Origin: Flavobacteriia bacterium
GTDB lineage: Bacteria; Bacteroidota; Bacteroidia; Flavobacteriales; Flavobacteriaceae
Length of the DNA stretch: 33,890 nucleotides
Direction of reading: 5' to 3'
NCBI GenBank assembly: GCA_030625645.1
Contig: DAOUQH010000007.1
Location: 1 to 33,890 of the forward strand
Part shown: piece after piece, positions 1 through 33,890 of the stretch
Layout of the letters: each line of letters starts with the position of its first letter
How positions within the stretch are numbered: the stretch's first letter is position 1
Notes under the pieces: generated by a model
The model's database searches: none
What the model saw: the letters and a program-made list of their open reading frames with translations, nothing else
What the model was told of the DNA's origin: nothing
Position numbers and translations under genes: made by a program

Positions 1-1296
1 AATGATTCAATTAAAGAAATTGTTTTAGAAAATCTCCCTACAGATACTCTAAAACAAAGATTGGCACATTTAAACAGCAAAACACCTTTTAATGTTGAAT
101 ATAATACTTCATTAGAAAGAATTATTAAACATTATTTAAAAAATCGTCAGCAAAGTCTTACTAACTTGATGGGGAAAGCTGAATATTATTTTCCACTATT
201 TGAAGAGCATTTAGACAAGTATGATATGCCAATTGAAATTAAATATCTTGCTATAGTTGAGTCTGCTTTAAAACCAAATGCAAAATCAAGAGTTGGAGCA
301 AAAGGACTTTGGCAATTTATGTACACCACCGGAAAAATGTATGATCTTAAAGTTAGTTCGTATGTAGATGAACGTTGTGACCCTGTAAAATCTACCGAAG
401 CTGCCTGCCAGTATCTTACAAGATTATATGATATTTTTGATGATTGGGATTTAGCTTTAGCAGCTTATAATTCAGGCCCTGGAAATGTTTCAAAAGCAAT
501 AAGAAGATCCGGAGGAAAAAGGAATTATTGGAATATACGCCAGTTTTTACCCCGTGAAACTGCTGGATATTTACCTGCTTTTTATGCCACCTATTATATT
601 TTTGAATATGCCAATCAACACAATCTACATCCAAAAAATGAATTAACACATATTTTTGAAACAGATACTATTTCGTTAAAACAACAGCTAACATTTGATC
701 AAATTAATCGAGTTTTACAAATGGATGATGAATTATTAGAATTTTTAAATCCACAGTATAAATTAAATATCATCCCAAAGGTAAAAGATAGAAATTACAC
801 ATTACGTTTACCAAAATATATGGTTGGAACATTTGTAGCAAATGAAGATTTAATCTATGCTTATGCTATAGCAGATGATGCAAAACGCGAAAAACCACTT
901 CCAAAATATTCTGAATCAAATGACAAAATAAGATACAGAGTTAGAAGTGGTGATTATTTGGGTAAAATTGCGAAAAAATATGGGGTTTCGGTAAGTAGTA
1001 TTAAAAGATGGAATGGTTTAAGAAGTAATAGTTTAAAAATTGGTCAAAGATTAACCATTTATCCTAAAAGATCCTTTGTTAGCACATCAAAAAAAGCAAA
1101 TAAAACTCCTTCTAAAACACCAAGTAAAAAATCGAGTGTTAAAGGCAAATATGCAACCTATGTGGTTAAAAAAGGAGATTCATTATGGTTGATTTCTCAA
1201 AAATTTCCTAATGTTACTATCAATCAAATTAAAGATTGGAACAATATTTGGGGTAAGAAATATTTAAAACCCGGTACCGAGTTAAAAATATATTAG
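1..1296 (+). CDS. MltD-like lytic transglycosylase with two LysM domains (5'-truncated)
   Basis: Predicted periplasmic murein lytic transglycosylase that cleaves the glycan backbone of peptidoglycan. The frame is open to the first base of the window (NDSIKEIVLENLP... precedes the first possible start, a TTG at 61), so the true start and any signal peptide lie outside. The SLT domain is visible: the catalytic Glu in IVESAL (codon at 259-261), then GLWQFM, then ALAAYNSGPGNV. Two LysM peptidoglycan-binding repeats follow, about 937-1065 (YRVRSGDYLGKIAKKYGVS...) and 1156-1293 (YVVKKGDSLWLISQKFPNV...), joined by a Lys/Ser/Thr-rich linker. This is the MltD arrangement. A DUF4837 lipoprotein gene follows after 23 bases on the same strand, probably co-transcribed. 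Family assignment is firm; the exact Mlt subclass is inferred. Confidence 0.93.
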   Translation, partial: NDSIKEIVLENLPTDTLKQRLAHLNSKTPFNVEYNTSLERIIKHYLKNRQQSLTNLMGKAEYYFPLFEEHLDKYDMPIEIKYLAIVESALKPNAKSRVGAKGLWQFMYTTGKMYDLKVSSYVDERCDPVKSTEAACQYLTRLYDIFDDWDLALAAYNSGPGNVSKAIRRSGGKRNYWNIRQFLPRETAGYLPAFYATYYIFEYANQHNLHPKNELTHIFETDTISLKQQLTFDQINRVLQMDDELLEFLNPQYKLNIIPKVKDRNYTLRLPKYMVGTFVANEDLIYAYAIADDAKREKPLPKYSESNDKIRYRVRSGDYLGKIAKKYGVSVSSIKRWNGLRSNSLKIGQRLTIYPKRSFVSTSKKANKTPSKTPSKKSSVKGKYATYVVKKGDSLWLISQKFPNVTINQIKDWNNIWGKKYLKPGTELKIY

Positions 1297-1319
1297 TTTA
1301 AACCATAAACCTCATCATA

Positions 1320-2291
1320 ATGTTTAAAAGAATTCTGTTTTCTGCATTTGTTTTTCTTAGTTTAATATCTTGTTCAAAAAATGAAAAAATAACCTTAGTT
1401 GATTCAACAGGTCGAATTAATCATTTACTCATTGTAATAAACAATAAAGAATGGCAAGGCGAAGTTGGTGATGCTTTAAGAAATATTATTGCCGAACCAT
1501 TAGTAGGTTTACCTCAAGAAGAAGCGCAATTTTCTGTAAATCAAGTTACACCAAATGCTTTTACTAGTCTCTTTAAACCTTCAAGGAATATACTTTTTGT
1601 AGGGTTTGGCGAGAAAAAGAACTTTTATACAAATAAAGATGCCTATGCCTCACCTCAAATTACTTTAACAATTCTAGGAAAAGACAAAGAAGAGTTGATA
1701 AACAATATAAATGAGCATAAAGAAGAAATAATAAGTACTTTTAAAGTAAGAGATTTGGCTCTTTATCAAAAGAAAATTACAGCCAAAACATATAAACCTG
1801 AGAATTTATCAACTTTTAAAAATTTAGGTTTTTCATTAAAAATCCCAATGACTTATTCAAAAGTAGAAGATACTGGTGATTTTTTATGGTACCGATATAG
1901 ATTTACCAAGGGACAATTGAATATTCTAGCTTATACGGTTCCTAACAATTTTGATACAGAGTTTAATATTGATAATATAATTAAAATAAGAGACTCTATT
2001 GGCATGAAACATGTGCCTGGTCAAGTAGATAATTCTTTTATGATTACTGAGCCTCAGTATAAACCAATAACCAAAAAAGTAACCTTAGATGGTATGGATG
2101 CTTTTGAAACTCGCGGACTTTGGATAGTGAAAAATGATTATATGGGTGGTCCATTTGTTAACTATTCAATTAATGATAAAGCTAATAATAGAACAATAAT
2201 TATCGAAGGTTTTAGCTATTCACCTGCAACAAAAAAGCGTGACTTTGTGTTTGAAATGGAAGCAATTTTAAGAACTTTTAGGGTGAATTAA
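1320..2291 (+). CDS. DUF4837 family lipoprotein
   Basis: A 323-residue lipoprotein of unknown function. The N-terminus is a lipoprotein signal (MFKRILFSAFVFLSLISC, lipobox Cys at residue 19) followed by SKNEK. The body resembles the Bacteroidota DUF4837 family: an early segment INHLLIVINNKEWQGEVGDAL, then GLPQEE, and a C-terminal half containing DFLWYRYRF and GPFVNYS. The family commonly sits beside an MltD-like gene, as here, which hints at an envelope role, but no activity is known. Its TAA stop directly abuts the stop codon of the convergent batE gene with no spacer, so no separate terminator fits between the two genes. Confidence 0.88.
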   Translation: MFKRILFSAFVFLSLISCSKNEKITLVDSTGRINHLLIVINNKEWQGEVGDALRNIIAEPLVGLPQEEAQFSVNQVTPNAFTSLFKPSRNILFVGFGEKKNFYTNKDAYASPQITLTILGKDKEELINNINEHKEEIISTFKVRDLALYQKKITAKTYKPENLSTFKNLGFSLKIPMTYSKVEDTGDFLWYRYRFTKGQLNILAYTVPNNFDTEFNIDNIIKIRDSIGMKHVPGQVDNSFMITEPQYKPITKKVTLDGMDAFETRGLWIVKNDYMGGPFVNYSINDKANNRTIIIEGFSYSPATKKRDFVFEMEAILRTFRVN

Positions 2292-3044
2292 TTATAATTC
2301 ATTTAAGTCTTCAGCACTAATCCAACCAATATTACCATCTATAATTTTAATCTTTTTCCAGTTTCCAAGAGTTTCTAAAACTTGCACTTTAGTTCCTTCA
2401 TGTAACTCAAAGTTGATTTCACTTGTTTGAGTAGGAGCACTTTTCACATTGGTTTGTGTAGCATAAATAATTGCATAATTTTCTTTAATCATCAATCTTT
2501 TATTTTGAAAAGCAAAAGCTACACTTACAAAAACTAAAATTGCACTAATGATTGAAGTGATAAAATAAATACGCTTTTTAGAAGTACTATATGAAAAGTG
2601 ATATAATAAAAATAGAATAGAAAATAAAAATGCAAAACTTGTTGCCATAATTGCCCAGGTATCATAAGAAAACTTTAATACAATGTTTTCTCTATACTTT
2701 TGTCCGAGGCTTTTTGGAAGTGGCTCAATATGGTCTATTGTCATACGGTTTGCATAATCTAGATTAAACAAAATATCCTTATCATTTGGCTGTAAAGCCA
2801 ATGCTTTTTCATAATAATAAATAGATGGAGCTACTTGATTGGTCTTAAAAAAAGCATTAGCCATATTATAATAAACCTCAACAGATTCAATATCATTTTT
2901 CTCAATCTGATTATATAATTCTAAAGCCTGAGAATATTTATCACTCTGATACAATTTATTCGCTTTTATAAACAAACTATCTGTATTCTGTGCAGTAACA
3001 AACAGACTTAAATTTAATAATATGTATAAAAGTATATATTTCAT
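2292..3044 (-). CDS. batE: BatE: TPR and SH3-domain membrane protein of the aerotolerance operon
   Basis: Last gene of the bat operon, 250 residues. It has a signal peptide (MKYILLYILLNLSLFVTAQ), two or three TPR-like units at about residues 20-100 (LYNQIEKNDIESVEVYYNMA, SIYYYEKALALQPNDKDILF), two membrane segments at about 128-150 and 158-178, and a C-terminal bacterial SH3-like domain at about 187-248 (TNVKSAPTQTSE...GNWKKIKI...GWISAEDL). This TPR+TM+SH3 order is typical of BatE. Bat proteins are thought to act in the envelope in oxygen or stress tolerance; the biochemical role is unresolved. It begins 35 bases downstream of batD. Confidence 0.9.
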   Translation of the reverse strand: MKYILLYILLNLSLFVTAQNTDSLFIKANKLYQSDKYSQALELYNQIEKNDIESVEVYYNMANAFFKTNQVAPSIYYYEKALALQPNDKDILFNLDYANRMTIDHIEPLPKSLGQKYRENIVLKFSYDTWAIMATSFAFLFSILFLLYHFSYSTSKKRIYFITSIISAILVFVSVAFAFQNKRLMIKENYAIIYATQTNVKSAPTQTSEINFELHEGTKVQVLETLGNWKKIKIIDGNIGWISAEDLNEL

Positions 3045-3079
3045 AATTTTTATTGATTCCCACCTGTATCAACTGATGG

Positions 3080-4846
3080 TTAAAGTTGTTTATCTAATCT
3101 AGCTATTGAATGTTTTGCTTTTTCAAAATCTTGCTTCATTATTAAATTAGTTGATGGCGCATATCTGGCAAAATTACAATTATCTAAAATGCTAATAAAC
3201 TCCTTATTCACTTCTTCATTTACATTTTTGTCTTGCAGAATTTCAGAAATTTTATCCATACTTATATCACTGGTTTCTACCTGTAATTTTGCTTTTAAAT
3301 AATTGTGTAAAGCTCTTTCTAAAGACTCATAAAATGCCTCTTTTTTACCTAATTGTTTTTTTGCATCCGATAAATATTTCTTTGCCAGTCTATCTGCTTT
3401 TCTTCGTTTATTTCCTATAATATCGCTATCTCTTTCTTGTTTTTTATTTCCAATATATATTCCTAAAGGGATTGATAGTAAAGGTAATAACAATAATAAA
3501 TAATATAAGTTTGAACCAAAAAAGTCATTATCCTTTTTCTCTTTTATAAAATCTGCTTTGGTTTTAATAAATCTAATGTCGTTTTCTAAACTTACCACAT
3601 GCTGTTTTGCAAAAGTATTTTGATCTGTACCTGTACCTGCAACAACTTGCTTTTCCCCTTCGGGAACATTGATGAAAATTGGATTAGAAACAATTGTATG
3701 ATATTGTTCATCTTTTGGATTAAAGTAAGAAAATGAAATTTCAGGAATTTTAAATTTTCCTTTAAACTGAGGAACAATAGCATATTGATCATAAATCTCC
3801 CCTTGCATACCCGATAATTTGGTTCTAATATTTTCTTTATGTTCAGGATCATAAACTTCTAATCCCTGAGGTGCAATAATCTTTGGCAATTCAATCAATT
3901 TTAAATTTCCTTTCCCTGTAATTTTCACTTTTATATTTGCAGATTCATTTGCTTTTAAAAGATTTTTACTTGTATTTACATCAAATTGGAAATTACCTAC
4001 TGCTCCTTTAAAATTTAATGGTTTATTCTCTTCTGGTAAAGGTTTAACATTTATCACCTTTTTACCTGTTGTAATTGTAAAATTAATATCCTGAAGCATC
4101 ATATTACCAAAAAAATCTCTTCTGTCCATAGGAACTCCAGCTGTAACTTCACTCTCTAAAGGTTCAATAATAATTTTACCTGCTTTATTTGGAACAAGAA
4201 CTGCTTTTTTAACAATAACATAGCGATAAGGTTCACCTTTATATGTTCCATTTTTCACATCCCAACTTTTTACTCCAATATTCTGACTCCAAAAACCTGT
4301 AAACGACGGACTTGATGTTTCTCTAAAATTATTGACATTTATTTTGTTAACATACATCTTGTAAATTATCGAAATACTTTCTCCTACATAAGGGTTTACA
4401 TTAGAGACTTCGGCAATTAAATGCACATTTTGTGAAGCCAAATATCGTGGGTCATTTGGGTCTTTCGGAATTGCAACTGCACCCGTTACTCTTACTTTAA
4501 GTGTATTGGTTTTAATAATATCACCTTTATAAGTGATACTTGCCGAACCAATTGTAAATACACCTTTTACAGTTGGCTGAATAATATAAGTGTAAGTTAA
4601 CTTAAATGATTTTTTACCATTTATATATGAAAAACTAGTAGATTGACTTGGACCAGCAAGCACTTTAAAATTATTAAAACTTGGCGGTGTAAAGTCATCC
4701 CCACCTTGTTTATCGATAGAAAACTCAATTCGAGTGCGTTCATTTAATCCTAACTGGTTTTTGCTTACCACAGATTTGAATGTAACCTGTGCAAATACAC
4801 CCGAAGTGATTAATAAAAATAATATGTTTAAATAATGTCTTTTCAT
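3080..4846 (-). CDS. batD: BatD: oxygen-tolerance membrane protein
   Basis: 588 residues, secreted and membrane-anchored. A signal peptide (MKRHYLNILFLLITSGVFAQ) is followed by a long beta-rich periplasmic region made of repeated Ig-like units (VSKNQLGLNERTRIEFSID..., NVNPYVGESISIIYKMYVN..., NTSKNLLKANESANIKVKIT...). One strongly hydrophobic helix lies at about 458-477 (LYYLLLLLPLLSIPLGIYIG), followed by a cytoplasmic helical tail with ALHNYLKAKLQVETSDIS, as in other BatD proteins. It lies between batC and batE. Known role in the family: part of the Bat membrane complex with the VWA proteins BatA and BatB; the mechanism is unknown. Confidence 0.93.
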   Translation of the reverse strand: MKRHYLNILFLLITSGVFAQVTFKSVVSKNQLGLNERTRIEFSIDKQGGDDFTPPSFNNFKVLAGPSQSTSFSYINGKKSFKLTYTYIIQPTVKGVFTIGSASITYKGDIIKTNTLKVRVTGAVAIPKDPNDPRYLASQNVHLIAEVSNVNPYVGESISIIYKMYVNKINVNNFRETSSPSFTGFWSQNIGVKSWDVKNGTYKGEPYRYVIVKKAVLVPNKAGKIIIEPLESEVTAGVPMDRRDFFGNMMLQDINFTITTGKKVINVKPLPEENKPLNFKGAVGNFQFDVNTSKNLLKANESANIKVKITGKGNLKLIELPKIIAPQGLEVYDPEHKENIRTKLSGMQGEIYDQYAIVPQFKGKFKIPEISFSYFNPKDEQYHTIVSNPIFINVPEGEKQVVAGTGTDQNTFAKQHVVSLENDIRFIKTKADFIKEKKDNDFFGSNLYYLLLLLPLLSIPLGIYIGNKKQERDSDIIGNKRRKADRLAKKYLSDAKKQLGKKEAFYESLERALHNYLKAKLQVETSDISMDKISEILQDKNVNEEVNKEFISILDNCNFARYAPSTNLIMKQDFEKAKHSIARLDKQL

Positions 4847-4920
4847 TCTAATTTATCCAAAAAATCTAATTTTAAATTAAATTTGAATATCATTTATCTT
4901 ATTTATAATCTCTTTTTAAA

Positions 4921-5733
4921 CTACCAATCTTTTTCCTGCTTAACCTTTCTACCCCTTGCTTTTTTAGCATTTACTTTTTTCTGAGTTTTATTTTCTTCAT
5001 TATTCATTGCTTCTAACAACTGCTCCATTTGTTGTTTAGATAACTCATTTGGTTTTGGCTTTGGTTTTTGTTTTTCTTCCTTATCCTGGTTTTTACCCTG
5101 ATCTTTATCGTTCTTCTTATCTTGTTCGTCTTTATTCTGATCTTGGTTTTGATCTTTATCTTTATCCTTTTCGTTTTTATCCTGCTTATTATCTTTATTT
5201 TGATCGTTTTTGTCTTTCTGATCTTTATTATCCTTGTCTTTATCTTTATCTTTTTTATCGTCTTGATCTTGTTCTTGCTCTAGCATCTTTTTTGCTAAAG
5301 CTAAATTGTATCTAGTCTCCTCATCAGTAGGATTATTTCTAAGTGAATTTTTATAAGCTTTTACAGCATCTGGATATTTTTTTTCTAACATCAATGCATT
5401 TCCTAAATTATGGAAAGCTTCTGCTTTTTCTAGTGGTTCCTTAAAAATTTTTGCTGCAACTTCATAATTAACAATCGATTCTTTAAATCTATTCTGTTCA
5501 TAAATTGCATTTCCTAAATTATAGTTTGCTCTTGCATAAGTCGGATTTGTCTCTAATGTTTTTTTATACTGTACTTCGGCATCAACAAATTTTTGTTTAT
5601 TATAAAGGTCATTTCCTTCTCTAAGAATTTTCTTTTCCTCTACAGTAGGCAGTACAATTTTATCCTCTTGTTTTTTCTGACCGAGCAAAACAAAAGGAAA
5701 TAATAAAAATATGTATAAAAACTTTTTCATCAT
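4921..5733 (-). CDS. batC: BatC: TPR protein with charged low-complexity tail
   Basis: 270 residues. It begins with a signal peptide (MMKKFLYIFLLFPFVLLGQ); two adjacent ATGs (5733 and 5730) are possible starts and the first overlaps the batB stop by one base (TAATG), suggesting translational coupling. TPR units cover about residues 30-150 (EVQYKKTLETNPTYARANYN, AVKAYKNSLRNNPTDEETRY). From about 152 to 230 the chain is almost entirely D, K, Q, N and E, then comes a conserved-looking C-terminal block NELSKQQMEQLLEAMNNEE. A charged Q/N/D/K tail is common in BatC. The low-complexity DNA (about 5060-5275) produces long hydrophobic antisense reading frames that I regard as artefacts. Confidence 0.9.
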   Translation of the reverse strand: MMKKFLYIFLLFPFVLLGQKKQEDKIVLPTVEEKKILREGNDLYNKQKFVDAEVQYKKTLETNPTYARANYNLGNAIYEQNRFKESIVNYEVAAKIFKEPLEKAEAFHNLGNALMLEKKYPDAVKAYKNSLRNNPTDEETRYNLALAKKMLEQEQDQDDKKDKDKDKDNKDQKDKNDQNKDNKQDKNEKDKDKDQNQDQNKDEQDKKNDKDQGKNQDKEEKQKPKPKPNELSKQQMEQLLEAMNNEENKTQKKVNAKKARGRKVKQEKDW

Positions 5734-6773
5734 TAATCTTTATTCTCATTAAACAAATTCAGTTTTTGAACCCATTTTGTTTTCTTATTAAATAAAAATA
5801 CATCCAAAATTAAAAACAATAAACCTATACCGATAAACCATTGAAATTGATCTTTATAATCAGAAAATTGTTTTGTTTCAAATTCTTTCTTTTCCGCTTT
5901 TATTAATAGCGTTTCTACAAAATCAACCGTTTTTGCAGTATTATTTCCATTTATATATTTACCATCGCCCTTATTTGCGATTTCTTTTAAAGTTTCTTCA
6001 TGTAATTGTGTAATAACAATTTCTCCCTTTCTATCTTTTTTATTGCCTAAAAATTTATCATTTCTTTTCATTGGTATAGGTGCACCTCTCTCGGTTCCAA
6101 TTCCAATTGTATATGTTTTAATTCCTGCATTTAAAGCTTCTTTAGCAATATCACTAGAGTTTTTTTTATGATCTTCTCCATCAGAAACTATAAATAAAAA
6201 TCGATTGGTTTGTGATTCATCATCAAAAAATGTTTTTGATAATTGTAACGCTTCGTTTATTGCTGTTCCTTGTGAAGAAACCATATTAGGACTTGCATTT
6301 TGCAAGAACATTCTCGCAGCAGCATGATCGGTAGTGATTGGTAAAAGTGGATATGCATTACCGGCATAGATAATAATACCAACACGATCACCACCCAATT
6401 TATCAATCACTTTTGATATGATTTGCTTTGCTTTATCCAATCTATTTGGTGCTATATCTTCGGCTAACATGCTTTTTGAAACATCTAATGCAAACACAAT
6501 ATCAACCCCTTGTCTTTTTACCGTTTTCAATTGGGTTCCAACTTTTGGATTCATCAAACCTAAAATTAAAAATGACAAACTCAAAACAATTATCAATAGC
6601 TTTAGAAAAGGTTTAAATTTTGAACTCTCCGGACTTAATTTTTTTAGTAAAGCTAGATCTGTAAATCCTTTTTGTTTTTTCCTTTTCCAAAAAACATATA
6701 GTATATACATCACGATTAGTATCGCAACAAATACAAAGTAAATTATATATTTTGGTTCTTCTATTTGATACAT
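5733..6773 (-). CDS. batB: BatB: VWA-domain membrane protein
   Basis: 346 residues. Two N-terminal membrane helices (about 10-30 and 57-76) precede a von Willebrand factor A domain, and one helix follows it near residues 312-330 (FQWFIGIGLLFLILDVFLF). The MIDAS metal site is intact: DVSKS after GVDIVFAL, a Thr in LPITTDHAAA, and the Asp of FIVSDGEDH. In the family the VWA domain faces the periplasm and BatB pairs with the similar BatA. It is separated from batA by an inserted four-helix-bundle gene, which is unusual because batA and batB are normally adjacent. Confidence 0.94.
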   Translation of the reverse strand: MYQIEEPKYIIYFVFVAILIVMYILYVFWKRKKQKGFTDLALLKKLSPESSKFKPFLKLLIIVLSLSFLILGLMNPKVGTQLKTVKRQGVDIVFALDVSKSMLAEDIAPNRLDKAKQIISKVIDKLGGDRVGIIIYAGNAYPLLPITTDHAAARMFLQNASPNMVSSQGTAINEALQLSKTFFDDESQTNRFLFIVSDGEDHKKNSSDIAKEALNAGIKTYTIGIGTERGAPIPMKRNDKFLGNKKDRKGEIVITQLHEETLKEIANKGDGKYINGNNTAKTVDFVETLLIKAEKKEFETKQFSDYKDQFQWFIGIGLLFLILDVFLFNKKTKWVQKLNLFNENKD

Positions 6774-6792
6774 TAATATCTATCTGTTTTAG

Positions 6793-7227
6793 TGTGTAAT
6801 TGTTTAACTGTTTATATTAGAAATTTGTACCTTTCTTAAAGCATTCAACATATTCGTTATTTTATATATATCTTTTCTTAAATCTAAATATTCATTATTT
6901 GAAATATAATTCAATTCCATAGATAATATTATTTGATTTAAAACTTCCATTGTTGATGTGTATGCTATTGTAGTGAAATGAGCCTTATCCTTAGCTGTCA
7001 TTCTAGATGTTCCTTCAGCTAAATTAGATGAAATTGAGACTGAAGCTCTTCGTAATTGACTAACTAAACCAAATTTTTCTTCATCAGGAAATTTTTTAGT
7101 TATTATATATACGGATTTTGCTAAATTAACAGCTTCTTTCCATACTACTAATTTCTCAAATGAAAATAAATACATCACATTTAAATTTTTACACAATTAA
7201 ACATTTCAACAAATAAACAATTCCACA
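6793..7227. repeat. Imperfect 25-bp inverted repeats flanking the four-helix-bundle gene
   Basis: The left arm is 6793-6817 and the right arm 7203-7227. The reverse complement of the right arm matches the left arm at about 20 of 25 positions, with a perfect core AATTGTTTA. The left arm contains the stop codon of the four-helix-bundle gene. Removing 6793-7227 would leave only about 24 bases between the batA stop and the batB start, close to normal spacing for this operon. I infer a small inserted cassette; no clear target-site duplication is visible. Confidence 0.6.
6804..7175 (-). CDS. Four-helix bundle protein (23S rRNA intervening-sequence / Avd-like family)
   Basis: 123 residues from the ATG at 7175 (MYLFSFEKLVVWKEAVNL). 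A TTG eight codons upstream gives a longer frame but adds an atypical MCKNLNV, so I chose the ATG. The sequence has the hallmarks of the S23/IVP family: opening FEKLVVWKEAVNLAKSVYI, then LVSQLRRASVSISSNLAEGT, then FTTIAYTSTMEVLNQI, all helical. Family members fold as pentameric four-helix bundles; they occur in 23S rRNA intervening sequences, as Avd accessory proteins of diversity-generating retroelements, and scattered in Bacteroidota genomes with unknown function. No retroelement is nearby. It sits inside the bat operon and is bracketed by a 25-bp imperfect inverted repeat, which suggests later insertion. Confidence 0.9.
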   Translation of the reverse strand: MYLFSFEKLVVWKEAVNLAKSVYIITKKFPDEEKFGLVSQLRRASVSISSNLAEGTSRMTAKDKAHFTTIAYTSTMEVLNQIILSMELNYISNNEYLDLRKDIYKITNMLNALRKVQISNINS

Positions 7228-7232
7228 ACTAT

Positions 7233-8231
7233 TTACACAAAACTTCTAAAAACTGTATATCTCAACAGCATTTCAATAAAAATCAAGAAACCTGCAAATA
7301 GCACAAAAGGTCTAAACTTCTCATCATAATTATAATACTTAAGCTCCTCTATTTTGGTTTTTTCTAGTTTATTGATTTCATCATAAATTGATTCCAATTT
7401 TTTATTATTAGTTGCTCTAAAATATTTTCCATCGGTTTCTTTGGCAATAAATTTTAATAATTTTTCATCAATTTCAACCGGAGCATTTCTAAAAATTAAT
7501 TTTCCACTTGCATCCTTTGCTACAGGGAAAAGTGCGGTACCATTAGTTCCTAATCCTATTGTATAAACTTTAATTTCTAAATCTTTTGCCAATTCAGTAG
7601 CCGTTTTTGGATCTACAAATCCGGTATTATTAACTCCATCGGTTAATAAAATTATCACTTTACTTTTGGCCTTGCTATCTTTTAATCTATTTACAGCTGA
7701 TCCCAATCCCATTCCAATGGCAGTACCATCATTAATTTCACCCCAACGAATTTCTCTAATAGTGTTCAATACTATTCGCTTATCACTCGTAATTGGTGTT
7801 TTGGTAAAGCTTTCACCTGCATAAACTACAATTCCTATTCTATCATTAGGTCGTTGTTTTACAAATTTTGACGCAACAGCTTTTAAAGCTTCCAACCTAT
7901 TGGGTTTTAGGTCTTTTGCCAGCATACTTGCCGAAACATCAATTGCCATAACAATATCAATACCTCTGGTAGTTTTGGTCTTTTTACTTACTTCTACATT
8001 TCTTGGCCTTGCCAAAGCAATAATTAAAGATGATATCGCTAAAAGACGTAATAAATATAATAAGGGTTTTAATTTTGCTAATAAATTTGGTTGAGTAAAT
8101 CCTTTTGTTCCTGAAATAGATAATGTAGCACTTTCTTTTTTTCTTGTAAAGAAATACCAAGCAGCTATAATTGGCAAGAATAAAAATAGCCAAAGAAATT
8201 CCGGATTTAAAAATTCTAAATTACTTACCAT
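7233..8231 (-). CDS. batA: BatA: VWA-domain membrane protein
   Basis: 332 residues from the ATG at 8231 (MVSNLEFLNPEFLWLFLFLP); a GTG one codon earlier is less likely. The start overlaps the end of the upstream gene by 11 bases. Layout: hydrophobic helices at about 10-25 and 58-74, a VWA domain at about 85-290, and a C-terminal helix near 307-325 (FRPFVLFAGFLIFIEMLLRY). The MIDAS residues are present: DVSAS after GIDIVMAI, TPITSDKR, and LLTDGVNN. BatA and BatB are paralogues and are thought to interact in the membrane; MoxR is the partner ATPase encoded in the same operon. Confidence 0.94.
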   Translation of the reverse strand: MVSNLEFLNPEFLWLFLFLPIIAAWYFFTRKKESATLSISGTKGFTQPNLLAKLKPLLYLLRLLAISSLIIALARPRNVEVSKKTKTTRGIDIVMAIDVSASMLAKDLKPNRLEALKAVASKFVKQRPNDRIGIVVYAGESFTKTPITSDKRIVLNTIREIRWGEINDGTAIGMGLGSAVNRLKDSKAKSKVIILLTDGVNNTGFVDPKTATELAKDLEIKVYTIGLGTNGTALFPVAKDASGKLIFRNAPVEIDEKLLKFIAKETDGKYFRATNNKKLESIYDEINKLEKTKIEELKYYNYDEKFRPFVLFAGFLIFIEMLLRYTVFRSFV

Positions 8232-9213
8232 CACTTTCTGCTTTTTTTACATGATCATTTTCATCTTGAACTTTTTCTTCAGGATGTAAATCATTAACTA
8301 TAAACTCTGCACTTTTACGATGCATATCAATTTCATTCAATAAAGGTTTTGATTTAGCAAATTTTACAAGATCAGCTTCTTGTAATAACTCTTGTAATTT
8401 AAGAATTGTCTCTTTTGGAATACCTAATTTACTGCTACTGTTAAAATCTGTAATTGTTTCAATCAACTCATCAGTTGTAGATTCTAATGCAGGAATATTG
8501 TGCTCTTTTTCTATAAAAGCTCTTACAATATCTGATAGTTCTACATAATATTTTTTTATTCTATTTTGCTGAATTAATTGTTTTTCATCTAGTTCTTTTA
8601 ACCTTTGTTTTGCCAGATCATAAGGTGGAATTCTAGCAATTATTTCTTCTTCGGTTGGTTTTTTTCTTAAAAGGAAATATAATATTATTGCCAACGCAAT
8701 TAATACGGCTAGTAAAATCAGTAAATACAATTTAAAATCCTCAAAAGTATAAGGCTCTTTTTGAATACTTTTTATTGGATACATTTTTTGCTTGGTAGTA
8801 TCTACTGCAACATTTGCAACATCAATAAAAATTGAATCACTTAAAAATTGTTTTTTATTAATTAAAACCGATTGTCTTGGCAACATGTATCTTCCACTAT
8901 CCCAAGCAGTTAGAGTGTATTTTCTAAAAATGATATTTTTAATTGAATCAACTTTTGTTGCACTTACAACTTCAATTTTCTTTAAACTATCCAAATTTAA
9001 TTTAGGGAAAAATACCTCATCAACTCCCTCTTTTTCAATAGATAATTCGTATTGAATTTGCTCTCCAATTCTAATTTTTGTAGTATCTACTTTTACCAAT
9101 ACTTGTGCATTTGCACTAAAACTAAAAGATAAAAACAAGAAAATCACAACAAGAAATTTGCTGCGTAAATTGGATTTATTCTTTAATAAATATTGGTAAA
9201 TAAGCTTTTGCAT
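8221..9213 (-). CDS. BatD-like / DUF4381-like membrane protein between DUF58 protein and BatA
   Basis: 330 residues. The N-terminus carries a rather long basic leader before the hydrophobic core KFLVVIFLFLSFSFSANAQ, so it is probably exported. Next comes a beta-rich periplasmic domain (VKVDTTKIRIGEQIQYELSI..., YMLPRQSVLINKKQFLSDSI), then a membrane helix at about 162-183 (LYLLILLAVLIALAIILYFL), then a helical cytoplasmic tail with KKYYVELSDIVRAFIEKEHN and ADLVKFAKSKP. The beta-domain/TM/helical-tail plan resembles a short BatD fused to a DUF4381-like region, and such a gene normally occupies this slot in Flavobacteriia bat operons. It lies 3 bases after the DUF58 stop and overlaps batA, so coupling is likely. 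Specific function unknown. Confidence 0.85.
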   Translation of the reverse strand: MQKLIYQYLLKNKSNLRSKFLVVIFLFLSFSFSANAQVLVKVDTTKIRIGEQIQYELSIEKEGVDEVFFPKLNLDSLKKIEVVSATKVDSIKNIIFRKYTLTAWDSGRYMLPRQSVLINKKQFLSDSIFIDVANVAVDTTKQKMYPIKSIQKEPYTFEDFKLYLLILLAVLIALAIILYFLLRKKPTEEEIIARIPPYDLAKQRLKELDEKQLIQQNRIKKYYVELSDIVRAFIEKEHNIPALESTTDELIETITDFNSSSKLGIPKETILKLQELLQEADLVKFAKSKPLLNEIDMHRKSAEFIVNDLHPEEKVQDENDHVKKAESDGK

Positions 9214-9216
9214 TTT

Positions 9217-10083
9217 TTAATTTCTTCTTTTAAAATAGCTTAATAATTTTTTTACATAACTCTCATCTACTCTAGAGCTAATTGTTCCTGCTCCACTTTT
9301 GCTAAAAGTATTTTTATAATAATCTACATGTTGCAAATAGTTTTCCCTGTATTTTAATTGTACATTTTTAGAGTTGGTATTAACCAAAGTAACATTACCT
9401 GTTTCAGAATCCTGCATTGAAACCATCCCTAATTTTGGCATCTCGGCTTCGTATTTATCAAATATTCTAATTCCAGTTACATCGTGCTTTTTTGCAACAA
9501 TTTTTAGTGGATTATCATAATCCTCATCCATAAAATCAGAGAGAATAAATACAATTGCCTTCTTTTTCATTACGTTTGAAAAATATCTGAGAGCATGCGA
9601 AATATCGGTTTTTTTACTATTTGGGTGAAACTCAATCAATTCTCTAATAATACGTAAAACATGTGTTTTCCCTTTTTTTGGCGGAATAAAAAGTTCAATT
9701 TCATCAGAAAAAAGAAGCAAACCAACTTTATCATTATTTTGTATTGCCGAAAATGCTAAAGTTGCACTAATTTCAGTAATAATATCTCTTTTAAAACTAC
9801 CCGTTGTACCAAAATACTCTGATGCACTTACATCAACCATCAACATCATGGTAAGCTCACGTTCTTCTTCAAATACTTTTACATAAGGTTCGTTATAGCG
9901 AGCAGTAACATTCCAGTCTATTGAGCGAATATCATCTCCAAACTGATACTGGCGTACTTCAGAAAAAGTCATACCCCTCCCCTTAAACGAACTGTGATAT
10001 TCGCCCGAGAAAATATGATCAGACAAACGACGTGTCTTAATCTCAATTTTTCTAACTTTTTTGAGTAATTCTTTAGTATCCAT
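9217..10083 (-). CDS. DUF58 domain protein of the bat operon
   Basis: 288 residues from the ATG at 10083 (MDTKELLKKVRKIEIKTRRL); an upstream ATG at 10116 adds eleven unconserved-looking residues and would begin inside an AT-rich inverted repeat. The DUF58 signature is clear: FSGEYHSSFKGRGMTFSEVR, then YQFGDDIRSIDWNVTARYNE. A VWA-like fold follows (LMVDVSASEYFGT, IVFILSDFMDED). Soluble, no signal peptide. DUF58 proteins are regularly encoded next to MoxR AAA+ ATPases and are likely adaptors or substrates of them; that role is inferred. Confidence 0.93.
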   Translation of the reverse strand: MDTKELLKKVRKIEIKTRRLSDHIFSGEYHSSFKGRGMTFSEVRQYQFGDDIRSIDWNVTARYNEPYVKVFEEERELTMMLMVDVSASEYFGTTGSFKRDIITEISATLAFSAIQNNDKVGLLLFSDEIELFIPPKKGKTHVLRIIRELIEFHPNSKKTDISHALRYFSNVMKKKAIVFILSDFMDEDYDNPLKIVAKKHDVTGIRIFDKYEAEMPKLGMVSMQDSETGNVTLVNTNSKNVQLKYRENYLQHVDYYKNTFSKSGAGTISSRVDESYVKKLLSYFKRRN

Positions 10084-10101
10084 TTTCAAGTAAAAAGAAT
10101 A

Positions 10102-10166
10102 AAGTAAAAAGGACAAAGTAATTTATTGTGAAATTGGCTTCACTCTTAACTTTCTGCTTTTAACTT
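10102..10166. repeat. Imperfect inverted repeat in the moxR-DUF58 spacer
   Basis: Left arm about 10102-10121 (AAGTAAAAAGGACAAAGTAA) and right arm about 10146-10166; most positions pair, with a 24-base loop. The spacer also holds a degenerate direct repetition of AAGTAAAAAG. It could form a hairpin in the operon mRNA between moxR and the DUF58 gene. There is no U-run typical of a terminator on the minus strand. Confidence 0.45.
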
Positions 10167-10176
10167 CTTCCTTATT

Positions 10177-11181
10177 TTAAGGTACTTCTATTTCGTTTAC
10201 AATTTTATTGATAATATCTTCTGAAGTGATATTTTCGGCTTCAGCCTCGTAAGTTATTCCTATTCTATGACGTAAAACATCATGAACAATAGCTCGTACA
10301 TCCTCAGGAATTACATAACCACGACGTTTGATAAAAGCATAACATTTTGATGCCATTGCCAAATTGATACTTCCCCTTGGTGAAGCACCAAAACTTATTA
10401 ATTGTTTTAAATCGGGTAAACGATATTCTTCCGGATAACGAGTAGCGAAAACAATATCTAAAATATATTTTTCGATCTTTTCATCCATATATACCTCCTT
10501 AACCGATTCACGAGCACTAATAATTTGTTCTATAGAAACCACAGGATTAATCTTTTCAAAAGATCCCTTAAGATTGTTTCGCATAATTATTTGCTCATCA
10601 TTCATTTTCGGATAATCAATAACCGTTTTTAACATAAAACGATCTACTTGTGCTTCGGGTAAAGGATAAGTTCCTTCTTGCTCAATCGGATTTTGTGTTG
10701 CCATTACCAAAAACGGTTCTGGAAGTTTAAAAGTTTCATCTCCAATTGTTACCTGATGCTCCTGCATGGCTTCTAATAAAGCCGATTGTACTTTTGCTGG
10801 GGCGCGGTTTATCTCATCTGCCAAGACAAAGTTGGCGAAAATCGGACCTTTTTTTATCGAAAAATCATTCTCTTTTATATTATAGATCATAGTTCCTACA
10901 ACATCGGCAGGAAGTAAATCAGGTGTAAATTGCACTCTGCTAAAAGAACCTTGAATTGCTTTTGACAAAGTGTTAATTGCTAAAGTTTTTGCCAAACCAG
11001 GCACACCTTCCAATAAAATATGACCATTCCCTAATAATCCAATCAACAACCTTTCTAACATTTGCTTTTGCCCAACAATTACTTTGTTCATTTCTAATTG
11101 TAGTAAATCTACAAAAGCACTTTCTTTTTCAATTTTTTCGTTGATAGCTCTTATATCAACATTTGAGTTATGTGTATCCAT
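10177..11181 (-). CDS. moxR: MoxR-family AAA+ ATPase
   Basis: 334 residues, cytoplasmic. The AAA_3 core is complete: Walker A GVPGLAKT at about residue 59, Walker B/DE motif LADEINRAPAKVQSALLEAM at about residue 117, sensor-type ATQNPIEQEGTYPLPEAQ, and arginine-finger region QVDRFMLK. The C-terminal lid contains GASPRGSINLAMASK. MoxR ATPases act as chaperone-like factors for VWA proteins; here the VWA partners BatA, BatB and the DUF58 protein are encoded downstream. It is the first gene of the bat operon, with a candidate -7 promoter element upstream at 11228-11235 and the panB terminator isolating it from the preceding gene. Confidence 0.95.
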   Translation of the reverse strand: MDTHNSNVDIRAINEKIEKESAFVDLLQLEMNKVIVGQKQMLERLLIGLLGNGHILLEGVPGLAKTLAINTLSKAIQGSFSRVQFTPDLLPADVVGTMIYNIKENDFSIKKGPIFANFVLADEINRAPAKVQSALLEAMQEHQVTIGDETFKLPEPFLVMATQNPIEQEGTYPLPEAQVDRFMLKTVIDYPKMNDEQIIMRNNLKGSFEKINPVVSIEQIISARESVKEVYMDEKIEKYILDIVFATRYPEEYRLPDLKQLISFGASPRGSINLAMASKCYAFIKRRGYVIPEDVRAIVHDVLRHRIGITYEAEAENITSEDIINKIVNEIEVP

Positions 11182-11227
11182 TTATATTTAAGTATATATT
11201 GAATTTGTTTTAAATCAACTTTGGCAA

Positions 11228-11235
11228 CAAATCTA
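11228..11235 (-). promoter_or_regulatory. Candidate Bacteroidota -7 promoter element for the bat operon
   Basis: On the minus strand the sequence reads TAGATTTG, matching the Bacteroidota -7 consensus TAnnTTTG, 46 bases upstream of the moxR start. I find no convincing TTG -33 element at the usual spacing, so this rests on the -7 match and position alone. Confidence 0.4.
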
Positions 11236-11314
11236 ATGGTTAGATTACTTTTTTCTTGTTAAAAATTGGTTAAAAGTGTTGATAAACGTTTTGGTTTTGG
11301 CTTAATAAACTAAA

Positions 11315-11337
11315 AAAACCGAGATAAGCTCGGTTTT
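11315..11337 (-). terminator. Rho-independent terminator downstream of panB
   Basis: Perfect 9-bp stem AAAACCGAG / CTCGGTTTT with a 5-base loop, 23 bases past the panB stop. On the minus strand the stem is followed by a T-run (rc of TAAAAAAA), the classical intrinsic terminator form. Confidence 0.85.
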
Positions 11338-11360
11338 AGGTTATTTATATTTTAATAAAA

Positions 11361-12179
11361 CTAATACTGTTCGCTTTCATTAGGGAAATCTTGCGTCTTT
11401 ACATCATCAATATATTGCATAAATGCATTTGTCATGTCTTCGTATAAATTTAAGTAACGACGTAAAAATCTCGGACTAAACTCATGGGTCATTCCCAACA
11501 TATCATGCATAACCAAAACCTGACCATCAACTCCATCACCTGCACCAATTCCAATCACAGGAATCGATAAACTTTCAGCTACTTCTTTGGCTAGTTTAGC
11601 AGGAACTTTTTCTAAAACAAGAGAAAAGCAGCCTAATTTTTCTAATAATTTCGCATCTTCCATTAACTTATTAGCTTCTTCTTCTTCTTTGGCTCGAACC
11701 GTATATGTTCCAAATTTATAGATAGATTGTGGTGTTAATCCTAAATGCCCCATTACAGGAATTCCGGCAGATAAAACCCTTGAAATTGATTCTGCTATTT
11801 CAGATCCACCTTCCATCTTTACAGAATGTCCTCCAGATTCTTTCATGATTCTAATTGCAGAAGAAAGTGCTTTTCTAGAATTACCCTGATAAGTTCCAAA
11901 AGGCAAATCTACCACTACCAAGCAACGAGTTGTAGCCTTTACAACTGAAGATGCATGATAAATCATTTGATCTAAAGTAATTGGTAAAGTTGTTGAATTA
12001 CCAGCCATTACATTTGATGCAGAATCTCCAACCAAAATAATATCAATTCCGGCATGATCTACAATTTTTGCCATGGTATAATCATAAGCTGTAAGCATGG
12101 CAATTTTTTCACCTCTAGCTTTCATCTCAAAAACAGTATGAGTTGTAATTTTTTTGTAATCGTTTTTTGCAGCTGACAT
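11361..12179 (-). CDS. panB: 3-methyl-2-oxobutanoate hydroxymethyltransferase
   Basis: 272 residues, the usual PanB length. It catalyses the first committed step of pantothenate (vitamin B5) synthesis: transfer of a hydroxymethyl group from 5,10-methylene-THF to alpha-ketoisovalerate, giving ketopantoate. Recognisable motifs: [20 protein letters not shown], the metal/substrate Asp in VGDSASNV and in [24 protein letters not shown], and the catalytic region [20 protein letters not shown]. Cytoplasmic decamer in the family. It stands alone, with a -7-like element upstream and an intrinsic terminator downstream; no panC or panD gene is in the window. Confidence 0.97.
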
Positions 12180-12198
12180 AATTTAATTTTTAGGAAAA

Positions 12199-12206
12199 CA
12201 AAATTA
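12199..12206 (-). promoter_or_regulatory. Candidate -7 promoter element for panB
   Basis: Minus strand reads TAATTTTG (TAnnTTTG), 19 bases upstream of the panB ATG. No matching -33 TTG was found at the usual spacing. The element is short and the region AT-rich, so chance occurrence is possible. Confidence 0.38.
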
Positions 12207-12390
12207 AGGATTATTTTATAAAAACTTTAAAATTACATAAAGCAAATATTTTTCAAAAGAAAAAACGAGAAAAAACTAAGTTAAAAAAAGGCTCAATAAC
12301 CCATCTTTAACATACTATTAACAAATTTAAGTTTAAACTAAAATACCTTTCAGCAGTCTAAAAAATAATCTAAAAAATTTGTCCTTTACA

Positions 12391-14826
12391 ATGAAGTATT
12401 TTCTATTGCCAGTATTTTTAGTTCTATTTTCTGCATCAAATGTTTTGGCACAACAAAAAAGAAATCTTCCTTCGTATGAAATTACTGGAAAAATAATTGA
12501 AAAAAACACAAATCAACCATTAGAATTTACAACAATTATCTTTAAACCAATAAGAGGGAAACGTATTTTTGGAGGTTTAACAAATGAAAAAGGCGAATTT
12601 AGCATTGAAATTCCTAAAGGCATGTACAATATCAACATTGAATTTATATCCTTCAAAACCAAAACCTTAAAAAATCAAAAAATAACAAAAAATACAAACC
12701 TGGGAATTATCGCTTTAGAAGATGTTGCAGAGGCTTTAGATGAAGTAGAAATTATTGCCGAAAAAAGTACTGTTGAAATCAGACTCGATAAAAAAATATA
12801 CAATGTTGGAAAAGACATGACAGTAAAAGGTGGTACTGCTAGTGATGTTTTAGACAATGTCCCTTCGGTTACTGTTGATGCTGAAGGAGTAGTAAGCTTA
12901 CGTGGAAATGAAAATGTAAAGATCCTAATCAATGGTAAACCTAGTAGTATTGTTGGTTTAAATGATACTGAAGCATTAAAACAATTTCCTGCTGATGCTA
13001 TACAAAAAGTAGAAGTAATTACCAGCCCATCTGCCCGTTATGATGCTGAAGGAACTGCAGGGATATTAAATATAATCCTTAGAAAAGGTAAAGCTCTAGG
13101 TTTTAATGGATCTGTATCTGTAAATGCAGGAGTTCCTACTACTACAGGTTTCTCAACTAACTTAAATTATCGAACAAAAAAGTATAATCTATTTAATAAT
13201 ACCGGTTTCAGTTATAGTGATGCCCCTGGAAATGCCGAATTCTATACTGAGTATTTTAACCCTAATATTCTAAATCCTTTTATTGAAGAGAATCGTGATT
13301 ATAATAGAAAAAGAAAAAACTTTAATACAAATTTTGGTATTGAATATTATTTAAGTGAAACATCTTCTATTACTGGAAGTTTTCTTTACAGAAATTCGGA
13401 TAGAAATACCTTAGTTGAAAATCTAACAAGTAAATTTGATAGTAATAATATAGAAACCGAATCTTATTATAGAAATAGTGATGGAGAAAGCAATTCAACA
13501 AATTGGCAATACGCTTTAAATTATGATAAAGAATTTAAAAAAGACGGACATAAATTAATCATAGATTTTCAATATCAGGATAATGATAGTGATAATTTAA
13601 ATTATATTACTGAAGGAGGTGTTTTTAATAATCTTTCCGACAAACTCGATGAAAAAGAAATTACTTTTAACACCAATAAAAATTATTTATTTAAAGGAGA
13701 TTATGTTCTGCCAATAGGAGAAAATCAACAGTTTGAAGCTGGATTTAGAAGTAATATTAAGGATCAAAGTACCGATTATTCTATTTGGTTAGAAAATGAA
13801 AATGGAGATTTTGATAAAGTGGAAGCAGTTTCAAATATCTTTAATTACGATGAAAAAATTCATGCAATTTATTCTCAATACGGAAATAAGTTTGGAAAAA
13901 TCTCTGCCTTATTCGGTTTACGAATGGAATACACAAATATTGACATTGAAATTGAAGGAGAAGATCTTGATGCACATAAGAGTTATACAGATTTCTTTCC
14001 TACTGCAAATTTATCTTATGAAATAAATGAAAGAGAGAATATCACTTTAGGTTATAATCGAAGAATAAGACGGCCTAGATCAAGATTTATCAACCCCTTT
14101 CCTTCAAGAACCAGTGAAAGTAATATTTTTCAAGGTAATCCTTATATTGATCCCGCAATATCAAACGGAGTTGATCTAGGATATTATAAACGTTGGGAAA
14201 AAGTAATCTTAAATTCCTCTATTTATTATACATATACAACCGACGTTTTTCAATCTATTAGTGAAGATACTGGAGAAGTAACTGGTGACGGTATCCCAAT
14301 CATTAGAAGAAGTCCAATAAATTTAAGCACAAATAATCGATATGGATACGAACTAACTTTAAACTATACACCAATCAAAAAATGGAGGATGAATGCTAGT
14401 TTTAATTTTTATAATTCAGTTACCGAAGGAGAGTATGAAGGAGTTGATTATGGCTATGAAAGTTTAGGGTGGTTTGCTAGGTTTAGTTCAAAAGTAGTTC
14501 TTCCTGCTGAAATTGATTGGCAAACAACGCTGTTTTATCGTGGCCCATTTGAAACTGCACAAAGTAAAAGAGAAGGTATGTTTATGGCAAATATGGCTTT
14601 TAGTAAAGATATTTTAAAAAATAACGGAACCATTTCATTAAATGTTAGTGATCTATTTAATACCCGAAAACACAATAGAGAAACTTCCACCGATGATTTT
14701 CATCAAGAAAGCGAATTCCAATGGCGCCAACGACAATTTCGTTTAGCATTTACATATAGATTTAAACAAAAGAAGAAACGTGAACGCCAACGTTTTGATG
14801 ATGGTGGTGAAGATGAAATGATATAA
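12391..14826 (+). CDS. TonB-dependent receptor-like outer-membrane beta-barrel protein (OMP_b-brl_3 type)
   Basis: 811 residues from the ATG at 12391 (MKYFLLPVFLVLFSASNVLA signal peptide); a TTG four codons upstream is rejected because it only lengthens the signal. After the signal comes a carboxypeptidase-regulatory-like domain at about 30-115 (YEITGKIIEKNTNQPLEFTT...GEFSIEIPKGMYNINIEFIS), then a plug domain (VRGGTASDVLDNVPSVTVD-like region at about 150-230, with SLRGNENVKILINGKPSS and IQKVEVITSPSARYDAEGTA), then a C-terminal barrel ending in FRLAFTYRFKQKKKRERQRF. This matches the Bacteroidota outer_membrane_beta-barrel family 3. The substrate is unknown; no SusD, siderophore or metal gene adjoins it. 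The very C-terminal basic-acidic extension after the last strand is common in this group. Confidence 0.9.
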   Translation: MKYFLLPVFLVLFSASNVLAQQKRNLPSYEITGKIIEKNTNQPLEFTTIIFKPIRGKRIFGGLTNEKGEFSIEIPKGMYNINIEFISFKTKTLKNQKITKNTNLGIIALEDVAEALDEVEIIAEKSTVEIRLDKKIYNVGKDMTVKGGTASDVLDNVPSVTVDAEGVVSLRGNENVKILINGKPSSIVGLNDTEALKQFPADAIQKVEVITSPSARYDAEGTAGILNIILRKGKALGFNGSVSVNAGVPTTTGFSTNLNYRTKKYNLFNNTGFSYSDAPGNAEFYTEYFNPNILNPFIEENRDYNRKRKNFNTNFGIEYYLSETSSITGSFLYRNSDRNTLVENLTSKFDSNNIETESYYRNSDGESNSTNWQYALNYDKEFKKDGHKLIIDFQYQDNDSDNLNYITEGGVFNNLSDKLDEKEITFNTNKNYLFKGDYVLPIGENQQFEAGFRSNIKDQSTDYSIWLENENGDFDKVEAVSNIFNYDEKIHAIYSQYGNKFGKISALFGLRMEYTNIDIEIEGEDLDAHKSYTDFFPTANLSYEINERENITLGYNRRIRRPRSRFINPFPSRTSESNIFQGNPYIDPAISNGVDLGYYKRWEKVILNSSIYYTYTTDVFQSISEDTGEVTGDGIPIIRRSPINLSTNNRYGYELTLNYTPIKKWRMNASFNFYNSVTEGEYEGVDYGYESLGWFARFSSKVVLPAEIDWQTTLFYRGPFETAQSKREGMFMANMAFSKDILKNNGTISLNVSDLFNTRKHNRETSTDDFHQESEFQWRQRQFRLAFTYRFKQKKKRERQRFDDGGEDEMI

Positions 14827-14834
14827 ATCTGACA

Positions 14835-14950
14835 GTTTGTATATAAAAGTAGCTGATTAAAAAAGCTCAAACTTTCCGTTTTATATTTATTTTATAAAAA
14901 TGGCTTTAAATTAAATCACAAAACAGCTATTTTTTATATGCGTTATTGTA
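14835..14950 (+). repeat. About 116-bp dispersed intergenic repeat, copy 1
   Basis: This spacer between the convergent TonB-receptor-like and lipoprotein genes aligns along its length with 32301-32416. The end is best conserved: 14926-14950 matches 32392-32416 at 23 of 25 bases (core GCTATTTTTTATAT, then CGTTATT). The early part also aligns (AGTAGCT...AGCTCAAACTTT versus AATAGCT...AGCACTAACTTTTC) and could form a stem in both copies. It begins about 8 bases after the receptor stop codon. Confidence 0.65.
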
Positions 14951-14962
14951 GCTAGTAGTTTT

Positions 14963-15778
14963 TTAATATTTGCTGAAATCAATATTTCCTGAATCGTCAT
15001 AAAAAAAGTTCCAAATATCTTCTCTATTCAAAATTAAATTATTGTTGTTTTCATATTTAAACATTTGATATTTAGAATAATTATTTTGTGATAATGCTCT
15101 ATAAAATGATTCTTCAAAAATTATTAAATTTTTTACTAGATTTGGAGAATTATCATAGTCTAAAAATACTTCTTTCGTATTGTTTACTAACTCATCTAAG
15201 TGTTTAACTACAGTTATGATACTATCAAGGTTATTATTGTTATCGTAATGAAAATCAGAAGTTTCGGTTAGGTCAAAATTTTTGTATTGTTTATTTTTAA
15301 TTGATTGAATTAGAATATCTTTTGAGTTATAAATATAATCAGTTGCTTCAACAATATTATCATTTGTTCTATTATTTATTTTCTTGATCATTTGACTTTT
15401 ATTATTTAAAGTAATGATTCTTTCATTAGGTGCTACACTATAATCTTCAGAATCAATTTTGCTAACAATTCTAATCTGGTTGTTTTCATATGATATTTCT
15501 TCATATAAAATATCTGTAAACACGTAACTATACCCCGATGAAGAACTGGCATGTAACAAACCTCCGGTTCTTTTTATTATATCATCACCTTTGTATTCAA
15601 ATTTTACTAAATTGTCAGTATCTTGATTATTCATTACACTTGTTGGGTAATGCATATATCTATAGTAGTAACTGTCAATTCTTTCCACAGAAGTAGGATC
15701 ATCATCATCATCATCGCTACAAGAATAAAAAGCAAATAATGTTAAGAGGGTAATAGTTAAATAGCTAATTTTTTTCAT
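14963..15778 (-). CDS. Orphan lipoprotein of unknown function
   Basis: 271 residues with a clear lipoprotein signal (MKKISYLTITLLTLFAFYSC, Cys at 20) followed by SDDDDDDPTS, the acidic stretch that directs Bacteroidota lipoproteins to the cell surface. The rest is rich in Asn, Asp and Tyr with repeating short units of the form tyr-asp/asn-pair then hydrophobic (IYNSKDILIQS, FHYDNNNNLDSI, FKYENNNNLILN, FFYDDSGNIDFS), reminiscent of YD-repeat/DUF4595-like beta proteins. I cannot name the family. It is transcribed alone, converges on the TonB-receptor-like gene, and has no obvious partner; a dispersed repeat lies directly at its 3' side. Probably a surface-exposed accessory protein. Confidence 0.75.
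   Translation of the reverse strand: MKKISYLTITLLTLFAFYSCSDDDDDDPTSVERIDSYYYRYMHYPTSVMNNQDTDNLVKFEYKGDDIIKRTGGLLHASSSSGYSYVFTDILYEEISYENNQIRIVSKIDSEDYSVAPNERIITLNNKSQMIKKINNRTNDNIVEATDYIYNSKDILIQSIKNKQYKNFDLTETSDFHYDNNNNLDSIITVVKHLDELVNNTKEVFLDYDNSPNLVKNLIIFEESFYRALSQNNYSKYQMFKYENNNNLILNREDIWNFFYDDSGNIDFSKY
15698..15715. repeat. (ATC)6 microsatellite encoding the poly-Asp lipoprotein export stretch
   Basis: Six uninterrupted ATC units (GAT on the coding minus strand) encode the six Asp residues right after the lipobox CS. Trinucleotide slippage would change the number of Asp without breaking the frame. Confidence 0.8.
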
Positions 15779-15944
15779 ATTTATCTTTTGTCAAATTCTG
15801 ACTAACGTTAAATTTTATTATTGATTATCAGCTAGTTATATATTTTTAAATTTATCCATTTTTTTACTCTTTTTTCTTGTCGCTAGCTCAAGAAATCAAC
15901 AGGTTTTTCTTGTGTGGGAAATGCCTTACAACTCATATTATAAA

Positions 15945-16445
15945 TTATTTTGTCCTTTTTTCTACTTCTTTTATCAATTTTGGAAATACCATAGGAGCGA
16001 AATCTCTTACTGGTTTATACAATATTGAACTTTCTGTTTTTTTACTTTCTACAAAAGGAATGGCTTTATTCAAATTATCAAAAATTATTAAAATAACACT
16101 CACAATTAATCCCACTTTTAACAAACCAAACATAGCTCCAAAAAATTTATTCACTATACCTAAAGCTATTGATTCGGCCAATTTTGTTAGAAGTTTACCA
16201 ATAATAGAAATACCAATCAGCACTATAAAAAATGTTCCTGCAAAAGAAATAAGCTGTATAACTGAGGCATCCCAACTAACTCTACTTTTTAATATATTCG
16301 ATAAAAAGTGAGAAAAGTTTAATGCAGCATATATTCCTAAAATCAATCCTGCAAAAGAAGCTATCTCAACGATAAATCCGTTTTTTAATCCTTTATACAG
16401 TCCAATACCTAAAATAATTAGCAAAATAATATCTATATAGTTCAT
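15945..16445 (-). CDS. CvpA family membrane protein
   Basis: 166 residues with four predicted membrane helices (about 4-22, 27-46, 65-86, 100-122). The N-terminus MNYIDIILLIILGIGLYKGL followed by KNGFIVEIASFAGLILGIYA is the CvpA signature (D5, G-x-x-x-G). CvpA of E. coli is linked to colicin V production and envelope homeostasis; in Flavobacteriia the function is unproven. It starts 12 bases after the RecB-like gene and is the last gene of the long minus-strand cluster. Confidence 0.9.
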   Translation of the reverse strand: MNYIDIILLIILGIGLYKGLKNGFIVEIASFAGLILGIYAALNFSHFLSNILKSRVSWDASVIQLISFAGTFFIVLIGISIIGKLLTKLAESIALGIVNKFFGAMFGLLKVGLIVSVILIIFDNLNKAIPFVESKKTESSILYKPVRDFAPMVFPKLIKEVEKRTK

Positions 16446-16457
16446 TTTATAAATTTT

Positions 16458-19400
16458 TTAATATTCAAAAATACTTATTTCCTTATTAATATAAATTAAA
16501 ATCTTTTTATTTATTCTAAAATTCATTTCTGCTAATACATTTGCATACGAATCTATTTGAAGACTGTGTTTTTTCTCTTTGCTTCCTGTTTTATAATCGA
16601 TAATAATAATGCCATCACTATCAAAAACTAATCTATCCGGAATTAAAACATGGCCATCTTTATTAATTATCTCTCTCTCATTATAAACCTTTAAACCTTC
16701 TTTATAATAGTTACCTAATTCAGCATGATTAACCACTTTTTGTAATAATAAATTGATTTCTACACCCTCTTCAAAATTAAGAATACCACTTGTAACAAAT
16801 TGATTTACAGATTTAGTAATATCACTTTTAACATATACTTTCTCCATAATTTTATGGATTACATTACCATATTCAATAGCTTCTCCCCTATCTGTATCCC
16901 ACATTAAGGATGAATTTGTTACAATAGAAATTTTGTGATCTTGCCATGGTGTTGATATAAAATTCTCTTGATAAATACTCTGTTTTTCAGATTCTTTCTC
17001 CTCTGTTTTTGAAAGCTTATTTTCACCATATTCATAAACAAATTTATCATCAACCCATTTAAGTGTTTTTTGTAAAAAGTCTTTTAAATATTGAGAAAAG
17101 TATTTAATATCTTTACTTTTTGCCTCATTTTCGGTTATGATGTACAATTGCTCAACTGCACGAGTAAGCGCAACATAAAGTATATTAAAATTATCTAATT
17201 CTAAATGCTCTTCCTGCATTTGAAAAATTACTTTACCTTGTTCTCCACAATTTTTTATAGATGCAGAAGAATTTATATAAAAATCTTCAAAACCATGATT
17301 ACCGTTATAATTACTAAGATCATACCATGATTTTGGTTTATTTGCATAAAAAATATTCATATCAAATGGATAAATCACTATTCTAAATTCCAATCCTTTT
17401 GATTTATGAACCGTTAAAATATTTACTGCATCTTTATTTTCTGAAACCGAAATACTTAGTTTATCTTTTTTAAGCTCCCAATATTCTAAAAACTCTCTTG
17501 TACTTTGAGATTTTTGTTGAGAGAACTGCAATATTTCATCTAAAAAATACTGTAGATAAGCATCGGCAGACTCCGTAAAATTAAAATCTCTTATTATTTG
17601 TTCGATACTTTCATACAAAGGCGTATAAGCAAAAGAGGTTGAATTATAAAAAATACCATATTCTTCCAATTGATTAAAAAATTGTTCGATATCAGCATCT
17701 ATAAAATTTGCAATAAATTCGTGAATATTTTTATTGATATTTAGATGTTCGTGTAAAAAATATAACAAATTAAACTTTGCGTTTTTATCCTCATTTTCAA
17801 TTAAAAAGTAAAGTAAATTGATAATAAAATCTACTTTTTTATCATTTGCCAACAACAAACTATCTGAGCTTGTTACCTGAATTCCTTTTTTAGTTAAATA
17901 ATTTGCAACAGCAATACTCTCTTTGGTTTTTCTAACCAAAATACAAATTTCACTAAGGTTAATTTTTCCTTCTAAATTTCTAATTATTTTTTCAACCTTT
18001 TCAGAAATTACTTCATATCTATTTTCATCAGTAAGTTTTTCTTCTACAAAATCAATATTTACATAGCCTCCTGTTTTTTTATTAAATGCTTGATTATTTC
18101 CTGTTTTATAAAGATTTGTATGTGACTCTTTGATAAAAAGATTAGAAGCATGTGTAAAAAACTTATTATTAAAATCAATTATATTAGAAAAACTTCGATA
18201 ATTTGTTTCTAAATTTTTTACTTGTTTTGGAATAAGAAAAGGGTTAATATCTCGAGATGAGCATACTTCAATATCTTTATTTTCTTCTGTCGAAAGACAA
18301 ATAAACTGTTCTGGATTTCCACCCCGCCAACGGTATATTGACTGCTTTCCATCTCCAACTAGCAGCAAACCAGAATTCCCTTGAGATAGAGCATTTTCAA
18401 TCAATGGAATCAAATTTTGCCACTGCATTACTGATGTGTCTTGCATCTCATCAATAAAATAATATTGGTATTTTTCACCTATTCTTTCATAAATATAAGC
18501 TGCAGGTTGTTCTTTTAGATGTTCGCTAATTATCTTGTTAAATTCGGCTATAAACTTTTTATTATTATTCTCTTTTAGTTCGTTTAACGATCTATTTAAC
18601 TGATTTAAAACCGCTAATGGAGTTAGGGCTTTTATAAGTGAATTATTGAGTGAATGTGTTGAAAATAGTTCTTCAGATTCTTGATACAAATTCAAAAGTT
18701 CGGGCATTATTTTTTCGATAACTGAAATATCAACCGATAAACTTTTCTTAAGTAAAGTATTATTATCTATCCTTTCTTTTAACTTGCTTTGTTCAAAGAA
18801 TTTAGCTTTATCTTCAACTAAATTTATAAAATGTTTAGGTAACATCGAATAAGCAAAATCATTTCTTTTAGCACTAGAACCATCAATAATTTCTAATCCT
18901 TTTTCTCCAATTTCTCGAAATTTTTTTTTGATTGTACTTTGTGAAATATTCAAATAATCTCTAAACTCTAAAAAATCTGGAATAGATTTATTTTGTAAAC
19001 TATCCAAATGTCCAGCATCATTTTCATTTAAGAGAATTTTTGAAATTCCTTTTAAATCCTGTGTAATATCCCAGGATTTATCATCATCCGCTTGCTGTAA
19101 TGCATAATCAATTAAAATTTTAGTAATATCTTTATTTATTCCAATTTTTGACATTACATTTTCTACTGCTTCATTGATCCAAAAATCGGTATCCATTTCA
19201 ACCTCAAAATTCATAGACATTCCCAAATCAAAAGCAAATGTACGAATGAGTTTATGGGTAAAAGTATCGATCGTATTAATACTAAAAGCCGAATAGTTTT
19301 TTAAAATTGAATACAACGAATTTTTTGATCTTTTCTTTAAAACATCAATGGAGAGATTAGTTTCTTTTACAATATCACTAAAAATATCATTCTCATTATT

Positions 19401-19604
19401 TTTAGAAATATCACGTAGAGTATTTAGAACACGCTCTTTCATCTCACCTGCTGCCTTATTGGTAAAAGTTATTGCCAAAATACTTTGAAACTGAAAAGGG
19501 TTATCTGATTGCAAAAGGATCTTTAAATATTCTTTTACCAAAGTATAGGTTTTTCCGCTACCTGCGGATGCATTATACACTTGAAAAGAGCTTTGGTTTT
19601 GCAC
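16458..19604 (-). CDS. RecB/AddA-like UvrD-family helicase-nuclease
   Basis: 1048 residues. Superfamily 1 helicase motifs: Walker A NASAGSGKTYTLVKEYL at residues 11-27, ILAITFTNKAAGEMKERVL (motif Ia), YYFIDEMQDTSVMQW (motif II, about 385), LVGDGKQSIYRWRGG (motif III), LETNYRS (motif IV), VNILTVHKSKGLEF (motif V, about 735), LYVALTRAVEQLYI (motif VI). A C-terminal PD-(D/E)xK nuclease is indicated by IIIIDYKTGSKEKKHSLQID at about residue 1000. This is the RecB/AddA plan for double-strand break end processing. The start used is GTG at 19604; the frame stays open upstream without an ATG. The AddB-like partner usually found beside it in Flavobacteriia is not in this window. It starts 54 bases after the FeoB permease gene. 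Confidence 0.93.
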   Translation of the reverse strand: MQNQSSFQVYNASAGSGKTYTLVKEYLKILLQSDNPFQFQSILAITFTNKAAGEMKERVLNTLRDISKNNENDIFSDIVKETNLSIDVLKKRSKNSLYSILKNYSAFSINTIDTFTHKLIRTFAFDLGMSMNFEVEMDTDFWINEAVENVMSKIGINKDITKILIDYALQQADDDKSWDITQDLKGISKILLNENDAGHLDSLQNKSIPDFLEFRDYLNISQSTIKKKFREIGEKGLEIIDGSSAKRNDFAYSMLPKHFINLVEDKAKFFEQSKLKERIDNNTLLKKSLSVDISVIEKIMPELLNLYQESEELFSTHSLNNSLIKALTPLAVLNQLNRSLNELKENNNKKFIAEFNKIISEHLKEQPAAYIYERIGEKYQYYFIDEMQDTSVMQWQNLIPLIENALSQGNSGLLLVGDGKQSIYRWRGGNPEQFICLSTEENKDIEVCSSRDINPFLIPKQVKNLETNYRSFSNIIDFNNKFFTHASNLFIKESHTNLYKTGNNQAFNKKTGGYVNIDFVEEKLTDENRYEVISEKVEKIIRNLEGKINLSEICILVRKTKESIAVANYLTKKGIQVTSSDSLLLANDKKVDFIINLLYFLIENEDKNAKFNLLYFLHEHLNINKNIHEFIANFIDADIEQFFNQLEEYGIFYNSTSFAYTPLYESIEQIIRDFNFTESADAYLQYFLDEILQFSQQKSQSTREFLEYWELKKDKLSISVSENKDAVNILTVHKSKGLEFRIVIYPFDMNIFYANKPKSWYDLSNYNGNHGFEDFYINSSASIKNCGEQGKVIFQMQEEHLELDNFNILYVALTRAVEQLYIITENEAKSKDIKYFSQYLKDFLQKTLKWVDDKFVYEYGENKLSKTEEKESEKQSIYQENFISTPWQDHKISIVTNSSLMWDTDRGEAIEYGNVIHKIMEKVYVKSDITKSVNQFVTSGILNFEEGVEINLLLQKVVNHAELGNYYKEGLKVYNEREIINKDGHVLIPDRLVFDSDGIIIIDYKTGSKEKKHSLQIDSYANVLAEMNFRINKKILIYINKEISIFEY

Positions 19605-19658
19605 AGAAAATTCGTTTGAGTAAATGTAGTTAAAAAGTTTGAATTTTATACTTATAAT

Positions 19659-21071
19659 CTAAAACACCCTCCAAATCTGTGCTACTAAAAAAGTAACTAC
19701 AAACCCCATTATTAGCGGTAAAAGTGAGGCAATTACTGTCCATTTTACACTTTTGGTTTCTTTGTAAATTGTGTAAATAGTGGTGCTACATGGATTGTGT
19801 AATAAACTAAATAACATTACATTAACTGCCGTTAACAAGGTCCAACCTCCAGCTCTTAAAATTGTAGCTGTTTCGTTAACAGAATCTAATTCAAACATCA
19901 CACCTGCACCTTCTCCTCCTGAAATTCCGGTAACCATAACTGTTAACATTAAGATAGTAGGAATTACTATTTCATTTGCAGGTATTGCAACGATATAAGC
20001 TAGTAAAATTACTCCGTTAAGCCCTAATATCAGACCAAAACCATCTAAAGAATTTATAATCCAAGCAGCAATACTTTCATCGCCAATATATATATTTGAA
20101 ATCAACCAAATTATAGCACCTGCAGGTACAGCAAAAACCATGGCGCGCCATAGCACAATTAAAGTTCTATCGATTAATGAGGTATATATAGTTTTCCAAA
20201 TTCTAGGCGGACGATAAGGTGGTAATTCCAAGTTAAAAGTAGAAACTTCTCCTTTTAATACTGTTTTTGTCAATAACCACGAACTTAAAAACATAAACCC
20301 AATTCCTAAAATAGCAATACTTATTACGGCACTTACCGAAGCAAATCCTGATAAAGATGAAGGCACAACTGCACCAATAAAAATGGTTGCTATTAAAATT
20401 TGCGTAGGCCATCTACCGTTACAAAGTGAAAAATTATTAGTAATTATAGCTATCAATCGTTCTCTCGGGCTATCGATAATACGAGTGGCAACTACGCCAG
20501 CAGCATTACAGCCAAACCCCATACTCATTGTTAAAGCCTGCTTTCCGTGAGCTCCTGTTTTTTTGAATAAATAATCCATATTAAAAGCTACTCGTGGTAG
20601 GTAACCAAAATCTTCGAGCATGGTAAACAATGGAAAAAATATCGCCATTGGAGGTAACATTACTGCAATAACCCAAGCAAGTGCTAAATAAACACCATCA
20701 ATTAAAAATCCATCTAGCCACCATGGCATTCCGATACTTGCTGCAAAGGATTTTAAAATTGGATGTACATTATCCAATAACAACGTTGCTAACATAGAGG
20801 AAGGATAATTTGCTCCGATAATCGTAATCCAAAGTACCAAAGCCAAAACTAAAAACATAATGGGAAATCCCCAGATTTTACTAGTAACAATTTTATCGAT
20901 CTTAGCATCTAAACGAAAACTTTTTTTGCTGTTTTCAGTTGAAACTGAAGCACTAGCAATTTTAGCAGCATCAGCATAGATACTTTCTGTAAGGTGATCG
21001 TGTAATTCATCACCAATTTGCCAACGTAATTCATTTGCAAATTCTACAATATTTTCTACTTTTTTACTCAT
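19659..21071 (-). CDS. feoB: FeoB membrane-permease half (split ferrous iron transporter)
   Basis: 470 residues containing the two nucleoside-recognition (Gate) segments and the C-terminal region of FeoB, without a GTPase domain. After a soluble helical start ([20 protein letters not shown]) there are about eight to ten hydrophobic helices. Motifs: [31 protein letters not shown], and [19 protein letters not shown], the Cys-containing signatures of the FeoB pore. Its ATG overlaps the stop codon of the upstream GTPase gene (ATGA at 21068-21071), so translation is probably coupled. In most FeoB proteins both halves are one chain of about 700 residues; 254 + 470 = 724 here. Predicted role: inner-membrane Fe(II) uptake; another divalent metal such as Mn(II) cannot be excluded. 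Confidence 0.92.
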
Positions 21072-21832
21072 TCTACTATCAATTCACCAGATTCTAAAGC
21101 TTTAATAATTCTCTCATCTCCTTGTAATAATCGTAAAGCAATCCATGATTTATTTGGTAATTTTGGAAATTGTTTTTCTAATTCTACAACTAAATTATTT
21201 GTAGCCTTTTTTATATTTTTAGGAATATTAATCACATGATGAGCTTTGCACTTAATAGAACCATTTGCTACCCCTTCAATTGTTTGAATTAACTCAGGAA
21301 TTCCCCTATTATATCTCGCACTAGTAGCAACTACTGGAATTCCTAAATCACGTGATAGAGTTCTTTGGTCGATAGAAATATTATTTCGTTCAGCCTCATC
21401 CATCAAATTCAAACATAAAACTGCTTTATCTGTAATTTCTAGGATTTGTAAAACAAGGTTCAAATTCCGCTCTAAGCGAGAAGCGTCTACTACTACTACA
21501 GTCACATCCGGCTTACCAAACAAAATAAAATTTCGTGCAACCTCCTCATCATCAGATGTAGAAAGCAGAGAATACGTTCCTGGAAGATCAATCAATTTGT
21601 ATTTTTTATCATTATAAGCATACGCCCCTTCTGCTCTAATAACCGTTTTCCCTGGCCAATTACCAGTATGCTGACGCAAACCAGTTAAAGAATTAAAAAC
21701 CGTACTTTTTCCTGTGTTTGGGTTTCCTGCCAAAGCAATAACATAATCTACTTCCTCAACCTTAACACCCAATTTTTGCAAACCTTGCGCATTAAAATGA
21801 CCGCAAGTATCACATGCGCTATACTTTTCCAT
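21068..21832 (-). CDS. feoB: FeoB small GTPase half (split ferrous iron transporter)
   Basis: 254 residues, soluble. It opens with a Cys-bearing leader ([19 protein letters not shown]), followed by the G domain: G1 [17 protein letters not shown]2/switch region [16 protein letters not shown]3 DLPGTYSL, G4 NLMD, G5 near [11 protein letters not shown], then the GDI-like helical region ending [30 protein letters not shown] and [17 protein letters not shown] resemble stand-alone FeoB GTPases encoded in two-gene feoB systems of Firmicutes. It starts 14 bases inside the end of the DtxR-FeoA gene and ends in the ATGA overlap with the permease half. The CxxC-H leader could bind metal; that is inference. 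Confidence 0.93.
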
Positions 21833-22856
21833 TTTGGCTAGATTTTTTTATTAAAATATGAATTGCTTGTTCGTTACGCAAAGCAATTGTTGTCCCTTTT
21901 ATGTGATATCCCCTAGGATTATTCATTGGTCCGGTAAGATCGAGACTTACTTTACTTCCTTTTACAAAGCCAAGATCTAACAATCTTCTTCTAGCTTCTC
22001 CTCTACTTTCTTTTGAAATACTTATTATTTCTCCTGTTTCATTCTCTTTTAAACTCGATAACCTCACAAGATCTTTATCAATCTCTTCCTCATTGTCTAT
22101 TGTTAATACAGTAACATTTGCAGCAACAATCGGCGCTAGAATAAATTCTTCACCTTCTGCATAAAAAACTACTCTTTTCGAATTATTTTCAATTACCCTT
22201 ATATACGAACCTATATGAATATTCTCTGCCAAAATTTGTCTATATATCACATCGGGTTCATCCTCAATATGAATAATTTTTCCAATATCATATCTTTTTA
22301 AAGAGGATAGTGTAACTCCTCCAAGTTCTACAATTTCGCCAGTTTGTGTAGGTATCGGGTCACCATGTGGATCAAACATCGGATTTCCTAATTCGGATGC
22401 TAAAATATTGGTTGCTTTCTCATCTAACTTATGCTCCATCAATTCGGCTCTATCATGCCATTCCTTTTTATCATAACCTGTTTTTTCTGCCAAATATTTT
22501 TCCCACAAACGATGAACTCTTATAATTTTTAAAGCATATTCTCTTCCTGAGGTATTTAATTTGATAGAATTGCCTTGAGTAGAAATTAAATCTTTAGCTT
22601 CCATCTCTTTAACTGCTTCTAGTATATTAGTATCTTTAGATTTTAATACTCCAGAAAGAAACTCTATACCAACTTCTTTATCAGATATTTCACAATGATA
22701 AAGCTGTTTTAAAATATCTTCAATTACTATCTTTTTATTTTGTTTAAGACTATTCTTTAATATCCAATAATACCCTTTTACCGGACGAAATAATATCAAA
22801 AATATTGCTAAAAAAACAAAAAATAGTATCAACATGATTATCGGATTATAGCTCAT
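21819..22856 (-). CDS. Membrane-anchored DtxR-type regulator fused to FeoA domains
   Basis: 345 residues with an unusual order. Residues 6-28 form a hydrophobic helix (IIMLILFFVFLAIFLILF) followed by basic RPVKGYYWILK. Next is a winged-helix-like region (about 40-105), then the DtxR metal-binding/dimerisation domain with HRLWEKYLAEKTGYDKKEWH, RAELMEHKLD and NPMFDPHGDPIP (conserved His/Glu/His ligands retained). Then come two SH3-like FeoA units: about 178-255 (LSSLKRYDIGKIIHIEDEPD) and about 262-340 (VRLSSLKENETGEIISISKE...RRRLLDLGFVKGSKVSL). It lies 1 base after the soluble DtxR gene and overlaps the FeoB GTPase gene by 14 bases. It may serve as the FeoA partner of FeoB and/or a membrane-tethered metal sensor; whether it still binds DNA is unknown. 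Confidence 0.88.
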   Translation of the reverse strand: MSYNPIIMLILFFVFLAIFLILFRPVKGYYWILKNSLKQNKKIVIEDILKQLYHCEISDKEVGIEFLSGVLKSKDTNILEAVKEMEAKDLISTQGNSIKLNTSGREYALKIIRVHRLWEKYLAEKTGYDKKEWHDRAELMEHKLDEKATNILASELGNPMFDPHGDPIPTQTGEIVELGGVTLSSLKRYDIGKIIHIEDEPDVIYRQILAENIHIGSYIRVIENNSKRVVFYAEGEEFILAPIVAANVTVLTIDNEEEIDKDLVRLSSLKENETGEIISISKESRGEARRRLLDLGFVKGSKVSLDLTGPMNNPRGYHIKGTTIALRNEQAIHILIKKSSQNGKV

Positions 22857-22857
22857 A

Positions 22858-23514
22858 CTAAATTATTTTTACTAATAAGTTTTGTGCAACTTCAGATGAA
22901 ATTGTAAACTCATAATTTTTTGTTTTTATCAATACTGAATTATCAAATAATTCAATATTTTTCACTTTAATTTTATCTCCTAAAGCTAATTTTTTATTAT
23001 TCAAATACTTAAGAAAATCATCTGATGAATTTTTTAACCCTTCTAAAATTCCAAAATGACCAATTTCTAATTCTGACAGCATAAAAGTGTTGCTTTTTGC
23101 AATATTTCCTTCCTTATCGGGAATTGGATCTCCATGTGGATCAAATTTTGGTTTTCCCAAAAACTCATCTAACCTATCGATCAATTCATCCGACTTTACA
23201 TGCTCTAATTGCTCGGCTGTTTCATGAACTTCATTCCATGCAAAACCCAATTTATCTACCATAAAACACTCCCATAATCGATGACTTCTTATCACTTTTT
23301 TTGCATTAAATTCTCCTAATTTTGTGAGTTTTACTCCTCGATATTTTTTATAATTAACTAATTTTTTATCAGATAATTTCTTTAACATATCGGTAACTGA
23401 AGAAGCTTTAGTTTTAGTTTTTTGAGCAATATCATTTGTACTTACTAATTTGTTTTCTTCAAATTGTAAGCTAAAAATTATTTTTAAGTAATTCTCTTCT
23501 GATTGAGAAAGCAT
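22858..23514 (-). CDS. DtxR/MntR-family metal-dependent transcriptional regulator
   Basis: 218 residues, soluble. N-terminal winged helix at about 1-60 (LSQSEENYLKIIFSLQFEEN, TNDIAQKTKTKASSVTDMLK), then the metal-binding and dimerisation domain (VIRSHRLWECFMVDKLGFAW, EVHETAEQLEHVKSDELIDR, GKPKFDPHGDPIPD), then a C-terminal SH3/FeoA-like domain (LSELEIGHFGILEGLKNSSD). The C-terminal domain makes it closer to the DtxR/IdeR or long MntR type than to short MntR. First gene of the feo cluster; a perfect 16-bp palindrome 33 bases upstream of its start is the likely operator, implying metal-responsive autoregulation of the operon. Fe(II) versus Mn(II) specificity is not decided by the sequence. Confidence 0.93.
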   Translation of the reverse strand: MLSQSEENYLKIIFSLQFEENKLVSTNDIAQKTKTKASSVTDMLKKLSDKKLVNYKKYRGVKLTKLGEFNAKKVIRSHRLWECFMVDKLGFAWNEVHETAEQLEHVKSDELIDRLDEFLGKPKFDPHGDPIPDKEGNIAKSNTFMLSELEIGHFGILEGLKNSSDDFLKYLNNKKLALGDKIKVKNIELFDNSVLIKTKNYEFTISSEVAQNLLVKII

Positions 23515-23547
23515 GAATTATTATTTTTTTGCTAAAGTAAATATATT

Positions 23548-23563
23548 TTTAGATATATCTAAA
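23548..23563. promoter_or_regulatory. Perfect palindrome, candidate DtxR/MntR operator of the feo operon
   Basis: TTTAGATATATCTAAA is a perfect 16-bp inverted repeat. Its half-site TTTAG and overall length resemble DtxR-family boxes (TTAGG...CCTAA type). It lies 33 bases upstream of the regulator's ATG and 79 bases from the divergent serine hydrolase gene. A minus-strand TATATTTA, one base off the Bacteroidota -7 consensus, sits immediately downstream, so a bound repressor would cover the promoter. Binding is inferred from position and symmetry. Confidence 0.65.
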
Positions 23564-23642
23564 TTTTTATAAATATTCATCTAATAATAAGCAACTAAAC
23601 TGTAGTTTTTGTATCATACTATTACCTGCTTATTCCTCCACT

Positions 23643-24956
23643 ATGAAAAAAATTTACTTATATATATTATTTCTTGTTCTTTTTCCTAAAATACTTTTTT
23701 CACAAATTGATATTATTAGTGAACCCAGAAGTATTGAAATAAATGAAATTGAGCTTCCTGGAGTAGAAAAAATTATTCAGCAAAACATGGATAAGAATAT
23801 TATACCAGGCGGTGTATTCCTAATTGCTCATAAAGGAGAAATTATTTTCTTTAAAAGTTTTGGAGAAAATGATAAGTTAAACAATAAACCTTATCAAAAA
23901 GATGATATTTTCAGAATTGCTTCTATGACCAAAGCTGTTACTGCTACTGCAATTATGCAACTTTATGAGCAAGGAAAATTAGACTTAGAAGATCCTGTTT
24001 ATAAATATATTCCTGCCTTTGAAAAAACCAAAGTTCTTGATAAATTTAACAAAGAAGATTCCACTTATACTACTAAAAATACTATAATTCCTTTAACCAT
24101 TCAACATTTATTAACACATACTTCTGGAATATATTATGGGCAATTTAACAAAGGAAAATTAAAAGCAATTTATCAAAAAAATGGCTTAAATAGACTTGGT
24201 CTTTCCAGTAAAAATCTTACTACCGAAGAAATGGTAAATAAAATTGCCGAAGTACCATTGGCATTTCAACCTGGTACACAATGGAAATATGGCTTGGGCT
24301 ACGACGTTCTTGGTAGAGTTATTGAGGTAGTTTCAAAACAAGATTTGGTAGAGTATTTTCAAGAAAATATTTTTGAACCTCTAGAAATGAATGATACCTA
24401 CTTTTATTTACCAAAAAACAAACAAGATCGTTTGGTGAAATTCCATACACCAAAAAATAAAAAACGTACTATTTTAAAATCGGATCCGATGGATTATCCA
24501 AAACTAGTGGATCATAAACATTATGCAGGTGGCGGTGGCTTATCTTCAACAACTCTCGACTATGCAAAATTTTGTTTGGCTTTCTTAAATCATGGAGAGT
24601 TAAATGGAAATAGAATCTTATCAAATAATTCTATTTTTTTGATGAGTAACAATCAAATACCAGATAGTATAAAAGAAAGTGGAAAAGGCTTTACAAAAAT
24701 TAAAGGTTTGGGATTTGGGTTAGGTTTTGGAATTATCACGCAAGAGAGACCTAAGCTTTGGTCTTTTTCTGAAGGTACATATTTTTGGGGAGGTGCATTT
24801 AATACTAAATATTTTATCGATCCAGATAAAGAACTTCTTATTCTTGGAATGACACAAATTTACCCATTCAAACACAAAAAATTCTGGAATCAATTAAATA
24901 AGGAAATCTATAAATCAATTGACGAATTAAAAATAAAGAAGAATACAAAATATTAA
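23643..24956 (+). CDS. Serine beta-lactamase-like hydrolase (class C / esterase family VIII type)
   Basis: 437 residues, exported (signal MKKIYLYILFLVLFPKILFS). The fold's motifs are present: SxxK as SMTK at 94-97, LLTHTSGI, the second motif region as WKYGLGYDVLGRVIE, and HYAGGGGLSSTTLDYAKF toward the C-terminal side. The second motif reads Y-G-L where class C beta-lactamases and PBPs have Y-x-N, and is followed by DVLG, a pattern seen in family VIII esterases and LovD-like enzymes. I therefore favour an esterase/peptidase/transesterase over an antibiotic-degrading enzyme; the substrate is unknown. It is divergent from the DtxR-type regulator across a 128-base spacer. Confidence 0.9.
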   Translation: MKKIYLYILFLVLFPKILFSQIDIISEPRSIEINEIELPGVEKIIQQNMDKNIIPGGVFLIAHKGEIIFFKSFGENDKLNNKPYQKDDIFRIASMTKAVTATAIMQLYEQGKLDLEDPVYKYIPAFEKTKVLDKFNKEDSTYTTKNTIIPLTIQHLLTHTSGIYYGQFNKGKLKAIYQKNGLNRLGLSSKNLTTEEMVNKIAEVPLAFQPGTQWKYGLGYDVLGRVIEVVSKQDLVEYFQENIFEPLEMNDTYFYLPKNKQDRLVKFHTPKNKKRTILKSDPMDYPKLVDHKHYAGGGGLSSTTLDYAKFCLAFLNHGELNGNRILSNNSIFLMSNNQIPDSIKESGKGFTKIKGLGFGLGFGIITQERPKLWSFSEGTYFWGGAFNTKYFIDPDKELLILGMTQIYPFKHKKFWNQLNKEIYKSIDELKIKKNTKY

Positions 24957-24975
24957 AAATGTGTTGATATAAAAT

Positions 24976-25410
24976 CTAAAGTTTAATAACCTCCATTAAT
25001 TCCTTATTAAATTCATCAAAACTGATGTTTTCAATATCTAAATTAACAGCCTGAATAACAATCTCATCAACAAATTTAAGAGGAAAAGCCAAGCCAATGA
25101 TTATTTTACGTAAAATAGAAACTTCGGCTGAACGTTTTTTATGATCTGCAAAAACCATTCTCAGTAAATCATAAAGTCTTTCAACACGCTCCTCGCAACT
25201 TAATTGTGCTCTAATGGGATAATAATCAGGATCTTTAAAAATTTCTTTAAATTTATCGTCGGTAATTTGATACTTTAGTGCTATAAACTTTAACAGCTCT
25301 ATTTCTTCATCTGTTACCGTACCATCTGCTTTTGCAATTTTAACAATATTTGCAAAATGGCTGATATTTCTTTTTTGATCTCCGCTTAAATATAAATCAG
25401 CTATTGACAT
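24976..25410 (-). CDS. TerB-like (tellurite-resistance family) protein
   Basis: 144 residues, cytoplasmic and all-helical. The TerB core is visible: FANIVKIAKADGTVTDEEIE, an acidic metal-binding-like loop (ADGTVTDEE), then LKFIALKYQITDDKF and a second half with LYDLLRMVFADHKKRSAEV. Such stand-alone TerB-like genes are widespread in Flavobacteriia; tellurite resistance is not implied and the function is unknown. It is convergent with the serine hydrolase gene (19 bases between stops) and divergent from mfd. Confidence 0.85.
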   Translation of the reverse strand: MSIADLYLSGDQKRNISHFANIVKIAKADGTVTDEEIELLKFIALKYQITDDKFKEIFKDPDYYPIRAQLSCEERVERLYDLLRMVFADHKKRSAEVSILRKIIIGLAFPLKFVDEIVIQAVNLDIENISFDEFNKELMEVIKL

Positions 25411-25525
25411 GATGAATGAATTTACTCAAATATACGAAATTTTTATGTTTTTTATCCTTTCAAATAGATTTGATTTTTTTCAATTATAACGATATAATTT
25501 AAAAACTATATTGGTTGATTTTATT

Positions 25526-25533
25526 TACTTTTG
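25526..25533 (+). promoter_or_regulatory. Candidate -7 promoter element for mfd
   Basis: TACTTTTG matches TAnnTTTG exactly, 14 bases upstream of the TTG start proposed for mfd. It would put the transcription start only a few bases before the coding region and excludes the upstream in-frame TTG at 25515. No good -33 TTG is seen at the usual spacing. Confidence 0.45.
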
Positions 25534-25547
25534 TAAAAAAATCACTT

Positions 25548-28500
25548 TTGAGCAAGCAAACTATTTTAAATATTTACAATAAATCGGAAAAAGTTAAACA
25601 GATTATACAACTTTTAGAGCTTGAAAATTCAAAAATTCAACTTTCTAGATTAATAGGGTCTTCTTTTTCATTTGTAACAACTTCTCTTTTTAAAAAATTA
25701 GAAAAACCTTTTCTAATCATTTGTGATGATAAAGAAGAAGCTGCATATTATTTGAATGATCTTGAACAACTTTTAGGTGATAAAAATATCCTTTTTTACC
25801 CTGGTTCTTACCGAAGACCCTATCAGATTGAAGAGACAGACAATGCCAATATTTTGCTTAGAGCTGAGGTTTTAAACCGAATCAATTCACAAAAAAAACC
25901 CGCAATAATTGTTAGTTATACCGATGCTTTATTTGAACAGGTAATAACAAAAAGCGAACTAAAAAGAAGCTCGCTAAATATAAAAGTAAACGAAAGTATT
26001 TCATTAGATTTTCTTAATGAAATACTGTTTGAATATAACTTTAATCGTGTTGATTTTGTAAGTGAACCTGGTGATTTTGCCGTTCGTGGCGGAATTATTG
26101 ATGTGTTTTCTTTCTCACATGATCAGCCTTATAGAATAGAGTTTTTTGGAGAGGAAGTTGATAGCATAAGAACTTTTGATGTTGAAACGCAACTTTCTAC
26201 CGAAAAGCTGAATAGAATCAACATTATGCCCAATGTTGAGAATAAAAAACTGCAAGAAAAACGAGAGAGTTTTATTAAATATATCTCTAAAAATACAGTG
26301 ATTTTTATCAAAAACCACGATATACTTAAAAATCGTTTAGATAAACTATTTGCAAAAGCAGAAATTGCTTTTAAAGATATAAAAGGAGAAATAAAGCAAA
26401 CCGAACCACAAGAATTATTTTGTGATGGAAACTTGATTAAAGAACAATTAAATGATTTTAATTTAATCTCTTTTGGAAATACAAAAGCTGAAGATTTTAA
26501 AAATATATTCGAATTTAACACAAAACCTCAACCTGCTTTCAATAAACAATTTGATTTACTAATTGAAAATCTGAATGAAAATACAGAGAACGAAATAACA
26601 AACTATTTATTTTGTGATAACGTCAAACAAGCGCAACGTTTTGAAGGGATTTTTAATGATGTAGAAGAAGAAATTAACTATAAAACAATTGTTCAACCTC
26701 TTTACCAGGGATTTTTAGATATTGAAAACAAAATCGCTTGTTATACAGATCATCAAATTTTTGATCGTTATCATAAATTTCATTTAAAATCTGGGTTTGC
26801 TAAAAAGCAATCTCTCAGTTTAAAAGAACTAACAAGTCTAGAAATTGGTGATTATGTTACACATATCGATCACGGAATTGGAAAATTTGGTGGCTTACAA
26901 AAAATTGATGTCGAAGGCAAAAAACAAGAAGCAATCAAACTAATTTATGGAGATAGAGATATATTATATATAAGTATTCACTCTTTACATAAAATTAGCA
27001 AGTACAGCGGAAAAGACGGTAAAACTCCTAAAGTATATAAACTTGGATCAGGTGCTTGGCAAAAAGTTAAACAAAAAACCAAAAAACGAGTTAAAGAAAT
27101 TGCTTATGATTTAATTAAATTATACGCCAAACGTAAAATGCAAAAAGGATTTCAGTTTAATCCTGACAGTTATCTACAACACGAATTAGAGGCTAGTTTT
27201 ATTTATGAAGATACACCAGATCAATTTTCATCTACTCAGGATGTTAAAAATGATATGGAAAATGAGCGACCAATGGATAGGTTGGTTTGTGGTGATGTTG
27301 GTTTTGGTAAAACAGAAGTTGCTATCCGTGCTGCTTTTAAAGCAATTGACAACGGAAAACAAGTTGCTATTTTGGTACCAACCACTATTTTGGCTTTTCA
27401 ACATTTTAAAACTTTTAGCGAAAGATTAAAAGATTTTCCTGTAACGGTAGATTACTTAAATCGCTTTAGAACAACTAAGCAACGCAACGCCGTTATTGAT
27501 GGATTAGCCGATGGAAGTTTAGATATTGTTATAGGAACGCACCAATTAGTAAATAAAAAAGTACAGTTTAAAAACTTAGGATTACTCGTTATTGATGAGG
27601 AGCAAAAATTTGGTGTTGCAGTAAAAGATAAATTAAAAACTATAAAAGAGAATATCGATACACTTACGTTAACTGCTACACCTATTCCTCGAACTTTACA
27701 ATTTTCATTGATGGCTGCACGTGATCTTTCGGTAATAAAAACTCCTCCTCCAAATCGTCATCCTATTGAGACAAATGTCATCCGCTTTAGCGAAGAAATT
27801 ATTCGCGATGCCATTCAGTACGAAATTTCAAGAGGTGGACAGGTATTTTTTGTTCATAACCGAATTGAAAATATTAAAGAAGTTTCCGGATTATTACAAC
27901 GACTTTTACCCGATGCAAAGATTGGCATAGGCCATGGGCAAATGGAAGGAAAAAAATTAGAACAATTAATGCTTGCATTTATTAATAATGAATTTGATGT
28001 TTTGGTTTCAACCACAATTATTGAAAGTGGTTTGGATGTACCAAATGCAAATACAATTTTTATCAATAATGCCAATAATTTTGGATTAAGTGATTTACAT
28101 CAAATGCGTGGTAGAGTTGGTAGATCCAATAAAAAAGCATTCTGTTATTTTATTACACCGCCATATCACATGATGACAGATGAAGCTAGAAAACGCATCA
28201 ATGCTTTGGAAATACATTCTGATCTAGGAAGCGGATTTAACATTGCAATGAAAGATCTTGAAATTAGAGGTGCTGGTGATCTACTTGGTGGAGAACAGAG
28301 TGGTTTTATCAATGACATTGGTTTTGATACCTATCAAAAAATACTTAATGAAGCTATTGACGAACTCAAAGAAAATGAGTTTAAAGAATTGTACAAACAC
28401 GAAAAGAAAGAGAAAAAAGATTATGTAAAAGATGTACAAATAGATACTGATTTTGAGATTTTAATACCTGATGATTACATAAGTATTATTTCGGAAAGAT

Positions 28501-28883
28501 TACAACTTTACCGAGATTTAAGTGAGCTAAAAACCGAAGAAGAATTACTCGAATTTGAAAATAAAATGAAAGATCGTTTTGGTGATCTTCCAACACAGGT
28601 TGTTGATCTTTTTGATAGTGTTAGAATAAAATGGGAAGCAAAACGTCTTGGTCTTGAAAGAATTATTTTAAAACAAAAAAGAATGATTGGTTATTTTATT
28701 TCAGATCAGCAAAGTGAATTCTTCCAAACTCCCGCCTTCTCTTCAATGCTTAAATTTGTACAATTAAATAGTAAAATATGCGTAATGAAAGAAAAAGACA
28801 CCAAAAAAGGATTGCGCTTAATGGTAACATTTATTCACATTGATAGTGTCAAAAAAGCTTTAAAAACTTTAAAATCAATTTAA
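25548..28883 (+). CDS. mfd: Transcription-repair coupling factor Mfd
   Basis: 1111 residues from the proposed TTG start at 25548 (SKQTILNIYNKSEKVKQIIQ follows); an alternative TTG at 25515 lies upstream of a TAnnTTTG element and adds an atypical MILFTFVKKSL. Mfd removes RNA polymerase stalled at lesions and recruits UvrA. Domains, in residues from the upstream TTG: UvrB-like N-terminal region (FYPGSYRRPYQIEETDN, VSEPGDFAVRGGIIDVFSF), CarD-like RNA-polymerase-interacting domain at about 438-505 (LEIGDYVTHIDHGIGKFGGL), SF2 helicase with Walker A GDVGFGKTEVAIRAAFKA at about 592 and DEEQKFG at about 692, LTATPIPRTLQFSL, QMRGRVGRSNKKAFCYF, and the C-terminal TRCF domain (DDYISIISERLQLYRDLSEL). Complete, no frame disruption. 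Confidence 0.96.
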   Translation: MSKQTILNIYNKSEKVKQIIQLLELENSKIQLSRLIGSSFSFVTTSLFKKLEKPFLIICDDKEEAAYYLNDLEQLLGDKNILFYPGSYRRPYQIEETDNANILLRAEVLNRINSQKKPAIIVSYTDALFEQVITKSELKRSSLNIKVNESISLDFLNEILFEYNFNRVDFVSEPGDFAVRGGIIDVFSFSHDQPYRIEFFGEEVDSIRTFDVETQLSTEKLNRINIMPNVENKKLQEKRESFIKYISKNTVIFIKNHDILKNRLDKLFAKAEIAFKDIKGEIKQTEPQELFCDGNLIKEQLNDFNLISFGNTKAEDFKNIFEFNTKPQPAFNKQFDLLIENLNENTENEITNYLFCDNVKQAQRFEGIFNDVEEEINYKTIVQPLYQGFLDIENKIACYTDHQIFDRYHKFHLKSGFAKKQSLSLKELTSLEIGDYVTHIDHGIGKFGGLQKIDVEGKKQEAIKLIYGDRDILYISIHSLHKISKYSGKDGKTPKVYKLGSGAWQKVKQKTKKRVKEIAYDLIKLYAKRKMQKGFQFNPDSYLQHELEASFIYEDTPDQFSSTQDVKNDMENERPMDRLVCGDVGFGKTEVAIRAAFKAIDNGKQVAILVPTTILAFQHFKTFSERLKDFPVTVDYLNRFRTTKQRNAVIDGLADGSLDIVIGTHQLVNKKVQFKNLGLLVIDEEQKFGVAVKDKLKTIKENIDTLTLTATPIPRTLQFSLMAARDLSVIKTPPPNRHPIETNVIRFSEEIIRDAIQYEISRGGQVFFVHNRIENIKEVSGLLQRLLPDAKIGIGHGQMEGKKLEQLMLAFINNEFDVLVSTTIIESGLDVPNANTIFINNANNFGLSDLHQMRGRVGRSNKKAFCYFITPPYHMMTDEARKRINALEIHSDLGSGFNIAMKDLEIRGAGDLLGGEQSGFINDIGFDTYQKILNEAIDELKENEFKELYKHEKKEKKDYVKDVQIDTDFEILIPDDYISIISERLQLYRDLSELKTEEELLEFENKMKDRFGDLPTQVVDLFDSVRIKWEAKRLGLERIILKQKRMIGYFISDQQSEFFQTPAFSSMLKFVQLNSKICVMKEKDTKKGLRLMVTFIHIDSVKKALKTLKSI

Positions 28884-28906
28884 GATAGGCTTTTATAAGC
28901 TGTTAA

Positions 28907-28914
28907 TAAGTTTG
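28907..28914 (+). promoter_or_regulatory. Candidate -7 promoter element for phoH
   Basis: TAAGTTTG matches TAnnTTTG in the mfd-phoH spacer, 70 bases before the phoH ATG. No matching -33 element was identified, so the call rests on the motif and its position. Confidence 0.38.
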
Positions 28915-28984
28915 ATAAACATTTTAAACGGTTTAACATTTCAACTCATTTTTTTTACTAACTTTTTAAAAAATTTGATGTGCT

Positions 28985-30319
28985 ATGGCTAAAGCTACTA
29001 CAAAAAGAAAAATCTACGTACTCGATACTTCGGTATTATTATTTGATCACAATTCGCTTACAAACTTTGAAGAAAACGATGTTGCTCTACCAATTACTGT
29101 TTTAGAAGAATTGGATAATTTCAAAATTGGCAACGATACTAAAAATTATGAAGCAAGAGAAGTTATCCGATTTTTAGATAAGCTTTCGGGTAAAAACGGA
29201 CTCAACAAATGGATTAAGTTAGGAAAAGAGAAAGGTAAATTAAAAGTGGTAATCGATACTCCAAATTTAGATGTAGATGCCGAGGTGATTTATAATAAAC
29301 AAAAAAACGATCATAAAATTCTCAATACAGCGATTACTCTAAAAAATGAAGAAAAGAATGCGACTGTAATTTTGGTAACCAAAGATATTAATTTGCGAAT
29401 CAAAGCAAAAGCAATGGGTGTTCCTGCTGAAGATTATCTAACAGGAAAAGTGAAAAATATTCATTCTTTCACAAAAGCAATGCCTATAATTGATAATATT
29501 GATGCCGAAACCATTAAAATGATCTATCAAAAAAATGTTATTACTGAAGATGGATTGCTCGGTAAACAAAAAATTGCTAATGGTTATTATATTTTAAACA
29601 ATTGTAGCAATTCGGTTTTAACACGATATAATGGGGTAACAAATAATATTGAAAAGGTTGAGAAAAAATATGCATACGGAATTAAACCTCGAAATGCCGA
29701 ACAAACCTTTGGCTTAAATGCTTTGTTAAATGACGATATTAAATTAGTTGCTTTACAAGGTGTAGCAGGAACCGGAAAAACTTTATTAGCACTAGCATCT
29801 GCTTTAGAACAAAAAAATAAATACGATCAAATTATTTTAGCTCGTCCAATCATTCCGCTAAGTAACCGTGAAATTGGTTTTTTACCTGGTGATGCAAATG
29901 ATAAAATATCACCATACATGCAACCACTTTGGGATAATCTTACTTTTATCAAAAATCAATTCAAAGCCAATAAAAAGAAAAGTAAAGCTATTGAAGATCT
30001 CGAAGAAAGCGGCGCTCTAACCATTACAGCCTTAGCATTTATTAGAGGTAGAAGTTTGACCAATGCAATTTTTATTATTGACGAAGCTCAAAATTTAACA
30101 CCACACGAAATTAAGACAATAATCACTCGTGCAGGCGAAGGAACTAAAGTAATTTTTACTGGTGATATCAATCAAATTGACACTCCGTATATGGATGAAC
30201 AAAGCAATGGTTTAACTTATTTAATTGACAGATTAAAAGGAAATCCTCTTTTTGCACATATAAAATTAGAAAAAGGTGAAAGATCTGAATTAGCTAATTT
30301 AGCAAATGAAATGCTTTAG
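28985..30319 (+). CDS. PIN-PhoH fusion protein (PhoH2-like ATPase/RNA helicase-nuclease)
   Basis: 444 residues. N-terminal PIN nuclease-like domain at about 8-155 (KIYVLDTSVLLFDHN with the first acidic residue, PITVLEELDNFK, NDHKILNTAI, LVTKDINLRIKAKAMG), then a PhoH ATPase domain at about 235-440: ALQGVAGTGKTLLALASALE (Walker A about 258), ARPIIPLSNREIGFLPGD, IFIIDEAQNLTPHEIKTIIT (Walker B about 361), and FTGDINQIDTPY. PIN plus PhoH is the PhoH2 architecture, reported as a sequence-directed RNA unwinding and cleaving enzyme in actinobacteria; that activity is extrapolated here. No antitoxin-like gene precedes it; mfd is upstream. Confidence 0.93.
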   Translation: MAKATTKRKIYVLDTSVLLFDHNSLTNFEENDVALPITVLEELDNFKIGNDTKNYEAREVIRFLDKLSGKNGLNKWIKLGKEKGKLKVVIDTPNLDVDAEVIYNKQKNDHKILNTAITLKNEEKNATVILVTKDINLRIKAKAMGVPAEDYLTGKVKNIHSFTKAMPIIDNIDAETIKMIYQKNVITEDGLLGKQKIANGYYILNNCSNSVLTRYNGVTNNIEKVEKKYAYGIKPRNAEQTFGLNALLNDDIKLVALQGVAGTGKTLLALASALEQKNKYDQIILARPIIPLSNREIGFLPGDANDKISPYMQPLWDNLTFIKNQFKANKKKSKAIEDLEESGALTITALAFIRGRSLTNAIFIIDEAQNLTPHEIKTIITRAGEGTKVIFTGDINQIDTPYMDEQSNGLTYLIDRLKGNPLFAHIKLEKGERSELANLANEML

Positions 30320-30333
30320 AAATAAGAGGTTTT

Positions 30334-30420
30334 ATGTTAAATATTTTTGGCGAACCAGAAGCTAAAATCAAAAATGCATATCAGCGTTATTATAATTATT
30401 TTTTCAAATCTGTTACATAA
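30334..30420 (+). CDS. Possible 28-residue small protein downstream of phoH
   Basis: ATG to TAA encodes MLNIFGEPEAKIKNAYQRYY then NYFFKSVT. It starts 14 bases after the phoH stop, with AAGAGG five bases upstream of the ATG, a better Shine-Dalgarno match than most genes here. The peptide is amphipathic with an aromatic, basic C-terminal end. I recognise no family. Its last codons overlap a candidate promoter for the next gene. It may be real or chance. Confidence 0.28.
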   Translation: MLNIFGEPEAKIKNAYQRYYNYFFKSVT

Positions 30421-30439
30421 CAAACACTTGTTCGTCGTA
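30411..30439 (+). promoter_or_regulatory. Possible ECF-sigma-type promoter before the DUF4252 gene
   Basis: TGTTACA (30411-30417), 15 bases, then CGTCGTA (30433-30439), resembling the AAC/ACA plus CGTC arrangement of ECF sigma-factor promoters. The CGTC lies 19 bases before the ATG of the DUF4252 lipoprotein gene. DUF4252 genes are often linked to ECF sigma genes in Bacteroidota, but none is in this window. Speculative. Confidence 0.28.
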
Positions 30440-30455
30440 AAGAAAAACAAACAAA

Positions 30456-30899
30456 ATGAAAAAAATATTATTAATCCTTTCACTTGCAATTTTAACTTCA
30501 TGTGCAACCAGTACTTCGTTCAATGATTTTTATCAAAAAAATCAAGAAGATTCCGATTTTTCTATAGGTTTAAACAGCTCTTTAGTGAGTAGTTTTTTAT
30601 CAGATGAAGATTATGCTGAGATAAAACCTGTATTAAAAAAAGCAAAACATGTAAGAATTCTGGTCTTTTCAGAAAATCATAAAGAAAAATCACAAAAATT
30701 CTACAAATTCATCAAACATTCAAAATTTGAGAAACTAATACAAATTAAAGAAGATAATGATGCTATCAATATTTTTGCTTTAGAAGAAAAAGAAAAAATT
30801 AAAGAAGTTGTTTTAGAAATATATGATGGTGAAGATTTGGTATTATTGGGATTGAAAACAAATATAACTTATGAAGATCTTGAAAAATTAAGCATATAA
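30456..30899 (+). CDS. DUF4252 family lipoprotein
   Basis: 147 residues with a lipoprotein signal (MKKILLILSLAILTSC, Cys at 16). The mature part matches the DUF4252 style: FNDFYQKNQEDSDFSIGLNS, then a helical SFLSDEDYAEIKPVLKKAKH, then a beta-rich half with VRILVFSENHKEKSQKFYKF and a C-terminal IYDGEDLVLLGLKTNITYED. Function unknown in the family; predicted envelope lipoprotein. The gene is monocistronic here and converges on the TlpA-like thioredoxin gene with 32 bases between stops. Confidence 0.85.
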   Translation: MKKILLILSLAILTSCATSTSFNDFYQKNQEDSDFSIGLNSSLVSSFLSDEDYAEIKPVLKKAKHVRILVFSENHKEKSQKFYKFIKHSKFEKLIQIKEDNDAINIFALEEKEKIKEVVLEIYDGEDLVLLGLKTNITYEDLEKLSI

Positions 30900-30931
30900 A
30901 ACCAAGGTTAATATATTTCCATTTAGAAGTG

Positions 30932-32278
30932 TTATTTTGGTTCGAACATTGCTTTAAGCTCTTTAACACCATAAGGTTTTGCAAGGATAATTTTATCAGA
31001 ATCAAGAATAAAAAAACTTGGAATAGAGTTAACTCCGTAGTCTCTAACTTTTTTGTCATTCCATTTATCTAAAACCAAAATATTTGTAAAACCTTTAAAA
31101 TTTGATATCATTTTTTCCCAACCTTCTTTTTCTTCTTCTAAACCTATTGTTATTACTTTAACATTATTGATTTCCTTAATAAAATTATAAAATTCTGGCA
31201 TTTCAATTTGGCAATGCGAACAATCTGAACCAAAAAATACAACAATATAATAGTCGTGCCCTAAAGTGCCATACAAACTTCTAGAAATATCGTTTTCCTC
31301 CCAATTAAAGTCTGGAGCTTTATTGCCAACAGCAGTCTTCATTGCAGATTCAATTTTAAATATTAAAGCTGTATCTCGTAATCCACTAGGTAGATTATTA
31401 TAATATTCACGCATTACAAAATCAACCATTTCGGCATTTTCTTCACTTGTATAACTTTGTAAAAGTGATTCTTCAAAACTTTTACGTAAGTCAAAATCTC
31501 TTGCAATTTTTTGTTCGGCATTTTCAATAGCCTTTTTATGTAGGATATTTCTTGTTTCTAAATCTTCCGATTGATTCAAATAAAAAACATAATCAGTTAA
31601 TTTATCATTAATAAAAGTAGAATTTTTTAATGCTACATCACTAAAATCAACATTATCAAAAAAGTGCGATTTTACATTTGTTAAATATTCTTGAGGGTTA
31701 TTAAAAGGTAATTCAGCATTATATTGTGCACTTGCAGTTATAAAATGATTTGCTAATTTAGCTTGAGATTTCTTCTCAAAATTATTTTGTGTTGTTTGTA
31801 AATCATAAAGTGCTTTTTTATATTCTTTGGTAATTTGTTTATCCGATTTTAACTCTTCCAATTTAAAAAAAGCAACTTGCAAAGAATCGAGTTTATTCTG
31901 TTTTTTACTTATCTCTTGATAGTATTTCTGATAGATTTTATTTTCATCAGAAGATAAAAAACGAATAGAATCTGTAGGATTGTTAGCGTTAAAAGTAAAA
32001 TTAACTTCTTCTTTATTGTAAAGAAATTCTACATATAAACCATTTTCAATTTGATAATATGCTCTATAAATTCCTATGGGCTGATCTTCAGATAATCGAA
32101 ATATAAAATTTCCATTTTCAACAGTAACATTATCAACAAAAGTTTGTTTGCCATTTTCTAATTTATAAAGTAAAATCCATTTAAAATTTTCTTTTGGAGC
32201 TATCGTGCCATTTATAGAATACTGTGCACTAACAATTGTGGAAAAGAATATAAATAGAATAAAAAATTTCTTTGACAT
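30932..32278 (-). CDS. TlpA-like periplasmic thioredoxin-domain protein
   Basis: 448 residues, exported (signal MSKKFFILFIFFSTIVSAQ). The N-terminal part (about 20-120) is a DUF4369-like beta domain (YSINGTIAPKENFKWILLYK), the middle is a long helical segment, and the C-terminal 130 residues are a thioredoxin domain: KAPDFNWEENDISRSLYGTL, VVFFGSDCSHCQIEMPEFYN with redox pair CSHC at about 351-354, and the cis-Pro region VNSIPSFFILDSDKIILAKP. This is the common Bacteroidota DUF4369-thioredoxin arrangement, likely a periplasmic disulfide reductase; the partner is unknown. It lies downstream of the csp gene on the same strand, separated by a terminator and a dispersed repeat. Confidence 0.9.
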   Translation of the reverse strand: MSKKFFILFIFFSTIVSAQYSINGTIAPKENFKWILLYKLENGKQTFVDNVTVENGNFIFRLSEDQPIGIYRAYYQIENGLYVEFLYNKEEVNFTFNANNPTDSIRFLSSDENKIYQKYYQEISKKQNKLDSLQVAFFKLEELKSDKQITKEYKKALYDLQTTQNNFEKKSQAKLANHFITASAQYNAELPFNNPQEYLTNVKSHFFDNVDFSDVALKNSTFINDKLTDYVFYLNQSEDLETRNILHKKAIENAEQKIARDFDLRKSFEESLLQSYTSEENAEMVDFVMREYYNNLPSGLRDTALIFKIESAMKTAVGNKAPDFNWEENDISRSLYGTLGHDYYIVVFFGSDCSHCQIEMPEFYNFIKEINNVKVITIGLEEEKEGWEKMISNFKGFTNILVLDKWNDKKVRDYGVNSIPSFFILDSDKIILAKPYGVKELKAMFEPK

Positions 32279-32300
32279 ATAAGTGTGTTTTTAGCAGTAA

Positions 32301-32416
32301 GGTATTTGAAAAATAGCTAGGTTTTAAGCACTAACTTTTCTTTTATCATTGACAATAAATTTATAAAATATGTTTTGTTAAAGCAGTAAACGCTATTTTT
32401 TATATACGTTATTATA
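32301..32416 (+). repeat. About 116-bp dispersed intergenic repeat, copy 2
   Basis: Aligns along its length and in the same orientation with 14835-14950. The conserved end GCTATTTTTTATATACGTTA (32392-32411) differs from copy 1 by one base within this stretch. It lies between the csp terminator and the start of the thioredoxin gene, 22 bases from that start, so it would sit in or upstream of the thioredoxin leader. Confidence 0.6.
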
Positions 32417-32445
32417 CACAGATTGTCATAATTAATATCATAAAA

Positions 32446-32473
32446 AAAAGCCTATCAATTATGATAGGCTTTT
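32446..32473 (-). terminator. Rho-independent terminator of the cold-shock gene
   Basis: A 12-bp stem AAAAGCCTATCA / TGATAGGCTTTT with a 4-base ATTA loop, 29 bases past the csp stop. On the minus strand it is followed by a run of T (rc of AAAAAAAA at 32442-32449 overlapping the stem base). Confidence 0.88.
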
Positions 32474-32502
32474 ACAACAAAAATACGTTAAAAAGTAATC
32501 TA

Positions 32503-32694
32503 TTAAACTACTTTAACATTTATTGCGTTCAATCCTTTTGGACCTTCTTCTACATCGTAGCTTACTTTGTCCCCTTCATTGATTTCATCAATTAGACCAT
32601 TCACATGTACAAATACATCTTTGCCATCTTCTTCTGGAGTGATGAATCCAAATCCTTTAGAATTATTGAAAAATTTTACAGTTCCGTTACTCAT
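32503..32694 (-). CDS. Cold-shock protein, CspA family
   Basis: 63 residues, a single cold-shock (OB-fold) domain. It binds single-stranded RNA/DNA and acts as an RNA chaperone. RNP1 is KGFGFITPEEDGKD and RNP2 is DVFVHVNGL; the opening MSNGTVKFFNNSKGFGFITP and the ending EEGPKGLNAINVKV are typical. Slightly shorter than the usual 65-70 residues. It has its own promoter-like element (32718-32725) and intrinsic terminator, so it is transcribed alone. Confidence 0.96.
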   Translation of the reverse strand: MSNGTVKFFNNSKGFGFITPEEDGKDVFVHVNGLIDEINEGDKVSYDVEEGPKGLNAINVKVV

Positions 32695-32717
32695 GATTAT
32701 AAATTTTAAATATAATG

Positions 32718-32725
32718 CAAATGTA
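32718..32725 (-). promoter_or_regulatory. Candidate -7 promoter element for the cold-shock gene
   Basis: Minus strand reads TACATTTG, an exact TAnnTTTG match, 23 bases upstream of the csp ATG. No clear -33 TTG at normal spacing. Confidence 0.42.
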
Positions 32726-32857
32726 GTGTTTTATTATGATTGTACATAACTAAAGATAAATGAGAAAATTTATCTTTATAAAACTGAAAATCAAGATATT
32801 AATGATAAGAAAGAATAAAATTCAATTTAATAGAAAACATTGGTTGGATTACAAAAC

Positions 32858-33472
32858 TTAAAACAACCCGTGTATTTGTGCATCAATTTTATCAATTACG
32901 TGCCCTAAATCCTCTTGATTATCAACAATATTCAAATTATCAACATCAATAATAAGTAAATTTCCTTTGGTATATTTACTTATCCAAGCCTCATAACGCT
33001 CGTTTAATCTGCTTAAATAATCAATACTTATCGTATTTTCGTAATCTCTGCCACGACTATGAATTTGCCCAACCAAAGTAGGAATACTTGCACGAAGATA
33101 TATTAAAAGGTCAGGTGGAGAAACCAAACGTTCCATCAATTCAAAAAGAGACTCGTAATTATTAAAATCTCTATTCGTCATCAAACCCATTGCATGTAAA
33201 TTTGGTGCAAAAATTCGTGCATCCTCATATATTGTACGATCTTGAATTATATTTTTACCACTTTCACGGATTTCTAATATTTGACGAAAACGACTATTTA
33301 AGAAATAAATTTGCAAGTTAAAAGACCATCTTTCCATCGATCCATAAAAATCATCTAAATATGGATTCTCTTCAACCGACTCAAAATGAGGTTCCCATTT
33401 ATAATGTTTTGCCAAAAGTTTTGTTAAAGTGGTTTTCCCGGCTCCAATATTTCCAGCAATAGCTACATGCAT
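32858..33472 (-). CDS. Deoxynucleoside kinase (dAK/dGK-like)
   Basis: 204 residues, cytoplasmic. It phosphorylates deoxynucleosides to the 5'-monophosphate in the salvage pathway. P-loop GNIGAGKTTLTKLLA at residues 7-21, FESVEENPYLDDFYG, the substrate-site region WSFNLQIYFLNSRFRQ, IQDRTIYEDARIFA (the DR[ST] motif), LIYLRASIPTLVGQIHSRGR with the lid Arg residues, and DYLSRLNERYEAW. Length and motifs fit the bacterial deoxyadenosine/deoxyguanosine kinase group; base specificity cannot be read safely. A -7-like element lies at 33531-33538. Confidence 0.92.
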   Translation of the reverse strand: MHVAIAGNIGAGKTTLTKLLAKHYKWEPHFESVEENPYLDDFYGSMERWSFNLQIYFLNSRFRQILEIRESGKNIIQDRTIYEDARIFAPNLHAMGLMTNRDFNNYESLFELMERLVSPPDLLIYLRASIPTLVGQIHSRGRDYENTISIDYLSRLNERYEAWISKYTKGNLLIIDVDNLNIVDNQEDLGHVIDKIDAQIHGLF

Positions 33473-33530
33473 AATTGTTATTTAAGTTAAGTTTGACGGG
33501 TTAAAGTTAATTAAAATTTTTATGAATTTG

Positions 33531-33538
33531 CAAAAGTA
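33531..33538 (-). promoter_or_regulatory. Candidate -7 promoter element for the deoxynucleoside kinase gene
   Basis: Minus strand reads TACTTTTG (TAnnTTTG), 58 bases upstream of the kinase ATG. It is identical to the element proposed for mfd. No convincing -33 TTG. Confidence 0.4.
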
Positions 33539-33692
33539 TTCATATTGAGATATGTTAATTTCATCTAGAACAGTTTCTAGATATATTTTTTTAGGCTATT
33601 TTTAAACTTTTGTGCTTTTTTATAGTCTAAGGTTAAGCATAAAGAGAATTTTTTTGTCAGACTTATTAATTAATAAAAACCAATAACATAAA

Positions 33693-33890
33693 ATGAAAAT
33701 ATATATTTTAAAAATCACTTTGAGCATAATGTTAATTTCAACTTCATTAAATGCTCAAATCTTTCAAGGAAAAGCTATTTATGAGTCAAAAACTACTTTA
33801 GACATTGATTTTTCAAAATCAGGAATTCCAGCTGACAGAATTAAAATGATCCAGGAAAGAATGAAGAATAATCTGGAGCGAACTTATGAA
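33693..33890 (+). CDS. GLPGLI family protein (3'-truncated by the window edge)
   Basis: The first 66 codons are visible. ATG at 33693 opens a signal peptide (MKIYILKITLSIMLISTSLN then AQ) followed by FQGKAIYESKTTLDIDFSKS and a helical RIKMIQERMKNNLERTYE. The opening, with a short strand then a TLDIDF segment and a RM(K)xxLE(R/K)TY helix, is typical of the Bacteroidota GLPGLI family, exported proteins of unknown function. The stop lies beyond the window. The gene is divergent from the deoxynucleoside kinase across a 220-base spacer, which besides the kinase -7 element shows nothing I can name. Confidence 0.8.
   Translation, partial: MKIYILKITLSIMLISTSLNAQIFQGKAIYESKTTLDIDFSKSGIPADRIKMIQERMKNNLERTYE

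Follow-up and report, generated by a model that had tools for sequence, protein, structure and literature searches.

The nearest characterised relative that we found of the protein considered here is PgMntR (PG1044) of Porphyromonas gingivalis, a DtxR regulator with two FeoA domains, encoded by a 933-bp ORF in the operon of the manganese transporter FB2 (FeoB2), which holds three other genes (available text of PMC4805248). According to the same text, PgMntR is soluble, has its DNA-binding domain at residues 13-65 and an overall Kd for Mn2+ of 2.0e-11 M, and binds the promoter of its own operon in vitro both as the apoprotein and with Mn2+, an activity that is lost without the second FeoA domain; 41 homologues in 13 genera are reported, some of which may belong to the anchored family described below. 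Fusions of repressors to permeases are also known: in Chlamydia, YtgR acts as a repressor after being cut from YtgC, and permease-repressor fusions have been reported in 11 phyla (PMC5599777, in the part available). The premise of the preliminary description of our locus, that DtxR regulators are normally soluble and FeoA is normally separate, misses both PgMntR (PMC4805248) and fusions of the YtgC-YtgR type (PMC5599777), as the accessible portions of these papers describe them.

FeoA is described as stabilising GTP-bound FeoB (PMC8980893) and as required for formation of the Feo complex (PMC8749426), each in the text available. The B. fragilis FeoAB fusion, like the window protein, uses a FeoA domain in the service of FeoB, but there FeoA is fused to FeoB itself and comes with neither a metal sensor nor an anchor (PMC8980893). 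The survey in that paper, as far as its accessible part tells, excluded DtxR-type FeoA fusions, and the words DtxR and split do not occur in the available text of PMC8749426, which deals with Feo evolution. In full-text searches of a library of papers outside subscription journals, we met with no account of a DtxR-FeoA protein that is anchored in the membrane and encoded next to FeoB. FeoC is a winged-helix protein. It is a small cytoplasmic binder of the FeoB G domain (available parts of PMC10710835 and PMC8749426), and differs from the window protein in that it is not a DtxR and has no such metal centre and no FeoA domain.

Architecture of the anchored DtxR-FeoA protein

The window, by which we mean the whole stretch of DNA analysed (33,890 nucleotides, from a Flavobacteriia bacterium), has the following features:

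23548..23563, no strand: perfect palindrome TTTAGATATATCTAAA, proposed operator of the soluble DtxR (TTTAGN6CTAAA search)
22858..23514, reverse strand: soluble DtxR/MntR-type regulator, 218 aa (PF01325 1.6e-16, PF02742 1.7e-31, PF04023 9.5e-9)
21819..22856, reverse strand: membrane-anchored DtxR-FeoA protein, 345 aa, ATG start (ORF, Pfam, AlphaFold2, structure alignment)
22785..22844, reverse strand: predicted transmembrane helix of that protein, residues 5-24 (hydropathy; AlphaFold2 helix 5-22)
22554..22727, reverse strand: winged helix, residues 44-101, with degenerate recognition helix (AlphaFold2, structure alignment, pairwise identity, HTH model)
22347..22553, reverse strand: metal-binding and dimerisation domain, residues 102-170 (PF02742; conservation in 56 fusions)
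22347..22553, reverse strand: ligands of the metal-binding domain, H115 E119 H134 E138 E141 H142 D162 H164 (PF02742; conservation)
22098..22289, reverse strand: first SH3/FeoA-like domain, residues 190-253 (AlphaFold2, structure alignments)
22254..22271, reverse strand: HIEDEP motif, residues 196-201 (H196, E198, D199, E200 and P201 invariant, 56/56)
21846..22067, reverse strand: C-terminal FeoA domain, residues 264-337 (PF04023; structure match to 7r7b)
21068..21832, reverse strand: FeoB G protein, separate 254-aa chain with N-terminal CxxC (PF02421 2.5e-61)
19659..21071, reverse strand: FeoB permease, separate 470-aa chain (PF07670, PF07664)

The soluble regulator, to judge by its sequence, is an ordinary DtxR. 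Its gene ends one base upstream of the fusion gene, the G-protein gene overlaps the 3' end of the fusion gene by 14 bases, and the permease gene overlaps the G-protein gene by 4; because the genes overlap or almost touch, the four products are probably produced together. Split FeoB alone was already known to annotators in Bacilli. The window's own genome also carries, at 4920-7265 of contig C6, a canonical FeoA (75 aa) followed by a full-length FeoB (703 aa).

With 345 residues and several domains, the fusion is unlike the small stand-alone cytosolic FeoA. Pfam places PF02742 at residues 103-170 (E=7.3e-24) and PF04023 (FeoA) in two stretches, the better at 264-337 (E=2.2e-19), with no match to PF01325 (DtxR HTH) at E<=1 and none to PF00950 (ABC-3 permease). 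An AlphaFold2 model made from a 29-sequence alignment (mean pLDDT 88.7, pTM 0.78) gives the order helix 5-22, winged helix, DtxR core, SH3 domain and FeoA domain. Residues 44-253 of this model superpose on the Mn-bound repressor 5zr6_B (VIA-align; Z 21.8, rmsd 1.7 A, 206 residues) and residues 264-339 on B. fragilis FeoA 7r7b (Z 13.6, 74 residues), and the SH3 unit at 190-253 aligns with the SH3 domain of DtxR/MntR. ScaR, SloR and MntR are soluble repressors. Their structures (3hrs, 5cvi, 5zr6) have the same three-domain fold and matching ligand positions, but they carry a single SH3 domain and their DNA-binding domain is functional. The composition claimed in the preliminary description is therefore borne out: the winged helix is predicted at about 44-101 and superposes on 5zr6_B together with the metal and SH3 domains, the metal-binding domain is intact and its ligands are near-invariant, the two FeoA-like SH3 units lie at 190-253 and 264-337, FeoB is split into two separate chains, and an N-terminal membrane helix is predicted by both hydropathy and AlphaFold2.

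The best 19-residue Kyte-Doolittle mean of the window protein is 3.25, starting at residue 5, with a charge of 0 on the N-terminal flank and +4 on the C-terminal flank; given the net positive charge after the hydrophobic segment, an N-out/C-in orientation is predicted. By the same prediction, a segment above 1.6 is found in 64 of 67 fusions and in none of the 61 soluble DtxRs of these loci, the three exceptions being L007 (stop, contig edge), L024 (frame break) and L030 (no segment). L007 and L024 are metagenome copies whose N-terminal region is broken, near the start in the one and upstream of position 8118 in the other. L030, from Flammeovirga pacifica, has a split FeoB, no membrane helix, and no soluble DtxR in the stretch examined.

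The anchor may derive from an ABC-3 permease-DtxR fusion, of whose permease only the last helix would remain. In Chlamydia YtgC-YtgR and the ABC-3 fusions, as in the window protein, the DtxR module comes immediately after a membrane helix belonging to a metal importer, and the last permease helix and linker of the ABC-3 fusions resemble the window anchor. When 1550 frames were searched with a profile of residues 1-43, two ABC-3 permease-DtxR fusions ranked first and second among the non-fusion frames (15.4 and 10.1 bits); however, the next row was an unrelated frame at 7.7 bits, and the ABC-3 fusions L075 and L124 were not among the best 25 rows, so that such an origin is suggestive only. Unlike the window protein, these fusions have a whole permease in the chain (PF00950, present in L075, the one on which Pfam was run) and belong to an ABC importer, and L075 is without the extra C-terminal FeoA domain. 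Among Bacteroidota, ABC-3 permease-DtxR fusions were seen in 4 of 296 genomes at E<=1e-70 (L075, L122, L123 and L124).

Distribution of the fusion and its place beside FeoB

A scan of genome contigs gave 30 relatives of the fusion, from Flavobacteria, Cyclobacteriaceae/Flammeovirga types, Ignavibacteria/Melioribacteraceae, candidate division KSB1, Calescibacterium and unplaced records. Among 345 Bacteroidota genomes, 37 carry the full-length fusion (at least 300 bits; next match 159 bits), and it is present in 24 of 199 genomes of the window's family; the matching FeoB G protein (at least 361 bits; next match 215) occurs in 41 of the 345, including all 37 with the fusion. Together, the window, the 30 scan loci and 36 loci from the genome set make 67 fusion loci, although the 30 and the 36 may share organisms. 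An artefact of one assembly is ruled out by these 67 loci, which include isolates (L011, Algibacter pacificus; L016, Polaribacter glomeratus; and L030).

Sequence beyond the fusion is available in 65 loci (in L009 and L026 the contig runs out), and in all of them FeoB lies downstream on that strand, at a median gap of -4 bases and within 30 bases in 63 loci. A fusion lacking any FeoB, which the preliminary description had named as the observation that would count against it, was thus found in 0 of 65. The same description set the fusion next to a split FeoB and proposed a survey of whether the two always go together; the split is no necessary companion: FeoB is split in 63 of the 65 loci and an unsplit single chain in L068 and L069, which rules out that the fusion always needs a split FeoB, and the FeoB of a Prevotella relative (below) is likewise a single chain. 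Of the 67 loci, 57 have a soluble DtxR gene ahead of the fusion on its strand and 10 show none in that position; of these 10, L007 begins at a contig end and L028 and L032 have less than 2 kb of upstream sequence.

What the fusion replaces is suggested by the four of the 41 genomes with the matching FeoB but without the fusion (L064-L067), in which a stand-alone FeoA gene lies directly before the G-protein gene; these loci also carry a soluble DtxR. No stand-alone FeoA was found in the fusion operon of any of the 67 fusion loci (ORFs of at least 45 aa, profile E<=1e-4); L004 and L008 do have one, but with a second, canonical FeoB nearby. Three of the four slot FeoAs share the sequence RRRLLDLG with the FeoA domain of the fusion and the fourth has RNRLLDLG; RRRLLDLG is missing from the canonical FeoAs of L004, L008 and L105, the last being that of the window's own genome. 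Because a stand-alone FeoA occupies the same slot and resembles the fusion in this motif, the C-terminal domain is most likely the FeoA of the matching FeoB, and the fusion the FeoA of its transporter. The earlier suggestion that FeoA contacts the GTPase gains support from this apparent replacement.

Prevotella sp. oral taxon 299 (L125, 6965-10205) encodes a 334-aa twin-FeoA DtxR with no clear membrane helix, judged by its N-terminus, followed by an unsplit 716-aa FeoB of the same type as that in the window, which shares 54.7% identity with the window G protein and 63.6% with the permease; this may be the P. gingivalis FB2 type. A profile spanning the SH3 and FeoA domains, searched against the 345 genomes for soluble twin-FeoA relatives, matched over both domains only in the 37 fusions, with one partial match in genome G298 (positions 24-157, 57 bits, 170-aa frame); at E<=1e-18, 98 genomes from a single order yielded none, in a search run without a positive control.

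Metal centre, DNA-binding domain and putative operator

PF02742 is present in all 29 members of the fusion alignment, which was built from 31 sequences less L007 and L024 with their broken N-terminus. By sequence, the fusion retains the complete two-site metal centre of DtxR/MntR. Across 56 fusions, H115, E119, H134, E141, H142, D162, H196, E198, D199 and E200 are invariant, and the remaining ligands nearly so: E138 is E in 55 and D in one, H164 is H in 55 and D in one, and D47 is D in 53 and N in three. D47, E138, E141 and H142 correspond to the Mn-type set D8, E99, E102 and H103 of BsMntR, as quoted in the available text of PMC4805248. E119, D162, H164 and D199 align with the second-site residues Glu80, Cys123, His125 and Asp160 of ScaR (names from the same text, with a one-residue numbering offset that we deduced); since D199 aligns with Asp160, the HIEDEP motif falls at the SH3 ligand position of known regulators.

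PgMntR and the window protein are alike in having a DtxR core followed by two FeoA domains and in sharing an operon with an FeoB. Numbered as in the available text of PMC4805248, 11 predicted PgMntR ligand positions (H85 to E170) equal the window positions minus 30 without a gap, the twelfth, Asp19, falls at an offset of +28, and Cys108 stands where the window protein has E138. The two differ in the membrane helix, predicted in the window protein; for PgMntR, the available text does not contain the word transmembrane, and we take the helix to be absent, in view of the DNA-binding domain at 13-65 and the high solubility given there. Taken with the Prevotella relative, the ligand match makes the window system look like a branch of the PgMntR/FeoB2 system in which the regulator is anchored and FeoB mostly split, with P. 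gingivalis compared by description only. Because PgMntR sits in a manganese FeoB operon, the metal of the window system may be Mn2+; by this analogy it need not be iron, and Mn2+ may be as likely a substrate as Fe2+.

PgMntR binds promoter DNA in vitro (PMC4805248, available text). The HTH of the fusion is degenerate. In 45 genome pairs (56 thinned at 75% identity, without L007 and L024, whose N-terminus is broken, and without loci lacking the companion), the mean pairwise identity of the turn and recognition helix was 25% in the fusion as compared to 50% in the companion DtxR, although that of the metal domain was similar in the two (61% and 58%, respectively), and HTH helices 2-3 together with the wing carried a mean net charge of -1.2 in the fusion and +2.5 in the companion. 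In the same comparison, the turn and recognition helix is the least conserved part among the folded cytosolic domains of the fusion. Pfam PF01325 was matched at E<=0.01 by 5 of 29 fusions and by all 15 companion DtxRs. An HTH model trained on 25 soluble DtxRs scored 67 fusions at a median of 8.4 and a maximum of 27.3, and 36 held-out soluble DtxRs at a minimum of 43.7 and a median of 76.5, training and test sets both being drawn from these loci. A recognition-helix signature was found in 0 of 67 fusions and 51 of 61 soluble DtxRs; as the pattern was drawn up after the sequences had been viewed, this count is descriptive, and the HTH model with its held-out DtxRs is the fairer of the two tests. 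By these comparisons, the recognition-helix signature of DtxR is lost in the fusion and kept in its soluble neighbour. The fusion HTH is no better kept in the 10 loci without an upstream DtxR (2.8-15.0 bits), and in the Prevotella relative it is equally degenerate (3.9 bits). Because PgMntR binds its promoter and the Prevotella relative is equally degenerate, a degenerate HTH may still bind DNA, and in the 10 of 67 loci without a soluble DtxR upstream the fusion may be the sole DtxR protein of the locus. We also considered whether the DtxR core of the fusion is a recent copy of its neighbour, and rejected this, as the fusion cores fall into one group and the soluble DtxRs into another in a tree (one FastTree, 47 sequences including 21 fusions, midpoint-rooted).

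In 29 of 61 loci the pattern TTTAGN6CTAAA stands in front of the DtxR gene, as compared to a mean of 0.98 and a maximum of 4 in 50 Markov shuffles; in one of the 29 (L067, without a fusion) the site lies inside the gene, and among the 57 fusion loci that have the upstream DtxR the palindrome precedes it in 28. The exact pattern is absent from the other 32 upstream regions; L010 and L076 among these belong to Flavobacteriales or to the window's family, the remaining 30 to more distant genomes. The window's own genome has 19 such sites against 10 for the reversed pattern, and none of the 19 is on contig C6, home of the canonical feoAB, so that no regulon could be drawn. With its conserved recognition helix and the palindrome, the soluble DtxR looks like the true repressor, as had been proposed.

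Possible roles of the fusion

Our main reading, to which we give a probability of about 55%, is that the fusion is the FeoA subunit of an FeoB2-type importer, that it carries a metal sensor of its own and is tethered to the membrane, and that its metal state controls engagement of FeoA with the G protein, so that Mn2+ or Fe2+ would be sensed at the importer and not at a promoter; control of the transporter instead of ordinary repression is the best-supported reading of the sequence comparisons. One could envision a chain sitting N-out/C-in, in which cytosolic Mn2+ or Fe2+ would fill the sites of the DtxR core, and the metal-filled core and the first SH3 domain, with its HIEDEP motif, would close on each other as in MntR/ScaR. 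Such closure would alter the contact between the C-terminal FeoA domain and the G protein of FeoB, and the altered contact would set the GTPase and transport rates as direct feedback, the soluble DtxR separately repressing the operon. Speaking against this reading are the promoter binding of PgMntR, the loci that lack a companion DtxR or the palindrome, and the missing membrane helix of L030 and the Prevotella relative. The fuller version, in which a DtxR core silenced for DNA gates FeoB through the fused FeoA domain according to cytosolic Mn2+/Fe2+, giving fast post-translational feedback on top of repression by the soluble DtxR, with the anchor perhaps an ABC-3 relic, is one that we hold tentatively, at slightly worse than even odds.

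It seems improbable that the fusion is still a transcriptional repressor, whether acting from the membrane or released by proteolysis as Chlamydia YtgR is from YtgC. Precedent speaks for it, in that PgMntR binds DNA (PMC4805248) and YtgR represses once cleaved off, with such fusions in 11 phyla (PMC5599777), both as given in the accessible text; the fusion is also predicted to keep the winged-helix fold, and 10 of 67 loci lack the upstream companion. However, its turn and recognition helix show 25% identity and its HTH and wing are net negative where the companions in the same genomes are conserved and positive, the signature is kept in none of 67 fusions, and it is the companion gene that the palindrome precedes in 28 of 57 fusion loci. 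The DtxR core could instead be a structural dimeriser that binds metal without regulating anything, leaving the fusion a membrane-tethered FeoA scaffold. Conservation of metal sites can reflect structure, and FeoA is needed for Feo complex formation (available text of PMC8749426), but both sites and the SH3 motif are conserved, seemingly beyond what dimerisation needs, and a stand-alone FeoA fills the slot in four genomes, so we regard a scaffold, too, as unlikely. A metal chaperone or delivery subunit, passing imported metal from FeoB to cytosolic acceptors, would make use of high-affinity sites tethered at an importer, and the Mn2+ affinity of PgMntR (PMC4805248, available text) speaks for this. 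No obvious acceptor is found in the four-gene set, however, where only these gene families were looked for. DtxR-type sites are, in the cases known to us, sensing sites, and we consider delivery very improbable.

If control through the FeoA domain is correct, a repressor fold has been reused as a transporter gate. The fusion bears on how FeoA acts on FeoB, on how bacterial divalent-metal import is shut down after synthesis of the importer, and on whether such FeoB systems carry Mn2+; with sensor and FeoA in one chain beside a separate soluble G protein, the metal dependence of the contact can be tested with purified parts.

A separate G protein with an N-terminal CxxC was seen in 63 of 67 loci, made up of 62 of 63 fusion loci (L073 is the exception) and one of four non-fusion loci, and the CxxC is a possible second metal or redox site. 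On a Cytobacillus plasmid (L126, 3775-6113), separate genes for FeoA, an FeoB small GTPase and a permease lie beside ZIP, CDF and ArsR genes.
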